Shown: piece by piece, positions 1-64,000 of the stretch
How positions within the stretch are numbered: the first letter of the stretch is position 1
Layout of the letters: every line of letters starts with the position of its first letter
Assembly: GCA_022072445.1 (NCBI GenBank)
Contig: JAJVHV010000003.1
Span: 197,204-261,203 of the forward strand
DNA length: 64,000 nucleotides
Source: Phycisphaerae bacterium
GTDB lineage: Bacteria; Planctomycetota; Phycisphaerae; UBA1845; Fen-1342
Reading direction: 5' to 3'
The notes under the pieces: generated by a model
Told to the model about the DNA's origin: nothing
What the model saw: the letters and a program-made list of their open reading frames with translations, nothing else
The model's database searches: none
Translations under genes and position numbers: made by a program

Positions 1-51
1 ATGTCCGCCTACCGGCCGCGGTGCTGGCGGCGGGACGGTTTGCCGGGCCGG

Positions 52-1245
52 CTAGGTCGATCGCGGCCGGAGGTCGAGGCGTGTGCGCGCCGGCCAACCC
101 GAAAGTAGCAGCTCGGTCCGGCCTTCGAGCACGTCGATCAGCCGCCGGCCGATCAGCTCGCCGCGCCAGCCGACGAGCAGCGCGGGTGTGCCGGCGTCGC
201 CGTTCTCGCGCGACTCGATCAGCTCGCGGATTCGGCTCGGTCCACCGACCAGGTCGTGGCTGACGCCGGCCTCGTCGCAGATGCAGCGTGCGACAGCGGA
301 GAGCAGTTCGACGACGGCCTTGCTGATCGGAGTGGGCTCGTGATGCTCGATGGGCTGCGGCCACTCCGACTTCGGGCGTTCGAGGGCGGTGCGGACGGCG
401 TCGAGCACGTCGCGGGCGATGCGGGCGTTGCGGCCCTGCGGAAAGCCGCGCAGGATGTGCAGGTCTTCCGGCACGCTGGGCTGGCGGCGGGCGATTTCGA
501 CGGCGATGTCGTCGCGCATGATGGCCCGCGCCGGGCGGTCATGATGCCGCGCCCAGCCGTCGCGCCATTCCAGCAGCGACTCGAGCACCGCCAGCGCCGG
601 CCGGTCCAGCTTCTTGGCGCCCTTGATCTTGTAGCAGCGGGTCTGCGCCGGCGGGCGGTAGATCGAGGGATCTTCGAAGCGGGCGAACTCCTCGCGGGCC
701 CACGCCAGACGGCCGCACTTCTCCAGCCGTGTCCGCAGCCGCGCATACGCCGCCGGCAGGTGCGCCACGTCTTCCACCGCGTAGCGCAGTTGCTCGTCGG
801 TCAGCGGGCGGCGGAGCCAGTCGGTCAACGTCTCGCCCTTGCGGATGCGGCGGCCCAGCACTTCCCCGATCAGGCGCACCAGGTTCAGCGGATAGTGAAA
901 ACCCGCCAGCCCAGCCGCGATCTGCACGTCGAACACGTTTCGCGGCGGGCGGCCGGTCTTGGCCAGGCAGACTTCGAAGTCCTCCTTGCCGGCGTGCACG
1001 ACCGACGTGACGCGCTCCGAGACCACCAGGTCCCAGAACGGCGACAGGTCGATGTCGGCCGTCGGGTCGATGATCGAGACGCGCCCCTGGTCGGCCACCT
1101 GCACCAGGCACAGGATGGCGTGATAGGTCTCGTCGCGGATGAACTCGGTGTCGAACGCGAACAGTCCCTCGTCTGCCCATTCGCGGCAGCGCGCTTCGAG
1201 CGTGATCTGGTCGTTGACGAATTCGTGACGCGTGATGACTGGCAT
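52..1245 (-). CDS. rnd: Ribonuclease D (3'-5' exoribonuclease)
   Basis: Predicted RNase D, which trims the 3' ends of tRNA precursors and other structured RNAs in the cytoplasm. The N-terminal DEDD exonuclease domain shows FDTEF (Exo I, D and E), VVHAGKEDFEV and FDVQIA (Exo II) and YAVEDV (Exo III, Y and D). An HRDC-type helical domain follows with ESLLEWRD and LHILRGFP. About 397 residues, close to the usual 370-390. The chosen start (MPVITRHEF) lies just before the first conserved strand. In-frame upstream ATG and other starts exist, and none has a good ribosome binding site. It stands alone, divergent from the operon that starts at 1439. Confidence 0.93.
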   Translation of the reverse strand: MPVITRHEFVNDQITLEARCREWADEGLFAFDTEFIRDETYHAILCLVQVADQGRVSIIDPTADIDLSPFWDLVVSERVTSVVHAGKEDFEVCLAKTGRPPRNVFDVQIAAGLAGFHYPLNLVRLIGEVLGRRIRKGETLTDWLRRPLTDEQLRYAVEDVAHLPAAYARLRTRLEKCGRLAWAREEFARFEDPSIYRPPAQTRCYKIKGAKKLDRPALAVLESLLEWRDGWARHHDRPARAIMRDDIAVEIARRQPSVPEDLHILRGFPQGRNARIARDVLDAVRTALERPKSEWPQPIEHHEPTPISKAVVELLSAVARCICDEAGVSHDLVGGPSRIRELIESRENGDAGTPALLVGWRGELIGRRLIDVLEGRTELLLSGWPARTRLDLRPRST

Positions 1246-1438
1246 GCGGCGGACCATCGCAACGGACGCCGGTGGGTACACCGGCCGGCGCCCTCAGTGT
1301 ATCCGAACCGGGCCGGGAGCGGGCCTCCGCGCGGTGTCCGCAGCCCGGATTTCACGCGTTGACTTTCCCCGGCATTCCGCCGATAGAAGCCGCTGATCGG
1401 TGGCGGAAGCGGCGGTCGGTCGGCCGGCGAAGGCCGCG

Positions 1439-1852
1439 ATGGTGGAGTGCGGCGTGACGATCTCTCCCGAGCAGCGCGAGCGGCTGGCAGCGGCGATCCA
1501 CTCGCACGAATTCCTGCACCGCATCCTGCGTGAGATCGAGAGTGCCCTGCGCGTCGTGTTTCACAGCGATGAGCAGATGAACTGGAAACTCGCGCGGCAG
1601 GCCGCCGAGCAGATTCTGATCGCCGAGATCGTGTGCCGCTATCGCGGCGACTTCGACGGCATCTACCATGCCGTGCGGCGGATGGAGAATGAAGGCCGCC
1701 CGTGGGCCGCCGCCATCCGCGAGCTGGCCGCCGGGATTCACTCCTACTTCACCACGCCGCTGGGGATTATCATGCGGCGAGACCTGTTCGGCGATCAGGC
1801 GGTGTTTCTGTCGCCGGAAGCACTGGACTGGTACCGCAAAGCGGCGGAGTAA
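1439..1852 (+). CDS. Conserved-looking hypothetical protein, mostly helical
   Basis: About 137 residues, not recognised. It has no signal peptide or membrane segment and looks largely alpha-helical, with aromatic and His residues (HSHEFLHRIL, YRGDFDGIYHAVRRMENEGR). I chose the ATG at 1439, preceded by AAGG about 5 nt upstream; a GTG at 1400 would add 13 residues with no clear binding site. A possible promoter, TTGACT at 1359-1364 with GATAGA 17 nt further on, lies upstream. It is the first gene of a run with the YhaM-like nuclease, 13 nt downstream, which suggests a link to RNA processing, but that is only context. Confidence 0.7.
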   Translation: MVECGVTISPEQRERLAAAIHSHEFLHRILREIESALRVVFHSDEQMNWKLARQAAEQILIAEIVCRYRGDFDGIYHAVRRMENEGRPWAAAIRELAAGIHSYFTTPLGIIMRRDLFGDQAVFLSPEALDWYRKAAE

Positions 1853-1865
1853 GGGAGTGGGCAAC

Positions 1866-2906
1866 GTGGCAGCGGGACCAACCGCGGAGCGCGGTGCGCG
1901 GCGTTCGATCTCGTCGCTTCAGGCCGGCGAGCGGGTCGACGACGAGATTTTCCTGATCGCGCAGAAGGACCTGCGGACGACCAATACCGGGTCGCTCTAC
2001 ATTCACGCCGTGCTGGCCGACAAAACCGGCCAGCTCGTGGCGCGGATGTGGAACGCGTCGCAGGAGATTTTCGACTCGATGCCGGAGGGCGGCTTCCTGC
2101 ACCTCCGCGGCCGGGTCGAGAACTACAAGGGGAACCGGCAGTTCGTAATCGACGGCGTGCGCGGGGTGGAGGGGGAGCGCGTCGATCTGTCGGAGTTCAT
2201 GCCGCACACGCAGCGCGACGTCGAGCAGATGTGGGAGCGCGCCAAGGAGATCCTGCGCACGATCCGCAACCCGGACCTGCTCGCCCTGGTGGCCCGCTTC
2301 GTGAACGATCCGCAGTTCGTCGCCGGCTTCAAGAAAGCGCCCGCCGCGGTGCAATTGCATCACGCCTTTGTCGGCGGGCTGCTCGAGCACACGTTGAATC
2401 TGCTCGAGCTGGCGGCGCTGGTGATTCCGCGCTATCCGGCCGTCAGCCTCGACCTGGTGCTGGCCGGCCTGCTGCTGCACGACTGCGGAAAAATCCGCGA
2501 GCTGATGTACGAGTCGAACTTCGGCTACACCAACGAGGGGCAACTGCTGGGCCACATCGTCCAGGGCGTCACCTGGATGCACGACAAGTGCGGCGAGATC
2601 GAGGCGGCGACGGGGCGGCCATTTCCGGCCGAGATCGAGACGGCCCTCAAGCACATCATCGTCAGCCATCACGGCAAGTACGAGTTCGGCAGCCCGCGCC
2701 TGCCCGCCACGCTCGAAGCCGTCGCCGTGCATTACCTCGACAACCTCGACGCCAAGCTGAACCAGTATCAGCGCGAGATCGAGAAAGACAACGACCCGGC
2801 CAGCGACTGGACCAACTACGTCCCGACGCTGGAAACCAAGGTCTTCAAGCCGGACGTGATGGGAATCCGCGGCCGCGCCGCCGGCGACCCTCCCGTCCCC
2901 GGCTGA
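1866..2906 (+). CDS. YhaM-like 3'-5' exoribonuclease (OB-fold plus HD domain)
   Basis: Predicted 346-residue phosphohydrolase/nuclease. The first ~100 residues form an OB-fold nucleic-acid binding domain (DEIFLIAQKDLRT, LHLRGRVENYKGNRQFVIDG). The rest is an HD domain with metal-ligand motifs GLLEHT, LLLHDCGKI, IIVSHHGKYEFGSP and AVHYLDNLDAK. This order matches the Firmicutes YhaM/CBF1 family, metal-dependent 3'-5' exonucleases that act on RNA and single-stranded DNA. Start chosen as GTG 1866 because AAGGGA at 1851-1856 sits 9 nt before it; an in-frame GTG at 1857 is too close to that site. The reading frame stays open upstream into the previous gene, so only the binding site decides the start. 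Confidence 0.88.
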   Translation: MAAGPTAERGARRSISSLQAGERVDDEIFLIAQKDLRTTNTGSLYIHAVLADKTGQLVARMWNASQEIFDSMPEGGFLHLRGRVENYKGNRQFVIDGVRGVEGERVDLSEFMPHTQRDVEQMWERAKEILRTIRNPDLLALVARFVNDPQFVAGFKKAPAAVQLHHAFVGGLLEHTLNLLELAALVIPRYPAVSLDLVLAGLLLHDCGKIRELMYESNFGYTNEGQLLGHIVQGVTWMHDKCGEIEAATGRPFPAEIETALKHIIVSHHGKYEFGSPRLPATLEAVAVHYLDNLDAKLNQYQREIEKDNDPASDWTNYVPTLETKVFKPDVMGIRGRAAGDPPVPG

Positions 2907-2941
2907 GAACGCCATTCGCGTCAGCAGAGGAGTTTCAGACC

Positions 2942-3286
2942 ATGACCCGCTACGTGTTGCTCGCGCTCGTCGGCCTCTTGCTGTGCGGCTGCACGAAGTT
3001 CACGCGCGAGCGCTTCGACTGGATCGAAACACGCGTCGACGATCGCGACAACGTGCAGCGCACGCTCGGCGACCCGGTCTTCCGCATGGACGACCAGTGG
3101 TATTACGAAGACCTCGACCGCCACATCGCCGCCCGCGTCTTCTTCGATCCGCAGGGTGTCGTCAGCGGCAAGCAGTGGATGGACGCCAACACCGGCGAAT
3201 GGCACGGCGACAACCCGGAACTCGCGCCCGCTGAGGCCGGTGAGAAACGCGAAGACAAGACCAAGACGCGCACCGTCGAGCCGTGA
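2942..3286 (+). CDS. Small lipoprotein, BamE/SmpA-like
   Basis: 114-residue predicted lipoprotein. The signal peptide ends in a lipobox-like LLCGC (residues about 14-18). The mature part (NVQRTLGDPVFRMDDQWYYED, followed by RVFFDPQGVVSGKQW) has the pattern of BamE/SmpA-type small outer-membrane lipoproteins: a helix, then G-x-P and short beta strands with paired Trp/Tyr. A GGAG-type site lies about 10 nt upstream of the ATG. The tail is charged and low-complexity. It overlaps the glycosyltransferase start by 4 nt (GTGA), so the two are translationally coupled. The family assignment is tentative, the lipoprotein call is firmer. Confidence 0.75.
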   Translation: MTRYVLLALVGLLLCGCTKFTRERFDWIETRVDDRDNVQRTLGDPVFRMDDQWYYEDLDRHIAARVFFDPQGVVSGKQWMDANTGEWHGDNPELAPAEAGEKREDKTKTRTVEP

Positions 3287-4452
3287 ACGCCGCGGTCTTC
3301 CTGGAACACACGTTCCTTCGCGATCGCGACGGCCGCGTCTATTCGCAGCAGGGGCTGGACGCCAGCTTCTGGCAGCGCTACCTGGAGGTCTTCGCGCCGC
3401 TGAGCGTCGTCTCGCGCGTCCGCGACGTCGACGAGCTGCCCGCCGGCGTCGTCCGGACCGACGCGCCGGGCGTGACCTTCGCCGCGCTACCGCCCTACGT
3501 CGGCCCGCGGGCCTTCGCCCGCCAGATCGCCGCGCTGCGGCAGATCGCCTCGCAAGCGGTCGATGACGCCGACGCCGTCATCCTGCGCGTCCCCGGCCCG
3601 ATCGCCACGCTCGGCTGGTCGCGCCTCCGCCGGACGCGCCGCCCGTTCGCCGTCGAAGTCGTGGGCGACCCGTGGGAGAGCCTCGCGCCCGGCGGCGTGC
3701 GCTCGCGCTTCCGCCCGTTCGCACGCTGCTGGATGTGGTGGTCGCAGCGGCGGCAGTGCGCGGCGGCGGCGGCGGCGCTGTACGTCACGCGCGAGGCGCT
3801 CCAACGCCGCTATCCGCCCGGCCGCCCGGAAAACGCCGTCGCCTGCTCCGACGTGGCTCTCAGCCCGGCCGATTTCGTGGCCCGCCCGCGGACGCGCTTC
3901 GAGCGCCGCCTCATCCTGGTCGGAACGCTCGAGGTGCTCTACAAGGGGCCGCACATCCTGGCCGAAGCGCTGGCGCGGCTTCGGCGGCTCGACCTGCATC
4001 TGACTTACGTCGGCGACGGCCGCCGCCGCGCCGACATCGAAGCCCTCGTCCGCCGCCTGGGGATCGGCCATCAGGTGATGTTCACCGGACGCATGCCGCG
4101 CGAGGGCGTGCGCGACGCGCTCGACGCTGCCGACCTGTTCGTGCTGCCGTCGCTGACCGAGGGGCTGCCGCGCGCCCTGCTCGAAGCGATGGCCCGCGGA
4201 TTGCCCTGCATCGGGTCGGCCGTCGGCGGAATCCCCGAGCTGCTCGACGAGGAATCGCTCGTGCCGCCCGGCGACCCCGCCGCACTCGCCGCGAGAATCG
4301 CCGAGCTGGTGGACGATCCGGCCCGGATGGCCCGCACCTCGCAGCGCAACCTCTCCGTTGCCGCCGAGTACCGCCCCGAAAAGCTCGGCCAGCGGCGGCT
4401 GGAGTTCTATCGCCGCGTCGCCGAGCTGTGCGCGAGTGGCGCCCGCACCTGA
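3283..4452 (+). CDS. Glycosyltransferase family 4 (GT-B fold)
   Basis: 389-residue glycosyltransferase of the GT4 type, which moves a sugar from a nucleotide donor to a cell-surface or glycolipid acceptor; the actual substrate is unknown. The C-terminal half has the family signatures LILVGTLEVLYKGPHIL, LTYVGDGRRRADIEAL and the donor-binding E-x7-E region (FVLPSLTEGLPRALLEAMA, then GGIPELLDEE). Starts at GTG 3283 in a GTGA overlap with the upstream lipoprotein gene, so it closes the 1439-4452 operon. Converges with the EVE gene 13 nt away. Confidence 0.88.
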   Translation: MNAAVFLEHTFLRDRDGRVYSQQGLDASFWQRYLEVFAPLSVVSRVRDVDELPAGVVRTDAPGVTFAALPPYVGPRAFARQIAALRQIASQAVDDADAVILRVPGPIATLGWSRLRRTRRPFAVEVVGDPWESLAPGGVRSRFRPFARCWMWWSQRRQCAAAAAALYVTREALQRRYPPGRPENAVACSDVALSPADFVARPRTRFERRLILVGTLEVLYKGPHILAEALARLRRLDLHLTYVGDGRRRADIEALVRRLGIGHQVMFTGRMPREGVRDALDAADLFVLPSLTEGLPRALLEAMARGLPCIGSAVGGIPELLDEESLVPPGDPAALAARIAELVDDPARMARTSQRNLSVAAEYRPEKLGQRRLEFYRRVAELCASGART

Positions 4453-4465
4453 CCGGCGGTCGCGC

Positions 4466-4882
4466 CTACGCCCCGCTCGGCGCCGCCATCTTCATCAGCC
4501 GGCTCCAGTGTGCCGCCGATACCGGCATCACCGAGAGCCGCCCGATCCGCACCAGGTCGAAATCCGCGAACTCGCGCGCCGCCTTGATGTCGGCCAGCGA
4601 CACGGGCCGCGCCAGCCACGCCTCGAAGCGAAGCTGCACGGCGACCGCCTTGCCATTCGGATCGGACGGGTCGGGCCGCCCGGCGGCGGCGACCGTGGCC
4701 CGCGCGACGATCGCCTTCTGCTTGCCGGTGTGATAGACCAGCACCTCGTCGCCGGCCCGCATGCCGCGCAAGTGCCCCTGCGCCGTCGGATTACGCACGC
4801 CCTCCCACGACGTCACGCCGTCGCGTTCCAGGTCGGCGGCGGAGTACTCATCCGGATCGCTCTTCACCAGCCAGCGTGCCAT
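4466..4882 (-). CDS. EVE domain protein
   Basis: 138-residue single-domain EVE protein of the PUA-like/YTH-related fold. Typical motifs are WLVKSDPDEYS at the N-terminus, GVTSWEGVRN, MRAGDEVLVYHTG and FEAWLARPVSLADIK. Related domains bind modified bases in RNA or DNA and are sometimes fused to restriction or defence proteins; the stand-alone form has no assigned substrate. It is the last gene of the minus-strand operon beginning at 6772, 17 nt after the phosphatase gene. That neighbourhood is nucleotide- and stress-related, not a restriction locus. Confidence 0.92.
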   Translation of the reverse strand: MARWLVKSDPDEYSAADLERDGVTSWEGVRNPTAQGHLRGMRAGDEVLVYHTGKQKAIVARATVAAAGRPDPSDPNGKAVAVQLRFEAWLARPVSLADIKAAREFADFDLVRIGRLSVMPVSAAHWSRLMKMAAPSGA

Positions 4883-4899
4883 GCTCCGGCCTCGAAGTG

Positions 4900-5463
4900 C
4901 TACGCAGTCCGCGACGGCGCAAAATGCATTCGCAACAGCGCCGTCGCGGCTCCGGCTGTCACGATCGCGATGAACAGATCGTCGTAGCTCTCCAGCAGCT
5001 CCACACCCGGATCGGCGCCCAGCGTCCTGAGCAGTTGCGGAACCGTATTCGAATGCCCGCAGACCGCTACGATCTGGCCGGTGTGCGCCTTGCCGATCTG
5101 CGCGGCAAGCCCCTCCGGCGCGATGTCGCTCCGCACTTCCAGCTTCCGCCGCCCCGCCAGCGGCGCCAGCGTGTCGCGCGTCCGCCGGTATTCGCTCGCG
5201 TACAGCGCGTCAAAAGGAACGGCCTCCAGCATCCACGCCAGCGTCTCGGCCCGCTGACGGCCGCGCTCCGAGAGCGCGGCGTCGCGCGTCTCGTCGGCCT
5301 TCTCCGCGTGCCGCAGCGCGACGACGATCGTCGGCCTGCCCTGCGACATCGCCGACGTCGGCCGCGTCTGCGCCGCCAAGCCCGACACCCAGGGCGCCGA
5401 CAGCGCCAGCAGCGCGCTTCGGCGGCTGAGCGCGGCGTGAGTGAGTCCGGCCGGGTCGTTCAT
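4900..5463 (-). CDS. Exported histidine phosphatase (phosphoglycerate mutase-like)
   Basis: 187-residue branch-2-like histidine phosphatase. The catalytic RHAEK motif follows a beta strand (IVVALRHAEKADE), with LSERGRQRAETLAWML, ASEYRRTRDTLAPL and the second His in VAVCGHSNTVPQLL. The N-terminus carries a Tat-like SRRSALLALSAPWVSGLAA signal, so the enzyme is probably exported. The substrate is unknown. Its start overlaps the stop of the MarR gene by 4 nt (ATGA), so expression is coupled. A phosphatase exported from an operon with a LOG-type nucleotide hydrolase may belong to nucleotide salvage, but this is inference. Confidence 0.85.
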   Translation of the reverse strand: MNDPAGLTHAALSRRSALLALSAPWVSGLAAQTRPTSAMSQGRPTIVVALRHAEKADETRDAALSERGRQRAETLAWMLEAVPFDALYASEYRRTRDTLAPLAGRRKLEVRSDIAPEGLAAQIGKAHTGQIVAVCGHSNTVPQLLRTLGADPGVELLESYDDLFIAIVTAGAATALLRMHFAPSRTA

Positions 5464-6002
5464 GTTCGCTCCTGAATGCGCGGCGTAATGTCCGACTCGC
5501 AGATCCGCCGGATCGCCACACGCAGCGTCGTCAGCCGGCCGCGACCCACCACGCGTTCGAATCTCCGTTCCAGCGCTTCATACGCCTGAATGCACGCCGC
5601 CGCCATCGCCAGCCCGTGCGCGGTCAGCCGCACGACGCGGATGCGCCGGTCGCCCGCGTCGCTCTGCACGCGGACGTAACGCAGCCGCTCGAGCTGCCGC
5701 GCCAGCTTGGTCATGGCCTGCCGGCTGACGCCCGCCCGCCGGGCCAGCTCCGCCAGCGACGTGCCCTGAAAATCGATCTGCCGCAGAAGCACCGCGTGCG
5801 ACATGTTCACGTCCGGATACCCCCGCCCGGCCAGCTCCGCCAGCACGTAGTCGCGGCAGACGTTATAGGCGTTGAACAGCATCCGCGGCACGCTGCCGGC
5901 CCGACGCGCCTGAAGATCGGCCAGATCGATCCCGCGCGACGCCGCCGATCGCGGCCTCCGCACCCGCGCCACCTTCGGCGATCGTCCGTTAGCCCGCGTC
6001 AT
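5460..6002 (-). CDS. MarR family transcriptional regulator
   Basis: 180-residue winged-helix regulator. The DNA-binding core is visible as QIDFQGTSLAELARRAGVSRQAMTKLARQLERLRYVRVQ, followed by the wing DAGDRRIRVVRLTAHG. The N-terminal ~30 residues are Arg-rich and the start is uncertain there. Members of this family dimerise and usually repress their own operon until a small ligand binds. It overlaps both neighbours by 4 nt (ATGA on each side), so it is probably an autoregulator of the LOG-MarR-phosphatase-EVE operon. The ligand cannot be inferred. Confidence 0.9.
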   Translation of the reverse strand: MTRANGRSPKVARVRRPRSAASRGIDLADLQARRAGSVPRMLFNAYNVCRDYVLAELAGRGYPDVNMSHAVLLRQIDFQGTSLAELARRAGVSRQAMTKLARQLERLRYVRVQSDAGDRRIRVVRLTAHGLAMAAACIQAYEALERRFERVVGRGRLTTLRVAIRRICESDITPRIQERT

Positions 6003-6772
6003 CGCCGGCTCTGCCGCGGACCCTGCGACCGCACGCCGTGCCGCGTCCCTTCGGCGGTCATACGGTCGGCCAGCCGCATGCGGGCCTCCTCGACCGCGTT
6101 GGGCTCGCCGGCCAGAGAACGGTCCTCGGCGAAACGGGCACAGAGATATTGGACCGACTCATCCACGTCATCGCTCAGGTAAAACAGCTCCAGGTCGTCC
6201 GGCGCGACGTGCGCGAAACGCCGCAGCATGACGTCGCGCATCCACGCGATGAGCGGCGCCCAGAACTCGCGTCCGAAGAGCACGACCGGATATCGGCGGA
6301 TTTTCTCGGTCTGAATCAGCGTCATGGACTCGAAGAATTCGTCCATCGTCCCGAAACCGCCGGGAAAGCAGACCAGCGCGACCGAGTACTTCACGAACAT
6401 GACCTTGCGGATGTAGAAGTGCTCAAACTCCAGCGCGGTCGTCTGATACTCGTTGGGCTCCTGCTCGTGCGGCAACGTGATGTTGAGCCCGACGCTCTGC
6501 ACGCCGGCGTCGGTCGCCCCCTTGTTCGCCGCCGCCATCACCCCCGGCCCGCCGCCGGTAATGATCGCGAAACCGTGCCGGCCCAGCTCGCGGGCCATGA
6601 CTTCGGCCTGCCGGTAAAGCGGCGCGTCCGGCGCGGTCCGCGCCGACCCGAAGATCGAAATCGCCGGTCCGATGTTGTGCAGCACGTCCACCGCCCCCAC
6701 AAATTCCGACATGATGCGGAAGATTCGCCAGGTTTCCTCGGCGGCGGTGCGATAGGCGAACGAGTCGGTCAT
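5999..6772 (-). CDS. LOG family protein (TIGR00730 Rossmann fold; nucleotide phosphoribohydrolase)
   Basis: 257-residue LOG/TIGR00730 protein. Known members cleave nucleoside 5'-monophosphates to base and ribose 5-phosphate (including cytokinin ribotides), and some relatives are PpnN-type nucleotide nucleosidases. Signatures: SIFGSARTAPD at the first Rossmann strand, ITGGGPGVMAAANKGA, and the hallmark PGGFGTMDEFFE. The start is set at MTDSFAYRT, since the 73 upstream codons look non-coding. First gene of a minus-strand operon with 4-nt overlaps, divergent from the rhomboid-like gene. Confidence 0.92.
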   Translation of the reverse strand: MTDSFAYRTAAEETWRIFRIMSEFVGAVDVLHNIGPAISIFGSARTAPDAPLYRQAEVMARELGRHGFAIITGGGPGVMAAANKGATDAGVQSVGLNITLPHEQEPNEYQTTALEFEHFYIRKVMFVKYSVALVCFPGGFGTMDEFFESMTLIQTEKIRRYPVVLFGREFWAPLIAWMRDVMLRRFAHVAPDDLELFYLSDDVDESVQYLCARFAEDRSLAGEPNAVEEARMRLADRMTAEGTRHGVRSQGPRQSRR

Positions 6773-6989
6773 GCCACGCTCCCTGGGCGGTCGGCGTCGC
6801 TGGTGCGTGAAGATCGTAGCGGCCCGCCGACGAATGCGAAATCGGGGCACCGCCGCCCAAAAAATGAGCGCGCCGTACCCCGGCCGATTGCTAGAATGGC
6901 ACGCGTGGGGAGGCCCGGTGTGTGCCGCCCGGGGCGGGCAAGCCGGCCAGGACCCGTACCGCCGCATCGGCGAGCTTTCTGGGACGAGC

Positions 6990-7841
6990 ATGAGCTGGCG
7001 CGAACGTGACTATCATCGGGCCGACGAGTGGCCGTCGCTGCAGTCCGGGCCGCCCGGCGGCCCGCTGACGATCGCGCTGCTCGCGGCCCAGGTCGTCGCT
7101 TTCGTCCTGCTCGCGTCGTCGCCCGGCGGCTCAGCCAGCCGCGCGCTGCGTCCGCTGCACGCCAGTCCGTCGCTGACGACGCTCCTGCTGCATCCGCTGG
7201 CGTCACGCGCCGTGGCGCCGTCCTTTTTCTGGTGCGCGCTCACCTGGTGGCTGGTCGGCTGGAGCGAACGGCGGTTCGGGGCTTGGCGCACGCTGGGCTG
7301 GTTCGCGCTCGGCTGCGCGCTGGCCGCCGGGGCCTACCTCGCCGCCGCCGGCGCCTACCCTGCCGGTGCCGCCATCGGTCTTTCAGGTCCGGCTGGCGGC
7401 CTGCTGCTGCTGCTCGCGCGCCGTGCCCGTGAGCTGCGCGGCCAGCACGAGCGCGTCGCGGGACAGCCCATTGCGGTCGAGTGGCTGGCTGGCTCGATCG
7501 CCGGCGGACTGATCCTTCTCACGCTCCTGACCGCGCGAGGTGCCGGCCTGGCGTGGGTGGCAGCCGCCATCGTGCCGACGGCGGCCGGCTGGTTTCTCGG
7601 CCCCTGGCCGCGCTTCGGGCGACCCGTTGGCCCAGCGCGCACGACCGGTCGGACGGCCAGCCGCTCGCTTCGCGCTCCGCGCCGCGCCGCCCCCGCGCCG
7701 CCCGCCCCCGAGAGCATCGACCGAATCCTGGACAAGATCCGCCAGGAGGGCGTGGCGTCGCTCTCCCCCGAAGAGCGCGAACAGCTCGAAGCCGCACGCC
7801 GCGCCATGATCGAGCGCGACGCGGCCTCGAACACGCTCTGA
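6990..7841 (+). CDS. Rhomboid-like membrane protein, probably catalytically inactive, with C-terminal DUF6576-like tail
   Basis: 283-residue membrane protein with five or six hydrophobic segments. It keeps the rhomboid GxSG motif (IGLSGPAGG), which holds the nucleophilic serine. The last membrane segment (GLAWVAAAIVPTAAGWF) has no histidine, and the loop that normally carries HxxxN has only LLHPLAS. The catalytic dyad is therefore incomplete. After a Pro/Arg-rich linker, the tail IDRILDKIRQEGVASLSPEE matches the short C-terminal domain often attached to planctomycete rhomboids. A TAGAAT at 6892-6897 could be its -10 box. It converges on the histidine kinase gene with 1 nt between the stops. 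Confidence 0.75.
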   Translation: MSWRERDYHRADEWPSLQSGPPGGPLTIALLAAQVVAFVLLASSPGGSASRALRPLHASPSLTTLLLHPLASRAVAPSFFWCALTWWLVGWSERRFGAWRTLGWFALGCALAAGAYLAAAGAYPAGAAIGLSGPAGGLLLLLARRARELRGQHERVAGQPIAVEWLAGSIAGGLILLTLLTARGAGLAWVAAAIVPTAAGWFLGPWPRFGRPVGPARTTGRTASRSLRAPRRAAPAPPAPESIDRILDKIRQEGVASLSPEEREQLEAARRAMIERDAASNTL

Positions 7842-7842
7842 G

Positions 7843-10800
7843 TCAAGGTTGCAGCCGGCCGGCGGCCTGCGCCGCGATGGCGCGGGGCGAGGGCGTCCCC
7901 ATCCACGCGGCGCACGTCGCCACCAGCCGCAGTTTGTCGATTGGCTTGCTGGCGTAGTCGTCGCAGCCGGCGTCCAGGCACTTCTGTCGGTCATCATCCA
8001 TCGCGTGCGCCGTCAGCGCCACAATCGCGATCGTGCTGCCCTGCTCGCGGAGCGTGCGGGCCAGCGAATAGCCGTCCAGCTCGGGCATCTGCATGTCGGT
8101 CAGCAGCAGGTCGTAGGGCCGGCCCGACGCCCGCGCCTGCTCCAGCATCGACAGAGCGATCACGCCGTCGTCCGCCACATCCACGGTCGCGCCGGCCTTC
8201 CGCAGGTGAAACGAGATCAGCCGCTGATTGTCGACGCCGTCCTCCGCCAGCAGAATCCGGCCGCTGAGTCGCACCGCAGCCGGCGGGGCGCTTTCCGCCG
8301 CGCTGGTCTCAACCACCTCGAGGCTGGCGCGGCGCTCGGCGCCGGCCGCCGCGACCAGCGGCAGATCGACGCGGAAGCATGAACCGCGGCCGGACGCGCT
8401 GTGCACGAGCGTCACCGATCCGCCCATCAGCTCCGCCAGTCGCCGGCTGATCGTCAACCCCAGGCCGGTGCCGCCGTGGCGGCGGGTCACGGTCGCGTCC
8501 GCCTGGCTGAAGGCCGCGAAGAGGCGCTGGGCCTGCTCGGAAGTCAGGCCCGGTCCGGTGTCGGTCACGTCGATCACCAGCCGTTCGCCGCCGGCGCGCG
8601 GCTCGGCCCGCGCCGCAATCGTCACGCTGCCCGTTTCCGTGAATTTGACCGCGTTACCTGCCAGGTTCATCAGAATCTGGCGCACGCGCGTCGGATCGCT
8701 GATGATGCGGTTGGGAACCGGCGAATCCAGCCGCACCGCCAGCGCGATGCCCTTTTCGACCGCCCGCGTGTGCAGCAGGCTCTCCACTTCGCGCAGCACG
8801 GTCAGGATCGGCGTGTCGATCGACTCGACCGTCATGCGTCCGGCGTCGATCTTGGAGAGATCGAGAATGTCGTTGATGATGCGCAGCAGGTGCCGGCCGG
8901 CCTCGCGGATCGTCTCGACGATCTGGGCATGCTCCTCCGGCGTCCGCGCCGCCTGCGCGTCGCTCCGCAGCAGATCGGCGAATCCCAGAATCGCTGTGAG
9001 CGGCGTGCGAATCTCGTGGCTCATGTTCGCCAGGAACTCGCTCTTGGCCCGGTTGGCGGCGACGGCGACGGCCTTGGCCTGCTTGAGCTCGGCCTCGGCC
9101 TGTTTCTTGTCGGTGATGTCGCGAAACGTCCAGAACCGGCCGTAGTAGTGTCCGTCGGTGCCGATCACCGGGGCGGAGAATCGGTCCAGAAAGCGGCCGT
9201 CGGTCAGCTCGATCTCGTCGCGGGCCGACTCGGCAGGGTGGGCGTAGAGATACATCACGCGCTTCAGGAAACCTTCCGGGTCGCGGACTTTTCCGACCAC
9301 GTATCGGAGCGTCGCGTCGTCTTCCGCCTGTTCCCGCAGCGTCGGCGGGAGCTGCCAGATGTCATCGAAGTGCCGGTTCTGGAGGAGCTTGCGCTGCTTG
9401 TCGTCGACGACCAGCAGCCCGTCCAGGATCGCCTCCGTCTGCGCCCGCAGAAACGCCGTCGTCGAGCGCAGCTCCGCATCCACCCGCTGCCGTTCCTCCT
9501 CCTCCAGTGCCAGCGAGACGAGGTTCGCGATGGCGATCGCGAACGTCTGCTCGTCCGCCGACCACTGCCGCGGCATGCCGAGGTACTCGTGGCAAACCAC
9601 GCCCTCGATCCGGCCCGCCAGGTGAATCGGTGCGTCCAGCATCGCCCGGATGCCAAGCGGTTTGAGATAGCTCTCGGAGAATTCGCGCGTCCGCGGATCG
9701 ATGGTCGCGTCGCCCGCGTCGATCACGTCCAGAGTCGCCAGTGCCTCGAAATACGCCGGGTAGTCTGCCGCCTTCAGCTCGGCCCCGCTCGAATGCCGAT
9801 CATCGGCGACCTCGTAGAGATCGAGGCAGTGAATCGCCGCACGCCCCGCGTCGTAGCGCCACACGCTGACGCGGTCAGCCCCCAGCGATTCGGCCGACGC
9901 CTCGGTGATCGCCGCGAGCCGCGCCGCGCCCGCGCTGCCCGACCGGTCGGAACGCGTCAGCGCGACCAGGGCGGTCTGCTGGCGGCGCAGCCGGGCCTCC
10001 CGCTCACGCTGCCGCTCTTCGGACGCGATGCGCTCAGTCATGTCGCGTCCGCTGCCGGCGATCCCCAGGAGCTTGCCGGTCTCGCTCCACACCGGCACCG
10101 CGTTGAATTCATAGGGCACCAGCCCGCGCCGCGTCCGCAGCCGCACCTCGGCCGTGCTGAAGCCCTTCTCGACGGCGGCCTGCAGCGCCGCCGCCACGCG
10201 CGCCGCCTCTTCAGGCGGCACGAAGTCGAGCGGCGTCATCTGCGCGATCTTTTCATGCTCGACGCCCGTGACGGTCTCGAGATTGCCGTTCCACCACGCG
10301 AGCCTGCCGTCCGGCGCCAGCATGCAGAGCACTTCCGGCACCGCGTTCGTGACGGCATCGAGCCTGGCGTGCATCGCCTCGGTCTGCCGCAGCAGCGCGG
10401 CGCGCGTCTGGTTGGACTGCTCGGCGGCCTCCGTCGCGGCCTCCAGCTCGCGGTGCTGCTCCGACAGCCGCGCGGTCATCTCGTTGAAGGCGTCGGCCAG
10501 CGCGCCCAGCTCGTCGTGCGCATGGCTCACGATGCGGTGCGCAAGGTCGCCGGCCGCGACCGCCTGCGTCGCCGTACTGAAGTCCTGAATCCGGCGGATG
10601 ATCGGCCGCACGAGACACAGCCCCAGCGCGAGGCCCACGACGATGCCGAGGGTGCTGACGATCCCAAGTTGGGTGTGTGCGCGCTGCGCCAGCATCAGGC
10701 TTTCGTGATGGGCGTATTCCGCGCGCTCCAGTTGAAGCTGCGTGATGACGTGCAGGCTTTCGTCAAGCGCCTTGAGTTGCGGAGCGACCTCGCGGGCGTA

Positions 10801-11289
10801 CTGCTTCAGCAGCTCGGCCCGCTCCTGCAGCAGAAGCGAGACCAGCAGCCGCTCCAGACCACGCTCCAGCGCCGGATGCGCCTCGGCCACCGTGCAGAGC
10901 GCGTGCTGCTCGCGCGAAAGCTGAGACTGCAGCGCGCCGTATTTGCTCAGCAGGGCGCGCATCTCCGGCTGCGACGCCAGCATCGGCTCGTCGTCGTAGC
11001 GCGCCAGACTCTGCGACAGCCGCACGCGGGCGCGGGCCAACTGCTGGCAGGCGGATGGGTGCCCGCTCTCGTCGGTCAACACCCGATGAATCCACAGCGT
11101 CAAATCGGCGCATTGGTCGCGCGCCTCCTGCGAACGCCACAATGGCAGCACCGCCTCGGTGTGCAGGGCCGCCAGCCGGCGCGAGAGCGTGTCGACGCTG
11201 CTGACCGCCACCAGGCTGGCGCTGCCGGCCACCGCCGCCACCGCCAGCACGATCGCCAGCACGAGTTTTGCGCTGATCGACAGCTTCAT
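7843..11289 (-). CDS. Hybrid sensor histidine kinase / response regulator (HAMP-PAS-GAF-PAS-HisKA-HATPase-REC)
   Basis: 1148-residue inner-membrane hybrid kinase. TM1 is at about 8-28, followed by a helical periplasmic sensor and TM2 at about 206-226. The cytoplasmic order is HAMP (to ~273), PAS (~313-425), GAF (~443-596), a second PAS (~616-723) ending in [13 protein letters not shown], HisKA with phospho-acceptor His in SHEIRTPL (~756), HATPase_c with DTGPGLT and GGTGLGL, and a C-terminal receiver with Asp in [12 protein letters not shown] (~1064) and the conserved Lys in ASKPID. Start set at [10 protein letters not shown], directly before TM1. It has no adjacent DNA-binding regulator or Hpt protein, so its output is unknown. 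Confidence 0.95.
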
Positions 11290-11560
11290 CGGGTTTCGTC
11301 CCACGACGCCGGGGCATCGCCGTACCCTTCGGAGGCCAAAGGGTCGAACGCTGCCGCCATCGGTTCCTATCGGCGGTCGGCGGCGCGGCACGCTCCCGCG
11401 GCGCTAGGAATTGCGCCTGGGTCGGTGCAATGGCCGATCGCACAGTCGCGTGCGTAGCAGTGCGTAGGGATTCCGCCTAGCGCGCCCGGGCAGCGATCGA
11501 GCGCGAGCGGGCTGTGTCAGGTGTGTCATCGGTGCGACGGGCAGTTCCGCGCCGAGTCGC

Positions 11561-12583
11561 CTAGGGCTCCGGCAAGACGCCGCCGCCGTTGCCCGATGGG
11601 CCGGGCGTGCAGCTTGAGCCGTAGTTCGTCAGCACGTTGACCAGGTCGCGATAATCGACGTCGCCATCGGCGTCGGTGTCGCCGTCGCTGGGAGTGACGC
11701 TGTCGCGCCGCCCGTAGTTGCGCAGCAGCGTGCGCAGGTCGCCTGGGCCGACACGGTCGTCGCCGCTCACGTCGCCGACGCAGTCCGGCACGAACGTGAC
11801 TTTCCAGTCGCCGGTCAGAACGAGCACGCCGTAACCGTCGTTGTTATCGCTCGTGTTGTCGATGACGACGATTGTGTCGGGCTCGATCTCATCGAGTCCC
11901 ATACCCGCCGCCGGGAAGTCGAAGCTCACGCGGGCGCTGTCCTTGCCGTTCGGCTCGGAATTGTTGATGTCGTCGGGCAGCGGATCGGCGTCGCCGGGAT
12001 TCCAGAACGAGCGTGGCGATTGCAGCAAGCCACTGTCCCATAACCGCAGCAGGTCGTCGGGAAGCCGCTCGTGATTGTCGTTCGCATACATGAGCATCGC
12101 CTGGCCCAGCCGGCGCAGGTGCGCCCGCGCCAGCGCCACGCGCGTGGGCGTCGGCGTGGCGTTCGGCGGATCGGTCTCCACGACGCCGTCAACGGTCACG
12201 AAGCTGACGAACTGGCCGGCGTTGTTTTCGGGCGTATTGTCGGCGATGAACGGGTCGTCCATCACGTAGTCCTTCGTGAGCACCCAGTCGAAGCTGATGC
12301 GGGCGCTGTTCGGCGCGTTGGGGACCGCGTTGTCGATCGTCTCGGGCGGCGGGTCGGCGTCGCCGGGATGCCAGAACGTGACAGCCTGCTCGACGTAGTC
12401 CGGATACAACTCGGAGAGGTCCTCGGGCGGCTTGCCGTCGTGGTCGTTGAGGAACACGGCGTAGCCCAACTGGAGCTGGTGCATGCGCTGCTGAGCGACC
12501 TTCGCGTCCGAGAAGACGTCGAATGCCAGGGCGGTGAGAGTGCCGTGGACGACGATGACGATGGCGACAAACCGGCGCGGCAT
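11561..12583 (-). CDS. Secreted protein with duplicated pilin-like module and dockerin-like EF-hand tail
   Basis: 340-residue predicted secreted protein, function unknown. A hydrophobic N-terminus (VAIVIVVHGTLTALAF) acts as signal or anchor. Two modules resemble each other and the globular part of DUF1559-type pilins: QRMHQLQLGYAVFLNDHDGKPP and HLRRLGQAMLMYANDNHERLP, each followed by a Pro-Asp-Leu stretch, W(H/N)PGDADP and an SAR(I/V)SFD strand. The C-terminus has a pair of calcium-binding loops (GDVSGDDRVGPGDL, DTDADGDVDYRDL) as in planctomycete dockerin-like domains. Start at 12583 chosen because AGGGG lies 7 nt upstream; an ATG 6 nt earlier is too close to that site. Confidence 0.72.
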   Translation of the reverse strand: MPRRFVAIVIVVHGTLTALAFDVFSDAKVAQQRMHQLQLGYAVFLNDHDGKPPEDLSELYPDYVEQAVTFWHPGDADPPPETIDNAVPNAPNSARISFDWVLTKDYVMDDPFIADNTPENNAGQFVSFVTVDGVVETDPPNATPTPTRVALARAHLRRLGQAMLMYANDNHERLPDDLLRLWDSGLLQSPRSFWNPGDADPLPDDINNSEPNGKDSARVSFDFPAAGMGLDEIEPDTIVVIDNTSDNNDGYGVLVLTGDWKVTFVPDCVGDVSGDDRVGPGDLRTLLRNYGRRDSVTPSDGDTDADGDVDYRDLVNVLTNYGSSCTPGPSGNGGGVLPEP

Positions 12584-12781
12584 GATCATTCCCCTGTGTT
12601 CAAAGCCCAGGCAGCCATACCAAGGATCGGAAGTTTGGCTGGCTCGATCCAGTGGCTCGCGCCGTGCTTGCGTGCGAGCGCCCCCGCACGTACGATTCGC
12701 TGGTCTTATCGGGCAAGTGAGCATTCTAACGCGATCGCGCCGCGTTTGCAGCCACGGGCGATTTCGGAGCGGCGGCGTCGC

Positions 12782-12810
12782 TTGCGTCCATGCAATGCGT
12801 TCGCTATAAA
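12782..12810 (+). promoter_or_regulatory. Sigma70-type promoter of acpP-fabF
   Basis: TTGCGT at 12782-12787 and TATAAA at 12805-12810 are 17 nt apart, a good match to the housekeeping consensus. A start site near 12817 would give a leader of about 40 nt with GGAGG just before the acpP start. Confidence 0.6.
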
Positions 12811-12855
12811 GCGCGGTCTATTTGGCCCGGTGAGAGCGGCCCGGAGGAACACGAC

Positions 12856-13110
12856 GTGCCCGATCGAGCAACCGTTGAAGAGAAGGTGAAGACGATCGTC
12901 GCCGAGCAGATGGGCGTTTCCAAGGATGAAATCTCGAACGAAACCTCGTTCGTGAACGACCTGAACGCCGATTCGCTCGATACGGTCGAGCTCGTCATGG
13001 AATTCGAGGACGCGTTCGAGACGAGCATTCCCGACGAGGACGCGGAAAAGATTCAAACCGTCGGGCAGGCGATCGACTACATCATGGCGCACGCCGCCGG
13101 CGCGAAATAA
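12856..13110 (+). CDS. acpP: Acyl carrier protein
   Basis: 84-residue acyl carrier protein that carries growing fatty acyl chains on a 4'-phosphopantetheine arm. The attachment serine is Ser40 in NADSLDTVE, and the acidic helix II ([20 protein letters not shown]) is typical. The start is GTG 12856, with GGAGG 8 nt upstream; longer in-frame starts upstream would run through the promoter. It lies 24 nt before fabF, the usual acpP-fabF pairing of fatty acid synthesis. Confidence 0.96.
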
Positions 13111-13134
13111 CCCGGCGTGGGCGGGTCTCCTGGC

Positions 13135-14373
13135 ATGTCCGATCGTCGCGTCGTCATTACCGGCCTTGGGGCCGTCACCCCGCTCGGCGCCTCGGTGCCG
13201 GCGTTCTGGGACGGACTGATCTCCTCGCGCTGCGGCGTTCGGTCGATCACGCACTTCGACGCCTCCCCATTTGACGTTCGCTTTGGCGGGACGTGCAGCG
13301 ACTTTGACCCCTCGATCCGCATCGATCGCCGCATGCTGAAGCGCATGGATCCGTGCGCGCAGTTCGCGGTTGCGGCGGCGGCGGAGGCGGTCGAGGATTC
13401 GGGGCTTGACCTGAACACGATCGACCTGGGGCGGGCGGGGGTGATTCTGGGCAGCGGGATCGGCGGACTGCTCGAAATCGAAGAGCAGATCGACCGGCTG
13501 CGGACAAAGGGGCCTGACAAGGTTTCGGCGTTCACGATCCCGAAGCTGATGGTCAACGCCAGTTCCGGGCACATTTCGATTCGTTTCGGCTTTCAGGGCA
13601 TTTCGACCGCCGTCTCGACCGCGTGTGCTTCCGCCACCAACGCGATGGTGGACGCGGTGCAGGCGCTGCGACGGGGCGAGGCCGACGTGGTGATCACGGG
13701 CGGCACGGAGGCGGCGCTGACGCCACTGGGGCTGGCGGCATTTGCAGCGATGAAGGCGCTCAGTACGCGCAATGGCGACCCGGCCCGCGCGTCGCGGCCG
13801 TTCGACCGCGATCGCGACGGCTTTGTCATGGCCGAGGGCGCCGGCATCCTGGTCTTCGAGGACTACGAACACGCCCGCCGCCGCGGCGCACGCATCTACT
13901 GCGAGGTGGTGGGCGCGGGGGTGACGTCGGACGCGTTCGACATGGTTCAGCCGGACGAGAGCGGCCGCGGCGCGGCCCGTGCCATGCAGCGGGCGCTGGC
14001 GTACGCGCGGCTGAACACGACCGACGTGCAGTACATCAACGCGCACGCCACCAGCACGCCGCTGGGCGATGCAATCGAGTCGCAGGCGATTCAGTCTGTT
14101 TTCGGCGCTCACGCCCGCAAGCTGGCGGTCAGCAGCACCAAGGGCGCGACCGGACACCTGCTGGGTGCCAGCGGCGGCGTCGAGATGATCGCCTGTGTGC
14201 TGGCCATCCGGCACTCGACGCTGCCGCCGACCATCAATCTCGAGAACCCCGATCCGCGGTGTGAGCTGGACTACGTCGCGAATCACGCGCGCGACGCGCG
14301 CGTCTCGATCGTGATGAACAACTCCTTCGGCTTCGGCGGCCACAACGGCTGCCTGATCGTCAAGTCCATCTAG
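13135..14373 (+). CDS. fabF: 3-oxoacyl-[ACP] synthase II
   Basis: 412-residue ketoacyl-ACP synthase II, the chain-elongating condensing enzyme of type II fatty acid synthesis. The catalytic triad Cys-His-His is visible: Cys164 in STACASATNA, His304 in NAHATSTPLGD and His341 in KGATGHLLGASGG. The C-terminal NNSFGFGGHNG loop is intact, and the length matches FabF (about 410-415). The start MSDRRVVITGLG is the usual beginning of the thiolase fold. Co-transcribed with acpP. Confidence 0.97.
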   Translation: MSDRRVVITGLGAVTPLGASVPAFWDGLISSRCGVRSITHFDASPFDVRFGGTCSDFDPSIRIDRRMLKRMDPCAQFAVAAAAEAVEDSGLDLNTIDLGRAGVILGSGIGGLLEIEEQIDRLRTKGPDKVSAFTIPKLMVNASSGHISIRFGFQGISTAVSTACASATNAMVDAVQALRRGEADVVITGGTEAALTPLGLAAFAAMKALSTRNGDPARASRPFDRDRDGFVMAEGAGILVFEDYEHARRRGARIYCEVVGAGVTSDAFDMVQPDESGRGAARAMQRALAYARLNTTDVQYINAHATSTPLGDAIESQAIQSVFGAHARKLAVSSTKGATGHLLGASGGVEMIACVLAIRHSTLPPTINLENPDPRCELDYVANHARDARVSIVMNNSFGFGGHNGCLIVKSI

Positions 14374-14386
14374 GCCACGTTCATCA

Positions 14387-14428
14387 GAGCACGAAGCGCC
14401 AGCGAGTGCAGCCGGGGCGGCTGCTCTC
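14387..14428. repeat. Dispersed palindromic repeat, family B (inverted copy)
   Basis: Just after fabF. Its reverse complement reads GAGAGCAGCCGCCCC followed by GGCTGCACTCGCTGGCG and CTTCGTGCTC, matching the copy at 22936-22986 and in part those at 55997-56088. The core GCAGCC/GGCTGC is self-complementary. The rest of the 14429-14588 gap shows no gene. Confidence 0.75.
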
Positions 14429-14588
14429 CGGTCAAGCTGGATCGTTTGACTTCGGCTCGCTCATAGATGCCACCCGTCCTCCATTTTCGGCCAAGCTGCG
14501 TGCCACTCAATCGCACGGCGGCACTCGGCGTTCGGCGATGACAAGCGTATGATCGTAGTTCGATACGCAACCGCGCAGGAGGCCGCTC

Positions 14589-15923
14589 ATGCAGACCACG
14601 CTCGAGAAGACGTTCGCCGCCGAAATCGCCCAGCTTCACGAAACACGCACCTACAAGAAGGCCAACGAGCTCCAGGCGCCGCAGGCGCCGCGGACGCGGA
14701 TGGATGGGCGGCCGGTCATCAACCTGTCTTCGAATAACTACCTGGCGCTGGCGAACCACCCGAAGGTCGTCGCGGCGGCCAAGCTGGCGCTGGACAAGTT
14801 CGGGCTGGGGACAGCCAGCGTTCGCTTCATCTGCGGCACCATGACCTGCCACCTCGAGCTGGAGCGCAAGATCGCCCAGTTCATCGGCTGCGAGGCGAGC
14901 ACCACCTTCATCTCGTGCTGGGACGCCAACGTCGGCGTCATGCCGACGCTCTGCCCGACGCCGGAAGATGCGATCTTCTCCGATGCGCTGAACCACGCGT
15001 CGATCATCGACGCCATCCGCCTCAGCAAGGCGCAGCGCTTCATCTACAAGCATCGCAATCTGAAAGAGCTCGAGACAATGCTCAATTCGCCGGAGGCGAA
15101 GAAGTCGCGCAACCGGCTGATTATCACCGACGGCGTCTTCAGCATGGAAGGCGACATCGCCGACCTGCCGGCTCTCAAGGAGCTCGCGACGCGGCACGAC
15201 GCCCTGCTGGTGATCGACGAATCGCACGCCACCGGCGTGCTCGGCGCCACCGGCCGCGGCACCGCGGAGCATTTCGGCGTCCTCGGCGAGGGGACCCTCC
15301 AGATCAGCACGCTGGGCAAGGCGCTGGGCGGGGCGTGCGGCGGCTACGTGGCAGGCTCGCAGGTCGTGTGCGACTACCTGGTGCAGAAGGCCCGTCCGCA
15401 GCTCTTCTCGAACGCGCTGCCGCCGGCGGTGTGCTACGGCAGCATGGCGGCGATCGACGTGCTGATGGGGACGGCGACGGGTTCCCCATCGACGGGTTCC
15501 CCATCGACGGGGAGCATCGGCGTCCCGCCGGTATCCGGTAGCACCCGCGTCCCGCCGGTATCCGGTGGCATCGGCGTCCCGCCGGTCGAATCGGACTCCG
15601 GCCCCGCGCTGCTGGCACGTCTCCGCGACAACGTGGCGCACTTCCGCGCCGGAATGAAAGACCTCGGCCTCAAGACGCTCGAAGGCGTCACGCCGATCGT
15701 CCCGGTCATGGTCGGCGAGACGGCGACGGCGATCGCGATGCAGAAGGCGCTGCTGGAGCAGGGCGTGTTCGTCAGTGGCTTCGGCTACCCCGTGGTGCCC
15801 AAGGGCGAAGCCCGGCTGCGCTGCCAGGTCTCCGCCGGCCACACGCGCGACGACCTGAATCAATGCCTCGCGGCGTTTCGCACCGTCGCGGAGAAGTTCC
15901 CCGAGAGCTGCGGGAAGCACTGA
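14589..15923 (+). CDS. kbl: Glycine C-acetyltransferase-like (2-amino-3-ketobutyrate CoA ligase) with repeat insertion
   Basis: 444-residue PLP enzyme of the alpha-oxoamine synthase family. It is closest in appearance to KBL, which joins acetyl-CoA and glycine or runs the reverse step of threonine breakdown. Motifs: FSSNNYLALANHP-type entry (LSSNNYLALANHP), DALNHASIIDAIRLSK, VIDESHATGVLG and the PLP lysine at about 244 in STLGKALGGACGGYV. Normal KBL has about 395-400 residues; the excess is an insertion at about 298-335 encoded by short tandem repeats (see 15479-15592). No threonine dehydrogenase gene is adjacent, so the pathway is not confirmed. ATG 14589 follows GGAGG by 6 nt. Confidence 0.88.
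   Translation: MQTTLEKTFAAEIAQLHETRTYKKANELQAPQAPRTRMDGRPVINLSSNNYLALANHPKVVAAAKLALDKFGLGTASVRFICGTMTCHLELERKIAQFIGCEASTTFISCWDANVGVMPTLCPTPEDAIFSDALNHASIIDAIRLSKAQRFIYKHRNLKELETMLNSPEAKKSRNRLIITDGVFSMEGDIADLPALKELATRHDALLVIDESHATGVLGATGRGTAEHFGVLGEGTLQISTLGKALGGACGGYVAGSQVVCDYLVQKARPQLFSNALPPAVCYGSMAAIDVLMGTATGSPSTGSPSTGSIGVPPVSGSTRVPPVSGGIGVPPVESDSGPALLARLRDNVAHFRAGMKDLGLKTLEGVTPIVPVMVGETATAIAMQKALLEQGVFVSGFGYPVVPKGEARLRCQVSAGHTRDDLNQCLAAFRTVAEKFPESCGKH
15479..15592 (+). repeat. In-frame tandem repeats inserted in the kbl-like gene
   Basis: Two parts. A 15-nt unit beginning GTTCCCCATCGACGG occurs twice (about 15479-15511). A 27-nt unit, AGCATCGGCGTCCCGCC plus GGTATCCGGT, occurs at 15513-15539, 15540-15566 and partly at 15567-15592. 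The encoded peptide is a Gly/Ser/Pro repeat of the GVPPVSG type. The reverse strand reads TGGTPxPP, a pattern I know from short dispersed repeats in planctomycetes and cyanobacteria. The frame is preserved. Confidence 0.85.
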
Positions 15924-16035
15924 TAACGCCGCGCCCGACTCGAACGCCGGCCGATATAATGCCGGTAAACGCGTGTGATGGCGCAATCGAGCGATCCGAC
16001 GCACGGATCTCCCGCCGGTTGCACGGAAGGCGCCC

Positions 16036-16641
16036 ATGGTCGTACGAACACCCACCACGAAAGTCCGGCGGCCCGGATACTCGGGCCTCGTGCTGACCGC
16101 CGAGGAATACCTGGCGCTGCCGCCCGATGGGAATCGCTACGAGCTGATCGACGGAGTGGTCGTCATGTCGCCGAGCCCGCGCAACACGCATCAACTCGTG
16201 ATGCTTGGAATCGTCTCTCAGCTTCGCGCGTTCGTCGTTGAACGCGGATTGGGGCTGGTGCTCGTCGAAGCGGACGTGGTGCTCGAGGCCCGTCCGCGGC
16301 GAAGAGGCAAGGTCTTCCGGCCGGAGATGCACTTCATCCGCGCGGAGCGCGTCGCGCAGCTCGGCGAGCGGACGCAGATTGCACCCGACGTCGTGCTGGA
16401 GGTGATTTCGCCCGAGTCGCGCGGCGCGGACGAGGAGACCAAGTACCGCGACTACGAGACCGCGGGCGTCGCCGAATACTGGCTGGTCGACCCGATCGAC
16501 GAGACGATGACGTTTTACCGGCTGCAAGACGGCAAGTATGCCGCGACGGCGGTAAGTCCGCTCTCCTTTGAAAGCCAGGCGGTTCCGGGCTTCAAGCTCG
16601 ATCTGGCGCGGGTTCGAGCGGCGTTTCATGCGCTGAAGTGA
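16036..16641 (+). CDS. Uma2 family endonuclease-like protein (DUF820)
   Basis: 201-residue Uma2/DUF820 protein of the PD-(D/E)XK nuclease fold. Visible family motifs: RYELIDGVVVMSPSP, the core strand-turn IAPDVVLEVISPESR, KYRDYETAGVAEYWLVDPID. In many members the nuclease acid sits in a P-D-x-x-F strand; here that spot reads FRPEMHF, which may still serve. The biological role of the family is unsettled, and it is often multicopy and near mobile or toxin genes. A TATAAT at 15955-15960 may be its -10 box. First gene of the accessory island 16036-19357. Confidence 0.88.
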   Translation: MVVRTPTTKVRRPGYSGLVLTAEEYLALPPDGNRYELIDGVVVMSPSPRNTHQLVMLGIVSQLRAFVVERGLGLVLVEADVVLEARPRRRGKVFRPEMHFIRAERVAQLGERTQIAPDVVLEVISPESRGADEETKYRDYETAGVAEYWLVDPIDETMTFYRLQDGKYAATAVSPLSFESQAVPGFKLDLARVRAAFHALK

Positions 16642-16726
16642 CGCGGGACTACGAGCCTCGACGCGCGAGGCCGAGAGCGATATCCTCAGCTCACGAACAT
16701 CCAGCACTGAGATCGGACGAATTACG

Positions 16727-17554
16727 ATGGCCACTTCGGCAAACCCGCCGCTGCCGGACTACGACTCTCCGCCGGTGATCGAGGTCGTTTGCGGTTTCCA
16801 GTTTGCGCCCCTTGATCGCTTCTTGGCGACGAGCTTCGGGTTACTGTGGGAGCGTTTCAGAGCTGAGTACCCGATTTGCGAGCAACACCCTCCGTTGGTT
16901 CAAGTCACCGAGCGACTGGGGCAACCGATTGCCGAAGAGTCGCAGGTCGAGTTTTCGAGTGAGTTTCCATTGCCGCGGATCTTCTTCGTGCATCGGTCGC
17001 CCTGTTGGCTGATTCAGGTACAAAACGATCGATTTCTTCACAATTGGCGCAAGCAAGACGAAGCAGACGCGTATCCCCGTTTTCCCGAGGTTTTCGGGAA
17101 GTTTTGGGCGGCATGGGAGCAGTTTCTCCGATTCTGTGACGACGAGAAGCTCGGGACACCGCGGCTGAACCAGCTCGAGGTAACGTACATCAATCACGTT
17201 GTGCAAGGCGAAGGCTGGGACGGAATGGATACGATCGGCGGTGTCTTTCCGGATATTGGATGGCGGACCCCGCGTTCGTTCCTGCCAACGCTCGAGTCGG
17301 TCAATTGGACGGCCAGTTTTGCCCTGCCGGAAACTACCGGCCGGCTTCACGCATCGGTGCGTCACGCCGTCAGGCGTCGGGACTCCCGGGCAGTCCTCTT
17401 GTGCGAGCTCACGGCCCGCGGTCTACCAAGGCGCCTCGATCACGACTCCGTTCGCAACTGGTTCCAGCTGGGCCGAGAGTGGATTGTGCGAGGTTTTGCA
17501 GACCTGACGGGCGAACGCATCCAGACGGAAATCTGGAAAAGGAGGTCGGTGTGA
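16727..17554 (+). CDS. TIGR04255 family protein
   Basis: 275 residues, matching the sporadically distributed TIGR04255 family. Motifs: N-terminal YDSPPVIEVVCGFQFAPL, central LIQVQNDRFLHNWRK, RLNQLEVTYINHV and the C-terminal NWFQLGREWIVRGFADLT. No enzyme activity is known, and no catalytic residues are evident. It ends in a GTGA overlap with the next gene, which is followed by a PIN toxin. Many family members lie beside such genes, so a role in a toxin-antitoxin or defence cassette is plausible but unproven. Its base composition is less GC-rich than the surrounding metabolic genes, as expected for transferred DNA. Confidence 0.85.
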   Translation: MATSANPPLPDYDSPPVIEVVCGFQFAPLDRFLATSFGLLWERFRAEYPICEQHPPLVQVTERLGQPIAEESQVEFSSEFPLPRIFFVHRSPCWLIQVQNDRFLHNWRKQDEADAYPRFPEVFGKFWAAWEQFLRFCDDEKLGTPRLNQLEVTYINHVVQGEGWDGMDTIGGVFPDIGWRTPRSFLPTLESVNWTASFALPETTGRLHASVRHAVRRRDSRAVLLCELTARGLPRRLDHDSVRNWFQLGREWIVRGFADLTGERIQTEIWKRRSV

Positions 17555-18012
17555 CCGGCGAGTCGCAAACGACGACGGTGGAGCGGGACTACGCCGACGA
17601 CCAGACCAGTGCTCGCCGATCGCTCGGATCGACACTTTCGCCAAACTTTCTTTTTCTGGGTGAACCGGCGGTGCCAAGACGGCAGCCGAAACGACGTGCG
17701 CGGGCAACCACTCAGGCGTGGGCACAAGCACCGCTCGGTTGCATCTCCGCAAGCATGCGGTCTGCCGTGCTTGTGTTTGCACCCGGCTTGACCAGGGTTA
17801 TGGACGAGTTCCCAGGTAGTTTCGAAGGACAAGGGAGCGCATCTCGTCAACCACTCACTGCTCCACGTCGTCACGAGCGGTACGCGCGGCTGGTGTCGCT
17901 GATCCAGTCGTGGCTCGCCGACGACTCGGATTACGATGAGACCGTCTGGCCGCAAGTGAAATCCGGAATCGAAGAGTCGCGCACGTCGTTTAGGAATCGA
18001 TTCAGTGAGTAG
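17551..18012 (+). CDS. Putative antitoxin paired with a PIN toxin; unusual N-terminal half
   Basis: 153 residues as read from GTG 17551, with GGAGG 5 nt upstream and a 4-nt overlap with the TIGR04255 gene. The last ~45 residues (RYARLVSLIQSWLADDSDYDE, then a W-P-x-x-K stretch) resemble C-terminal segments found next to PIN toxins. The first ~100 residues are low in recognisable structure and rich in Arg, Ser and Thr, so this half may be degenerate, mis-framed or started too early. It overlaps the PIN gene by 8 nt. The antitoxin role is inferred from position and size only. Confidence 0.55.
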   Translation: MTGESQTTTVERDYADDQTSARRSLGSTLSPNFLFLGEPAVPRRQPKRRARATTQAWAQAPLGCISASMRSAVLVFAPGLTRVMDEFPGSFEGQGSASRQPLTAPRRHERYARLVSLIQSWLADDSDYDETVWPQVKSGIEESRTSFRNRFSE

Positions 18013-18448
18013 CCGAGTCGCGTTGGACACCGGACCACTTGGGCAGATTGTTCATCCAAAGGCAGCGAGAGCTGCCGCGGAGTGGTTTCTCGCAATGCTC
18101 CAATCGGATTGCGACATACTCCTGCCCGAGATCGCAGATTACGAATTGCGGCGCGAGTTGATTCGCGCCGGGAAGACAAAGAGCGTTACACGACTCGACC
18201 AGATCAAGGAGCAACTCGACTACCTGCCAATTGACACACCCACAATGCTCAGAGCTGCGAATCTCTGGGCCGAGGCACGGCGTCGAGGCAAGGCCACGGC
18301 AGACAAACACGCTCTGGACGGAGATGTAATCCTGGCCGCGCAGGCCCAGCTCGCCACCGCAGACATCGCGACCGACAACGTCGGTCATCTCGACCAGTTC
18401 GTGAAGACGCGACACTGGCGCGACATGGGGTTTTCCGGCGCGGCGTAA
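18005..18448 (+). CDS. PIN domain toxin (VapC-like)
   Basis: 147-residue PIN-domain protein, expected to be a Mg-dependent RNase. Acidic residues of the active site are visible in VALDTGPLG (Asp near the N-terminus), LPEIADYELRRELI (Glu), and ALDGDVILAAQAQ and IATDNVGHLDQF (Asp). GTG 18005 overlaps the upstream gene by 8 nt, typical of coupled antitoxin-toxin pairs. It ends the TIGR04255-antitoxin-PIN cassette. The 18449-18604 gap to the next gene contains nothing recognisable. Confidence 0.85.
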   Translation: MSSRVALDTGPLGQIVHPKAARAAAEWFLAMLQSDCDILLPEIADYELRRELIRAGKTKSVTRLDQIKEQLDYLPIDTPTMLRAANLWAEARRRGKATADKHALDGDVILAAQAQLATADIATDNVGHLDQFVKTRHWRDMGFSGAA

Positions 18449-18604
18449 TTGCCGTGCGGCGCAGAATCCTTTCGGAGCTGGCCGTCTTCCGATGCGAGCA
18501 GCCGGGAGGCTCATCTCCGGCCAACGGCACATTCTTGGTGGTTTGCATACCCGACAATACATTCGGACAGCGCGTTGTTCTGGGCAACCACTCCAGCACG
18601 CTTA

Positions 18605-19357
18605 CTACCAATTCCGGGGGATCTGCCACACGCCATCCGTTTGAAAAGCATGATAATCCTCCGTCGCGCTGAATAACGACCGAGGAAGCGGTACGAGTGC
18701 GTCCGGATTGTGCATCACCTTGAGTCGCATCGGCCGTTCTCGATCAACCGGCTCTATGTGGGCCGACGCAGGGTTGGGTGTCAATACGGCGATGGCTGAG
18801 ATGTACCGCTTGTGGCCTCGGTCGCCACCGTGACCGGTGCGAAATACCCCGTCTCGGCCGTGCTCCATCGACCATTCATGATCGCGGCCGGCGCCAATCG
18901 GGACAACGAACCTTAACTCTCCAAACAGGTGGAGCAGCACACTCGCCGACAGATCAATGCCGACACGCCGATGGTCATCCAAGACGATCACGAGGGGGAT
19001 TCTGAGCTCGGTATAGGGCCGCAGTTGAGTGCGGGCGTGCTGGATCGCGTTCCCGATTGGCTTGATCAGGCGCTTCGAGGAGACCGTCCGGACGCCGCGC
19101 AAGCCAGCCAATGGTCCCGGGGCGCGAAAGGACTCCACTTCGACGAGGAACTCCGTGCCATCGCGCCAAACAAAGAAATCGGGCCGCTTGCCGTCGCGGA
19201 TTTCTATCCGCTCTTCCAGTCGTTGCTCGCCTACAAACTCGAAGTCCCGCTGACGCAACAGCCACTCAAATCGCAGAGCCCCAACGTCCCGCACGGGAAG
19301 GTTCACCTTTATCTGTCGCGACCTGCCATGCACACGCACCGGATCGAGCCGGCCCAC
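18605..19357 (-). CDS. Hypothetical protein with PD-(D/E)XK-like core
   Basis: 250 residues, not assigned to a family. Residues about 45-75 read EERIEIRDGKRPDFFVWRD, then EFLVEVESF, which has the spacing of a PD-(D/E)XK nuclease core (P-D, then E-x-E instead of E-x-K). Further strands RIPLVIVLDDHRR and RYISAIAVL fit the alpha/beta fold. The missing Lys leaves activity uncertain. Start is GTG 19357. It converges on the PIN gene and is divergent from metG, closing the accessory island. A restriction-like or restriction-derived role is possible but not shown. Confidence 0.62.
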   Translation of the reverse strand: MGRLDPVRVHGRSRQIKVNLPVRDVGALRFEWLLRQRDFEFVGEQRLEERIEIRDGKRPDFFVWRDGTEFLVEVESFRAPGPLAGLRGVRTVSSKRLIKPIGNAIQHARTQLRPYTELRIPLVIVLDDHRRVGIDLSASVLLHLFGELRFVVPIGAGRDHEWSMEHGRDGVFRTGHGGDRGHKRYISAIAVLTPNPASAHIEPVDRERPMRLKVMHNPDALVPLPRSLFSATEDYHAFQTDGVWQIPRNW

Positions 19358-19497
19358 GACACGAGCGGGCGGACAATCGGCGACGTGGCGCCGGTTGCGC
19401 GGCTGCCCACGATTGTACCGCTAGCGTTGCAACCGTCGTCGGCGGCCCATACGATCCACCCGACTGTCCGGAGAATGGCTCGCAATACCGCTCGCCC

Positions 19498-21186
19498 ATG
19501 CCCACCCGCTACCTCGTCACCTCCGGCCTGCCGTATTCCAACGGGCGACTGCACGTCGGACACATCGCCGGCGCGTATTTGCCGGCCGATACGTACGTCC
19601 GCTACCTCCGCGCCGCCGGCCGCGACGTCCGCTTCATCTGCGGCAGCGACGACAACGGCGTCGCGATCGAGATTTCCGCCCGCCAGCAGAACAAGACGCC
19701 GCAGGAAGTCTCGACGCACTTCAACCAGCGGCAGAAGGCCGATTTCGCCGGCCTGCGGATCGATTTTGACGTCTATGGCGGCACGCACCAGCCCGGCTAC
19801 TGGGACATTCACCGCGCGCTCAGCCAGGATTTCTTCAAGCGGATCTACGAGCGCGGGTTCTTCACGAAGCGCCGCACGCGGCAACTCTTCGACCCGCAGA
19901 TCAACCGCTTCCTGCCGGATCGCTACGTCGAGGGCACGTGTTATCACCCCGACTGCCGCAAACCCGGCGCCCACGGCGACCAATGCAGCAGTTGCGGTCG
20001 GCTGATCGACGCGCTCCTGCTGATCGAGCCGAAGAGCGTCATCACCGGCGGGCCGACCGAGGTGCGCGAAACCACGCACTGGTACCTGCGGCTGAACGAC
20101 TTCGAGCAGCCGCTGCGCGACTGGCTTAACACCAAGCAGGGCATCTGGCGGCCGAGCGTGCTGAACTTCGCGCTGGGGCAGATCAAGCAGGGTCTGCCGG
20201 AGCGCTCTATGACGCGCGACATCGAGTGGGGCATCCCCGTCCCGCTCGACGACCCCGACGCCGCCGGCAAGGTGCTCTTCGTCTGGTTCGACGCGCCGAT
20301 CGGCTACGTCTCATTCACCGCCGCCCTGTGCGAGCAACGCGGCGAGCGGCGCGAGGATTATCAGAAGTGGTGGTGCGACCCCGACACGTCGATCGTGCAC
20401 TTCATCGGCGAGGACAACACGGTCTTTCACACGCTGATCTGGCCGGCGATGCTCATGGCCGAGCAGCAGCACAAACTCCCCGCGCACGTCGTGGCCAACA
20501 ACTACCTGAATTTCAAGATCGGCGGCGGCGAAGAGGAGAAGATCAGCAAGAGCCGCACGCCGCAGGAATCGCCGGTCTGGATCGAGGAGTATCTCAAGCG
20601 CTATGACCCGGACGCGCTGCGCTACTACCTGACGGCGATCGCGCCCGAGGCGGCGCGGACGTTTTTCGACCCGGCGCACTTCATTCAGCGCAACAACAGC
20701 GAGCTGTGCGACGTGTTCGGCAATTTCGTCAACCGTCCGCTGACGTTTGTCGCCCGTTATTTCGACAACAAGGTGCCTGACGCGAGCGCCGCGACCGACG
20801 TTGATCGGGCGCTGGTCGCGCGCGGCGCCGCGGCGCTGGAGAAGGTCGGCGCGTGCATCGAGGGTTTCCGCTTCAAGGCCGGGCTCGAAGAGCTGATGAG
20901 CTTCGCCTCGGCCTGCAACGAGTATTTCCAGATCCGCGCCCCGTGGAGCAGCCGCAAGACCAACATGGCCGACTGCGCCGCGTCGATCGGCACGTCGGTC
21001 CACGCCGTGCACCATCTCGCGATTCTGGCGGCACCGTTCATGCCCGGGGCGGCGGAACGGATCGTCGCGATGCTCGGCCTCGACGCGCCGGCGTTGCGCT
21101 GGCAGCCGCCGGCGCCCCCGGCGACCGGCCGTGCGCTCGGGCAGGCGCAGATTCTGTTCACCAAGCTCGAGGGTGAGGAGCTGTAA
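19498..21186 (+). CDS. metG: Methionyl-tRNA synthetase
   Basis: 562-residue class I aminoacyl-tRNA synthetase that charges tRNA-Met. The HIGH motif appears as HVGH (residues 19-22) and KMSKS as KISKS (about 348). A zinc knuckle is present (CYHPDC and CSSC), as is the family motif FVWFDAPIGYVS. The length fits forms without the C-terminal tRNA-binding dimerisation domain. ATG 19498 gives the normal N-terminus; the frame is open upstream but that stretch is the promoter region opposite the 18605-19357 gene. Confidence 0.97.
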   Translation: MPTRYLVTSGLPYSNGRLHVGHIAGAYLPADTYVRYLRAAGRDVRFICGSDDNGVAIEISARQQNKTPQEVSTHFNQRQKADFAGLRIDFDVYGGTHQPGYWDIHRALSQDFFKRIYERGFFTKRRTRQLFDPQINRFLPDRYVEGTCYHPDCRKPGAHGDQCSSCGRLIDALLLIEPKSVITGGPTEVRETTHWYLRLNDFEQPLRDWLNTKQGIWRPSVLNFALGQIKQGLPERSMTRDIEWGIPVPLDDPDAAGKVLFVWFDAPIGYVSFTAALCEQRGERREDYQKWWCDPDTSIVHFIGEDNTVFHTLIWPAMLMAEQQHKLPAHVVANNYLNFKIGGGEEEKISKSRTPQESPVWIEEYLKRYDPDALRYYLTAIAPEAARTFFDPAHFIQRNNSELCDVFGNFVNRPLTFVARYFDNKVPDASAATDVDRALVARGAAALEKVGACIEGFRFKAGLEELMSFASACNEYFQIRAPWSSRKTNMADCAASIGTSVHAVHHLAILAAPFMPGAAERIVAMLGLDAPALRWQPPAPPATGRALGQAQILFTKLEGEEL

Positions 21187-21259
21187 CCCGCTCTCGGGCG
21201 GCATCGCCCCACGCGCAGCGAGTCGCGATGCTGGCGCGAATGCGAACGAGTCCGCAGGT

Positions 21260-21283
21260 ATGCTTACGCCTGATGGCGAAAGC
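21260..21283 (+). repeat. Dispersed short repeat, family A
   Basis: ATGCTTACGCCTGATGGCG followed by AAAGC, with an internal CGCC-TGAT-GGCG hairpin. Read as protein it gives MLTPDGES. Related copies lie at 22143-22190 and 41532-41561, both in the opposite orientation. It sits between metG and the protease gene. Confidence 0.7.
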
Positions 21284-21313
21284 AGGCCACCCGCCGCTGA
21301 TGGAGCACGCATC

Positions 21314-22132
21314 GTGAGACTTCGACGCGTCGCCATCGGACTGTTGCTCCTCGTGAGCGGCTGCGCCGCTCCGCACGCCGCCGACTTGCGCGTTCGCGTC
21401 AAGCCGGTCTTTCTGCTGCCGTCGGGTGTGCAGCCGCCGGGGGCGGAGTATTCCACGCGGCTGATGCGGCACTTGGAGTGGGCGCGGGCCCGCTATCGCG
21501 AGCTGCTCGACGGGCGCGACACTTTCGAGCTCGCCGGCCGCGCCCCGCTCGTGCTGGCCAGCGAGCAGCCGGCCGGGTATTTCACTGCCACGTCCGACGG
21601 CGGCGCGGAGGTCGCTCTCATCGAGCTCTTCGCGCACGACCACGTCGATCGATTCTCCTGCCCGTTCATTTACGTCGTCCTCTTCGTCGGCACCGGGCAG
21701 TGGCCGGGCGGCGGCGGACGTCCGATCAACGGCGGTTTGAACACCGGCGGCGGAATCGTCATTCTCGCGGCCGATGGGCTGATCGATTCGCCCAACTTCC
21801 AATCCACGCTCCAGCATGAGCTGGGACACGGCTTCGGCCTGCCGCACGTCGACGTCTATGGTCACGACATGAGCGAAAACCCCTCTCTCATGTCCTACAA
21901 CCCACGCCATCACACCAACGGCTTCACCCCGAGCGACGCGCCCGGCGCGCTGATCCCCGAGGATCGTCGTGCCCTGGCGCTGAATCGCCGCGTGTTTCCC
22001 GGATACGAGTTCGTCCCGTCGCGCCACGCACCAGCGCAGTACAGCCTGGCGCCCATCGTCCTGCTCGGCCCCATGACGCTCCAGGGACAGGAGGCGTACA
22101 ACGGGCCCGAAATCGTTGAATCACCCCGGTAG
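21314..22132 (+). CDS. Lipoprotein with metzincin-type zinc protease motif
   Basis: 272-residue predicted lipoprotein metalloprotease. A short signal peptide ends in the lipobox VSGC. The zinc motif HELGHGFGLPHVD fits HExxHxxGxxH, and SLMSYNP about 15 residues later supplies a likely Met-turn, so the metzincin assignment rests on two independent features. It has no propeptide or obvious partner domain. GTG 21314 is chosen because GGAG lies 8 nt upstream and the signal peptide begins there; longer in-frame starts read through a dispersed repeat. The substrate is unknown, probably in the periplasm or at the outer membrane. Confidence 0.82.
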   Translation: MRLRRVAIGLLLLVSGCAAPHAADLRVRVKPVFLLPSGVQPPGAEYSTRLMRHLEWARARYRELLDGRDTFELAGRAPLVLASEQPAGYFTATSDGGAEVALIELFAHDHVDRFSCPFIYVVLFVGTGQWPGGGGRPINGGLNTGGGIVILAADGLIDSPNFQSTLQHELGHGFGLPHVDVYGHDMSENPSLMSYNPRHHTNGFTPSDAPGALIPEDRRALALNRRVFPGYEFVPSRHAPAQYSLAPIVLLGPMTLQGQEAYNGPEIVESPR

Positions 22133-22142
22133 CAGATGCGTG

Positions 22143-22190
22143 GCATGCTCTCGCCCGGTGGTATGCTCTCGCCGACAGGCGTGAGCATGC
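22143..22190 (-). repeat. Dispersed short repeat, family A (partial plus full copy)
   Basis: A partial copy (GCATGCTCTCGCCCGGT, 22143-22159) is followed by a full copy at 22161-22190 whose reverse complement contains CTCACGCCTGTCGGCGAGAG. The half-sites are inverted around CGCC/GGCG. Lies between two lipoprotein genes. Confidence 0.7.
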
Positions 22191-22270
22191 AGCGCGCGCT
22201 GCTGGCACCGTCAGCGCCGGCACATCGCCGCTGCTGGTGCGCGGCCGGCCAAACTCGTATAGTCCGCACG

Positions 22271-22915
22271 ATGCTAACGATCCTGCAACGCTGTGCGCGA
22301 CGCGCGTGCGAACGAGCACCGTATCGGGCGCCGGGTAGTGTCTCCCCCTACACCGCCGCACCGCCGATCAGACCCGCGGTTCGGCGGATCGTCGTCCTCG
22401 CCGGCGTGCTGCTGCTGCTATCGTCAGGATGTTCGCCGCCGAGCCGGCCCGCCCGCAGCGACGCCGCGCCTCTTCCGCCGCTCGACACGTCGACACCCGA
22501 GGCGGCCGCGAAATCGCTGCTGGCGGCGTTGAAAGCGCGACTGGTCGCGACACGGGCGCATGATGCCGCCGGCGATCAGGCGGCCCGCGCCCGCATCGCC
22601 GAGCTCGTCGCCGTCGACGTCATCTATCAGCGGCTGCCGTCCGGCGCGCGGCGGCTGACCACGCCCGAGGCGGCGGCGCGCTCGGTCTCGGATACGTGGC
22701 CGGCGCTCATCGCCTTCTACGTCGAGCATCTCAACGTCCAACAGATCGAGCGCGCCGTTGAGGCGGGCGGGCACGCCCACGTGCACGTTGCGACAACCGG
22801 TGGTTCCGACGCGGCCCGACTCAAGATCGAGTGCGCGAATCTCGGCGGCGCCTGGCGGGTCGCGCGGATCGAGTTCGACCCGCCGCACGCGAGCAGCCAG
22901 CCGACGTCAGACTGA
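22271..22915 (+). CDS. Predicted lipoprotein, function unknown
   Basis: 214 residues from ATG 22271. A hydrophobic stretch VVLAGVLLLLSSGC ends in a lipobox, but about 40 Arg-rich residues come before it, so the true start may be further downstream at a codon I could not identify. The mature part is helical (AAAKSLLAALKARLVATRAHD), with a likely NTF2/SnoaL-like ending (ARLKIECANLGGAWRVARIEFDP). No active site is evident. It sits alone between two repeat clusters. Confidence 0.62.
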   Translation: MLTILQRCARRACERAPYRAPGSVSPYTAAPPIRPAVRRIVVLAGVLLLLSSGCSPPSRPARSDAAPLPPLDTSTPEAAAKSLLAALKARLVATRAHDAAGDQAARARIAELVAVDVIYQRLPSGARRLTTPEAAARSVSDTWPALIAFYVEHLNVQQIERAVEAGGHAHVHVATTGGSDAARLKIECANLGGAWRVARIEFDPPHASSQPTSD

Positions 22916-22935
22916 ATCGGCTGTGCGAACCATGT

Positions 22936-23013
22936 AGAGCAGCCGCCCCCGGCTGCACTCGGTTTCGCTCGCTGGCGCTTCGTGCTCGGCAGGTCGCCCG
23001 ACGGCGACCTGCC
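22936..23013. repeat. Dispersed palindromic repeats, family B plus an 11-bp inverted repeat
   Basis: 22936-22986 is a family B copy (AGAGCAGCCGCCCCCGGCTG onward, ending CTTCGTGCTC) with a 10-nt insert relative to 14387-14428. Directly after it, GGCAGGTCGCC (22988-22998) and GGCGACCTGCC (23003-23013) form a perfect hairpin with a 4-nt loop. It has no T-run, so it is not a standard terminator. Confidence 0.75.
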
Positions 23014-23051
23014 CTACCTGAGACGGTTACGCGGGTTGGATCCTGCGCCCC

Positions 23052-23086
23052 GGACCCTGAACCCTGAACCCCGAACCCTCAACCTC
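23052..23086 (+). repeat. Heptamer tandem repeat (GAACCCT)
   Basis: Five imperfect 7-nt units: GGACCCT, GAACCCT, GAACCCC, GAACCCT, CAACCTC. The array abuts the stop codon of the DinB gene at 23085. Confidence 0.8.
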
Positions 23087-23618
23087 ACGCGCCGCGGGTC
23101 GCCGCGACGTAGCGCGTGATCTGGTCGATGTGCGAGAGGTCGTGGCCGGCGTGCATCTTGCGCATCAGCTCCAGCGGCTCCTCGCCGCGCTCCGCGTGCA
23201 GACCGGCGCGCTTCAGGTCGGCCTGGGAGAGCCTTCGGAAAAGTGCCAGGTTCGCGCGGCGCAGGCCGGCAAAGGTCTCGGCCAGCTCGCGCGGGTCGTA
23301 CTCGTTGTAGCGCTGGCCGGCGACCCACAGGTCCTGATCCATGCTCGTGATCGCCGGCCGCTCTTCGCAGGCGATCAGCCGCGTGCGATAGCCGTACACC
23401 CACTCGGCGTCGCAGAGGTGGCCGATGATCTCCAGCGGCGTCCACTTGCCCGGAAACGGCCGCTTCCGCAGCGTATCGGCGGGGTGCATCGCGACGAGGC
23501 GCGCGATGACGGCCGGCGTCTCGGCCAGCACGTCGAGCGGCTCGCGGCTGCCCAGCAGTCCGAGCAGCTTGTCCTGATACGTTTTCGTATTCCCCCGTTC
23601 GACGGCGGTTTGCGTCAT
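23085..23618 (-). CDS. DinB superfamily protein
   Basis: 177-residue four-helix DinB/YfiT-like protein. The probable metal-binding His residues are in IIGHLCDAEWVYGYR and HAGHDLSHIDQI. Members include thiol-S-transferases that use bacillithiol or mycothiol, and many others of unknown function, so no substrate is assigned. ATG 23618 is preferred because GAGG lies 8 nt upstream; an ATG at 23651 is possible. It sits 120 nt downstream of kynureninase on the same strand. Confidence 0.82.
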   Translation of the reverse strand: MTQTAVERGNTKTYQDKLLGLLGSREPLDVLAETPAVIARLVAMHPADTLRKRPFPGKWTPLEIIGHLCDAEWVYGYRTRLIACEERPAITSMDQDLWVAGQRYNEYDPRELAETFAGLRRANLALFRRLSQADLKRAGLHAERGEEPLELMRKMHAGHDLSHIDQITRYVAATRGA

Positions 23619-23738
23619 GGCGAATTCCTCGTCGCGGCTCGAGGTTGACATCGTATCGCGCAGCGTGCGCCACGGCGAGCCGCGAATCGGGTCCAGCGGC
23701 ATCCCGATAAGCACGAGCTTTCGTCGGACCCAGGCAAC

Positions 23739-25028
23739 TCAGACATGCCGGGCCAGTATCTCCGCAAAGCGCCACACCTCGTGAAACGTGTTGTAGAGCG
23801 GCGTCGGCGCGACACGCACCACGTTCGGCTCGCGGAAGTCGCAGACCACACCCGCGGATTCCAGCTCCGCGTGCAGCTCGCGCGGCCGGTGATGCGCCAG
23901 GATCGACAACTGGCAGCCGCGCGCCGCCGGCTCGCGCGGCGTGATCACCGTGTAGCGCTGGCTGGGCATCTGATCCAGCAGGAATTGCAGGTACCCCGTC
24001 AGCCGCCGCGACTTCGAACGCAGCGCCGGCATTCCCGCGGCATCGAAGATTTGCAGCGACGCGACCAGCGGCGCCATGGCCAGAATCGGCGGATTGCTCA
24101 GTTGCCAGGCGTCGGCGCTGGCGACCGGCTTGAACTCGGCTTCCAGGTGCATGCGGAAGCGCGTCCGCGGGTCGTTTCCCCACCAGCCGCCGAGCCGCGG
24201 CAGCGACAGGTCGCGCGCGTGCCGCTCGTGTATGAAGCAGCCAGCCACCGCGCCCGGTCCGCTGTTCAGATATTTGTAGCTGCACCACGCCGCGAAATCG
24301 ACGTCCCAGTCGTGCAGCGCCAGCTCGACGTTTCCCGCCGCATGCGCCAAGTCGAATCCGACGGCGCATCCGGCCCGGCGGGCGGCGGCGGCGATCGCCC
24401 GCATGTCGAATACCTGCCCGGTGAAGTAGTTCACGCCCGACATCATCACCAGCGCCAGCCGCGGTCCTTCGCGCTCGATGAGCCCCAGCACGTCCTCGGT
24501 GCGGAGCGTCGTTTCGCCCGACCGGGGCGACGCGACGATCATGCCGCGGTCGGCCTCAAAGCCGCGCAGCCGGAGCTGCGAGCGAACCGCGTAGAGGTCC
24601 GATGGAAACGCGCAGCCCTCGATCAATATGCCGTAGCGCTCCGGGCTCGGCCGGTAAAACGTGCTCATCAGCAGGTGCAGGTTGACGGTCAGGCCGTTCA
24701 TGCACACGACTTCGTGCGGCGCCGCTCCCACAAGCCGCGCCGCCGGCGCGCGCACCTGCTCGTGGTAGGAATACCAGGGGCGCGCGGCGCGGAAGTGCCC
24801 TTCGACTGCCAGGGTCGCCCAGTCGTTCAGCTCCTGCGCCACGATTCCCCGCGCCGACCGCGGCTGAAGCCCCAGCGAGTTGCCGCAGAAGTAGAGCACC
24901 TCTCGGCCGTCCGGGCGGCGCGGAACATGGAACGCCTCGCGCCATTTCGACAGGGGGTCGGCGGCGTCGAGCGCGCGTGCGAATTCCTCGCCGGTCTGAT
25001 AGCTTCCCTGCGCGCCCGAATCCGTCAT
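23739..25028 (-). CDS. kynU: Kynureninase
   Basis: 429-residue PLP-dependent kynureninase, which cleaves kynurenine or 3-hydroxykynurenine to anthranilate or 3-hydroxyanthranilate plus alanine. Family motifs: YFCGNSLGLQPRS, GHFRAARPWYSYHE, VVCMNGLTVNLHLLM, VGFDLAHAAGN, the PLP lysine in WCSYKYLNSGPGA, and GWWGNDP. The length is normal. No tryptophan dioxygenase or kynurenine formamidase gene lies nearby, so whether it serves tryptophan breakdown or NAD synthesis cannot be told here. Starts at ATG 25028; a TTG 9 nt upstream is unlikely. Confidence 0.95.
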   Translation of the reverse strand: MTDSGAQGSYQTGEEFARALDAADPLSKWREAFHVPRRPDGREVLYFCGNSLGLQPRSARGIVAQELNDWATLAVEGHFRAARPWYSYHEQVRAPAARLVGAAPHEVVCMNGLTVNLHLLMSTFYRPSPERYGILIEGCAFPSDLYAVRSQLRLRGFEADRGMIVASPRSGETTLRTEDVLGLIEREGPRLALVMMSGVNYFTGQVFDMRAIAAAARRAGCAVGFDLAHAAGNVELALHDWDVDFAAWCSYKYLNSGPGAVAGCFIHERHARDLSLPRLGGWWGNDPRTRFRMHLEAEFKPVASADAWQLSNPPILAMAPLVASLQIFDAAGMPALRSKSRRLTGYLQFLLDQMPSQRYTVITPREPAARGCQLSILAHHRPRELHAELESAGVVCDFREPNVVRVAPTPLYNTFHEVWRFAEILARHV

Positions 25029-25197
25029 GGTGGGCAATCATAACGGAGCATCAGGCAGGCCGAGGCACGTCGGTGGGGACGGACGATTCAGCCGTAACCG
25101 GATCAGTTTGCGGCGGCTGGAACGGCTCTACCTTCCCCGCCGAATTCGGTTATCATGCCCGGCTCGGTTTGTGAAATCTTTCACGAGACGGCCGCGA

Positions 25198-26799
25198 ATG
25201 CCCGCGATCACGGTAGACGGAAAGAAGATCGAGTGTCGCGACGGCATTCCTGTGCTTCAGGCCGTGCTCGAGGCCGGCGGCGACGTTCCGCATTACTGCT
25301 ATCACCCCGGGCTTTCCATCGTCGCGAGCTGCCGCTTGTGCCTGATGGAGATGAAGCTCCCCAACCCGCAGACGCGCGAGCCCGAGTGGGTCCCCAAGCT
25401 CTTCCCGTCGTGCCAGACGCCGGTGAAGGACGGCATGGAGGTCCGCTTCGACTCCGACCGCGTGCGCGGCAATCAGCAGCACTGCATGGAATACTTCCTG
25501 CTGAATCACCCGCTCGACTGTCCGGTCTGCGACAAGGCCGGCGAGTGCTGTCTGCAGGATTACAGCGAAAAGTTCGGCCATGCGTCGTCACGCATGGTCG
25601 AAGACAAGCACAAAAACCCCAAGAAAGACATCGGACCGCGCACGCTGCTCTACCAGGACCGCTGCGTGATGTGCACGCGCTGCGTGCGCTTCGCGCAGGA
25701 GATCGCCGGCACCGGCGAGCTGACCGTTGTCAACCGCGGCAACCGTGCCGAGATCGACGTTTTCCCCGGCGTGCCGCTGGCCAACCCGCTTCAGGGCAAC
25801 GTCGTCGACCTCTGCCCCGTCGGCTGCCTGCTGGACAAGGATTTTCTCTTCAAGCAGCGCGTCTGGTTCCTCAACAGCACGCCGTCGGTCTGCCCGGGTT
25901 GCAGCCGCGGCTGCACCATCCGCATCGATCAGAACGAGAACCGCGTCCACCGCCTCAAGCCGCGCTTCAATGAAAAAGTAAACGCCTGGTGGGTCTGCGA
26001 CGAGGGTCGCTTCGGCTGGAAATACGTGCACGCCGCCGATCGCTTGCGCCGCCCGCTCATCCGCCGTGGCGAGCAACGCGAGGGCATTCGCTGGGAGGAA
26101 ATCCCGGCGACGCTGCAATATCAGCTCGAGGCGCATGCCGCCGCCGACCGCGGCGCCGCGTGCGCCTGTGTGCTCAGCCCCATGATGTCGTGCGAAGAAG
26201 CCTGGCTGCTGGCGAAGTTCGTCCGCCGCCTGGCGCCATCAGCAGCCTTGGTGCCCGGCCCGGCGCCGCGCGTGGGCGACGATCAGACTTTCGCCAGCGG
26301 CTTCCGCATCTCGGCTGAAAAGTGCCCAAACCGCCGCGGCGTCGAACGCGTGATTGCCGGCCTGGGCGGCACGCGCTGGAGCTGGGACGAGCTGCTGGCG
26401 AACGCGACGGCGGGTTCGGTGAAGTTCGCGTACGTCACGGGCGGCTATCCGTCGGCGTTATTCACGAAGGAAACCGCGACCGCCTTGGGCAAGGCCGCGT
26501 TTCTGGCGGTACACGACCTGTTCGCCTCGCCGCTGAGCGACGTTGCCGAGCTGCTGCTGCCCGGCGCGGCGTGGGCCGAGCGCGACGGAGCGTTCATGAA
26601 TGACGACGGGCTGCTGCAGCCCTTCGAACGCGCCATTCCGCCGCTGGAAGGCGTCAAGCGCGACGGGCAGGTGTTCTTCGAATTATTCGGACAGCGCGGC
26701 CTCTATCGCGCCGCGGACGTCCGCGCGCTGATGGCCGCCGAAATGCCGGAGTTCTCGCAGGTATACGCGCCGCGTGAGCTGCCCGAGCACGCGCATTAG
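25198..26799 (+). CDS. nuoG: NADH-quinone oxidoreductase subunit G (short form)
   Basis: 533-residue complex I subunit carrying iron-sulfur clusters in the peripheral arm. The [2Fe-2S] ligands are Cys34, Cys45, Cys48 and Cys72. The HPLDCPVCDKAGEC motif binds N5, CVMCTRCVRF with DLCPVGCL fits N4, and CPGCSRGC plus a later Cys (WWVCDEG) resembles the N7 site. The molybdopterin-like C-terminal domain is much shorter than in E. coli NuoG (about 900 residues), ending with LAVHDLFASPLSDVAELLLPG. It opens the nuoGHIJKLMN operon. No A-F genes are upstream; kynureninase is divergent. Confidence 0.93.
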   Translation: MPAITVDGKKIECRDGIPVLQAVLEAGGDVPHYCYHPGLSIVASCRLCLMEMKLPNPQTREPEWVPKLFPSCQTPVKDGMEVRFDSDRVRGNQQHCMEYFLLNHPLDCPVCDKAGECCLQDYSEKFGHASSRMVEDKHKNPKKDIGPRTLLYQDRCVMCTRCVRFAQEIAGTGELTVVNRGNRAEIDVFPGVPLANPLQGNVVDLCPVGCLLDKDFLFKQRVWFLNSTPSVCPGCSRGCTIRIDQNENRVHRLKPRFNEKVNAWWVCDEGRFGWKYVHAADRLRRPLIRRGEQREGIRWEEIPATLQYQLEAHAAADRGAACACVLSPMMSCEEAWLLAKFVRRLAPSAALVPGPAPRVGDDQTFASGFRISAEKCPNRRGVERVIAGLGGTRWSWDELLANATAGSVKFAYVTGGYPSALFTKETATALGKAAFLAVHDLFASPLSDVAELLLPGAAWAERDGAFMNDDGLLQPFERAIPPLEGVKRDGQVFFELFGQRGLYRAADVRALMAAEMPEFSQVYAPRELPEHAH

Positions 26800-26816
26800 C
26801 AGGTGTCGGCGTTGAG

Positions 26817-28034
26817 ATGATCGAGTTCGTGCAGAGTCTGCTGGCTTCGCCGTTCTGGTTCGCCGTGCTCTGGATGCTGGCGCTGATCGCCATCATCATG
26901 ACCACGATCGCGGCCCTAATTCTGGCTGAGCGAAAGATCTCGGCCTACATCCAGGACCGCGTGGGCCCCAACCGCGTCGGCCCGCTCGGCATCTTCCAGC
27001 CCGTCGCCGACGGGGCCAAATTCCTGCTCAAAGAAGACATCATCCCGGCCAACGTCGACCGCCCGATCTACTTCCTGGCCTCCGGCATGGCGTTCGTCAT
27101 CGCGCTGCTCGGATTCGCGATCATCCCCTGGGCCGGCGACATCCACTGGCCCTGGATGCCCCCCGGCCAGACCGTCTCCACCCAGGTCGCCGACATCAAC
27201 ATCGGCATCCTCTACATCCTCGCCGTCGGCTCGATGAGCGTCTACGGCGTCGTGCTGGCGGGCTGGGCCAGCAACAACAAGTACGCGTTCTACGGCGGCA
27301 TGCGTGCCACGGCGCAGATGCTGAGCTACGAAGTTCCGCTCGGCCTGGGCATTCTTTGCGTGCTGCTTGTCTCCGGCGACCTGCGTCTCGGCCACATCGT
27401 CGACCAGCAGGCCGCCGGCGGCTACTGGAACGTGCTGCTGCAACCGATCGCCTTCCTGCTGGTGCTGATCAGCGGCTTTGCCGAAACCAACCGCACGCCC
27501 TTTGATCTGGCCGAGGCCGAGCAGGAGCTGGTCGGCGGCTATCACACCGAGTACAGCGCGATGAAATTCGCGCTCTTCTTCCTCGGCGAGTATGCGCACA
27601 TGCTGACCAACAGCGCGCTGATGGTCGCGCTCTTCTGGGGCGGCTGGGCGCCGCTGCCGTTCCTGCCGCTGCTGGCCGGCACCACCGGCTGGGTCGCGGC
27701 GCTGTTCAAGTTCGCCATCTTCTTCGGCAAGGTGCTGCTCTTCCTCGTGTTTTACATGGTGATCCGCTGGACCATTCCGCGCTTCCGCTTCGACCAGCTC
27801 ATGTCGCTGGCCTGGCGGGCGCTCGTGCCGATCGGGATCGCCGCCGTGCTGCTGACTTCGCTGCTCGCGGCCCTCGGCTGGCAGCGCAGCCTGCCCGCCA
27901 GCATTCTCGTCAACGGGCTGCTGGTGGCAGGCGCCCTGGTCGTCGTCGCCCGCCGCCCGGCCCGCGTCACGGGCCGTCAGCCCGATCTGCCCGACGTTCG
28001 TGTCACCCGTCCACAGACCGCCCCGGTGAGCTGA
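26817..28034 (+). CDS. nuoH: NADH-quinone oxidoreductase subunit H
   Basis: 405-residue membrane subunit that forms the quinone chamber at the junction of the two arms of complex I. Conserved regions are AERKISAYIQDRVGPNRVGP, the acidic loop TNRTPFDLAEAEQELVGG, and TEYSAMKFALFFLGEY. It is longer than the usual 320-350 residues, with an extra hydrophobic segment and a basic tail at the C-terminus. 17 nt after nuoG; stop and next start are 1 nt apart. Confidence 0.96.
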   Translation: MIEFVQSLLASPFWFAVLWMLALIAIIMTTIAALILAERKISAYIQDRVGPNRVGPLGIFQPVADGAKFLLKEDIIPANVDRPIYFLASGMAFVIALLGFAIIPWAGDIHWPWMPPGQTVSTQVADINIGILYILAVGSMSVYGVVLAGWASNNKYAFYGGMRATAQMLSYEVPLGLGILCVLLVSGDLRLGHIVDQQAAGGYWNVLLQPIAFLLVLISGFAETNRTPFDLAEAEQELVGGYHTEYSAMKFALFFLGEYAHMLTNSALMVALFWGGWAPLPFLPLLAGTTGWVAALFKFAIFFGKVLLFLVFYMVIRWTIPRFRFDQLMSLAWRALVPIGIAAVLLTSLLAALGWQRSLPASILVNGLLVAGALVVVARRPARVTGRQPDLPDVRVTRPQTAPVS

Positions 28035-28035
28035 C

Positions 28036-28626
28036 ATGCGCGACGACGACATCATCCTGCTCCGCGAGCCGATCCTGACCGTCGCCGAACGCTGCTATTT
28101 GCCGCAGATTCTCGACGGCGTCCGCACCACCCTGCGGCACATGTACAACCGCAAGAAGCGCGAGCAGACCGTCACGCAATACCCCGAGCAGAAACGCGAA
28201 TTGCGGCTCGACAACTACCGCGGCGTCCACCGCCTGAACAAGGACCCCGACGGCCGCGTGGCCTGCGTGGCCTGCTTCATGTGCAGCACCGCCTGCCCGG
28301 CACACTGCATCCACATCGAGGCCGGCGAGAGCCCCTGGCCCGATCGCGAGAAGTACCCCGTCAAGTTCGACATCGACGAGCTGCGCTGCATCTATTGCGG
28401 CATGTGCGAAGAAGCCTGCCCCTGCGACGCCATCGAGCTCACGCCCCACTTCGAGCTCGTCGGCGGCTCGCGCCAGGAAATGATCTTCGACAAGGAGAAA
28501 CTGCTGCACGTCTTTGACGAGACCAAAGCTCTCAAACCGCGCAAGAACCCCGCCGTGACCGACTACGGCCTGACCGGCGGGCAGAGCAAGACCGTGGCAC
28601 GGCCCAACGCTGAACCGAAGGTGTAG
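28036..28626 (+). CDS. nuoI: NADH-quinone oxidoreductase subunit I
   Basis: 196-residue ferredoxin-like subunit carrying clusters N6a and N6b. Both CxxCxxCxxxCP motifs are complete: CVACFMCSTACP and CIYCGMCEEACP. It passes electrons from NuoG toward the N2 cluster and quinone. The C-terminal ~35 residues are Lys- and Pro-rich and variable in the family. Order and spacing match the standard operon. Confidence 0.96.
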   Translation: MRDDDIILLREPILTVAERCYLPQILDGVRTTLRHMYNRKKREQTVTQYPEQKRELRLDNYRGVHRLNKDPDGRVACVACFMCSTACPAHCIHIEAGESPWPDREKYPVKFDIDELRCIYCGMCEEACPCDAIELTPHFELVGGSRQEMIFDKEKLLHVFDETKALKPRKNPAVTDYGLTGGQSKTVARPNAEPKV

Positions 28627-28649
28627 CCGGTGCGGAAGCGACTCGATCC

Positions 28650-29315
28650 ATGATGCTGGCGCTTTTCACAGTGATCGTCGTCCTGGGCGCGCTGGGCGTC
28701 TATCTCGCCCTGCCGCGCGGCCGAGCACACCCGGGCCGCGCCCCGCTCCTCGTCCTCGCCGCCGCCGCCGGCCTGCTCGCCTGGCTGGTTGTCTCCGTCT
28801 CGACCGGTGGCGGCCCGCGGGCCGCGTTCGTGGTGCTCTCGACGCTCGCTCTGGCCGGCGCCGTCCGCGTCATCACGCATCGCCGCCCGGTCTACAGCGC
28901 GCTTTACTTCATACTCGTCATCGTCGCCGTCGCGGGCCTGCTCGTGCTGATGGGCGCCGAGTTCCTCGCCGCCTCGCTGGTGATCATCTACGCGGGCGCC
29001 ATCCTGGTGACTTACGTCTTCGTCATCATGCTCGCCCAGCAGCCCGACGACGCACCCTGCGACGTCGACGCCCGCGAGCCGCTCTGGGCCGCCGCCGCCG
29101 GTTTCGCCCTGCTCGCCGCCATCGGCTCGCAGCTCTTCGGCCCGGTCGCGATTCGCGAACCGGCGGCTCCGGTCGGCGACAACGTGGCCCTGGTCGGAAC
29201 GGTCCTGCTGACGCGCTACGCGGTTGCCGTCGAGCTGGCCGGCGTGCTGCTGCTGGCCGCGATGATCGGCGCGATCGCGATCGCCCGCCGCCGCGTCACA
29301 AGCGAGGAAGCATGA
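28650..29315 (+). CDS. nuoJ: NADH-quinone oxidoreductase subunit J
   Basis: 221-residue membrane subunit with about five transmembrane helices. The pattern NPVYSALYF-like (RPVYSALYFILVIVAVAGLLVLMGAEFLA) and VIIYAGAILVTYVFVIMLAQ is diagnostic; the glycine-rich pi-bulge region in TM3 is present. It belongs to the proton-pumping membrane arm. Start ATG 28650 is usual; an ATG 3 nt on is equally possible. Confidence 0.93.
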   Translation: MMLALFTVIVVLGALGVYLALPRGRAHPGRAPLLVLAAAAGLLAWLVVSVSTGGGPRAAFVVLSTLALAGAVRVITHRRPVYSALYFILVIVAVAGLLVLMGAEFLAASLVIIYAGAILVTYVFVIMLAQQPDDAPCDVDAREPLWAAAAGFALLAAIGSQLFGPVAIREPAAPVGDNVALVGTVLLTRYAVAVELAGVLLLAAMIGAIAIARRRVTSEEA

Positions 29316-29343
29316 TCGCCTCTCCACTCAACGGAGCCGCACG

Positions 29344-29655
29344 ATGCTGATTCCGTATCTCACGCTCGGCGCGGCGCTCTTTGTCCTCGGCCTGGTCGGC
29401 TTCGTCAGCCGCCGCAACCTGATCATCATGTTCCTCTGCACCGAGCTGATGTTTCAGGGCATCGTCATTAACCTGGCCGCCTTCGGCCGCTATCCGCTCA
29501 CCGGCCCGCCCACGCTTGACGGCCAGGCCTTCGCGCTCTTCCTGCTGGCCGTCGCCGCCTCCGAGGCCGCCCTCGGTCTAGCCCTGGTCGTCCTGCTCTA
29601 CCGATTCCGCGGAACGCTCGACGCCGCTGCCTGGAGCACCCTGAAGGACTCGTGA
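29344..29655 (+). CDS. nuoK: NADH-quinone oxidoreductase subunit K
   Basis: 103-residue three-helix subunit of the complex I membrane arm. The two conserved glutamates thought to carry protons are in LCTELMFQG and ASEAALGLALVVLLYR. The stop overlaps the start of nuoL by 4 nt. Confidence 0.95.
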   Translation: MLIPYLTLGAALFVLGLVGFVSRRNLIIMFLCTELMFQGIVINLAAFGRYPLTGPPTLDGQAFALFLLAVAASEAALGLALVVLLYRFRGTLDAAAWSTLKDS

Positions 29656-31823
29656 CCGTGCCGATCGTCGCCGCCACCAGCCTTGCGCAGCTCCCCGATG
29701 CGGCCGCGCCGCTCATCCCCTGGTACGCCGCCACGCTTCCGTTCTGGCCGCTGATTGCGGCCCTGGCTGTCCTCCTGACCCTCATCACGCAGCGCGGCCG
29801 CACGCAGGCCCACAAGTTCGTCGTCGGCGGCGTCGGCGTCGCCGCGTTTCTCGCGCTGCACCTGTTCTTCGTCGTCCTCGGCGAAATCCAGCGCCACCAG
29901 TCCGCTGAGCATCCCGCCTCGGCGGCCGCCGTTGCCGCCGACCCGCACACCGCCGAAGCCGCGCACGATTCGGGTCACGACAACCACGCTCCGGCACCCA
30001 AGACCGTCTTGCGCTTCCCGCTCTATCGCTGGATCAGCCTCGGCGGCGAGCACTGGATCGACGTGAACTTCTTCGTCGACTCGCTCGCCGGGATGATGCT
30101 GGTGACCGTCACCTTTGTCGGCCTGATGGTCGTGATCTACGCCGTCGGCTACATGCGCGATCATCACGGCCACCCCGAACCAGGCTACGAGCGTTTCTTC
30201 GCTTTCCTGGGCCTGTTCATCTTCTCGATGTGCATGCTCGTCCTGGCCGGCAATTTCGCCCTGCTCTATCTCGGCTGGGAGCTGGTCGGCCTGTGCAGCT
30301 ACCTGCTGATCGGCTTCTACTATCAAAAGCCCGAAGCCGCCGCCGCCGCCAAGAAAGCCTTCCTCGTCAACCGCATTGGCGACTTCGGCTTCGCCTTGGG
30401 CATCTTCGCCCTCTACATGTTCATCAGCCCGCTCGTGCAGCCGGGCGAGAATCCGCTCGACTACGCCGTCGCTTTCAAATACGCCGCGGCCCTCTCGCCC
30501 GACCAGTGCACGCTTGTCTCGCTGCTGCTGCTGTGCGGCGCGCTGGGCAAGAGCGCGCAACTGCCGCTTCACGTCTGGCTGCCCGACGCCATGGAGGGCC
30601 CCACCCCGGTCTCCGCCCTGATCCACGCCGCCACCATGGTCACCGCCGGCGTCTACATGGTGGCGCGCTGCGGCGTGTTCTTCGTCGGCTCGCCCATCGC
30701 GCTGACGGTCGTCACCGCGATCGGCGCCGCGACCGCGATCTTCGCGGCCAGCATGGCCATGGCCCAGTACGACATGAAGCGCATCCTGGCCTATTCCACC
30801 ATCAGCCAGCTCGCGTACATGTTCGTCGGCCTCGGCTGCGGCGCGCCCGACTCCGCCATCTTCCACCTCTATACGCACGCCTTTTTCAAGGCCCTGCTCT
30901 TCCTCTGCGCCGGAAGCGTGATGCACGCCATGGGTGGCGTCATCGACGTCCGGCAATTTAGCGGCCTGCGGGCCGTGCTCCCCCAGACGTGCCGTCTGAC
31001 GCGCATCGGCTGCCTGGCGCTGGCCGGCTTCCCGCTCCTGTCCGGCTTCTGGAGCAAGGACGAGATCGTCCACGCCGCCTTCGAAACCAGCCCGCTGCTT
31101 GGCGCGCTCATGCTGCTCACCGCGCTCATGACCGCCTATTACACCTTCCGCATGTTCTTCCTGGCCTTCGGCGGGCCGACGCGCCTCCCGCCCGAAGCCG
31201 GCCATCACCCGCATGAGTCGCCCGCCATCATGCTCCGCCCGCTCGCCGTCCTCGCATTCGGCGCCATCTTCGCCGGATATCTCGGCGTCAGGCTGAGCGC
31301 CTCGCGCGACGGCTCGTTCCTCGGCTTTCTCGCTCCGGGCGGATTCTTTCACGACTACCTCGCTTCGAGCACGATCATCCGCACCGCCGGCCACGAGGGC
31401 GGCGCCTGGCTGATGTACCTCTCGTCGCTGGTCGCCGTCACGGGCATCGTCGCCGCCTGGGTGCGCTACGGCTACGCTCCGCTGTTCGACCCCGACCCGG
31501 CCACGTTCGGCCGCGCCTGGCGCTGGTGGCACGCCAAGTATTACGTCGACGAGTGCTACGACCGCATCTTCGTCCGCCCGCTCCGCCGCCTCGGCGAAGC
31601 CTGCTTCGGCGCCGACCGCAACCTCGTCGACGGCCTCGTCAACCTGGTCGCCGCCGTCCCCACCGGCGTCGGCCTGGCGCTGCGCAGCCTGCAGCGCGGC
31701 TCGCTCCAGGCCTACGGCCTGGGGATGGCGATCGGCATCGTCGCCTTGCTGCTGTGGTGGTTCGCGTCGGCCGGCGGCGTTAACGCGGCGCTCGCGCTCG
31801 CTGCCCGGGGGAGCCTGCCGTGA
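29652..31823 (+). CDS. nuoL: NADH-quinone oxidoreductase subunit L
   Basis: 723-residue antiporter-like subunit with the long C-terminal lateral helix of complex I. Core motifs: WELVGLCSYLLIGFYY, KAFLVNRIGDFGFALG, GKSAQLPLHVWLPDAMEGPT and MVTAGVYMVAR. It is about 100 residues longer than E. coli NuoL; part of the excess is an early loop with a His cluster (HTAEAAHDSGHDNH). GTG 29652 overlaps nuoK (GTGA); a GTG at 29658 is the alternative. It also overlaps nuoM by 4 nt. Confidence 0.95.
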   Translation: MTVPIVAATSLAQLPDAAAPLIPWYAATLPFWPLIAALAVLLTLITQRGRTQAHKFVVGGVGVAAFLALHLFFVVLGEIQRHQSAEHPASAAAVAADPHTAEAAHDSGHDNHAPAPKTVLRFPLYRWISLGGEHWIDVNFFVDSLAGMMLVTVTFVGLMVVIYAVGYMRDHHGHPEPGYERFFAFLGLFIFSMCMLVLAGNFALLYLGWELVGLCSYLLIGFYYQKPEAAAAAKKAFLVNRIGDFGFALGIFALYMFISPLVQPGENPLDYAVAFKYAAALSPDQCTLVSLLLLCGALGKSAQLPLHVWLPDAMEGPTPVSALIHAATMVTAGVYMVARCGVFFVGSPIALTVVTAIGAATAIFAASMAMAQYDMKRILAYSTISQLAYMFVGLGCGAPDSAIFHLYTHAFFKALLFLCAGSVMHAMGGVIDVRQFSGLRAVLPQTCRLTRIGCLALAGFPLLSGFWSKDEIVHAAFETSPLLGALMLLTALMTAYYTFRMFFLAFGGPTRLPPEAGHHPHESPAIMLRPLAVLAFGAIFAGYLGVRLSASRDGSFLGFLAPGGFFHDYLASSTIIRTAGHEGGAWLMYLSSLVAVTGIVAAWVRYGYAPLFDPDPATFGRAWRWWHAKYYVDECYDRIFVRPLRRLGEACFGADRNLVDGLVNLVAAVPTGVGLALRSLQRGSLQAYGLGMAIGIVALLLWWFASAGGVNAALALAARGSLP

Positions 31824-33427
31824 ACGCACTCGACCTGATCATCTTCCTCCCCCTCGTCGCCGCCCTCGTCGTCTGGCGTCTGCCCGACCGGTTCGCCGCC
31901 GCCGTCCCGCACATCGCCCTGGGCGTCTCGCTCGCGACACTCGTCGTCGGCCTGGCGTTGTGGTTCGAAATCGGCCGCGCCGGACAGGCCGAACTCGTCG
32001 CGCAACATGAAGTCAGTTGGATCTCGCTCGGCGACTCCGACGCCGGCGGCCTCACCATCCGCTATCACGTCGGTCTCGACGCCATCAGCGGCGCGCTGGT
32101 CCTGCTGACCGCCACTCTCGTGCCCCTGGCCGTCGCGTGCAGCTTCTCCGCCATCACCCACCGCCAGCGCGAGTATTACGCCTGGCTGCTGGCGCTCACC
32201 TCCGGCATGTTCGGCGTCTTCGCCGCCCGCGACGTGCTCCTCTTTTACGTCTTCTTCGAGTTCACCCTCATCCCGCTCTACTTTCTGATCGGAATCTGGG
32301 GCGGTGCGCAACGCCGCTACGCCGCCAACAAGTTCTTCCTCTTCACCTTCGCCGGCAGCGTCATCACCTTCGCCGGCATCCTCTACCTCGCGATCCGCGC
32401 CGCGCAGCTCACCGGCGACCGCATGGTCACCTTCGACATGCTGCGGCTCTCGTCGCTGCCCGGCCTCTCGCTGGTGGAGCAGCGCTGGCTCTTCATCGCC
32501 TTCTTCTGCGGATTTGCCATCAAGGTCCCGCTGTTTCCCCTGCACACCTGGCTGCCGCTGGCACACACCGAAGCACCCACCGCCGGCAGCGTCCTGCTGG
32601 CCGGTGTCCTGCTCAAGCTCGGCACCTACGGCTTCCTCCGCTTCGCCCTGCCCATGACGCCCGACGGCGCGATCTGGTGGGCGCAGCCGATGGCCTGGCT
32701 CGCCATCGCCGGCATCGTCTACGGAGCCCTCGTCTCCTGGGTGCAGCGCGACATCAAGAAACTCGTCGCCTATTCCTCCGTCTCGCACCTCGGCTTCTGC
32801 ATGCTCGGCATGTTCAGCCTGCTGCCCGTCGGGCTCTCCGGCTCCGTGCTCTACATGATCAACCACGGCCTCAGCACCGGGGCGCTCTTCCTCGTCGTCG
32901 GCATGGTCTACGAACGCTACCACACGCGCGACGTCGACCAGCTCGGCGGCCTGGCCCTGCGCATGCCCATCCTGGCCGCCTTCCTGATGCTCTTCACGTT
33001 CTCCAGCGTCGGCCTGCCTGGCCTCAACGGCTTCGTCAGCGAGTTCACCGTCCTGTTCGCCGCCTTCAACTCGCCCGCCCTGGGACCCTGGTTCGGCGCC
33101 CTGGGCGCCACCGGCATCCTGCTCGGCGCCGTCTACATGCTCTATATGGCCGGCAAGCTGCTCTTCGGCCCGCTGCGCGAACCCCCCAACACGCCCGATC
33201 TCGCGCGCGGCCTGACGCGCGACCTCACACGCCGTGAGATCGCCATCCTCGCGCCCCTCGCCGTGCTCGTCGTCCTGCTCGGCGTCGCGCCGCGGATCGT
33301 CACCGATCCGCTCGACCCGGTCCTCGACGCTCAGGTGATGCGCCGCATCGAAGGCCGCTCCGCCCGCCGCGACGCGCCGCCGCCGGCGCTGGTCTGGTCG
33401 TCATCGGTAGAACCCTCGGGAACCTGA
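31820..33427 (+). CDS. nuoM: NADH-quinone oxidoreductase subunit M
   Basis: 535-residue antiporter-like proton-pumping subunit. Conserved stretches include FYVFFEFTLIPLYFLIGIWGG, FAIKVPLFPLHTWLPLAHTEAPT, GSVLLAGVLLKLGTYGFLRF and DIKKLVAYSSVSHLGFCMLG. The key Glu in TM5 and Lys in TM7 fall within these blocks. GTG start in a GTGA overlap with nuoL. Confidence 0.96.
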   Translation: MNALDLIIFLPLVAALVVWRLPDRFAAAVPHIALGVSLATLVVGLALWFEIGRAGQAELVAQHEVSWISLGDSDAGGLTIRYHVGLDAISGALVLLTATLVPLAVACSFSAITHRQREYYAWLLALTSGMFGVFAARDVLLFYVFFEFTLIPLYFLIGIWGGAQRRYAANKFFLFTFAGSVITFAGILYLAIRAAQLTGDRMVTFDMLRLSSLPGLSLVEQRWLFIAFFCGFAIKVPLFPLHTWLPLAHTEAPTAGSVLLAGVLLKLGTYGFLRFALPMTPDGAIWWAQPMAWLAIAGIVYGALVSWVQRDIKKLVAYSSVSHLGFCMLGMFSLLPVGLSGSVLYMINHGLSTGALFLVVGMVYERYHTRDVDQLGGLALRMPILAAFLMLFTFSSVGLPGLNGFVSEFTVLFAAFNSPALGPWFGALGATGILLGAVYMLYMAGKLLFGPLREPPNTPDLARGLTRDLTRREIAILAPLAVLVVLLGVAPRIVTDPLDPVLDAQVMRRIEGRSARRDAPPPALVWSSSVEPSGT

Positions 33428-33433
33428 TCCGAC

Positions 33434-35008
33434 ATGCCGCCCACGCTCGACATCGCCGTCTCCGCCGCCCGACTCCTCCCCGAGCTGGTCCTCATCGTGG
33501 CCGGCTGCGGGCTGCTGCTGCTCGCGACGGCCTCGCGGAACGGCGCCATGCGGCTCGTCCCGCCCGCCGCCCTCGCCGCCATCCTCGTCGCGCTACTGGC
33601 GCTGCGCGCCCAGCCGCTCGACGAATCGACCTTCGGCGGCGGGCTGGCGGCGGGTGCGCTGGCCGAGTTCGTCCGCGTCAACACGCTCATCATGGGCGTG
33701 CTTTTCGTCCTGGCGAACTGGACCACCCCGCCGGAGGACGAGCGCGGCGAGTTCTTCGCCATGCTGCTCTACTCGCTCGCCGGGCTCATGTTCGTCGGCC
33801 TCTCCGACAACCTGCTCGTGCTCTTCGTCGCCCTCGAGCTTGTCAGCATTCCGTCCTACGTCATGGTCACGCTCAGCCGCCGCGGACCCGCCCCGCTCGA
33901 GGCCGGCACCAAGTACTTCTACCTCGGCGCCATGGCCGCCGCGGTGACGGCCTACGGCTTCAGCTTCCTCTACGGCGCCACCGGAACCGTCGGCATCAGC
34001 GCCGGCGTCCGTCAGGCCGCCAGCATTCTCGCGGACCCGTCGTCGCCGGCTTACGGCGTGCTGACGATCGGACTGGTGCTCTCGATCGCCGGCCTGCTCT
34101 TCAAGCTCGCCGCCGTCCCGCTGCACTTCTACGTCGCCGACGTCTACCAGGGCGCCGCCTCCCCCGTGGCCGGCTTTCTCGGGTTCGTGCCGAAGCTGGC
34201 CGGCCTGGCCGCCCTCTTCAAGATCCTCTCGCTGACCGACTGGCGCGTCTCGCCCCCGCTCTACTGGCTCCTCTGGCTCGTCGCCGCCCTCAGCATGACC
34301 GTCGGCAACATCCTCGCGCTGCGCCAGTCCAGCCTCAAGCGCATGCTGGCCTACTCCGGCGTCGCCCACGCCGGCTACATGCTCGTCGGCATCATCGCTT
34401 CGCCGATCGGCGCCCCCGGCGTTCTGGGCGACGGCTACGCGGCGGTGCTCTACTACGTCGTGGTCTACGGCATCGCGAATCTCGGTGCGTTCGTCTTGCT
34501 GGCACTGCTGCGGGTGAACGGCCGGCCGTGCGAATCCATTCGCGACCTGGCCGGCCTGCTGGCGCGGCATCCGCTGCTGGCCGTCACGATGTCGCTGATG
34601 ATGCTCACGCTGATGGGCCTGCCGCCGACGCCCGGCTTCTGGGGCAAGATGAGCCTCTTCGGCAGCGCCTTGGCCGCGGCCGGCTCCACCCCCGACGCCC
34701 GCGCCACCGTCGCGCTGGTCGTCATCGCCGCGCTGAATTCCGCTATCGGCGCCGCCTACTATCTGCGCGTCGTCGCCGCCTGCCTGCTCTTCGAGAACGA
34801 CCAGCCCGCCGAAGCCGCCCCGCTCGACGCTCCGCGCACCGGCGCCATCCTCTGCGGCTTCCTGCTGCTGACGTTTACGTTCGCCCCGACGATTCTGATG
34901 AGTTCCGGCCGCGCCGCCACCAGCGGCTTCCGCACGCTCACCCCGCCGCCCGGCGCCGTCGTCGCCCGCACGCTCGAGCGCGAACCCGCCGCCGCGAACG
35001 GGCCATAG
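33434..35008 (+). CDS. nuoN: NADH-quinone oxidoreductase subunit N
   Basis: 524-residue antiporter-like subunit, last gene of the nuo operon. Motifs: LFVALELVSIPSYVMV, GTKYFYLGAMAAAVTAYG, LFKLAAVPLHFYVADVYQGA, SSLKRMLAYSGVAHAGYML and GLPPTPGFWGKMSLF. Closely spaced (6 nt) after nuoM. A dispersed repeat block follows the gene. Confidence 0.96.
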   Translation: MPPTLDIAVSAARLLPELVLIVAGCGLLLLATASRNGAMRLVPPAALAAILVALLALRAQPLDESTFGGGLAAGALAEFVRVNTLIMGVLFVLANWTTPPEDERGEFFAMLLYSLAGLMFVGLSDNLLVLFVALELVSIPSYVMVTLSRRGPAPLEAGTKYFYLGAMAAAVTAYGFSFLYGATGTVGISAGVRQAASILADPSSPAYGVLTIGLVLSIAGLLFKLAAVPLHFYVADVYQGAASPVAGFLGFVPKLAGLAALFKILSLTDWRVSPPLYWLLWLVAALSMTVGNILALRQSSLKRMLAYSGVAHAGYMLVGIIASPIGAPGVLGDGYAAVLYYVVVYGIANLGAFVLLALLRVNGRPCESIRDLAGLLARHPLLAVTMSLMMLTLMGLPPTPGFWGKMSLFGSALAAAGSTPDARATVALVVIAALNSAIGAAYYLRVVAACLLFENDQPAEAAPLDAPRTGAILCGFLLLTFTFAPTILMSSGRAATSGFRTLTPPPGAVVARTLEREPAAANGP

Positions 35009-35029
35009 CCCAAGGTGCGCGATGTGCTC

Positions 35030-35141
35030 GCCCCGAAAGGGGCGATGGGATATCGCCACGGGTGAAGCGGCGCGGCGGCGCAGCCGCACGACGCGTAACC
35101 CGTGGTGCATGGTCCCCACATAGCGCCGCCCCGAAAGGGGC
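35030..35141. repeat. REP-like repeat block after nuoN
   Basis: Two copies of GCCCCGAAAGGGGC (35030-35043 and 35128-35141) flank a stretch with CCACGGGT (35056-35063) inverted against ACCCGTGG (35098-35105), and a GGCGGCGCAGCCGC core between. Sequences of this kind occur many times in planctomycete genomes. It fills the gap between convergent nuoN and the 35187-36284 gene, and no T-run makes it a classical terminator. Confidence 0.7.
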
Positions 35142-35186
35142 GGAGGAGAGCAACCAAGAACGAACCGAAGCGACCCCGCGCCGACT

Positions 35187-36284
35187 CTACTCGCTCGACG
35201 CCGGCCGCGACGCCGTCACCGTCGGCTCATCCAGCACGACCAGCGGGCTGCCGCCTCGCGCGAGAAGTGCCATCGACCGCCGCTCCAGATTCAACACGCA
35301 GATTTGCCGCCCAAGCTGAAGCACGACGACCCCGCCCGGCAGCGCCGACGGAAACCGCACCCACCAGTTCGTGATCGGGGTTTCTACCCCCAGATACACC
35401 CGCGCCCCGCTCGACCGGCGCCGGGCGCGCAGACCCTCCACGGCCCAGAAGCCGGCCTGAATCTCCCAATCGCGCGCCTCCGCCGGCCGAAGATCGGCCA
35501 TTCCGCCGAACGGGTGCGCCCATGGTACGTCCATCCGCCCTTCCCCCGCGCTCTGCAGCCCGCACTCGGGCGCCGTGCAGCCCCGGGGCGCAAACGAGCG
35601 TAGCAGCAACGTTGACTCTCCGCTTGTCCGATACCACGCCATCAGATCGACGCGGCCGTCCCCGCTCTCCGACGGCCGCACGCACAAACACTCGGGCTCG
35701 CCGATCGAAACGTCGGCGACGCGCTCGTGCCGCGAACCATCCAGCCGCACGCGCCACAACACATCCGATTTCTCCGACAGATAGTAAACCCAGCCGCGCG
35801 CACCGCCCGCCACGTGCTCCACTCGATCCACCGCAATCGTCAAGCCCGGCGTCAACGCCGAAACCGGCAGCGACAGCAGCGCGAGCAGAACGTACGAAAC
35901 ACCCGATGCGCCCAGCGACGCGTACATGCCGTCGCGGAGCGGGCGCCGCCGACCCCCGCACGCGATGATGCAGCATGGCCATTCCAGCACCACCGTCAGC
36001 ACGTACAAGCCGACGATCATCACCGCGTGCCAGAACCAGACGTGCTCGATGGTGATCGTGTCCTCCACCCAGTCGCGCACCACGGGCAGGCTGAGCAGCA
36101 TGATCCCCACGACCGCCGAAAGATAATTCGCCAACACCATCGCCAGAACGGCCGTCCGGCGGCGCGAGCCAAACCAGCGTGCGATCAGCGACCCCTCCAG
36201 CCACCCGATCAGCGCATTGCCGACCGTCAAGAAACAAAGCGTCCCCCACATCAGTGGCGTGCCGACGTTTGCGAGTGTGCTCAT
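35187..36284 (-). CDS. Membrane protein of unknown function with C-terminal sensor-like domain
   Basis: 365 residues. Four membrane segments lie in the first ~155 residues (LMWGTLCFLTVGNALIGWL, AMVLANYLSAVVGIMLL, HAVMIVGLYVLTVVLEW, VSYVLLALLSLPVSAL). The rest is a soluble part with short beta repeats (GWVYYLSEKSDVLWRVRLDG), reminiscent of beta-propeller blades, with Cys-containing loops. No catalytic motif. Start at 36284 chosen from GGGAG 8 nt upstream. Conserved partners are not visible; it converges with nuoN. Confidence 0.72.
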   Translation of the reverse strand: MSTLANVGTPLMWGTLCFLTVGNALIGWLEGSLIARWFGSRRRTAVLAMVLANYLSAVVGIMLLSLPVVRDWVEDTITIEHVWFWHAVMIVGLYVLTVVLEWPCCIIACGGRRRPLRDGMYASLGASGVSYVLLALLSLPVSALTPGLTIAVDRVEHVAGGARGWVYYLSEKSDVLWRVRLDGSRHERVADVSIGEPECLCVRPSESGDGRVDLMAWYRTSGESTLLLRSFAPRGCTAPECGLQSAGEGRMDVPWAHPFGGMADLRPAEARDWEIQAGFWAVEGLRARRRSSGARVYLGVETPITNWWVRFPSALPGGVVVLQLGRQICVLNLERRSMALLARGGSPLVVLDEPTVTASRPASSE

Positions 36285-36339
36285 GAGCTGCACTCCCGCG
36301 AGTATTCTACGCCTCCGCGCTGCGTGTCAGCCGCTCAGC

Positions 36340-36360
36340 GTGCGGGCGTCTCGCCCGCAC
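36340..36360. repeat. Short perfect hairpin repeat
   Basis: GTGCGGGCG-TCT-CGCCCGCAC, a 9-bp perfect stem with a 3-nt loop and no T-run, between the genes ending at 36398 and beginning at 36284. It has the look of a dispersed palindrome. Confidence 0.6.
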
Positions 36361-36397
36361 AGCGGGGAAACGTCGCTCTGGCATCGTTCGAGCGCTC

Positions 36398-38641
36398 TCA
36401 GGACGGCTGCGGCGCCGACACCCGCGCCGCGCTCAAGTCGCGCGCCGCCGGCAGCGCGTCAAATCCGTTGCTGATCGCCGTCACCTCAAACTCGTGCTCC
36501 GCCCCCTCGATCGAGAGCTTTACCCGGTCGCCCAGCCGCGCACCCATCAGCCGCACGCCGATCGGCGCCCCATAGTTGTAGATCCCGCGGTCCACGTCGG
36601 CGTCCCACGGTCCGAAGAACGTCAGCTTGCGGCGGGTGCCGTCGCCGGTGTGCAGCAGCTCGACGGTCGTGCCGATGCCGACGTGGTCGGTCGAGACGTC
36701 GGCGGGCTCCAGCACGCGCGCCTTGGCCAGCTCCTCGTTGAGACGGGCCAGCCGCGCCCGCAGCAGGTCGCGCTCCTCGATGGCAAACTTGTACTCCGAG
36801 TTCTCGCTCAGATCGCCCATCTCCGCCGCCCGCCCGATCGCCTTGGCGTTCTCGCGCATCTTGACGTTCACCAGGTCGTCGGCCTCGTCCTGCTTGCGGC
36901 GATAGCCCTCGCGCGTCGACCAGAGCACGTCCTCTTCCCACGGCGAAAGCCGCTTGGGTATCCAGAGCTGCGGATGGGTCTGGCGCAGGATGCGCAGCAT
37001 GTCCAGCGGCGCGTTGTCGCCCAGCCCCTCCATGCGCTCGAGCTGCCGGCGGATGGTCACGGCACTGGCGTCGTCGATGCTCTCCAGCGTGTCCTTGAAC
37101 CGCGCGTAGCTGCGGTGGCTCAGGGCCGACTTCATGCGCGTCCGGAAGTTCTTCATCGCCTCGGGGTCGACGTCGGCGGCCCGCGCCAACCCCGTCAGCG
37201 TGCCCAGAATCTTGGCCATGATGTCGCGGGCGCTCGGCAGCGACAGATCAGCACAGGCCTTCGGGTTCTTCCAGATCCACGAAACAAGCTCGGCGTTGCT
37301 CATCGGCGCCGCCAGCGCGCCGTCGACAAACGCCTGCACGCGCGATCCGGCACCCGCCGCGATCGCCGCCCTGAAGATTGAATCGATCGCGCTCTCCGGG
37401 GCGGTCGGTATGAGCGCCATCATCTGGTCAAGCCAGTCCGACGGGCGGGCCGCCGGCAGCAGCGCCAGCGCCCGGTCCCACAACACCTTCTGCTCCAGGC
37501 CGGATATCAGCCGCGCCGGCGACTTCGCCTCGCGCAGCAGCGCCGTCGCCAGCCCCTGCGTGTCCGGCCGCGCCGGCAGCCCCTGCTCGCTCAATCGCTC
37601 CACCACCAACGCGCACGCGAACACGTCCGCCGGACGCCGCTCGCGAGCCGCCGCGATCTGCTGCGCGATCCGCTCGTGCACGCGCGCCAGCAGGTCGTCC
37701 GAGGGCGGCGCCTTGCGCGAAGCGCACTCGCGCAGATAGCCCTCGATCGTGGTGATCCACTTGGCCGAGTCGTCCTGCTCGCAGAATGCGGTCCAGGTCT
37801 CGTCCTCCAGCGTCACGGCCTGCGCCGAATACGAAAGCAGCATCGGCGAACGGCCCTCGATCTGCACGTTCGCGGAACGCTTCAGTTGCGCCAGCGTCTT
37901 CTTCCACCACGTCGGCCAGTCCTTCTCCGCCACGTAGCGCGGCACGAGCTCCTCTCGCAGGATGTCGACGTCGAGCGCCTCGCCGTGCGCGTGGATGATC
38001 GCGATCACCAGCGCCATCGGCTCCTTCTCGGCCATCTCAGTGACGCGCTGCGGACGAAGCTGCCGCAGCACGCGAAAATCGTCGGGACCGACCGGGTCGT
38101 ATTGCGACACCAGCTCCGCCGCCGGCAGCGCCACCGTCCGCGCCCCGCTGCGAAGCGTGTAAACCCCCTCCACGTCGTCGACGCCGACCACCTGCGCCGG
38201 GCGGTCGTCCATCCGGCTGATCAGGTACGAGCCCTCGGCCAGCGACAGACACGTGTCCAGAATCCGCTGCGCCCGGCGTACCAGACGGCTGCTCTCCAGC
38301 CCCGAGGCTCGCAGCAGCGCTTCGAACGCCGGTACGCCGCCGTGCAACTGGCGATACAGCGCGATCACCTCCGCCCGCAGCTCGGCATTCTGCGGGTTGG
38401 CGTTCAGCAGCGTGCACAGAAAGGCCAGCAGGCCGCGCGGCTCGGCACGGTCGCGGCCGGCCGCCAGCAGCATCGAACCGAGCGACTCGATCCGCGGGGC
38501 CTGACCCTTCTTCTGCAGCATCTCAAACGGCGCAACCAGCGCGTCGAACGAAACGCGCTGCGCTTCGATCATTTCCAGGCATTTCGTCTCGAAGACGTCG
38601 AACTGGTCGGACTTCACCAACTGCGCTAACTGTGCGTGCAT
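36398..38641 (-). CDS. greA: GreA/GreB-type transcription elongation factor with long N-terminal extension
   Basis: 747-residue protein whose last ~160 residues are a complete Gre factor. The coiled-coil tip carries the acidic pair in EMGDLSENSEYKFAIEE, which in GreA helps RNA polymerase cut backtracked RNA, and the FKBP-like C-terminal domain follows (VGIGTTVELLHTGDG, GAPIGVRLMGARLGD). The first ~580 residues are all-helical, without a known domain. Chlamydiae have a similarly long GreA (about 715 residues). Start at 38641 fits GAGG 5 nt upstream; an ATG at 38668 would add 9 residues. Confidence 0.88.
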   Translation of the reverse strand: MHAQLAQLVKSDQFDVFETKCLEMIEAQRVSFDALVAPFEMLQKKGQAPRIESLGSMLLAAGRDRAEPRGLLAFLCTLLNANPQNAELRAEVIALYRQLHGGVPAFEALLRASGLESSRLVRRAQRILDTCLSLAEGSYLISRMDDRPAQVVGVDDVEGVYTLRSGARTVALPAAELVSQYDPVGPDDFRVLRQLRPQRVTEMAEKEPMALVIAIIHAHGEALDVDILREELVPRYVAEKDWPTWWKKTLAQLKRSANVQIEGRSPMLLSYSAQAVTLEDETWTAFCEQDDSAKWITTIEGYLRECASRKAPPSDDLLARVHERIAQQIAAARERRPADVFACALVVERLSEQGLPARPDTQGLATALLREAKSPARLISGLEQKVLWDRALALLPAARPSDWLDQMMALIPTAPESAIDSIFRAAIAAGAGSRVQAFVDGALAAPMSNAELVSWIWKNPKACADLSLPSARDIMAKILGTLTGLARAADVDPEAMKNFRTRMKSALSHRSYARFKDTLESIDDASAVTIRRQLERMEGLGDNAPLDMLRILRQTHPQLWIPKRLSPWEEDVLWSTREGYRRKQDEADDLVNVKMRENAKAIGRAAEMGDLSENSEYKFAIEERDLLRARLARLNEELAKARVLEPADVSTDHVGIGTTVELLHTGDGTRRKLTFFGPWDADVDRGIYNYGAPIGVRLMGARLGDRVKLSIEGAEHEFEVTAISNGFDALPAARDLSAARVSAPQPS

Positions 38642-38683
38642 GGACTCCTCAGGAGCTGGCGCCGACATGCCCGCCGCACTCGC

Positions 38684-38875
38684 CTAACCCTCCCCCCGAT
38701 CCGGCTGCCCCCCGGAGACTATCCGCCGGTACGTCACACCGACGCCCAGCCCGGCGAGCACCAGGGCGGCGCCGGCGAGGATCAGAAGGGCGGCAAGGGC
38801 GTACGCAATGAGAAAGGGGAAGCGCCAGATTAGAATTCCGGCCAGAATCAAGAATGTGCCCAACAGCAGCGGCAT
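38684..38875 (-). CDS. Small two-helix membrane protein
   Basis: 63 residues from the ATG at 38875. Two hydrophobic segments (LLLGTFLILAGILIWRFPFL and LAALLILAGAALVLAGLG) and a charged tail. The pattern recalls DUF3096-like proteins, with uncertain family assignment. It lies 42 nt upstream of the greA fusion on the same strand and divergent from the ABC transporter. Confidence 0.55.
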   Translation of the reverse strand: MPLLLGTFLILAGILIWRFPFLIAYALAALLILAGAALVLAGLGVGVTYRRIVSGGQPDRGEG

Positions 38876-39002
38876 GCGCGTCGAATTCCACACGTCGTCG
38901 CCCGTCGGCAGGCATCGCGGCCTCGTCGCGGCTTGTGCCGCGGGCAAAGATCAGGCATCATAGCCGATCGACCGCGGAAATGCGAATGGCACCGGAGCGG
39001 AC

Positions 39003-39944
39003 GTGCCGGAAACGCTTCTCAGCATCCGAAATCTCACCGTCCAGTACGGCCGCTTCCTCGCCGTCGACGCCCTCAGCTTCGACCTCGCCGCCGGCAGCCT
39101 CCTCGGCATGATCGGACCCAACGGGGCCGGCAAAACCACCACCCTTCGCGCCGCTGCCGGCCTCCTCGCCCCCAGCGGCGGTACCGTCCACGTCATGGGT
39201 TACGACGTCGGCCGGCACGCCACCGCCGTCGGAAACCACCTCGGCTTCGCTCCCGATTCACCGGCGGTCTACGAATCACTCACCGTGCAGGAGTTCCTGC
39301 GATTCATCGGCGACGCGTACGGCATGCCCCGCCGGCTCGTCGCCGAACGCATCGACATGTGGCTCGAACAGCTCTGGCTGACCGACAAGCGCGGCGCGCG
39401 GGTCTCATCCCTTTCCCGCGGCATGCGCCAACGTCTCACCGTCGCCCGAACTCTGATTCCTGACCCGCACGTGATCCTGCTCGACGAGCCCGCCGCCGGC
39501 CTCGACCCGGCTGGCCGCATGTACTTCCGCAAGCTCCTCGCCGGCCTGCGCGACCAGGGAAAGGCCATCATCGTCTCGTCGCACATCCTCGCGGACCTCG
39601 CCGAGTATTGCACCCACATTCTCATCATGGAGCGCGGACGCGTCCGCCGGTTCGGAACCGTGGCACAGGTCACCGACGACGCCGGTCATGAACGCTGCCT
39701 CTACCGCGTCCAGCTCGCCGAACCGATCGGCGACGCCGCCGCGCGGATCGCGCACCTTTCCGGCCTGACGCGCTTGGCTCTCAGCGGCGACCGGCTGGAT
39801 TTCGAGTATCTGAGCGATCGGCGGGCGGCGGCGCAACTGCTCCGCGGAATGCTCGACGCGGGCCTGCCGGTGGCGGCGTTCCACGCCCTGGCGCCCAACC
39901 TTGAAGAAGCCTATCTGCGCACCGGTATCGGACAGGTGGACTAG
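39003..39944 (+). CDS. ABC transporter ATP-binding protein
   Basis: 313-residue ATPase of the ABC-2 exporter type. Walker A GPNGAGKTT, signature LSRGMRQRL, Walker B VILLDEPAAGLDP and the H-loop IVSSHILADL are all intact. The C-terminal ~90 residues (RCLYRVQLAEPIGD onward) are the extra domain typical of CcmA/NatA-like exporters. GTG start 39003. The permease gene begins 2 nt after its stop, so both act as one exporter; the substrate is unknown. Confidence 0.93.
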   Translation: MPETLLSIRNLTVQYGRFLAVDALSFDLAAGSLLGMIGPNGAGKTTTLRAAAGLLAPSGGTVHVMGYDVGRHATAVGNHLGFAPDSPAVYESLTVQEFLRFIGDAYGMPRRLVAERIDMWLEQLWLTDKRGARVSSLSRGMRQRLTVARTLIPDPHVILLDEPAAGLDPAGRMYFRKLLAGLRDQGKAIIVSSHILADLAEYCTHILIMERGRVRRFGTVAQVTDDAGHERCLYRVQLAEPIGDAAARIAHLSGLTRLALSGDRLDFEYLSDRRAAAQLLRGMLDAGLPVAAFHALAPNLEEAYLRTGIGQVD

Positions 39945-39946
39945 CG

Positions 39947-41470
39947 ATGTCGGTCAACCCTCTCTTCGACGTGCAGGTGCGGTTGAGCGGCGGATGGCGC
40001 GTCTGCTACCTGTTTGTCGTGCTTTACCTGGCTCTCATCGTCGGATTCGCCACGCTGACCTACAGGCTCAACTCCGGCGACCCAGCGCCGGTCAGCAGCG
40101 CCTGGCTCGGCATCGTCAGCGCGTCGCAGGGCTTCTTCCTGCTGCTCGCTGGGCCCGCCTCGATCCGCAAGGCCGTGCTCCGCGACTTCCAGACCGGAAT
40201 GATCGAGTCTCACCGCCTCTCGCCCATGAGCGGATATAAGGTCGTTCTTGGCTACCTTACCGGCCCGGTCGTCATCCTCGTCGCCCTCTACGCCGCCAGC
40301 CTCCTGGCCGGCGGATACTTCGTCACGCGCGTCGCCCTCGGCCTCACCGCCGGTCAGGCCATCGGCGCCTGGTGGGGCGGCCAGGTCTGCCTGCTCACCC
40401 TCGCACTCTTCTTCAGCACGCTCGTCCTCCTCGGCGCCGTCGCCTCCGCCGGAAAAGCCAATCTCGTCGGCGTGATCATCGTCATTTCCGCCTTCGGCGG
40501 GTGGGCTATTCTGCCGCTCGTGCCTGGCGTCGCGCTGCTCGGCGGCGTCATGAGCGGCAACGTGCTCTGGTCGTTCTTCGGCGGCGGCGCCCCGAACGTC
40601 GGCGCGGCCAACGTCGCCGCCTACGCCATCCTCGCCCAGCTCGTCTACTCGACCATCTTCATCATCGCCACGGCGCAGCGCGTCCGCGCCCCGGAGCGCC
40701 CGCTCTTCAGCATGCCCCTGGCGTTCGTGCTGCTCGTGGTGACCGGCGTTGTGCTGATCGCCGGCATTGCCCTGCGCGCCGCGCTGACCACCGGGCCGCT
40801 GGCGCGCAGCTTCGCCGACGTCGGTGAGTGGATTCAGATCTTCAGCGGGCTGCTCACGTTCATGGTCATCGCCAGCGTCATGCTGACCACCGCGGCGCAG
40901 GATCGCTTTCAACTCGACCGCAGCGCCCTTCTGGGCGACGCCGCCCCGGCCGCCGCCCGCCGCCTGCGGTCCGCCACGCCGCTGCTGCTGACCGCAATGA
41001 CCCTGGGCGTGGCATTCGGGATGCTCCGCGTCATGCGGCCCGACGGCGCGCAGATCGCAGTCGAGCTGGCCAAGCCTCTGACGCTGCTCTCCGTCGTCGC
41101 CGCGCTCGCCATGAGCTTCTGGGTCGACTTCAACTGGGTCTACATCGGCCGGGCCAGCGGCAAGAACCTGTCGCGCGCCCTGCTCTTCTCGTGGGGAATT
41201 CTGAAGCTCGCGCCCTTCGTCGCTGACGGACTCCTGACCTGGCTCAGCAGCGGCTTGAACAGCATGGCTTACTCGATGGGCCGTGGCTACTTCGCACCCA
41301 TGTCTCCCTTCGGAACGCTGATCATCGCCCTGATCGGCGAGCGCACCCCATGGGTCGGACTGATCATCCAGGCCGCCATCGCCGCCTTCTTCACCTGGGC
41401 AGGTCGCCGCGCCCGCCGCGGCCTGGGGAACTTCGTGCGAAGCACCCCCCACGTCGCCCCCGCCGCCTGA
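39947..41470 (+). CDS. ABC-2 type transporter permease
   Basis: 507-residue integral membrane protein, about 11-12 hydrophobic segments (for example YLFVVLYLALIVGFATLTY and LVYSTIFIIATAQ). No enzymatic motifs. The spacing to the ATPase gene (2 nt) and membrane topology support a permease role, perhaps for gliding/export or a lipid- or peptide-type substrate, which the sequence does not define. Converges on the 41578-42099 gene. Confidence 0.88.
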   Translation: MSVNPLFDVQVRLSGGWRVCYLFVVLYLALIVGFATLTYRLNSGDPAPVSSAWLGIVSASQGFFLLLAGPASIRKAVLRDFQTGMIESHRLSPMSGYKVVLGYLTGPVVILVALYAASLLAGGYFVTRVALGLTAGQAIGAWWGGQVCLLTLALFFSTLVLLGAVASAGKANLVGVIIVISAFGGWAILPLVPGVALLGGVMSGNVLWSFFGGGAPNVGAANVAAYAILAQLVYSTIFIIATAQRVRAPERPLFSMPLAFVLLVVTGVVLIAGIALRAALTTGPLARSFADVGEWIQIFSGLLTFMVIASVMLTTAAQDRFQLDRSALLGDAAPAAARRLRSATPLLLTAMTLGVAFGMLRVMRPDGAQIAVELAKPLTLLSVVAALAMSFWVDFNWVYIGRASGKNLSRALLFSWGILKLAPFVADGLLTWLSSGLNSMAYSMGRGYFAPMSPFGTLIIALIGERTPWVGLIIQAAIAAFFTWAGRRARRGLGNFVRSTPHVAPAA

Positions 41471-41531
41471 CGGGGACGAATCGAACGGAACCCGACCCGC
41501 GCGCCAGTCCCGCCCTCCGCCGGCACGGATG

Positions 41532-41561
41532 GCATGCTCTCGCCGTCAGGCGTGAGCACGC
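41532..41561 (-). repeat. Dispersed short repeat, family A
   Basis: GCATGCTCTCGCCGTCAGGC followed by GTGAGCACGC; reverse strand gives the MLTPDGES-type reading seen at 21260-21283. Lies between convergent genes, so it could act as a structured 3' end for both. Confidence 0.7.
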
Positions 41562-41577
41562 CGTCGCTCCGCGGGGT

Positions 41578-42099
41578 TCACCCACCCGACAGCGCCACAA
41601 TCAGCACGTCATCACCGTCGAGCTTCAACCCGCCGCACAATTGAAACAACCCGCGCTGCACGGTGAAACTTGTGTTGAGGCGCACTACTTCGCGCGACTC
41701 GGATTTCTCGATGATCCGTACGCGGAGTGTGACGCTCTTGTCCTTCACCTCCGCCAGCGTCACGGCCGCGACATACGGCTCGGGCAGCGAAAAACGCGCC
41801 TCCTGCCCCTGGTCCAGCGACCTGGAGTCGCGGCTGACCAGCTTGTAGCCCGTGTAGTTGAATTGCCGCTTGAGCTTTTCGGCCAGCGACTTCAACTCGG
41901 GCGAAATCTCCGCGTTGCTCCGCGTCGCGCGGATCGTCCAGACGCGCACCTCGGCGCGTCCTTCCGCCGCCACCGCCACATCCGCCAGCCCGGCCAGCCC
42001 GGCCAGCACCGCCAACGCCACGCTCCCGCTTCGCCGAACATTCCGGCGCCGCGGACCCGCTCCGCGCGCCTCCCGTCGCCACGCCGCCCAGCGTTTCAT
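41578..42099 (-). CDS. Exported protein of unknown function downstream of an anti-sigma factor
   Basis: 173 residues. Arg-rich N-terminus then LAVLAGLAGLADVAVAAEG, a likely signal peptide. The mature part alternates beta strands and one helix (LKSLAEKLKRQFNYTGYKLV, TLRVRIIEKSESREVVRLN) and ends in DDVLIVALSGG. No known domain. It overlaps the anti-sigma factor gene by 4 nt (ATGA), so it is co-expressed with the sigma/anti-sigma pair and may be an envelope target or co-sensor. Confidence 0.72.
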   Translation of the reverse strand: MKRWAAWRREARGAGPRRRNVRRSGSVALAVLAGLAGLADVAVAAEGRAEVRVWTIRATRSNAEISPELKSLAEKLKRQFNYTGYKLVSRDSRSLDQGQEARFSLPEPYVAAVTLAEVKDKSVTLRVRIIEKSESREVVRLNTSFTVQRGLFQLCGGLKLDGDDVLIVALSGG

Positions 42100-42623
42100 G
42101 GTTTGTCCTCGCTCCGTTCATCGATCACCCAGATCACCGGCGCGTCATCGCTGCCGATCGTCAGCACGAACGACGTTCCATCCGCCACCTCGATCCCGTC
42201 GATCTGCACCGCGCCGCCCGGCGCCAGCCGCAGCTCAGCCGTGTCGCGCCCCGGATCCAGCCGCCCGACGATCGCGATCAGCATCATCAGCGCCGCCGCC
42301 AGCGCCAGCCCGGCCGTCGACGCGAACCGGCGGAATCGCACGATGTCCGCCCCGCTCGCCGTCACCGTCGCCGTCTCGCTCGCCTGCGCAATCCGCCGCC
42401 AGACTCGTTCCCACGTCGCGTCCGCCGGCATCGCGATCGGCGGCACCGCCGTCGGCACGCCGTCCGCCGCGCACCCGCTCATCGCCGCGGCGCATCGCTC
42501 GCAGCCGTCGAGATGCGCCGCAAGCCGGTCGACCGCGACCCCATCGAGCTGGTCGAGACCGCCGCTCAACGCCCTCGCCAGCAGCGGCGCGACATCCCGG
42601 CAGCGCTCATCCTGGGCGTTCAC
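42096..42623 (-). CDS. Anti-sigma factor, zinc-finger (zf-HC2) type
   Basis: 175-residue membrane-anchored anti-sigma factor. The zinc ligands HLDGCERCAAAMSGC (H-x3-C-x2-C) form the anti-sigma domain, with a transmembrane helix near the middle (STAGLALAAALMMLIAIVG) and a periplasmic C-terminal domain (FVLTIGSDDAPVIWVIDE). It overlaps the sigma factor gene by 17 nt. It would hold the sigma factor inactive until an envelope signal arrives. Confidence 0.88.
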   Translation of the reverse strand: MNAQDERCRDVAPLLARALSGGLDQLDGVAVDRLAAHLDGCERCAAAMSGCAADGVPTAVPPIAMPADATWERVWRRIAQASETATVTASGADIVRFRRFASTAGLALAAALMMLIAIVGRLDPGRDTAELRLAPGGAVQIDGIEVADGTSFVLTIGSDDAPVIWVIDERSEDKP

Positions 42624-43233
42624 GCGTCACCTCGTCGGCCTGCTCCGGCCACAAGTCACCCAGCAGCTCACGCAGCTTCCGCCGCGCGTGAAAGATGCGG
42701 CTCATCACCGTGCCGATCGGCACACCAACGGCCTCGGCGATCTCGCCATATGTCATGCCGCCCTCGGCAAACATCGCAAAAACGCAGCGCTGTTCGATCG
42801 GCAAAACCTCCAGCGCCGCGCGGGCCCGCGCCGCTGACTCAGCCGCGTCCAGCGATTCGTCCGGTCCGCCAATGCGCGGGTCGGCGATCGTGTCGCGCGG
42901 CTCGCTGTCGTCGACCGGATGCAGCGGCACCGCGTAGCGCACCCGTCGGCTGCGCAGCAGATCGAGCGCCCGGTTCGTCGCAATCCGCAGCAGCCACGTC
43001 CGAAAACTCGCCCCGCGCTCAAAGCGCGAAAGCTGCCCAAATGCGCGAATGAATGCATCCTGCACCACATCCAACGCGTCTTCGCTCCGTCCCGTCAGCC
43101 GATAGGCCACGCGGTACACGGCGTCGCGAAGCTCCTCGAATAGCTGGCGTTGCGCGTCGCGATCGCCGCGGGCGGCGCGGTCGACGAGACGCTGCTCCGC
43201 TGTCTGGACGTCCGTGGTGGCGGCCTTATTCAC
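42607..43233 (-). CDS. ECF-type RNA polymerase sigma factor
   Basis: 208-residue sigma-70 family ECF factor. Region 2 (LFEELRDAVYRVAYRLTGRSEDALDVVQDAFIRAF) and the -10 recognition segment (SFRTWLLRIATNRALDLLRSRR) are clear, as is region 4 (LPIEQRCVFAMFAEGGMTYGEIAEAVGVPIGTVMSRIFHARRKL). Start taken as GTG 43233 with GGAG just upstream; a TTG 51 nt further up is unlikely. With the anti-sigma factor and exported protein it forms a standard cell-envelope signalling operon. Confidence 0.92.
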   Translation of the reverse strand: MNKAATTDVQTAEQRLVDRAARGDRDAQRQLFEELRDAVYRVAYRLTGRSEDALDVVQDAFIRAFGQLSRFERGASFRTWLLRIATNRALDLLRSRRVRYAVPLHPVDDSEPRDTIADPRIGGPDESLDAAESAARARAALEVLPIEQRCVFAMFAEGGMTYGEIAEAVGVPIGTVMSRIFHARRKLRELLGDLWPEQADEVTRERPG

Positions 43234-43336
43234 AGGTCTCCGCTGAAAATTCTGTTCGGGCTGCCAGCAGGATAATCCCCGCAACCCGGTCGCGGCAGTC
43301 GCCGGCCGCTCCGAAATTCACGACCCGCCAGCGCGT

Positions 43337-43372
43337 AAAAAGAGCGTCGCGCCGCACATGGCGGCGCGACGC
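43337..43372 (-). terminator. Rho-independent terminator downstream of rpmA
   Basis: A perfect 12-bp stem, GCGTCGCGCCGC (43344-43355) with GCGGCGCGACGC (43361-43372), loop of 5 nt. On the minus strand it is followed by TCTTTTT, so it ends transcription of the HEAT-rpmA operon 30-65 nt after rpmA. Confidence 0.85.
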
Positions 43373-43401
43373 GGGAAGATCGGAACCGTCCGTCGGCGAC
43401 G

Positions 43402-43650
43402 CTATTGTGATTCGAACGGAATCACGCTCACGAACCGTCCGCGAAACGTGACCACGCCGTCGGCCAGCGCGAACAGCGTGTCATCGCGGCCGCGGCCGAC
43501 GTTGCGACCCGGCTTGAGCGGCGTGCCGCGCTGCCGCACCAGAATGCTTCCGATGCGGGCGGATTCCCCGGCATACAACTTCACGCCCAGAAACTGCGGA
43601 TTGCTGTCGCGGCCGTTGCGTGTGGAGCCTTGACCTTTCTTATGAGCCAT
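43402..43650 (-). CDS. rpmA: 50S ribosomal protein L27
   Basis: 82-residue bL27, which reaches the peptidyl transferase centre of the ribosome. The N-terminal [19 protein letters not shown] and GVKLYAGE are diagnostic, as are [28 protein letters not shown]. The start is the ATG three codons inside a longer frame. No rplU (L21) gene is adjacent, whereas most bacteria have rplU-rpmA together. It follows a secreted-protein gene by 62 nt and ends at the strong terminator. Confidence 0.96.
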
Positions 43651-43712
43651 ATCGAACAACCATCCTTCGGCGGTAAGTCGACCGCCGGCGTAAGCGTCTG
43701 CTTTCTATCGTG

Positions 43713-44393
43713 TTAGCGCATGACCCACTGAAGCGTTCCGCGTCTCGGTTCGAGCGTTTCGCGCGTCAGCGTCGAGCCGGAGAGAGTATAGGGCACGCGC
43801 AGCGTTTTGCGAAGTGTGAACTCCTTGAGGTTTGCCGGTCCCTCGGGCGGCGGCTTGCCAGGACCGATAACCGTCGGCGGCTTGCTCGGATCATACGCGC
43901 GGTTCGCTATCGCACGCGTCTCCCCGCTCAAACCCGCCACAAACAGGTCGAAGCGATTCACGTTCAGCGGAATCTGACGCCAGATCGCGACCGACTCGCG
44001 CGTGTGATCGTCGCCCGAAAGCAACGCCCCGATCGCTTCATTGGGGTGGACCAGCCGCGGGTGCGTCGTCCGGTGCCGCTCGCGAATGGCCTCGAAAACC
44101 AGCGGCGAAATGCCCATGTCGCTCTCGAAGCGTTCGAGCTTCTCGGTCACGATCTCGAAGAGCGGGAAGAAACGCTGCGCACGCCGATCCGTGTTGGTGA
44201 CCGAGTAAACCACGTACCAGTACGTCTCAACCTCGCCGCTCGGTGACTGGACGTCGATCCGTCGTGGGTCGAGGAACTTGAACTCGAACTCCCAGGCGAT
44301 CGCCACTGGCGACGGCGCGGGACCGACGCCCACCGGCTCCTCCTGAGCCAGCATCAGCGGAACGAACAGAACTGCGGTGGCAAAAACCGGCAT
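43713..44393 (-). CDS. Exported protein of unknown function
   Basis: 226 residues, with a short signal peptide (MPVFATAVLFVPLMLAQEE). The mature part is rich in beta strands with aromatic residues (WYVVYSVTNTDRRAQRFFPLFEIVTE, NVNRFDLFVAGLSGETR). The ending DQW-like LQWVMR is unremarkable. No known family. It is 12 nt after the HEAT protein gene and 62 nt before rpmA, so it belongs to the same transcript. Confidence 0.72.
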   Translation of the reverse strand: MPVFATAVLFVPLMLAQEEPVGVGPAPSPVAIAWEFEFKFLDPRRIDVQSPSGEVETYWYVVYSVTNTDRRAQRFFPLFEIVTEKLERFESDMGISPLVFEAIRERHRTTHPRLVHPNEAIGALLSGDDHTRESVAIWRQIPLNVNRFDLFVAGLSGETRAIANRAYDPSKPPTVIGPGKPPPEGPANLKEFTLRKTLRVPYTLSGSTLTRETLEPRRGTLQWVMR

Positions 44394-44405
44394 GGGTTCG
44401 AAATC

Positions 44406-46865
44406 CTATCCGCGATACTGGTTGCGAATGAGTTGGCTGGCCTGGTTGTTCAGCAGGTTCAGCGCGCCGAGCGCCTGCGACGCGGCCGTCCGCAGCGTGT
44501 CGTCGGTCTCAGTCTCGACCAGACGGATCAGTTGATCGACGGTCTCGTTCGGCAGGTGATTGCCGCGCCGCTTGGCCGCGTCGGCCAGGGCCGCGAACAT
44601 CGCCACCCGCATCGCCGGCTCTTCGCCCGAGTCGAGCGCGATCCGCGCGATGGCCTGCTGCGCCTCTTCGGTGGCCAGTTGCCCCAGCACACGCGCCACC
44701 ATGACGCGCAGCACCGCGTCCTGCGTCGTCTGAACGACCGAGATCAGCGCGTTCTGCGCCGCCACAACGTCGTTGATGACCGGGTTGTTCGTCTCGGCCA
44801 GCATCAGCAGCGTCTCGGCGGTCTCGCGCGCCAGCGCACTGCCAAGCTCTGGCGTGATCGCCACCAGCCCGACCGCCTTGGATACCCGCGCGACCGCCGC
44901 CAGTGTGGCCTCCGCGTCGGCCCCGGGCGTCAGCTCGGCCACGCGGTGATCGGCGCGGACGATGCCGCGCACCAGCTCGCGGTCGGCCGGCTTGGACAGG
45001 ATCACGATCGGCACCGCGGCGAACTCGTTACCGCGGTGAAGCTGCTCGAGACTCTCGGCCAGCTCCGGCCCGCGCACGTCCGACGCCAGAAAGATCACGT
45101 CCAGCCCGGGAAGTTCCTTGCGCACCTGGTCCAACCCGGCGAACAGCGTCGTGCTGGCCAGCACGGTGTAACCGTTGTCGCGCAACACACCGACCGTCTG
45201 ATTCGCCGCCGCCTCGTCGGCGTCGACCACCAGCGCGTTGCGTGAGCCGCCGTGCAGCATCAGAGCTTCCGAAAGCACGGGCATCAGGCTCTGGTAGTTC
45301 TTGAACTGCTGCATCGGACGCGCGTTGGCCAGGGCCAGGGCGGCGCGGATGCGCACCATCCGATGCGGGAAGTTGAGCGCTTCCGCCAGCGGCAGCTTCT
45401 CGGCCTCGTCGCCGACCAGGGCCGCCGGCCCCGCCGTCAGCCGGAGCGCCTCGATGGCACCCAGCGCCACGGCCGGATCGACCGTGCGGATCGCGCGGCC
45501 CAGCGTCGCCAAGCCGTGCTCGGCACCGCCCGTGCGGGCGAAGTACGCCGCGCTGGGAAACTCAGCCGCACGCGTCTCGTCGCGCTGGCCCGCCTCGAGC
45601 TGCGCCTCGCGGCGGAAATCGGCCGCCAGCCACAGCGACAGCGCCGGCTTGAGATCAGGCTGAAGATTCAGCGCTTCCTCGCAGCAACGCATGGTCATGA
45701 CTTCGTTGAAAACCTGCGTGGGCACCGGGATGTTCGTCAACATGTCCTCGCGCCAGTACCACACGTTCGCCGTGTCCAGCGTCGTGTCCGCCGCCAGCGA
45801 TCCCAGATCCGCGTAGTAGGCCTCCGCCAGCCGCAGGAACAGGTCGGCGGCCGTCGAGTTCTCGTCAAACGGCACTCCCGCGGCCCGCAGACTCGCGAGC
45901 GCCTCGTTCACCGTCTCGCGCACCTCCGGCGGCGTCGCCGAATCGTCGCGGAGCTGAAAGAGATACGGCAGCGACTGTGCGTAGGGAATCCGGCCCAGGA
46001 TCGCAACGAGATACCGCTTGGTCGCAAGATCGTTCATCCGCAGGGCCATCACCAGCGGATTCAGAGCCGCCCGGTCGATCTGCGGCATGCACCGCAGGAC
46101 CGGCTGCTGCAGCGAGACCTTCTGCGGATCGCGCAGGTACTGAACCAGGAACGGAATCGCGTACTCACCCGAGTCCTTCAGCGCCGCAACCGCATTTTCG
46201 AATCCGCGCGGCGGACCGCCCAGTCGCTCGATGTGGTCCTTGATCCGTCCGGGGTCGGCCTTGATCAGGTTTTCGCCGCGGGCCATCACCTTCAGCATCT
46301 GCCGGCACGAATCGCCCACGATTGAATTCGACAGGAGCTGGACGAGAATCTCCTGCCGTTTCGCCACGCGGTCGGCGAATTCCAGCACGGCGACGGGATC
46401 GGGATCGCTTGCCAGAAGCGCCTTGAAGTTCGCGTCGGAAATGTCGAATCGGCCGATGCTCGCGAAATACCAGCCGTCGTCCGCCTCGTTCATCTGCTCG
46501 CGGCCCGCCGCCAGCAGCTCCGCCACGCGCTTGCCGCTCTCGCTCAACTTGCCGCTTTCAACGTCCTGCTCGAAGAGCAGCACCGCGCCGCCCTGCCCGC
46601 GGGCACTCGAACGCTCAGCCAGCAACGCCACGCGAAAAGCAGACGGATTCAGCGCCAGCAACTCGCCAAACGCCTTCTCCAGGCCGGCGGCGTCCTTCGC
46701 CATGATCGCCGTCGTCGCCGCCTCCCACTTCGACCATGCGTCGGCTGCGGCCGACGTGACGAATCCTTGAGCAGAAATCTGACCGGAGGTGGGCGGCACC
46801 CGCAGGGCCACGCTCAGGACGACACAACACCCGGCAAGACGCACAGCCCTGGCGGCGATGGACAT
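44406..46865 (-). CDS. Exported HEAT-repeat protein with internal receiver-like domain
   Basis: 819-residue protein with a signal peptide (AARAVRLAGCCVVLSVALRV). It holds two sets of HEAT-like helices, at about 220-340 (AIPFLVQYLRDPQKVSLQQP, MALRMNDLATKRYLVAILG) and about 690-815 (AVLRVMVARVLGQLATEEAQ). Between them, at about 537-650, is a response-regulator-like fold: LVVDADEAAANQTVGVLRDNGYTV, LDVIFLASDV and VPIVILSKPAD. The usual phospho-acceptor Asp after the third strand is replaced by Ala, so it is unlikely to be phosphorylated. Start from GGAGG 5 nt upstream of ATG 46865. Role unknown. Confidence 0.8.
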   Translation of the reverse strand: MSIAARAVRLAGCCVVLSVALRVPPTSGQISAQGFVTSAAADAWSKWEAATTAIMAKDAAGLEKAFGELLALNPSAFRVALLAERSSARGQGGAVLLFEQDVESGKLSESGKRVAELLAAGREQMNEADDGWYFASIGRFDISDANFKALLASDPDPVAVLEFADRVAKRQEILVQLLSNSIVGDSCRQMLKVMARGENLIKADPGRIKDHIERLGGPPRGFENAVAALKDSGEYAIPFLVQYLRDPQKVSLQQPVLRCMPQIDRAALNPLVMALRMNDLATKRYLVAILGRIPYAQSLPYLFQLRDDSATPPEVRETVNEALASLRAAGVPFDENSTAADLFLRLAEAYYADLGSLAADTTLDTANVWYWREDMLTNIPVPTQVFNEVMTMRCCEEALNLQPDLKPALSLWLAADFRREAQLEAGQRDETRAAEFPSAAYFARTGGAEHGLATLGRAIRTVDPAVALGAIEALRLTAGPAALVGDEAEKLPLAEALNFPHRMVRIRAALALANARPMQQFKNYQSLMPVLSEALMLHGGSRNALVVDADEAAANQTVGVLRDNGYTVLASTTLFAGLDQVRKELPGLDVIFLASDVRGPELAESLEQLHRGNEFAAVPIVILSKPADRELVRGIVRADHRVAELTPGADAEATLAAVARVSKAVGLVAITPELGSALARETAETLLMLAETNNPVINDVVAAQNALISVVQTTQDAVLRVMVARVLGQLATEEAQQAIARIALDSGEEPAMRVAMFAALADAAKRRGNHLPNETVDQLIRLVETETDDTLRTAASQALGALNLLNNQASQLIRNQYRG

Positions 46866-47227
46866 CGGCACCTCCGAACAGCGTAACTGACGCAGCCTGA
46901 ACGCGTTGCAACCCCCCGCATACGCCGCGGCGATTATAGATGGACCCAAACGCGTGTCAACGCGGCCCGCCCGGCCCGCCCCCCTTCCCCCCCCCGCCCG
47001 GTCCGCCAGAGCCGCGCCCGTTATGGGGCGGCGGCCGCCGAGGTCGACACTTCGCGCATCAGCAGGATCGCGCACGCCGCCCCCCCCCCATCGCGAAATC
47101 ACCCGCCCCGGCGATCACCTCGGCTATAATGGATGAGTGCGTGGCGCCGCAATCGCCGACGCCGTCAATGTCTATCGGGCCCAAACGACGATGGGAGCGG
47201 TCAACCAGACCGCGAGGGATCGAGAAA
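46866..47227. other. Intergenic region between divergent HEAT-protein and subtilase genes
   Basis: 362 nt. Contains the consensus promoter for the minus-strand gene (46933-46960), a C-rich tract at about 46979-47000, and TATAAT at 47125-47130 that could serve the subtilase gene, without a convincing -35 box. No RNA gene or small ORF was recognised. Confidence 0.6.
46933..46960 (-). promoter_or_regulatory. Consensus sigma70 promoter of the HEAT-rpmA operon
   Basis: On the minus strand TTGACA (46960-46955) and TATAAT (46938-46933) are both perfect, with a 16-nt spacer. The leader to ATG 46865 would be about 60 nt. This is the best promoter in the window. Confidence 0.75.
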
Positions 47228-48754
47228 ATGTCGCGTCGCGTCGAGACCATCCGATTGGCGTTCATCCTGTTTGCGCTCGGCAGCGACGCGGCGGCGCTGG
47301 CTGAGAACACACGCACGCACATCGCGGGTCGCGACGGAATTTCGGACGCACCCGGTGCGGCCGCGACGACGCACATCCTCTTGCGGCTCCGGCCCGACAT
47401 CGCCGATCGCCGCGCGGCGAATCCCGATAGCGCCGAGCCGTCACTCGACGCCGGCCCGATCGACGCCGCACTCCGTGCCTGGGGCGTGACGGCGATATGC
47501 GACGTGCTCGCGTTCACGCCACGCCACGCTGAACTGAGCGAGAATTCGCGCGTCGCACGAACCGTCAAGCTGCACGTCGCGCCAAACACCGACACGCGCG
47601 CCATGGCCGCCGCCTTCGCCACGCTACCGGGAGTCGAACTGGCGGAGGTCGACGGCGTCGGTGAAATCGCCGACACCATCCCCAACGATCCATCCTTCGC
47701 CCAGCTCTGGGGCATGCGCAACACCGGTCAGACCGGCGGCTTCCCCGGCGCCGACGTCGACGCTCCCAAAGCCTGGGACATCGTCACCGGCGACGCCGCG
47801 GTCGTGATCGCCATGATCGACACCGGCGTTCAGGCGGATCATCCCGATCTCAACGGCAAAGTCATCAGCGGCCGAAACACCTATGCCGACGACGACAACA
47901 CCGACGACCCGCACGGCCACGGCACGCACACCGCCGGAACCGCCGCGGCATGGGGAAACAACGGCGTTGGCGTCGCGGGCATGGCCTGGGCCGCGAGCGT
48001 TCTGGCGATGCGCTGCACCACGGACGGCGGGACGTACTTCGAGAGCGACCTGGCCGAGGCGATCATCTGGGCCGCCGACTACGGCGCGCCGATCATGTCC
48101 ATGAGCCTCCAGTCTTACACGGGCTCGCAGACGCTTCAGGATGCCGTCAACTACGCGTTCGGGGCCGGATGCGTGCTGATCGCCGCGAACGGCAACAATC
48201 ACGGCAACACGATCGCATTCCCGGCGAAGTGGCCGAACTGCATGGGCATCGCCGCCACCAACGCGTTTGACGGCTGGCCGAGCTACTCGAACTATGGGCC
48301 GGAGACCGACGTCGCGGCGCCAGGCGACGCGATCTACTCGCTGAACAAGCTCAGCGGCTATTCGACGCGCTCCGGCACGTCGATGGCCACGCCGCACGTC
48401 AGCGGACTGGCCGCGCTGCTGCTTTCGCTCAACCCGTGCCTGACCAACGCGGAGATCGAGACCCACCTGCGCACCTCGACCGAGGACATCGGGGCGGCGG
48501 GATTCGACGAGAAGTTCGGCTACGGGCGGATCAACGCGTTCATCGCCGTCTCGACGGTCAGCACCGGCGTCGTGGGCGACATGAACTGCGACTGTGCCGT
48601 GGACGGTTTCGACATCGAGCCGTTCATCCAGGCGCTGCTCGACCCCGCCGGCTACACCGCCGAGCACCCGGATTGCGACCTGATGCGGGCCGACGCGAAC
48701 GGCGACGGGGCGATCGACGGATTCGACATCGATGCGTTCGTGGCGCTGCTGTAG
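47228..48754 (+). CDS. Subtilisin-like serine protease with dockerin-like C-terminus
   Basis: 508-residue secreted S8 peptidase. The catalytic triad is Asp198 (IAMIDTGV), His231 (HGHGTHTAG) and Ser385 (SGTSMATPHVSG), with the oxyanion Asn region LIAANGNNHG. A signal peptide precedes a propeptide-like I9-type region (to about 160). The last ~60 residues contain two calcium-loop motifs (DMNCDCAVDGFDIEPF and DANGDGAIDGFDIDAF), the planctomycete dockerin-like tail presumed to anchor or scaffold. Start MSRRVETIRL chosen as the first Met of the signal peptide. Confidence 0.92.
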   Translation: MSRRVETIRLAFILFALGSDAAALAENTRTHIAGRDGISDAPGAAATTHILLRLRPDIADRRAANPDSAEPSLDAGPIDAALRAWGVTAICDVLAFTPRHAELSENSRVARTVKLHVAPNTDTRAMAAAFATLPGVELAEVDGVGEIADTIPNDPSFAQLWGMRNTGQTGGFPGADVDAPKAWDIVTGDAAVVIAMIDTGVQADHPDLNGKVISGRNTYADDDNTDDPHGHGTHTAGTAAAWGNNGVGVAGMAWAASVLAMRCTTDGGTYFESDLAEAIIWAADYGAPIMSMSLQSYTGSQTLQDAVNYAFGAGCVLIAANGNNHGNTIAFPAKWPNCMGIAATNAFDGWPSYSNYGPETDVAAPGDAIYSLNKLSGYSTRSGTSMATPHVSGLAALLLSLNPCLTNAEIETHLRTSTEDIGAAGFDEKFGYGRINAFIAVSTVSTGVVGDMNCDCAVDGFDIEPFIQALLDPAGYTAEHPDCDLMRADANGDGAIDGFDIDAFVALL

Positions 48755-48817
48755 ACGCGTGCCCGTACGGGGAAACAGAACTGTTGTCGCGGCTACATCG
48801 GGCTTAGGATGCACGCT

Positions 48818-49267
48818 ATGCCACCGGAAGAGCGCATTCCTGATTCCGCTGAGATCTCGGAGCTTGATCTGAGCGTGCGCACCAGGCGAAGCCTGGAGCA
48901 CGCCGGAATTCGCACTGTCGGTGAGTTGAGGCGTTGGTCGGATGAGGCGTTGCTCAAAATCAGAAACTTCACCAGCCGGTGCCTGGCGGAGGTACGCCCG
49001 CTCCTGGCGAATACCAGTCCAGAGGGCCGCGTGTCGCGCCGCACGCCCGCAGTGTACAGCGGACGGGTTTGCGCTGGCCACGTTGAGCTGGACGAAGGCG
49101 TGCGGCTGCCTGACGGTGCAAAGGTGAGTGTCCAGTTGTGCGATCCTGACGAGGCGGACGCCCAGGCATTGTCCGAAGCGCTCTTGAATCTGGCCGGATC
49201 AGTCAAGAACCTCCCAGCGGACTTTTCGGAACATCACGATCACTACCTCCACGGGCGCGGGAGGTAA
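48818..49267 (+). CDS. Putative antitoxin with RNA polymerase alpha-CTD-like helix-hairpin-helix domain
   Basis: 149 residues. Residues ~15-62 (LSVRTRRSLEHAGIRTVGEL, then LLKIRNFTSRCLAEVRPLL) match the C-terminal domain of RNA polymerase alpha, a DNA-binding HhH fold. The remainder has a beta strand pair and helix (YSGRVCAGHVELDEGVRLPD) that probably neutralises the toxin. It overlaps the PIN gene by 1 nt (TAATG). ATG 48818 has AGGA 8 nt upstream. TTGTCG (48784-48789) and TAGGAT (48805-48810) with a 15-nt spacer could be a promoter giving a nearly leaderless message. Confidence 0.72.
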   Translation: MPPEERIPDSAEISELDLSVRTRRSLEHAGIRTVGELRRWSDEALLKIRNFTSRCLAEVRPLLANTSPEGRVSRRTPAVYSGRVCAGHVELDEGVRLPDGAKVSVQLCDPDEADAQALSEALLNLAGSVKNLPADFSEHHDHYLHGRGR

Positions 49268-49677
49268 TGAATACCTGGTTCGTCGACTCATCGCACTACT
49301 TCGCCCTCCTGAGTGAATCGGACGCGCATCACGCGATCGCAAAGGAGTCGCAGGCCATTCCCCACCGCGTCGTCACCACCACGTGGGTGCTGACGGAGGT
49401 CGGCGACGGACTCGCGGCTCCCCACGCTCGCGGCTCATTCGTCGCGCTGCTCCGATTGCTGCGCAGCCACGCAACGGTCGAGATCGTGCCCGCCTCCGAC
49501 ACCTTGTTTGATCGCGGATGCCGGTACTTCGAAGAGCGTCCAGACCAGTCGTGGTCGCTGACCGACTGCATCTCGTTCGTCGTGATGGCCGAACGCGGTC
49601 TGCGCGAGGCATTGACTTCCGATCGTCATTTCGAGCAGGCCGGATTCGTCGCACTGCTGCGGAGGTCGGGTCGATGA
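49267..49677 (+). CDS. PIN domain toxin (VapC-like)
   Basis: 136-residue PIN nuclease. Acidic active-site residues appear in FVDSSHYFALL (Asp), TTWVLTEVGDGLA (Glu) and SLTDCISFVVMAERG with ALTSDRHFEQAGF (Asp). One-nt overlap with the upstream putative antitoxin supports a type II toxin-antitoxin pair. Its stop codon and last codons lie inside a palindromic repeat (49665-49683). Confidence 0.86.
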   Translation: MNTWFVDSSHYFALLSESDAHHAIAKESQAIPHRVVTTTWVLTEVGDGLAAPHARGSFVALLRLLRSHATVEIVPASDTLFDRGCRYFEERPDQSWSLTDCISFVVMAERGLREALTSDRHFEQAGFVALLRRSGR

Positions 49678-49728
49678 CCCGACGCGCATTTCTGCGTAGG
49701 CGTAGGTCGGGTCGATGACCCGACCTAC
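49665..49728. repeat. Two palindromic repeats after the PIN gene
   Basis: GTCGGGTC-GAT-GACCCGAC at 49665-49683 crosses the PIN gene stop. A longer copy, GTAGGTCGGGTC-GAT-GACCCGACCTAC, at 49702-49728 has a perfect 12-bp stem. Both lack T-runs. Confidence 0.85.
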
Positions 49729-49795
49729 GGCACTGTTGACGCGGCCGCCTGGCCGGTAGGATGCGCCCTATGCCGGTGCGCGGGCACACTCGCTC

Positions 49796-50461
49796 ATGAT
49801 CGAAGCTCTCCCCATCCGCGCACTGTTCCGCTTCGAAATCCCCATCCAGCGCGTCCGCAAGCCGCCGCTGCTCAGCGGCGACGTGTCGCGCTGGGATGAG
49901 CGCTTCGCCGCCCCGACGCTGTGCCAGCTCGACGGCCAGGCTCCGTTCGCCGACGTCTACTGGGCCTGGGACGACGACGCCTTGTACGCCGCCTACCGCG
50001 TCCGCGGAAAGAAGTCACCCCCGGAGTGCGACACCGCTGCGTGGTGGAAGAAGGACGGCTTCCGCCTGTGCATCGACACGCGCGACGCACGCGACGTCCG
50101 CCGCGCCACGCGCTTTTGCCGCCTGTTCTACGTTCTGCCGGTCGGCGGCGGCCCCAAGCGCAAGTCGCCCATTGTCGGCACGCACCGCATGTCGCGCGCC
50201 CGCGAGCCCGCCCCCGAAATCGACCTCAGCGGTGTCCGCACCGCCGTCCGCGTCGAGCGCGACGGCTACGGTGTCGAAGTCGCGCTCCCCGCCAGTTGCC
50301 TCTCCGGCTGGGACCCGGTCGAGCATCCGCGCATCGGCATCTTCTACAAAGTCAAGGACGTGCAGCTCGGCGGGCAGCAGCTCAGCGCCACCGACGACAT
50401 GGGCTGGAACGTCGACCCCAGCACCTGGGCCACCGGCGTGCTGACGACGACACCCGACTGA
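49796..50461 (+). CDS. CBM9-like / DOMON-like carbohydrate-binding protein
   Basis: 221 residues with no signal peptide. The pattern (ADVYWAWDDDALYAAYRVRG, WWKKDGFRLCIDTRDARDV, GYGVEVALPASCLSGWDP, RIGIFYKVKD) fits a beta-sandwich of the CBM9-like type found in planctomycetes, often beside glycan-degrading enzymes. No enzyme domain accompanies it. TTGACG (49736-49741) and TAGGAT (49757-49762), 15 nt apart, may be its promoter. Sugar ligand unknown. Confidence 0.72.
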   Translation: MIEALPIRALFRFEIPIQRVRKPPLLSGDVSRWDERFAAPTLCQLDGQAPFADVYWAWDDDALYAAYRVRGKKSPPECDTAAWWKKDGFRLCIDTRDARDVRRATRFCRLFYVLPVGGGPKRKSPIVGTHRMSRAREPAPEIDLSGVRTAVRVERDGYGVEVALPASCLSGWDPVEHPRIGIFYKVKDVQLGGQQLSATDDMGWNVDPSTWATGVLTTTPD

Positions 50462-50519
50462 AGCGCTGCGCCGGGCCCCGCGCCCCGTCGCGGCGCACGG
50501 CATGTCGCGCCGCGGCTGC

Positions 50520-51032
50520 TCACATCTGCGTCTGGCCGATCGAATAACAACCGCTCCCTTCGTGATAGAGTTCGTATCCCTCCAGCCCGCGCACGTGGGG
50601 CACCGGACCCCACCGCTCAAACGTCGGCGCGTAGCTCGACTTCTCCGTCTCGAAGTAGCTCTTGCCGTCGTTGGGACCCTCGCGATCGTGCCGGCCGTCG
50701 CGCGGGCAGCGGAACACCCGCACCACACTGCCCGCATACGGCAGCAGCTTCTCCGCCAGAAACACGCGCTCCGGGCCGGGCAACGGATCGGCGCTCACCG
50801 ACGGCATGTACGACACCCGCAATTGCTGCTTGTTCTCGTCGCGATACATGCCCAGCGCCAGCTCGAGTTGTCGTAGCTGGTTCCCGCACGCCACCTGCGC
50901 CGCCTGCCCCCGCGCACGGCCGACCGCCGCCAGCAGCACCGCTGCCAGCAGCGCCACCAGGGCCACCACGATCAGAATCTCGATCAGCGTCAGCGCCCCA
51001 CGACACGTCCGCAATCGGCTTACCACGCGCAT
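50520..51032 (-). CDS. Type IV pilin-like / type II secretion pseudopilin (DUF1559-like)
   Basis: 170-residue pilin-like protein. The class III signal and hydrophobic helix are clear: CRGALTLIEILIVVALVALL, with cleavage expected after Gly and Glu at position 5 of the mature form. The globular part has QLRQLELALGMYRDENKQQL and RCPRD, typical of planctomycete DUF1559-like pilins. It is the last gene of the yggX operon, 21 nt after the cyclophilin gene. No secretion ATPase is nearby, so its assembly system lies elsewhere. Confidence 0.86.
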   Translation of the reverse strand: MRVVSRLRTCRGALTLIEILIVVALVALLAAVLLAAVGRARGQAAQVACGNQLRQLELALGMYRDENKQQLRVSYMPSVSADPLPGPERVFLAEKLLPYAGSVVRVFRCPRDGRHDREGPNDGKSYFETEKSSYAPTFERWGPVPHVRGLEGYELYHEGSGCYSIGQTQM

Positions 51033-51053
51033 CTCGCTTACACCCTTGGTTAG

Positions 51054-51728
51054 TTAGGGCGTCCGCAGCGCCGGTTGACTCGCCGGCGCCAGCCGTCGGG
51101 CCCGCCGGATCACGATCGGTTCGACCGGCTTGCTGCGCCGATCGCGATACGTCTCGTTCGGACCCATCTTGACGCTCTGCGCCCGCTCGATGACGTCCAA
51201 CCCCTCGGCGACCAGCCCAAACACACAGAAGCCGGCGCCGTCGGGTCCGGCCTCGTCCAGATGGGCGTTGTCCGCCAGGTTGACGAAGAACTCGCTCGTC
51301 GCCGAATCCGCTTCGCCATTCTTGCGCGACATTGCCACCGTCCCGCGCGCGTGCTTCAGCCCATTCGGCCATTCATTCCGAACCGGCGGGCGCAGCCCTT
51401 CGGTTTTCAGCGCGTCGTCGGGGCCGAACGAGCCACCCACCACCATCGTCCGCGACAGCACGCGATGGAAGATCGTCCCGTCGTAGAAACCCGCATCGAC
51501 GTACGCCAGAAAATTCGCGACCGTCTGCGGGGCGCGCTTTGCGTCCAGCTCCAGCACCACCCGGCCCCAGTCCTCGCCCTGGCGCCCGATCGACAGCTCC
51601 ACCCGCGGCCGCAGCGGCGCCGACGTCGTCGCCGGCTGGCTGCTCGCCGCCGGCACGCCCGTCTGCTGCCCATCTCGTCCCGCGCACGCTACGCTCAGCA
51701 GCGCCGCCAGCCACACACCCGTGCTCAT
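51054..51728 (-). CDS. Peptidyl-prolyl cis-trans isomerase, cyclophilin type (lipoprotein)
   Basis: 224-residue cyclophilin. A short signal peptide ends in a lipobox (LSVAC), so it is probably membrane-anchored in the periplasm. The catalytic core is visible: APQTVANFLAYVDAGFYDGTIFHRV, then the ...EFFVNL...FCVFGLVAEGLDVIE region. The C-terminal ~25 residues are basic and Pro-rich. It would assist folding of exported proteins. Start at ATG 51728 (MSTGVWLAAL) rather than the longer frame because it begins the signal peptide. 4 nt from the enoyl-CoA hydratase stop. Confidence 0.9.
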   Translation of the reverse strand: MSTGVWLAALLSVACAGRDGQQTGVPAASSQPATTSAPLRPRVELSIGRQGEDWGRVVLELDAKRAPQTVANFLAYVDAGFYDGTIFHRVLSRTMVVGGSFGPDDALKTEGLRPPVRNEWPNGLKHARGTVAMSRKNGEADSATSEFFVNLADNAHLDEAGPDGAGFCVFGLVAEGLDVIERAQSVKMGPNETYRDRRSKPVEPIVIRRARRLAPASQPALRTP

Positions 51729-51732
51729 CGTC

Positions 51733-52491
51733 TCAGTTCCCCAGGAATTTCCGCACGCCGGCGCGCGACTCGGCACTCAAACGCATCGACGCGTTCAGCC
51801 GCCGCGCCTCCTCCACCGCCGCGCCGTGCTCCAGCCCGCGTATCCGCCCCATCAGGCGCTTCGTCTCGGCCAGGGCCTCCGGCGGATACGACGCGAACAG
51901 CCGCGCATAGTGCCGGGCGCGCGGCATCAGCTCCGCATCCGCCACCACTTCATTCGCCAGGTTGAATTCCACCGCCCGCTCGGCGCTCAGATTCTCCCCC
52001 GTCAGCAGCAGATACTTCGCCTGCCGCTCGCCGACCAGCCGCCGCAGATACGTCATCACGATCGCCGCCACCAGCCCGCGCTTGATCTCCGGATACCCGA
52101 TCACCGCGCTTCGCCCGCACACCACGATGTCGCAGACGCTCGCCAGCCCCGCGCCGCCCGCCACGGCCGGCCCGTTCACCGCCGCGATCACCGGCCGCGG
52201 CGATCGATCGATCGTCTCGAACAGCCGCAGCAGCGCCGATGCGTCGAGCTCGGCCTGCGCCGCGTCCGTCGCCGCTACCTCGCGCAGGTCCAGCCCCGAG
52301 CAGAACGCCGGCGGCGCCGCGCTCACGATCAGCGCCCGCACCGCGCCGTCGGCCGCCGCATGCTCGAACGCCTCGGTCAGTTCCGCGATCAACGCCCGCG
52401 ACAGCGCATTGCGCGCCTCCGGCCGGTTCAGCGTCAGCTCCAGCCACGCCTCGTGCCGCTCGACTTTCAGAATCTCGCTCACGCCTCGCAC
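51733..52491 (-). CDS. Enoyl-CoA hydratase/isomerase family protein
   Basis: 252-residue crotonase-fold protein. Motifs: TLNRPEARNALS, the first oxyanion segment FCSGLDLRE, the second NGPAVAGGAGLASVCDIVV, and GYPEIKRGLVAAIV. Crotonases hydrate or isomerise acyl-CoA double bonds, but exact reaction and chain length cannot be told. GTG starts at 52491 and 52482 are both possible. Sits between yggX and the cyclophilin gene, 27 nt and 4 nt away, so the cluster mixes functions. Confidence 0.9.
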   Translation of the reverse strand: MRGVSEILKVERHEAWLELTLNRPEARNALSRALIAELTEAFEHAAADGAVRALIVSAAPPAFCSGLDLREVAATDAAQAELDASALLRLFETIDRSPRPVIAAVNGPAVAGGAGLASVCDIVVCGRSAVIGYPEIKRGLVAAIVMTYLRRLVGERQAKYLLLTGENLSAERAVEFNLANEVVADAELMPRARHYARLFASYPPEALAETKRLMGRIRGLEHGAAVEEARRLNASMRLSAESRAGVRKFLGN

Positions 52492-52518
52492 CGCCCAACC
52501 TGCGTGCTCACGCGCCGC

Positions 52519-52830
52519 TCACTGCGCCGGCGGAACGTAGTTCGGAATCTCCTGCTCTTCCGCGAAGAAGAACGCCTCCATGAAGCGCAGCAGAATCGGG
52601 TTCGCCGCGTCCGACGTCGGGTCCAGCCGGAACTCGTTCACCACCATCACCTGGTGATCGATCCACATCTTCCACGCCTGCCACGAGACATTCTCGCGCA
52701 CGCGCTGCTCAAACGCCCGCCCCCCGATCAGCCGACACATCTTCAGCGCCTGCTCGCCCTCGATCGTGTCGTCATCAATCGCAGGCAGCTCCTGCTTCAA
52801 CTTCGCACATCGCACCATCGTCTGGGCCAT
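52519..52830 (-). CDS. YggX-like oxidative damage/Fe(2+)-trafficking protein
   Basis: 103-residue YggX-family protein. The N-terminal Cys (VRCAKLKQELPAI), ENVSWQAWKMWIDHQVMVVNEFRL and PILLRFMEAFFFAEEQE match the family, which protects or repairs iron-sulfur proteins from oxidative stress. Slightly longer than the usual 90. First gene of a four-gene run to 50520, and divergent from doxX. Confidence 0.88.
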   Translation of the reverse strand: MAQTMVRCAKLKQELPAIDDDTIEGEQALKMCRLIGGRAFEQRVRENVSWQAWKMWIDHQVMVVNEFRLDPTSDAANPILLRFMEAFFFAEEQEIPNYVPPAQ

Positions 52831-52935
52831 TCATCGATCTCCGTCGCGATCCCGCGTCAGGCAACACTAGCATAGTGCCCCGCCGCACCGGGACGAGCAA
52901 CTCCGGCCCCCCTTTTAACGCCAAATTCCGCTACG

Positions 52936-53625
52936 ATGAACCCCATGAGCGATACGTTCTCGACTCTCGGCGGTCGGCCACCCGTCGTGCGCCTGGTCTA
53001 CCGGGTGCCCGGCTTCCTGCTCTTTATTCTGTTCCTCCTGCGCATCGGTATCGGCTGGCACTTCTCCTACGAGGGCTACACCAAGGTTCGCGGCCCCGGC
53101 GCGTTCACCGCCGCCGGCTACCTGAAGGCCGCCCGTGGCCCATTCAAAGACTATTTCGTCAGCCTCGCCGGGCCGTGGGAGAAATTCGTCGCCCAGTTCA
53201 CAGGCTCGGCACACGCCGAACCGGCCACGACCAGCGCGCCCGCCAGCAGCCCGGCGCCCCCCGCGAGCCAACCCGCCGCTGTCGAGAATCCGCCCCAGCT
53301 CGTCGCCATCAACCTGATCATGAGCTGGGGAATGCTGCTGCTCGGCCTGCTCTTCATGCTCGGCTGGTGGACGCGCACCAGCGGCCTGCTGCTCATGCTC
53401 ATGCTCGCCATGTTCTATCTCTCCGCCCCGCCCTGGACCGCGGAGAAGCTGGCGTTCGAGGAAGGCAACTATCTCTTCATCAACAAGAACCTGATCGAGT
53501 TCCTCGCCACCGCTGCCGTCGCCTTCAGCGGCGTGTCGCGCACCTGGGGTCTCGACGCGTTCTCTCGTATCCGCCGCGAGCCGCGGCCCACCCGCGGCTC
53601 CGCCAAACCCGCGGAGACCACCTGA
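52936..53625 (+). CDS. DoxX-like membrane protein
   Basis: 229-residue membrane protein of the DoxX superfamily, four hydrophobic segments. The first is followed by WHFSYEGYTKVRGPGAF, and later ones read MLLLGLLFMLGWWTRTSGLLL and LIEFLATAAVAF. A Pro/Ala-rich loop (SPAPPASQPAAVENPPQ) sits between helices 1 and 2. Function of the family varies (redox or quinone-related). Two adjacent ATG starts (52936, 52945). It precedes the Gfo/Idh/MocA gene by 2 nt. Confidence 0.8.
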   Translation: MNPMSDTFSTLGGRPPVVRLVYRVPGFLLFILFLLRIGIGWHFSYEGYTKVRGPGAFTAAGYLKAARGPFKDYFVSLAGPWEKFVAQFTGSAHAEPATTSAPASSPAPPASQPAAVENPPQLVAINLIMSWGMLLLGLLFMLGWWTRTSGLLLMLMLAMFYLSAPPWTAEKLAFEEGNYLFINKNLIEFLATAAVAFSGVSRTWGLDAFSRIRREPRPTRGSAKPAETT

Positions 53626-53627
53626 CC

Positions 53628-54920
53628 ATGCTGAACGAAGAAAACCGCAAGATCGGCCGTCGCAATTTCCTCAAGGCTGTCGCCGCCGTCCCCGCGGCCG
53701 GCGCTTTCGCCTGGTCCGCCTTCAAAGTCGATCGCCCGCTCGCGGCCGGCATCATCGGCACCGGTGGCGAAGGCCGCGTGCTGATCGAGCAGACCAACAC
53801 GCAGCTCATGCGCTACGTCGCCGTCTGCGACATCTTCGAACCCAACCGCAAGAAGGGCGTCGCCAGTTGCCAGAAGGTCCAGCCCGACGTCGCGCCCCCG
53901 GCCGAATACGACGATTATCGCAAGCTGCTCGAACGCGACGACATCGAGGCTGTGCTCATCGCCACGCCGCTCTGGCTGCACGCTCCCATGACCATCGACG
54001 CGCTGAAAGCCGGCAAGCACGTGCTCTGCGAAAAGACCATGGCCTACAGCGTTCAGGCGTGCGACGAGATGGCCGCCGCCCAGAAAGCCAGCGGCAAAAT
54101 CCTCCAGATCGGACATCAGCGCCGCTACAACGAGCTCTACCGCAACGCCGTCCAGATGATCCGCTCCGGAGTGATCGGCGACGTCCACCACATCCGCGCC
54201 CTGTGGCATCGCAACGGCGACTGGCGCCGCGCCGTCCCACAGTCCTCCTTCGACCCCACGCCCCACGGCTACGCCGACCTCGAGCACCTCGTCAACTGGC
54301 GGCTTTACGCCAAGCACTCGCAGGGCCTCATGACCGAGCTCGGCAGCCACCAGGTCGACGTCGCCAACTGGATCAGCGGCGCCGAACCCACCGCCGTCAT
54401 GGCCAGCGGCGGCATCCAGCGCTACAAGGACGGCCGCGAGCTGAACGACCACGTCTATAACATCTTCGAATACCCCAACGGCCTCACCGTCACCTACTCG
54501 TCCATCCAAAGCAACGCGCTCGACAACTATTACGAGCAAGTCATGGGCACCAGGGGCACCGTCGTGCTCGCTGGCGAGGGCGAAGCCTTCCTCTTCATGG
54601 AAGGCAAAGACGCCGCCGCATCCAAGGCCACCGAAGTCGCCGTCAGCACGACGGCCGCGGGCGGCCCGGTGATGGAAGCCTCCGCCTCGCGCGCCGCCGA
54701 CGCCGGCAGCGGGGCCGCCGTCGGCAGCGCCTCGGCGGGCTACAGCAGCCTGATTCCCTATCGCAACGAGCTGGAAGGATTCGTCTACAGCGTCCGCACC
54801 GGCGAACCGCCGCTTTGCTCCGCCGCCGAGGGTCGCCGCGCGGCGCGGGCCGTCCTCGCCGCCAACCAGGCGATGGAGCGCCACCAGCGCGTCGCGATCG
54901 ACACACCGCCGCAGGCTTAG
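53628..54920 (+). CDS. Gfo/Idh/MocA family oxidoreductase, Tat-exported
   Basis: 430-residue NAD(P)-dependent oxidoreductase family protein. The Tat signal is RRNFLKAVAAVPAAGAFAW. A Rossmann motif GIIGTGGEG follows. The family EKP motif appears as CEKTMAY, keeping Lys but with Thr for Pro. HALWHRNGDWRR-like and LVNWRLYAKHSQG segments lie in the catalytic domain. An Ala/Ser-rich stretch at ~345-365 breaks the C-terminal domain. Such genes are abundant in planctomycetes and act on sugar-like substrates; no specific one can be assigned. Confidence 0.88.
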   Translation: MLNEENRKIGRRNFLKAVAAVPAAGAFAWSAFKVDRPLAAGIIGTGGEGRVLIEQTNTQLMRYVAVCDIFEPNRKKGVASCQKVQPDVAPPAEYDDYRKLLERDDIEAVLIATPLWLHAPMTIDALKAGKHVLCEKTMAYSVQACDEMAAAQKASGKILQIGHQRRYNELYRNAVQMIRSGVIGDVHHIRALWHRNGDWRRAVPQSSFDPTPHGYADLEHLVNWRLYAKHSQGLMTELGSHQVDVANWISGAEPTAVMASGGIQRYKDGRELNDHVYNIFEYPNGLTVTYSSIQSNALDNYYEQVMGTRGTVVLAGEGEAFLFMEGKDAAASKATEVAVSTTAAGGPVMEASASRAADAGSGAAVGSASAGYSSLIPYRNELEGFVYSVRTGEPPLCSAAEGRRAARAVLAANQAMERHQRVAIDTPPQA

Positions 54921-54959
54921 CGGGGTTCGTACTCAGCCCGGTTTGACGTGCTGCAACCT

Positions 54960-55931
54960 ATGCCGCCAGGATCAGCGACGCCCCTACCCAAAGCAATCGT
55001 CGGCATGATCCACGTCGGCGCGCTGCCCGGCACACCGCGCGCCGCGCGCTCGATCGCCGATCTCGCCCGCCGCGCCGTCGCCGACGCCCGCCTCCTCGCC
55101 GCCGCCGGCTTCGACGCCGCCATCGTCGAAAACATGCACGACCTGCCCTACCTCAACGGCGCCGTCGGCCCAGAAATCGTCGCCGCCATGACTGCCGTCT
55201 CGCAGCGCGTCCGCGACGCCTGCCCGCGGCTGCGCCTCGGCGTCCAGATTCTCGCGGCGGCGAATCGCGAGGCACTCGCCGTCGCCCTGGCTGCCGGCGC
55301 CGACTTCGTCCGCGTCGAGAACTTCGTCTTCGCCCACGTGGCCGACGAGGGCCTGATGCCGCAGGCCCACGCCGGCCCGCTCCTGCGCTACCGCCGAGCC
55401 ATCGCCGCCGACCACATTCAGATCGTGGCCGACCTCAAGAAAAAACATGCCAGCCACGCCCTCACCGCCGACCTGACCATCGCCGCCGCCAGCGCCGCCG
55501 CCCAGTTCGCCGGCGCCGACGCGATCGTCATCACCGGCGGCGCGACCGGCCAGCCTGCCGACGTCGACGACGTTGCCGACGCCCGCGCCGCGCTGCACGG
55601 CGAACTCACGCACGCGGCCGCAGCACTGCGCGAAGACCGCACCCGCGCACCCGCAGCGCAGCGCGGCGACCGCGCCCACGCAGCCCCGGCGATGCGCCGC
55701 GACCCCGCCCGCGCACCCGCCGCGACGCGCGGCGGCCCCGCCAACGTACCCGCCACTATTCCGCTCTACGTCGGTTCCGGCATCACCAGCGCCAACATCG
55801 CGCAGTTCTGGGACTTCGCCGACGGCTTCATCGTCGGCTCGTCGCTCAAACGCTCCGGCCACTGGTCCCAACCGCTCGACCCCCGCCGCCTCCGCACGTT
55901 CATGTCCGCCGTCACCCGCCTCCGCCGCTGA
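54960..55931 (+). CDS. BtpA/SgcQ family protein with internal repeat insertion
   Basis: 323-residue TIM-barrel protein of the BtpA (photosystem I biogenesis in cyanobacteria)/SgcQ type. Motifs: IVGMIHVGALPGTP, GFDAAIVENMHDLPYLNG, GADFVRVENFVFAHVADEG, IVADLKKKHASHAL and PLYVGSGITSANIAQF. Function in non-photosynthetic bacteria is unknown; it is often taken as an aldolase or phosphoribosyl-binding-like fold. Five 11-residue repeats (55590-55754) break the region before the GSGIT strand. GTG 54948 is an alternative start. Follows the Gfo/Idh/MocA gene by 39 nt. Confidence 0.85.
   Translation: MPPGSATPLPKAIVGMIHVGALPGTPRAARSIADLARRAVADARLLAAAGFDAAIVENMHDLPYLNGAVGPEIVAAMTAVSQRVRDACPRLRLGVQILAAANREALAVALAAGADFVRVENFVFAHVADEGLMPQAHAGPLLRYRRAIAADHIQIVADLKKKHASHALTADLTIAAASAAAQFAGADAIVITGGATGQPADVDDVADARAALHGELTHAAAALREDRTRAPAAQRGDRAHAAPAMRRDPARAPAATRGGPANVPATIPLYVGSGITSANIAQFWDFADGFIVGSSLKRSGHWSQPLDPRRLRTFMSAVTRLRR
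55590..55754 (+). repeat. Five in-frame 33-nt repeats inside the BtpA-like gene
   Basis: Units encode ALHGELTHAAA, ALREDRTRAPA, AQRGDRAHAAP, AMRRDPARAPA and ATRGGPANVPA. The repeat phase coincides with codons, keeping the enzyme in frame. Similarity is higher at the codon positions for Ala, Arg and Pro. Confidence 0.85.
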
Positions 55932-56364
55932 CGCGTGCAGGCTCGATCAACGCCGCCTCCTCCTGCGCGGATGTTGATGATGAATGTTGATGATGTAGCA
56001 CAACCGCCCTCGGCTGTGTTGAGCCTGTCGAGAGCAGCCGCCCCGGGCTGCGTCGCGTTTGTCGAGAGCAGCCGCCCCGGCTGCACTCCCATCCCCGCCC
56101 GCGTATCCCCACGCCGGTTGACCTCCGACGATATCCATCCGAACACGAAGCACCAGCATGCGCGCATTCTGCAACGGGCTGCACGCATCCTGCCCGCGAA
56201 GCGTCCCACAAAATCCGCCGAATTCGCTTGCCAAAAAAAAACCACCGGAGTTACTGTCAATGTATGCGACTCGTGGGGAGCATCGCATTCGGGCTGGTCG
56301 GCGCTGCGATCGCGGCGTGGTTGCCGGGGACGCCGTCGAAACACTGGTGTGTCTACGTGATTCC
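55932..56364. other. Intergenic region with clustered family B palindromes
   Basis: 433 nt. Family B related repeats run from 55997 to 56088: GCACAACCGCCCTCGGCTGTG, then two copies of GTCGAGAGCAGCCGCCCC. An A9 run lies at 56232-56240. GGAG at 56247-56250 precedes two overlapping ATGs (56260 and 56264); see the possible small ORF in findings. No RNA gene recognised. Confidence 0.6.
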
Positions 56365-57783
56365 ATGCAATTGCGAATAGCGTGCGAGTTCCTGATCGTC
56401 GCTGCACTGTGCGTCTCACAGGAAACCACGTTTCTCAGGCCGTCCGCGCTGATGGCAATGGAGCAGGCCAGGACGGGCATTTCCCGCGCCGACATCAACT
56501 GGACAATCGCCCATCCACGGGAGACGACCGGCGCCCAGGGAAAACCGATGCACTACCGAACCGTGATTGTCGATTCGCGCATCGCCGAATTCAATAATGG
56601 CACAGACGACGGCGTCACGGCCGAGACCGAGGACGGCGCGCCCGTGCGCGGCCAACTGCTGGCGCTCTATGCCCCCGGTCAACGCTGGGAGTTTAGCGAG
56701 CGAAGCCTTACCGGCGACTTATGGGAGGATAATCGGCCAACGAACGTCGCTGACGTTCGCTGCGTTGGGCTCCTACCGCGACCAGCGCTCGTCGATGGAG
56801 ATCCAGGCGAAACGCTGTGGAAGTACCCCAAGCAGCAGAATGTGCCCCGCCGCTACCGCCAGAAGCAGGTTGGTGAGGTTTTCGAAGTGGACATGCTTGT
56901 GCCCGACGAATCCCGCATCGTTCGCTGGATCATCGATCCAAGGGTCGGATGGAATCCGACGCGCTGTCAGGCGATTGAGGACGGCCGCGTCGCCGCCGAA
57001 TCAGTCACCGAGTACGGCGAATTCAATGGAACCTGGCTGCCCGTTGCGTGCTCGTACTTCAATGGCAAGGGCGAGCTGATCACGTGCGTCGAAGTGCAGG
57101 GCGCGAAAATCAACACACCCGATATTCCCGAATTCCTTGAACCTGAATTCATCGGACTCGAGCCGGGAATTCACGTGTCATCACGCAAGCACGGCGCCAT
57201 GACGTACGCCGGCCAGGGACGCCTCGTCACCCACGACGAATATCGCGAATTGGTCGCCGACGGACAAATCAAGACCAGCCAGCGATTGAGCGAGTTCGTC
57301 ACACGCCTCGAGCGCGAATACTGGGAGCGCAAGGCCGCCGAGTACGCCGCGGGGCAGACCGCGGCCGCGACGCCCGACGTAATTCCCGCCGGCGTGACGA
57401 CCAGCCGGCCGGCGCGGCCGGTGACATCGGCGCCAACCCCGGCGACGGACGACTGGGAGCGCTACACGCGCGACTTCATCGCGCGCTACAAACTCGACGA
57501 AGGCCAGACCAACAGCGCCATGCGCATCCTGCGCGACTGCCAGCAGCAGCGCGACCACTACTTGCGCGTGCAGAAGTCGCGCCTCGAAGCACTGGAGCAC
57601 AAGGCCGCCGAAGGCGACGAAAGCGTCCGCCAGAAGGCGCGCGACGAGTTGGCGCGCGTCCGCAAGCCTGTGGACGAAATCTTCGAAAAGCGCCTCAAGC
57701 CCGCGCTCGAAAAACTCCCGACCCGCGCCCAACGGCAGGCAGTCAACGAACCTGCCGCCGAAACCACGCCGGGCAAGTCGTAG
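56365..57783 (+). CDS. Exported protein of unknown function with C-terminal coiled coil
   Basis: 472 residues from ATG 56365; the first helix (IACEFLIVAALCVSQETTF) is probably a signal peptide. The start is unsure: an in-frame ATG at 56260 has GGAG upstream, whereas 56365 does not. The middle is beta-rich (WIIDPRVGWNPTRCQAIEDGR, GTWLPVACSYFNGKGELITC). The C-terminal ~115 residues are charged helix (DYLRVQKSRLEALEHKAAEG-like, DELARVRKPVDEIFEKRLK). No known domain. Resembles secreted planctomycete proteins of unknown role. Confidence 0.7.
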   Translation: MQLRIACEFLIVAALCVSQETTFLRPSALMAMEQARTGISRADINWTIAHPRETTGAQGKPMHYRTVIVDSRIAEFNNGTDDGVTAETEDGAPVRGQLLALYAPGQRWEFSERSLTGDLWEDNRPTNVADVRCVGLLPRPALVDGDPGETLWKYPKQQNVPRRYRQKQVGEVFEVDMLVPDESRIVRWIIDPRVGWNPTRCQAIEDGRVAAESVTEYGEFNGTWLPVACSYFNGKGELITCVEVQGAKINTPDIPEFLEPEFIGLEPGIHVSSRKHGAMTYAGQGRLVTHDEYRELVADGQIKTSQRLSEFVTRLEREYWERKAAEYAAGQTAAATPDVIPAGVTTSRPARPVTSAPTPATDDWERYTRDFIARYKLDEGQTNSAMRILRDCQQQRDHYLRVQKSRLEALEHKAAEGDESVRQKARDELARVRKPVDEIFEKRLKPALEKLPTRAQRQAVNEPAAETTPGKS

Positions 57784-57819
57784 TGACGTGCGGCCCATAA
57801 CGCTCTCGTAACCTACCAA

Positions 57820-57845
57820 AAAATAATGAGTTATACGATAATCGC
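57820..57845. promoter_or_regulatory. Possible Fur-like operator upstream of feoA
   Basis: AATAATGAGTTATA followed by CGATAATCG has some resemblance to the Fur box (GATAATGATAATC type), and lies 10-35 nt before the feoA -35 box. The match is partial, so it is only a candidate. Confidence 0.3.
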
Positions 57846-57853
57846 CGCATAAC

Positions 57854-57882
57854 TTGCTCGCCTGCCCAATTCGTTGTATTAT
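57854..57882 (+). promoter_or_regulatory. Sigma70-type promoter of feoAB
   Basis: TTGCTC (57854-57859) and TATTAT (57877-57882), 17 nt apart. The message would start near 57889, giving a leader of about 54 nt to ATG 57943. Confidence 0.6.
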
Positions 57883-57942
57883 TTATAAAGCAACTGCATG
57901 CGTTCCATACACGTTGCCACGACGCTCAATCGGAGCAACCGA

Positions 57943-58167
57943 ATGTCGCTGCTCAACGCACCCACCGCCCGCCGAATGCGAGTCACCGCCGTCCGCAGCC
58001 GCAACGCCGCCTCATTCCGCCTCATGGAAATGGGTCTCATCGAAGGCGCCGAAGTGACCGTCCTGCGCCGCGCTCCCCTCGGCGACCCCATGCACGTTCG
58101 AGTCGGCGACTCCGAGCTCTCGCTGCGAAACGCCGATGCCGAGTCGATCGACGTTGCACCCTTCTGA
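57943..58167 (+). CDS. feoA: Ferrous iron transport protein A
   Basis: 74-residue cytoplasmic SH3-like FeoA. The pattern MRVTAVRSRNAASFRLMEMGLIEGAEVTVLRRAPLGDP ending in LSLRNADAESIDV is typical. ATG 57943 is favoured because GGAG lies 7 nt upstream; ATG 57898 would leave almost no leader after the likely start site. It overlaps feoB by 32 nt. Confidence 0.92.
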   Translation: MSLLNAPTARRMRVTAVRSRNAASFRLMEMGLIEGAEVTVLRRAPLGDPMHVRVGDSELSLRNADAESIDVAPF

Positions 58168-60328
58168 CGCGCCGTCAGCCCCATCCCACCACCACGCGAC
58201 GAACCCCCGCGCCGCCGCGGCCCGAATTGCGCTGGTCGGAAACCCCAACACCGGCAAGACCACGCTCTTCAACGCCCTCACCGGCTTCCGCCGCCACGTC
58301 GCGAACTACCCCGGCGTCACGGTCGAAGTCGCGCACGGCACGATCACCGGCACGTCCGTCGAGCTGCTCGATCTTCCCGGTTCCTACAGCCTCGCCGCCA
58401 ACTCGCCCGACGAAGCCGTCCTGCTCGACGCGCTCTGCGGACGAATACCGGGCCAGCCGCCGCCCGACGCGATTCTCGCGATCGTCGACGCCTCGGTCCT
58501 GCCGCGCAACCTCTACCTCCTCAGCCAGGTCCTCGAAATCGGTCTGCCCGTCGTCATCGCCCTCAACATGATCGACGTCGCCCAGTCCCGCGGCGTCGCC
58601 ATCGACGCCCCCGAGCTCTCGCACCGCCTGGGCGTGCCAGTGGTTCCTGTCGTCGCGACCGACCCGCGCACGCTTCCGCCGCTCATCGACCTGCTGCGCG
58701 CCGCCCTGCCGGGGCAACGCACCGCGGCGTCCGGCCCCGAACTCCCCGCCGACCTGACGCGCCTGCGCGCTGCGCTCCCCGCCGCCCCCAATCCCGCCAT
58801 CGCCTTGCGTGTGCTGCTCGACCGCGACGGCGCCGCGCCGCGCGCCTACCTCGCCGCCGGCGGCTCGCGCGCCGCCCTCGACGCCGCCCGCCGCCAGCTC
58901 GACGATCAGCACATCGACGTCGCCGCCGAAGTTCGCGCGCGTTACGCCTGGATCGGCCGCCTGCTCGACGGCGTCGTGACGCGCCCGCCGCAGCCCGTCA
59001 CCACCTGGACCGCGCGGCTCGACTGGTTGCTCACGCATCGCGTCTGGGGCGCGCTCGTCCTGGCGCTGGTGCTCTTCGTCCTCTTTCAGTCCATCTTCCG
59101 CTGGTCGCAGCCGCTCATGGATTTCATCAGCGACCGGCTGATGGGCTCGCTCGCCGCGCTCGCCACCGTCGCGCTCCCGGAGGGCGCCGTGCGCAGCCTG
59201 CTGGTCGACGGGCTCATCGCCGGCGTGGGCGGCGTGCTGGTCTTCCTGCCGCAGATCATGATTCTCTTCGGCCTGATCGCCATTCTCGAGGACAGCGGCT
59301 ACATCGCCCGCGCCGCCTTCATGGTCGATCGCATCATGCGCGCCGCCGGCCTCAGCGGCCGCTCCTTCATCCCGCTGCTCTCGTCGTTCGCCTGCGCCGT
59401 CCCCGCCATCATGGGCGCCCGCGTCATCGCCGACCGCCGCGATCGCATCGTCACCATCCTGATCGCCCCTTTCATGAGCTGCTCGGCCCGCCTGCCCGTC
59501 TATGTGCTCATGACCTCCGCTTTCATCCCCGACCGATACTTCCTCGGCGGTTGGATCGGGCTGCGCGGACTGGTGATGATGGGCATGTACCTCATCGGCG
59601 TCGTGGTCGCCATCCCGGTCGCCTGGCTTCTGAAGAAGACGGTGCTGGCCGGCCCGCCGCCCGGTTTCGTCCTCGAGCTGCCGACCTATAAGTTGCCGCG
59701 GCTGCGGGCCGTCTGGCAGCGCATGTCGCATGCCGGCGCCCACTTCATTTCCCGTGCCGGCACCGTCATCCTCGCGGTCAGCATCGCGGTTTGGGCGCTG
59801 GCGTACTTTCCGCGCTCCGCGACGACCGAGCAGCGCGTCCGCGCCACAGCCGTCGCCGCCGGCTGGGACGAATCCCGCACCGACGCCGCCCTCCAGGCCG
59901 AGTTTGCGCGCCATAGTTTTCTCGGACGCATCGGCCGCGCGCTCGAGCCCGCCATCCGCCCGATCGGGTGGGATTGGCGCATCGGGGCGGCGATCGTCGC
60001 GTCGTTTCCGGCCCGCGAGGTGGTCGTCAGCTCGCTGGGGACGATCTTCAGCCTCGGGCACGACGCCGACGAAGCGGACCTGCGTGGCGCGCTGGCCGCC
60101 GCGACCTGGTCCGATAGCGGCCGCCCGCTGTTCACGGTTTCGTCGGCGTTGGCGCTGATGGTTTTTTTCGCGCTGTGCGCCCAGTGCGCCAGCACGCTGG
60201 TAATGATCGGACGTGAGACCGGAAACTGGCTCTGGCCGGTGGCGTCGTTTTCGTTCATGACCGCCGTCGCCTACGTCGCCGCCCTGCTGACCGCGGTTAT
60301 CGCCCGCGGGCTGGGCTGTGACGGCTGA
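58136..60328 (+). CDS. feoB: Ferrous iron transporter B
   Basis: 730-residue Fe(II) permease with N-terminal G domain. G1 GNPNTGKTTLFN at residues 35-46, G3 DLPGSYSL and G4 NMID are all present, so GTP binding is expected. The membrane part contains the gate motif SFACAVPAIMGARVIAD and a long series of helices. It starts inside the feoA gene (32-nt overlap). Together they import ferrous iron, mainly under low oxygen. Confidence 0.96.
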   Translation: MPSRSTLHPSDAPSAPSHHHATNPRAAAARIALVGNPNTGKTTLFNALTGFRRHVANYPGVTVEVAHGTITGTSVELLDLPGSYSLAANSPDEAVLLDALCGRIPGQPPPDAILAIVDASVLPRNLYLLSQVLEIGLPVVIALNMIDVAQSRGVAIDAPELSHRLGVPVVPVVATDPRTLPPLIDLLRAALPGQRTAASGPELPADLTRLRAALPAAPNPAIALRVLLDRDGAAPRAYLAAGGSRAALDAARRQLDDQHIDVAAEVRARYAWIGRLLDGVVTRPPQPVTTWTARLDWLLTHRVWGALVLALVLFVLFQSIFRWSQPLMDFISDRLMGSLAALATVALPEGAVRSLLVDGLIAGVGGVLVFLPQIMILFGLIAILEDSGYIARAAFMVDRIMRAAGLSGRSFIPLLSSFACAVPAIMGARVIADRRDRIVTILIAPFMSCSARLPVYVLMTSAFIPDRYFLGGWIGLRGLVMMGMYLIGVVVAIPVAWLLKKTVLAGPPPGFVLELPTYKLPRLRAVWQRMSHAGAHFISRAGTVILAVSIAVWALAYFPRSATTEQRVRATAVAAGWDESRTDAALQAEFARHSFLGRIGRALEPAIRPIGWDWRIGAAIVASFPAREVVVSSLGTIFSLGHDADEADLRGALAAATWSDSGRPLFTVSSALALMVFFALCAQCASTLVMIGRETGNWLWPVASFSFMTAVAYVAALLTAVIARGLGCDG

Positions 60329-60459
60329 CGGGCGGCACTTCTTCTCGGACTTCCTTGCGTACCTAGAATTTTTATCAATAGGAGTTGAACGGCTCGCCGC
60401 AGCACGCTACGATCCACCGCAGCAGCTTGCGCTTTCGAGCGATGCGGAGGGGACCCAGC

Positions 60460-61101
60460 GTGAAGTGGACACGACTACTCGGATTTCTTGTCCTGGCGTT
60501 CGCCGCCGGTCTGCCCGCCTGGGCCGACATGTACGGCTTCACCAACATCACCCACAACAATGCCAGCGACGCTGCCGCCGGCGAAGCGCAGCTCTCGTTC
60601 AACGTCAGCGACCTGGGCGGCGGGCTAATCCAGTTCGAGTTCCTCAACGTCGGCCAACTGCTGATGTCCATCACCGACATCTACTTTGACGACAACAAGC
60701 ACGACACCTTCGCCAACATCTCCGCCATCACCAACGGCTCAGGCGTTTCGTTCAGCGTCGGCGCCCGCCCGCGCGACCTGCCCGGCGGCAATGCCGTCAA
60801 TTTCGAGACCACGCCCGGCCTGTCCGCCGACTCGAACTCACCGGTGCAGTCCAACGGCGTCAACCCCGGCGAGTTCGTCCGCTTGCGGCTGGCACTCAAA
60901 CAGGGTCTCACGTTTGCCGACGTGATCGCGCGGCTCAACTCCGCCGCCCTGCGCGTCGGAATCCACGTTCAGGGATTCGACTGCGGCGGCAGCGAGTCAT
61001 TCGTCAACAACCCCGGTCCGCCGCCCGTCCCCGCCCCCGCCGCCGCACTCCTCGGCGCCGTCGGGCTGATCGTCGCCCGTCGCTGGCGCGAATCGATCTG
61101 A
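60460..61101 (+). CDS. Secreted protein with PEP-CTERM-like sorting tail
   Basis: 213 residues. The signal peptide is VKWTRLLGFLVLAFAAGLPAWA. The mature part is beta-rich. The end (VPAPAAALLGAVGLIVARRW) has the Pro-rich motif, hydrophobic helix and basic tail of a PEP-CTERM-type exosortase signal, though VPAP replaces the usual PEP. GTG 60460 is favoured because GGAGGGG lies 7 nt upstream. Function unknown; likely exported and anchored or released at the cell surface. Confidence 0.75.
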   Translation: MKWTRLLGFLVLAFAAGLPAWADMYGFTNITHNNASDAAAGEAQLSFNVSDLGGGLIQFEFLNVGQLLMSITDIYFDDNKHDTFANISAITNGSGVSFSVGARPRDLPGGNAVNFETTPGLSADSNSPVQSNGVNPGEFVRLRLALKQGLTFADVIARLNSAALRVGIHVQGFDCGGSESFVNNPGPPPVPAPAAALLGAVGLIVARRWRESI

Positions 61102-61253
61102 CCGTCGCGCCGTGCATCGCGACGCGCGGCCGCGGGGCGGGCGCGCAAGGTGCGCGAATTTCTCCGCCGGCCGTTTCTTGAATCGGCCGCGCCCTGCTAT
61201 GATGAGTGTTGCGGGCGGTTGTTCCGGTCCCGGCAGACAGGAGTTCACGCGTC

Positions 61254-62045
61254 ATGGATGATGCGATCGCCGCAATCTGTACCTCACCGGCCGAATTTAC
61301 CGTGTCCACCGAATCCGACGAACCGCTGGGGGACGTGGATCGTCCTCGCGTGCGTCTCGCGAATCGCCGCGACGAACCCGTCGCCGACACATCCGAGCCG
61401 ATCTCGGACGTCAGCGTCGAGCACCATGAGGCCGTGGCCGACGCCACTCCCGACGAAATCGGCGTGGCGCAGATTATCGAATCGATCCTGTTCGCGTCCG
61501 ACGCGGCGCTGAGCGCCGCCAAGATCGCCGAGCTGATCGACGAGGTGACCGCCGACGACGTGCACGCGCAGATCGCGGTCCTGAACCTCAAGTACCAGCG
61601 TGCCGGGCTGTCGTTTCGGATTCAGCGCGTCGCGGGCGGGTTTCAGATGATGACGCTCCCCGCTTATCAGACCTGGCTGCGCCGCCTGCATCACGATCGC
61701 GCCAACACGCGTCTCAGCGACGCGGCCCTCGAAACCCTCTCGGTGATCGCCTACCGGCAGCCCGTGACGCGGGCCGACATCGAGTCGATCCGCGGGGTGG
61801 CGTGCGGCGAGGTAGTCAACCGGCTGCGCGAGCTGGGCCTTGTGCGGATGGTGGGCCGCGCGGAGGTCGTGGGGCGTCCGATGCTTTATGGGACGACCCG
61901 CAAGTTCCTCGAACTCTTCGGACTCGCCAGCCTGGACGAGCTGCCGCCGATGGAAGCACTTGCCATCCGCCGCTCGGCTCCGCCCGCCGAGCCGCTCAAA
62001 CCGCACGACGGCGGGGACGAGCTGCGGGCCGCCGCCGGCGCCTGA
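61254..62045 (+). CDS. scpB: Segregation and condensation protein B
   Basis: 263-residue ScpB, which dimerises and helps close the SMC-ScpA ring in chromosome condensation. The winged-helix signatures are VAQIIESILFASDAALSAAKIAELI, LNLKYQRAGLSFRIQRVAGGFQMMT and LSVIAYRQPVTRADIESIRGV, then LRELGLVRMVGRAEVVGRPMLYGTT. A ~55-residue acidic N-terminal extension precedes the domain. AGGAG 10 nt upstream supports ATG 61254. No scpA gene is adjacent, which is unusual. Confidence 0.92.
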   Translation: MDDAIAAICTSPAEFTVSTESDEPLGDVDRPRVRLANRRDEPVADTSEPISDVSVEHHEAVADATPDEIGVAQIIESILFASDAALSAAKIAELIDEVTADDVHAQIAVLNLKYQRAGLSFRIQRVAGGFQMMTLPAYQTWLRRLHHDRANTRLSDAALETLSVIAYRQPVTRADIESIRGVACGEVVNRLRELGLVRMVGRAEVVGRPMLYGTTRKFLELFGLASLDELPPMEALAIRRSAPPAEPLKPHDGGDELRAAAGA

Positions 62046-62133
62046 GTCGGCGCTCCGGCGCAGCTCCGGCGGTGGTCACGTCGGCTGCACCTGCGTGTTT
62101 CAGTTGCTGGGCGATCAGACCGATCGTCCGAAT

Positions 62134-63516
62134 ATGCCTGATTTTCCCGCCGGGCCTGCCCGGCCGCCCCGCGACCGACGTAGCCGCTCGCCACAGCTTG
62201 CGCGTCGCGCCACGGCGCTGCTTTGCGCCGGATATGTTCTGGTGGTGGCGCCGATCGCGTGGTGGAGTTGGCGGGCGCACGAGTACGAGCGGCGGACGAT
62301 GCGCGCACTGGCGGAGCCGCTGCTCGCCGCCGTCTTGGCCGAGCGGCTCGAACGCCACGCGGCCCGCGGGCAGTCGATCGCCGACGCGCTGGCGCGCGTC
62401 GCCGACGAGAATCAGCGTCTGGCGTGGGCCGCGGTGATCGACGCGCAGGGGCAGGTGGTGGAGTTCCGCAAGCGCGTTTCGCTGACCTACGAGGAAATCC
62501 GCCCCCAGATCGACCTTTCGGCCGGCTCGATGCGGCTTGCGGCACTGCGCGTCGGCGCGGGCTTTTCGCCGACGATGCGGCTGCTGAGCGTTCCGCTCGC
62601 CGGAGGCGGCAGCCTGGCCGCGATCATCGACGTCGAGCCTCCAGCACCGCCCGAGCACCTGGCTGCGCTGGCGATCGGCGTCAGCGTGGGCGGCCTGCTT
62701 GTCGTGCTGGTGCTGCTGCAACGCTGCGTGCTTCGCCCGCTGCGCCGGCTGGGCCAGCGCGTCGCCGACGTGCGCGGCGAGCTGGCCGAGCTGCTGCCGC
62801 TGGGCGTGGTGCCGACCGAGCTGCACGCGCTGGTCACGGGCATCGACCAAACCCGCCGCGCCCTGCGCGAAACGCGCGAAGAGGCCGCCGAGCTGCGCTA
62901 CTTCATGGACGACCGCGTTTCGCGGCGGACGCGGACGGCGCAGGTGGCGCAGAAGCAGGCCGAGCAGAGCGCCGACACCGACGCATTGTCCGGGCTGCTC
63001 AACCGCCGGGCCCTGCATCGCGAGCTGCCGGCGCTGGTCGCCAAGCAGATGGCGGCAGGCGGTCCGCTCTCGCTGATGGTCATCGACGTCGACCACTTCA
63101 AGGAGCTGAACGACCAGCGCGGACACACGGCCGGCGACGACGTGATCCGGTTCATCGGCGAGCTGATCCGCGCCGTCACGCGGCGGAACGTCGACCTGGC
63201 GGTGCGTTACGGCGGCGACGAGTTTGTGGTCGCGATGCCCGGCGCCGCCGGCCGCGACGCGGCCGCCGCCGCGCTGCGCCTGGCGACGATGTTCGCGCAG
63301 CAGGTCCGCACGCTGGGCGCGCTGCCGGAGCCGCCGGCGCTTTCGATCGGCGTGGCGACGCTGCCGCAGGACGGTCCGCGAAGCGGCGACGACCTGCTCA
63401 AGCTGGCGGACCAGACGATGTACACGGCGAAGCGCAACCGCCGCCACGTGTTGACGGCGGGCGAGGCCCGCAACCTGCCGCAGGGCGACGCGCGTCACGC
63501 ACGCGCTCGCTCGTAG
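62134..63516 (+). CDS. Diguanylate cyclase with periplasmic sensor region
   Basis: 460-residue membrane protein that makes cyclic di-GMP. Two transmembrane helices lie at about 27-45 and 182-205, around a ~130-residue periplasmic domain. A coiled linker follows, and the GGDEF domain has intact active-site residues GGDEF (360-364) after RY. The product-inhibition I-site RNVD (351-354) is in the expected place, five residues before. The sensor has no recognised fold, so its signal is unknown. Confidence 0.92.
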   Translation: MPDFPAGPARPPRDRRSRSPQLARRATALLCAGYVLVVAPIAWWSWRAHEYERRTMRALAEPLLAAVLAERLERHAARGQSIADALARVADENQRLAWAAVIDAQGQVVEFRKRVSLTYEEIRPQIDLSAGSMRLAALRVGAGFSPTMRLLSVPLAGGGSLAAIIDVEPPAPPEHLAALAIGVSVGGLLVVLVLLQRCVLRPLRRLGQRVADVRGELAELLPLGVVPTELHALVTGIDQTRRALRETREEAAELRYFMDDRVSRRTRTAQVAQKQAEQSADTDALSGLLNRRALHRELPALVAKQMAAGGPLSLMVIDVDHFKELNDQRGHTAGDDVIRFIGELIRAVTRRNVDLAVRYGGDEFVVAMPGAAGRDAAAAALRLATMFAQQVRTLGALPEPPALSIGVATLPQDGPRSGDDLLKLADQTMYTAKRNRRHVLTAGEARNLPQGDARHARARS

Positions 63517-63625
63517 CCTGCCGCGCCGCGGCCGACGAGCTGACGAGCTGGCTTGATCCACAGGTTGCGGGGGGCTATCCTTGTTTGATGGTGTGTTGCG
63601 CCTCGGGCTGGGGACGGAGGTGCGC

Positions 63626-64000
63626 ATGTGCGGGTTGGGGTTGGTCGAGCGAGAGTCGGTGGGCGGCTTTGCGCCGCCGGCGCGGCGTCGAAACGCGCGG
63701 GTCGCGTGTCGTGCGATCGGCGCGCTGATTCTGATTGGCGGGGGGGGGGGCGCAAAGCCTCTTGGCGGGTGATCCGTTCTGGGGAATGTCCAAGACGGCC
63801 GCCATCGGCACCAGCAAGCTGGAGCCAACCGTGGCAGTCGGTACCGATCGGATCGTGCAGGTCGGCAATCATCGGATCATCGTGTTTGACCGCGACGGCG
63901 TCGAGAAGTGGCGCGCTCGGCTTGGTTTCAACGAAATCGACTCAAGTTATTCGACCGACTTCTGGGACGATGTCGATTCGGGCATCGGCGGGACGTTTGA
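63626..64000 (+). CDS. Secreted protein, partial and interrupted by an 11-G run
   Basis: ATG 63626 has GGAGG 5 nt upstream and encodes a basic N-terminus then ALILIGGGG, like a signal peptide. The reading frame ends at 63772. A second frame from 63735 continues open to the window end (DPFWGMSKTAAIGTSKLEPT, IVQVGNHRIIVFDRDG), clearly coding. The two join if the G11 run at 63740-63750 has ten Gs. The encoded part resembles secreted proteins with a beta-propeller-like start (AVGTDRIVQVGNHRI), but no firm family. Confidence 0.6.

Follow-up and report, generated by a model that had tools for sequence, protein, structure and literature searches.

A TIGR04255–antitoxin–PIN cassette from Phycisphaerae and TIGR04255 as the probable control subunit of widespread three-part toxin systems

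Gene content and conservation of the cassette

Three overlapping genes compose the cassette, which lies on the plus strand of the window (the whole stretch of 64,000 nucleotides that was analysed). The first gene (16727..17554, ATG start, 275 aa) encodes the constant first component, a protein that belongs to family TIGR04255 according to its NCBIfam match (58 bits against a curated cut-off of 30). The middle gene (17551..18012, GTG start, 153 aa) encodes a putative antitoxin or adaptor without known domain, for which Pfam, NCBIfam, PADLOC and PHROGs returned no family match. The third gene (18005..18448, GTG start, 147 aa) encodes a putative ribonuclease toxin with a FitB/VapC-like PIN domain (Pfam PF01850, 27.5 bits against a cut-off of 23.6, E 5e-6). 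The first two genes share a GTGA start/stop overlap (17551..17554) and the last two overlap by eight nucleotides (18005..18012), so the ORF coordinates bear out the overlaps of 4 and 8 nt proposed in the initial annotation. PADLOC models matched none of the three window proteins, and relatives of these proteins gave weak matches only (E 0.006 or worse).

A gene of the Uma2 family (16036-16641, Pfam PF05685, 1e-31) is located on the same strand, 85 nt upstream of the cassette. Further upstream ORFs are taken here to encode lipid/biotin-type enzymes, and the ORF downstream presumably encodes a methionyl-tRNA synthetase; a defence island was not evident in these surroundings. The window's genome (5.25 Mb) displayed seven PIN genes in total. 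A second PIN gene in the window (49279-49647, Pfam E 3e-9) lies away from any TIGR04255 gene.

The acidic positions D8, E47, D105 and D107 of the PIN protein were invariant in nine relatives, and FitB was the nearest solved structure (family profile, E 1e-4). The middle protein could be divided into a poorly conserved N-terminal part of about 100 aa, without known domain, and a tail comprising the last ~48-50 residues (17860..18009, plus strand), whose predicted role is to bind the PIN protein and neutralise it. No DNA-binding N-terminal domain (RHH, AbrB or similar) was found by Pfam or NCBIfam. The tail profile, built exclusively from the last 50 residues of seven middle proteins of TIGR04255 cassettes, matched antitoxins that accompany the same PIN family in the absence of TIGR04255: one of DUF433 type (E 1.3e-11), a 466-aa ORF (E 2.1e-7) and two of RHH type (E 0.009 and 0.018). 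The best decoy, drawn from other gene-2 and gene-3 proteins and from window ORFs, reached E 1.3; another protein of RHH type (L045) could not be told apart from the decoys. The N-termini of these antitoxins displayed a FitA-like RHH domain in one case (E 1.6e-5, just below the Pfam cut-off) and DUF433 in another (E 3.5e-9), while the 466-aa ORF had no Pfam match. In the latter (L047:1450-3350, genome G079) the tail is fused to the C-terminus and the PIN gene follows directly 3'; we assume, from its appearance, that this ORF is methyltransferase-like.

Since the same tail occurs in TIGR04255-free antitoxins of the PIN family, it is regarded as the toxin-facing part of the middle protein, and the pair thus appears FitAB/VapBC-like, with an antitoxin that has lost its DNA-binding N-terminus. 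The earlier proposal of an antitoxin in the middle position is thereby supported. Judging by homology, the PIN protein is presumably toxic and neutralised by the middle protein, and the window unit is very likely a toxin–antitoxin pair to which TIGR04255 is functionally linked.

PIN proteins at least 59% identical to that of the window were found in four out of 114 genomes of the order (G000, which is the window genome, G006, G094 and G100), and all four displayed the order TIGR04255, middle gene, PIN. Overlaps of -4 and -8 were also encountered in SBAX01000346.1, JAJDDV010000034.1 and JAGMDK010000276.1, the public records of the other three Phycisphaerae genomes. TIGR04255 orthologues heading the same cassette were 63-68% identical, with a frame broken in the assembly of G006. 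For a fifth PIN gene (G077), located where its contig ends, the upstream gene falls outside the contig. In other families of the phylum, the window PIN family also followed TIGR04255 in G194, G316 and G453. The same order and overlaps in three other genomes, together with the presence of only seven PIN genes in the whole window genome, place the arrangement beyond chance, and chance neighbours were ruled out on the grounds of conserved gene order and overlaps. PIN relatives of 36-52% identity were located behind other antitoxins without TIGR04255, which counts against an obligate link. The fixed three-part unit suspected in the initial annotation therefore held for the four genomes with close PIN relatives and did not extend to the PIN relatives of 36-52% identity or to most TIGR04255 loci, which carry another third gene.

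Partners of TIGR04255 across bacteria

The survey comprised 133 TIGR04255 loci, mostly from one phylum and some related to each other, for each of which the next two same-strand genes were called and their proteins clustered. Gene calls were simple longest-ORF calls, and partner labels derived from the clustering. A recognisable partner set followed TIGR04255 in 118 of the 133 loci, in a compact arrangement in which gene 2 encodes an adaptor or antitoxin of poor conservation and gene 3 is exchangeable. Gene 2 overlapped TIGR04255 in 102 out of 118 loci (by exactly -4 in 42), and gene 3 overlapped gene 2 or started at most 20 nt away in 104 out of 117. TIGR04255 is not specific for the window PIN; the cassette represents one form of a broader modular class, which goes beyond what was initially suspected.

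The commonest third gene belonged to a family with a predicted ADP-ribosyltransferase fold (ART; 52 loci, assigned by gene 2 or gene 3), followed by a family here called QGD (19 loci) and a QGD-related one with an HTH gene 2 (six loci). DUF7689 was found in 10 loci (Pfam 2e-42 and 6e-40). Window-type PIN genes occupied seven loci and other PINs were assigned to 11, being clearly called in seven of these. Less frequent were HicA-like genes (four loci, weak, with Pfam E 0.03 and 0.11 below the cut-off), the metallo-beta-lactamase fold (two loci) and PemK/MazF (one locus, 2e-13). On a Vibrio parahaemolyticus plasmid (L186, CP063527.1, 158-2105), TIGR04255 was followed consecutively by a hypothetical gene and the gene for a zeta toxin (Pfam 3e-12). 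The remaining loci with a recognised partner set fell into other classes. Within the window genome alone, TIGR04255 occurred at three loci, each with another type of third gene: PIN in the window, DUF7689 at L001 and the ART type at L003, the latter assigned by gene 2 only.

At least three PIN families without meaningful BLAST alignment to each other occupied the third position. The groups were the window type, L055, L070/L111/L114 and L013/L117, the last two being weakly linked by BLAST, and each came with its own gene-2 tail. The DUF7689 third genes (L001:374-826, minus strand; L096:2670-3125) were accompanied by a conserved small partner, and their products are candidate toxins. Proteins of the QGD family, e.g. 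L053:6306-6902, displayed the pattern QGD...TQxCDL...PPYREHLSQAFARFFMRVGLP and matched phrog_4575 (E 2e-6), whose function is likewise unassigned; a PDB profile search gave no match for this family. QGD and DUF7689 third genes have no known toxicity, which counts against the tripartite toxin–antitoxin reading favored below.

Two further arrangements were observed. The Mycobacterium paragordonae plasmid of locus L183 (NZ_CP025547.1, 4983-6722) displayed TIGR04255 followed by two overlapping hypothetical genes, directly behind a MobF relaxase gene. At L131, L136, L141 and L153, TIGR04255 was followed by a gene reading as an M48-type peptidase and no toxin-like partner was present; these four possibly form a lone TIGR04255 lineage.

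Family TIGR04255 was detected in 66 out of 392 sampled genomes of the phylum, as well as in Desulfobacterales, Hydrogenophaga and plasmids of Mycobacterium and Vibrio. Two TIGR04255 queries found no relatives among GenBank phages. None of the papers searched named TIGR04255 or DUF7689; the family (sporadTIGR04255) has had no assigned function.

At least 14 loci displayed a PIN gene as gene 3, compared with ~0.2 expected in 118 loci from the seven PIN genes among ~4,500 genes (estimated) of the window genome. PIN-richer genomes would raise this expectation, yet not to the level observed. To assess partner exchange, 121 TIGR04255 proteins were placed in a quick maximum-likelihood tree and changes were counted on well-supported branches. 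The forced minimum was three changes for window-type PINs, three for other PINs, six for ART and seven for QGD. All labels jointly required 30 changes, against a possible minimum of 12 and 70.7 with shuffled labels, which indicates that partners were mostly co-inherited yet repeatedly swapped. The window clade was nested among QGD-type loci, and two other PIN families were represented in a neighbouring clade by L055 and L070.

Predicted structures and proposed role of TIGR04255

The AlphaFold2 model of the window TIGR04255 protein (pLDDT 94.8, pTM 0.91, 107 sequences) displayed the element order beta-alpha-beta4-alpha, then beta-alpha-beta3-alpha, an order resembling that of TBP. TBP was also the best PDB match in Foldseek (E 6e-4, probability 0.99), with low TM-scores (0.28-0.40), and giant-virus TBPs matched as well. 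With a structural aligner, guanidino kinases ranked first (Z 9.4, 4.2 A, 188 residues). The fold is thus predicted to be TBP-like and not obviously SecB-like. SecB homology was considered and rejected: no Pfam sequence match was obtained and SecB was absent among the 50 fold matches listed, although absence from such a list does not by itself rule out a SecB fold. A half-against-half profile comparison detected no internal repeat in the sequence (probability under 1%), so the reading of the protein as two repeats rests on the model.

The ART third-gene family, an unnamed group of ~140-aa proteins represented by L165:2058-2480 (minus strand) and 40 relatives, was modelled with pLDDT 89.6 and pTM 0.82. 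Foldseek alone gave no significant match; with VIA-align, nearly all listed matches were ADP-ribosyltransferase folds, headed by Tpt1/KptA (Z 8.9, 2.7 A, 94 residues), with DarT, Tse2, RES and MbcT below. R24, S56 and H110 were invariant. The predicted fold suggests that this is probably a new toxin family, whose members may act as ADP-ribosyltransferases.

Since numerous further toxin pairs from diverse bacteria also have TIGR04255 as their first gene, this protein probably serves as the control subunit in a widespread kind of three-part toxin system. The explanation favored here, with reasonable though not high confidence, is a tripartite toxin–antitoxin unit in which TIGR04255 would be the constant control subunit, either a sensor or a guardian of the antitoxin. 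The PIN protein would act as a FitB/VapC-like ribonuclease toxin, bound and blocked by the C-terminal ~48 residues of the middle protein, the N-terminus of which displays no DNA-binding domain. TIGR04255 would be made first, translation being coupled via the overlaps, and would keep the antitoxin active and stable, probably via the variable N-terminal region of the latter. TIGR04255 would be pulled off by a trigger, for instance a phage product or another stress, which would open the antitoxin to proteolysis and free the toxin. Elsewhere the same subunit would control other toxin classes.

The guarding and sensing steps are put forward tentatively. They follow from the logic of TAC and CmdTAC (see below), which the TIGR04255 class would display in mirror order; by this analogy TIGR04255 may contact the antitoxin and sense the trigger. 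A Gibbs search for a shared N-terminal motif in the middle proteins gave nothing clearly better than shuffles, and no general hydrophobic (ChAD-like) N-terminal segment was found, strong ones being encountered at L104, L111, L123, L140 and L145; the proposed contact consequently draws no support from sequence. Likewise, as TIGR04255 has no SecB sequence match and TBP as its best fold, a chaperone action would be an analogy only. That TIGR04255 founds a new class of tripartite toxin–antitoxin systems extending across phyla, in which a TBP-fold trigger subunit unrelated to SecB repeatedly adopted varied antitoxin–toxin pairs, is a proposition for which the case appears evenly balanced. Among the pairs so adopted would be those with toxins of several PIN families, of PemK, zeta and HicA-like type and, most prominently, of the new ADP-ribosyltransferase-fold family.

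The main rival to a guardian of the antitoxin is a DNA-binding regulator. TIGR04255 would then be a transcriptional autoregulator whose TBP-like saddle, sitting on the promoter, replaces the lost DNA-binding domain of the antitoxin, the antitoxin N-terminus serving as co-repressor. The Foldseek ranking of TBP, together with the matches to viral TBPs, agrees with this, as does the absence from the middle protein of the RHH or DUF433 domain found in TIGR04255-free antitoxins. The TM-scores to TBP are low, however, guanidino kinases match the model as well, and fold likeness proves no function; moreover, one subtype keeps TIGR04255 although its gene 2 has an HTH of its own. We consider such a regulator unlikely.

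A direct activation of the toxin appears somewhat less likely still. According to this proposal, the cassette would serve in defence: a ligand, either from a phage or a small molecule, would be bound by TIGR04255 in a helix-grip-like cavity, and TIGR04255 would then activate the toxin directly instead of guarding the antitoxin. The predicted fold does consist of two beta-sheet/long-helix halves, START/Bet v1-like ligand binders were weakly listed among its matches, the third genes are varied effector enzymes, and CmdTAC responds to a phage protein as its trigger (PMC11618068). On the other hand, none of the proteins is covered by a PADLOC model, a phage trigger is not known, the surroundings of the cassette display no evident defence island, and the antitoxin tail favors classical neutralisation. 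Finally, it is improbable that an ordinary two-gene FitAB/VapBC pair merely lies beside, or hitch-hikes with, an unrelated TIGR04255 protein of separate function. The occurrence of the PIN family without TIGR04255 and the poor conservation of the N-terminal part of the middle protein would fit such a pair; the -4 and -8 overlaps kept in four genomes speak against it, as does the fact that in many lineages TIGR04255 stands ahead of gene pairs whose toxins belong to several unrelated classes, with gene 2 so often overlapped.

A tripartite unit controlled by TIGR04255 would provide a widespread orphan family with a testable role. It also points to candidate toxin families, above all DUF7689, QGD and the third-gene family with the ADP-ribosyltransferase fold.

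Comparison with known systems

In FitAB/VapBC systems, as in the window unit, the gene for a PIN toxin overlaps an antitoxin gene in front of it, FitB being the nearest solved structure, and the antitoxin tail is common to FitA-like RHH and DUF433 antitoxins of the PIN family. In contrast to these systems, the window antitoxin lacks a DNA-binding N-terminus and the operon is headed by a third gene, TIGR04255.

The hyperpromiscuous antitoxins Panacea and NetFlax combine one conserved component with many toxin folds (PMC10440598, PMC8832971). The TIGR04255 class likewise displays a single conserved component across many toxin folds; the constant part of Panacea/NetFlax is, however, a domain of the antitoxin, whereas TIGR04255 is a protein in its own right, and the antitoxins differ according to the toxin.

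In TAC systems, a SecB-like chaperone binds a variable C-terminal extension of the antitoxin (ChAD), and such chaperones were found with HigBA, HicAB and MqsRA (PMC5105189). In CmdTAC, the chaperone leaves the complex on meeting a phage capsid protein, which leads to degradation of the antitoxin and release of an ADP-ribosyltransferase toxin (PMC11618068). TAC systems (HigBA1-SecB(TA), CmdTAC) and the TIGR04255 class have in common a single dedicated third protein that is combined with several toxin–antitoxin families unrelated to each other, and in both the antitoxin carries an additional variable region (PMC5105189, PMC11618068). They differ in that TIGR04255 matches no SecB model and has a predicted TBP-like fold, and in that it is encoded by the first gene, while the third component of TAC is encoded by the last. 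The variable antitoxin region is furthermore N-terminal in the window unit, the C-terminus being the toxin-binding tail, in contrast to the C-terminal ChAD of TAC. The best reading is that TIGR04255 systems would work like SecB-type TAC systems without being members of them. If TIGR04255 does control unrelated toxins via one fold, it would represent a second solution, beside SecB chaperones, for making a toxin sensor-dependent.

Follow-up and report, generated by a model that had tools for sequence, protein, structure and literature searches.

Tandem repeats within protein-coding sequences have been described in Bacteria, and many of them are found in surface or secreted proteins. Intragenic in-frame minisatellites of bacteria have a period that is a multiple of three, lie in a single gene, and encode a block of low complexity. 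The array that we studied shares these features, and it differs in that it is located in a barrel enzyme and its copies have strongly diverged. A second group of related systems consists of the intragenic REPs and the Rickettsia palindromic elements, in which repetitive DNA is tolerated in frame inside conserved proteins; intragenic REPs have been described, with the suggestion that they form flexible linkers or loops (PMC3733652). Our array differs from these elements, as its unit shows no excess of hairpin formation and dispersed copies of it were not found in our genome searches, which had limited sensitivity.

The window, that is, the whole stretch of 64,000 nucleotides of Phycisphaerae DNA analysed here, contains at 54948-55931 (plus strand) an open reading frame of 327 amino acid residues that encodes a TIM-barrel protein of the BtpA/SgcQ family and bears the repeats. 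The assignment to the family is based on the matches to PF03437 (E value of 3.1e-58; 197.7 bits with a cut-off of 30) and TIGR00259 (190 bits, above the cut-off of 153.4). The protein lies far under the NCBI equivalog for photosystem I biogenesis BtpA (NF045918), with a score of 175.8 bits versus the cut-off of 400. It agrees at each of the 41 columns without variation among 52 homologues, and where a column is conserved in 90% or more of them (79 columns), it always has the most common residue. The difference from the family is an additional segment of 53 residues between helix 6 and strand 7. A second BtpA paralogue in the same genome, 39% identical, is without the insert. A PDB sequence search with the protein gave only two weak matches, both to TrpA (E values of 0.47 and 0.48), and no paper that treats BtpA and the TIM barrel together turned up in the literature search.

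Tandem Repeats Finder (TRF) detected an array at 55586-55753 with a period of 33 nt, 5.1 copies, 74% matches, 0% indels, and a score of 133. In the frame of the gene, the array was read as five units of 11 residues on the plus strand: LHGELTHAAAA (55593-55625), LREDRTRAPAA (55626-55658), QRGDRAHAAPA (55659-55691), MRRDPARAPAA (55692-55724), and TRGGPANVPAT (55725-55757), whose final two codons correspond in the alignment to the native residues leading into strand 7. The first-pass annotation of the window had described five in-frame 11-residue repeats in a BtpA-like barrel gene, just ahead of a conserved strand. Both TRF and the reading of the frame bear out the array, and the insert does end shortly before strand 7. 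The position given for the repeats, 55590-55754, is off by 3 nt, as the units occupy 55593-55757 in the gene frame.

The periodicity was significant against codon shuffles. The self-identity of the array was 0.748 at a shift of 33 nt and 0.745 at a shift of 66 nt. In 20,000 codon shuffles of the same stretch, the mean at the shift of 33 nt was 0.397 and the maximum 0.545, and the observed value was never reached. The array also ranked first when the window of 64 kb was scanned for periods of 12-99 nt. With a 33-nt unit present in 5.1 copies, a period that is a multiple of 3, a single open frame, and no indels, the array has the tandem structure and the intact frame of an in-frame coding minisatellite and, taken alone, adds one more case to a type already described. 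Any two units agree at just 18-26 of 33 bases and 2-7 of 11 residues; thus, the array is probably old, and as the copies have diverged so strongly, it is probably no longer variable.

We then compared the locus with those of related genomes. Relative to 52 aligned homologues, the net insertion corresponds to residues 216-268 (53 residues; 55593-55751, plus strand) between helix 6 and strand 7: in the alignment of 53 sequences, residues 216-267 face no homologue residue, and residue 268 faces one. BtpA relatives were searched for in 61 genomes (the own genome, 26 of the same family, and 34 of the same order), 57 of which encode one. A contig scan supplied a second set, in which 80 of 132 loci were kept (53 titled Phycisphaer-). 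Together, 109 homologous loci were examined, 29 from the search of the 61 genomes and 80 from the scan; some of them have identical junctions and appear to be the same genome from two collections, so that the counts are not all independent. The block was absent from all 108 loci in which both flanks are present, and the remaining locus (L128) is truncated, which precludes a judgement. Between the two flanks, the 108 loci have a span of -4 to +5 residues, versus 52 in the window. The earlier statement that natural family members lack such a block is therefore upheld in 108 of the 109 loci, the truncated one giving no verdict, and the outcome that had been named as refuting, a block conserved across distant homologues, was looked for and not found.

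In addition, a query of 105 residues across the insert junction was run against the 27 genomes of the family. Four genomes gave a match at an E value of 0.001 or lower, the own genome in full and three others in part, and the insert was unmatched by this query in the 26 other genomes. Of the three partial matches, only that of G019 (protein residues 239-294) extends into the insert; it seemed at first to indicate a shared insert, but the left and right BtpA matches stand 3 nt apart in that genome; thus, it is without the insert. Judging from these sequence comparisons, the block is most likely private to this genome among the relatives compared.

The position of the insert in the fold was examined with an AlphaFold2 model built on the alignment (mean pLDDT of 83.7), which shows the full set of strands and helices expected of a TIM barrel. 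A Foldseek search found the barrels of PcrB, the tryptophan synthase alpha chain (TrpA), and ribulose-phosphate epimerase; normalised to the query length, the ten best matches had TM-scores of 0.44-0.50. The insert begins where the helix at residues 206-216 ends and extends to just ahead of strand 7 (residues 273-275 by DSSP on the model; 55764-55772, plus strand), which is followed by the invariant GSG (residues 276-278). Averaged over blocks of ten residues, pLDDT is 44-50 in residues 221-270, whereas the other blocks have values of 69-99 except the N-terminal one (46); for a sequence that has no homologues, such low confidence is weak evidence of disorder. The only helix predicted to lie wholly within the insert (residues 220-232) is likewise of low confidence. 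A long proline-free amphipathic helix, which is expected of 11-residue repeats of the hendecad or LEA type, was not found in the array, as proline occurs in units 2-5.

In TIM barrels, the C-terminal side of the strands usually forms the active-site face, and the loops from helix to strand are on the opposite face. In the model, each of the eight strands has invariant residues at its end or immediately behind it, among them H22, E61-D65, Q100, R122, D162, G197, T200, G276-G278, and G297-S298. The invariant residues of the family thus mostly come after strands, whereas the insert precedes strand 7. We argue from this place in the predicted fold that the inserted loop would stay outside the barrel. 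As 53 of the 327 residues are extra and are accommodated in a single helix-to-strand loop, the array amounts to a test, set by nature, of how much a loop of the TIM barrel tolerates.

The composition of the insert differs from that of the rest of the protein. In residues 217-268, 79% are alanine, proline, arginine, glycine, aspartate, or histidine (52% in the rest of the protein), and 8% are hydrophobic (31% in the rest). The GC content at codon position 2 is 0.74 in 55596-55754 versus 0.51 and 0.55 in the two flanking stretches. On average, two copies differ by about 31%, and the frame is open without any indel. Synonymous change was not in excess among the copies, with a pooled pS of 0.266 and a pN of 0.327, although the ten underlying comparisons cover 33 nt each and are not independent of one another, so that weak constraint may have gone undetected. 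The identity at the shift of 33 nt was also similar at the three codon positions (35, 31, and 35 of 45). This pattern fits an insert that is tolerated rather than kept for its sequence, within the limits of a small sample. No donor for an origin by duplication of native sequence was found next to the array: the 33 nt before unit 1 match the units at 16-19 of 33 positions, and the 33 nt after the array at 9-14 of 33.

We consider it probable that the block is a private, old, and decaying in-frame minisatellite tolerated in a permissive loop. The suggestion made at first reading, an inserted minisatellite tolerated in a surface loop, is thus supported by the 108 loci of 108 without the block, the location in a helix-to-strand loop, the barrel that is predicted to be intact, the mostly low confidence of the insert, and the absence of detectable constraint at the protein level. 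A GC-rich segment of 33 nt would have been gained in the loop ahead of strand 7 of the BtpA-family barrel and would then have been amplified in tandem, presumably by slippage or unequal recombination. It may have been kept because a unit of 33 nt, being divisible by three and free of stop codons in the gene frame, leaves the reading frame open, and because the helix-to-strand loops of TIM barrels generally face away from the active site. The units would have drifted afterwards through point changes without indels. The product would be a flexible loop rich in alanine, arginine, proline, and glycine, presumably disordered and neutral, with no necessary role, and the insert is probably harmless. 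Some points count against this explanation. A change of copy number, by which a live minisatellite is recognised, was not observed in the single genome of the genus that was analysed, and the first unit has no donor among the sequences compared. The open frame and the lack of indels at such a level of divergence are equally expected of a useful insert.

Among the alternatives, the one that survives best is that the block is not an independent minisatellite but the eroded scar of an in-frame invasion of this lineage by REP palindromes, associated repeats, and RAYT transposases. We regard it as unlikely, even though the same genome carries in-frame repeat peptides in ProRS, in a methionine-synthase-like gene, in an aminotransferase of the window, and in AlaRS, the last with two RAYT domains in addition. 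Two of the repeats belong to genome-wide families, the methionine-synthase-like gene includes one unit of a dispersed palindrome, and the inserts of AlaRS have minisatellites that adjoin REP-like peptides. The results for the array itself count against such a descent. A 23-nt core of the unit, with up to 3 mismatches, matched only unit 4 in the whole genome (1 match in the reversed control); this search would miss a diverged family, because four of the five units (1-3 and 5) escape it. With the whole array as the query, BLASTN found twelve other places at an E value below 0.01 in this GC-rich genome, each of 22-77 nt, the best being 31 nt long (E value of 7.5e-4). The array also folded no better than expected (z of -0.60; 53 of 200 shuffles folded at least as well), and its similarity to 70 repeat consensi from a sample of 400 kb was reached by 2 of 40 codon shuffles and 9 of 40 unit-permuted controls.

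The array as a REP-like element is thus not supported by folding, and dispersed copies were not found in searches of limited sensitivity. Nor is there clear support for a copy of another array, since the similarity to the 70 sampled consensi was not clearly above the controls. The weak genome matches L036, L038, L040, and L048 were also set aside: they are short GC-rich stretches, and L048 (71% over 108 nt; E value of 0.034) is itself repetitive. In a broader form of the same idea, to which we give a small chance, the block would be a late stage of a process throughout the bacterial family. Essential enzymes would receive repeats, REP palindromes, and complete RAYT transposase genes in frame at loops that permit it, and these elements would be translated as part of the enzyme. 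If true, this would be a niche like that of inteins, without splicing, in which the essentiality of the host gene shields the element, and minisatellites would be the remnant after decay.

It is quite improbable that the insert has taken on a role, for example in oligomer contact, partner binding, or localisation. The insert is rich in arginine, and the persistence of the frame noted above would suit a recruited segment. Against this stand its absence from the homologues examined, the lack of an excess of synonymous change, the mostly low model confidence, and the prolines of units 2-5, which speak against an extended 11-residue helix. An artefact, through misassembly or through low complexity that arose by chance in GC-rich coding sequence, is hardly credible: the assembly is in 50 contigs and the GC content of the sampled stretches is 67%, but the frame is intact, none of the 20,000 codon shuffles reached the periodicity, and the array is not a simple read duplication, because its copies differ from one another.

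In favour of the minisatellite tolerated in a permissive loop, the genome is rich in tandem arrays when compared with a relative of equal GC content (G023). With a TRF score of at least 100, 77 arrays were found in 1.2 Mb of the own genome and 34 in 1.2 Mb of G023. Insertions were compared in 181 reciprocal-best ORF pairs between the own sample plus the window and this one relative. Insertions of at least 12 residues numbered 40 in 25 genes in each of the two genomes. There were 9 insertions of at least 30 residues in the own genome (three of them in the ORF L169 and two in L162) versus 2 in G023, and 5 of 40 insertions overlapped a tandem array in the own genome versus 1 of 40 in G023. The five are in four ORFs, two of which are overlapping frames over one array in L153. 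Thus, the total number of insertions is not higher in the own genome, and the long and repeat-type insertions are, with small numbers and one relative.

The array in the BtpA-family gene led us to a genome and a bacterial family with large in-frame insertions in several conserved and often essential enzymes; some of the insertions contain transposase domains. The sole AlaRS gene found in the genome (L160, 8779-13836, minus strand, contig C11) is a single open frame of 1686 residues. Between the domains of AlaRS itself, this frame has two in-frame Y1_Tnp (RAYT) domains, and the inserts contain the REP-like peptides PSPDRKDGV and PLPHGRGS as well as minisatellites. Eighteen further stretches hold Y1_Tnp, most of them in long frames, and 15 were scanned (L216, L229, and L230 were left out). 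In 14 of the 15, Y1_Tnp occurs together with domains of a host enzyme: IleRS in six, PurH in five, GcvP in two, and ValRS in one, the enzyme names being assigned from the domains (the IleRS of L228 is a fragment placed by similarity). These 14 long frames, with Y1_Tnp inside the enzyme, are L213 and L214 in the own genome and L217-L228 in nine relatives; four of the 14 Y1_Tnp matches are under the Pfam cut-off in the domain scan and over it in the other Y1_Tnp search. The remaining stretch, L215, has Y1_Tnp alone. Including AlaRS, at least 15 such frames exist in 10 of the 27 genomes of the family, and the remaining Y1_Tnp matches are mostly in shorter frames. No paper on a RAYT inserted in an aminoacyl-tRNA synthetase turned up, which does not establish its absence from print.

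In the case of PurH, the profile match is continuous in six genomes (frames of 557-597 residues). In twelve other genomes, it is broken near 133 or 210, or both, inside one frame of 633-1131 residues, and in the remaining genomes PurH is absent or incomplete, lies where a contig ends, or is spread over two or more frames. This distribution suggests that the breaks near 133 and 210 are recurrent insertion sites. The RAYT sequences in the PurH of different genera look different from each other.

The insertions in these enzymes are far more surprising than the BtpA array, and a sequence link between the two was not found. They support the general idea of tolerated in-frame inserts in this genome rather than a common origin with the array. 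They raise the question of whether such insertions are translated within working enzymes, removed, or retained because the transposase still acts.

Shorter in-frame repeats were also observed in other enzymes of this genome. An aminotransferase gene of the window (14559-15920) has in-frame repeats of 15 nt and 27 nt (GSPST and GIGVPPVSG) at 15475-15586. The core of this repeat, ATCGGCGTCCCGCCGGT, has 40 matches in the genome with up to 1 mismatch (0 in the control), and 14 of them lie inside IleRS at a spacing of 42 nt. ProRS (L163, 8103-8198) contains an 18-nt in-frame PSNATQ repeat in 5.3 copies with 98% matches, followed by the peptide PSPDRKGGVS. The same peptide occurs in the methionine-synthase-like gene of L157, which has in-frame repeats and is incomplete, as its stretch ends within the gene. 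At 56000-56084 of the window, 3' of the BtpA-family gene, lies a copy of a palindromic repeat, CAGCCGAGGGCGGCTGT; the family of this repeat has 124 matches in the genome with up to 1 mismatch, versus 1 in the reversed control, and some of the matches are closely grouped.
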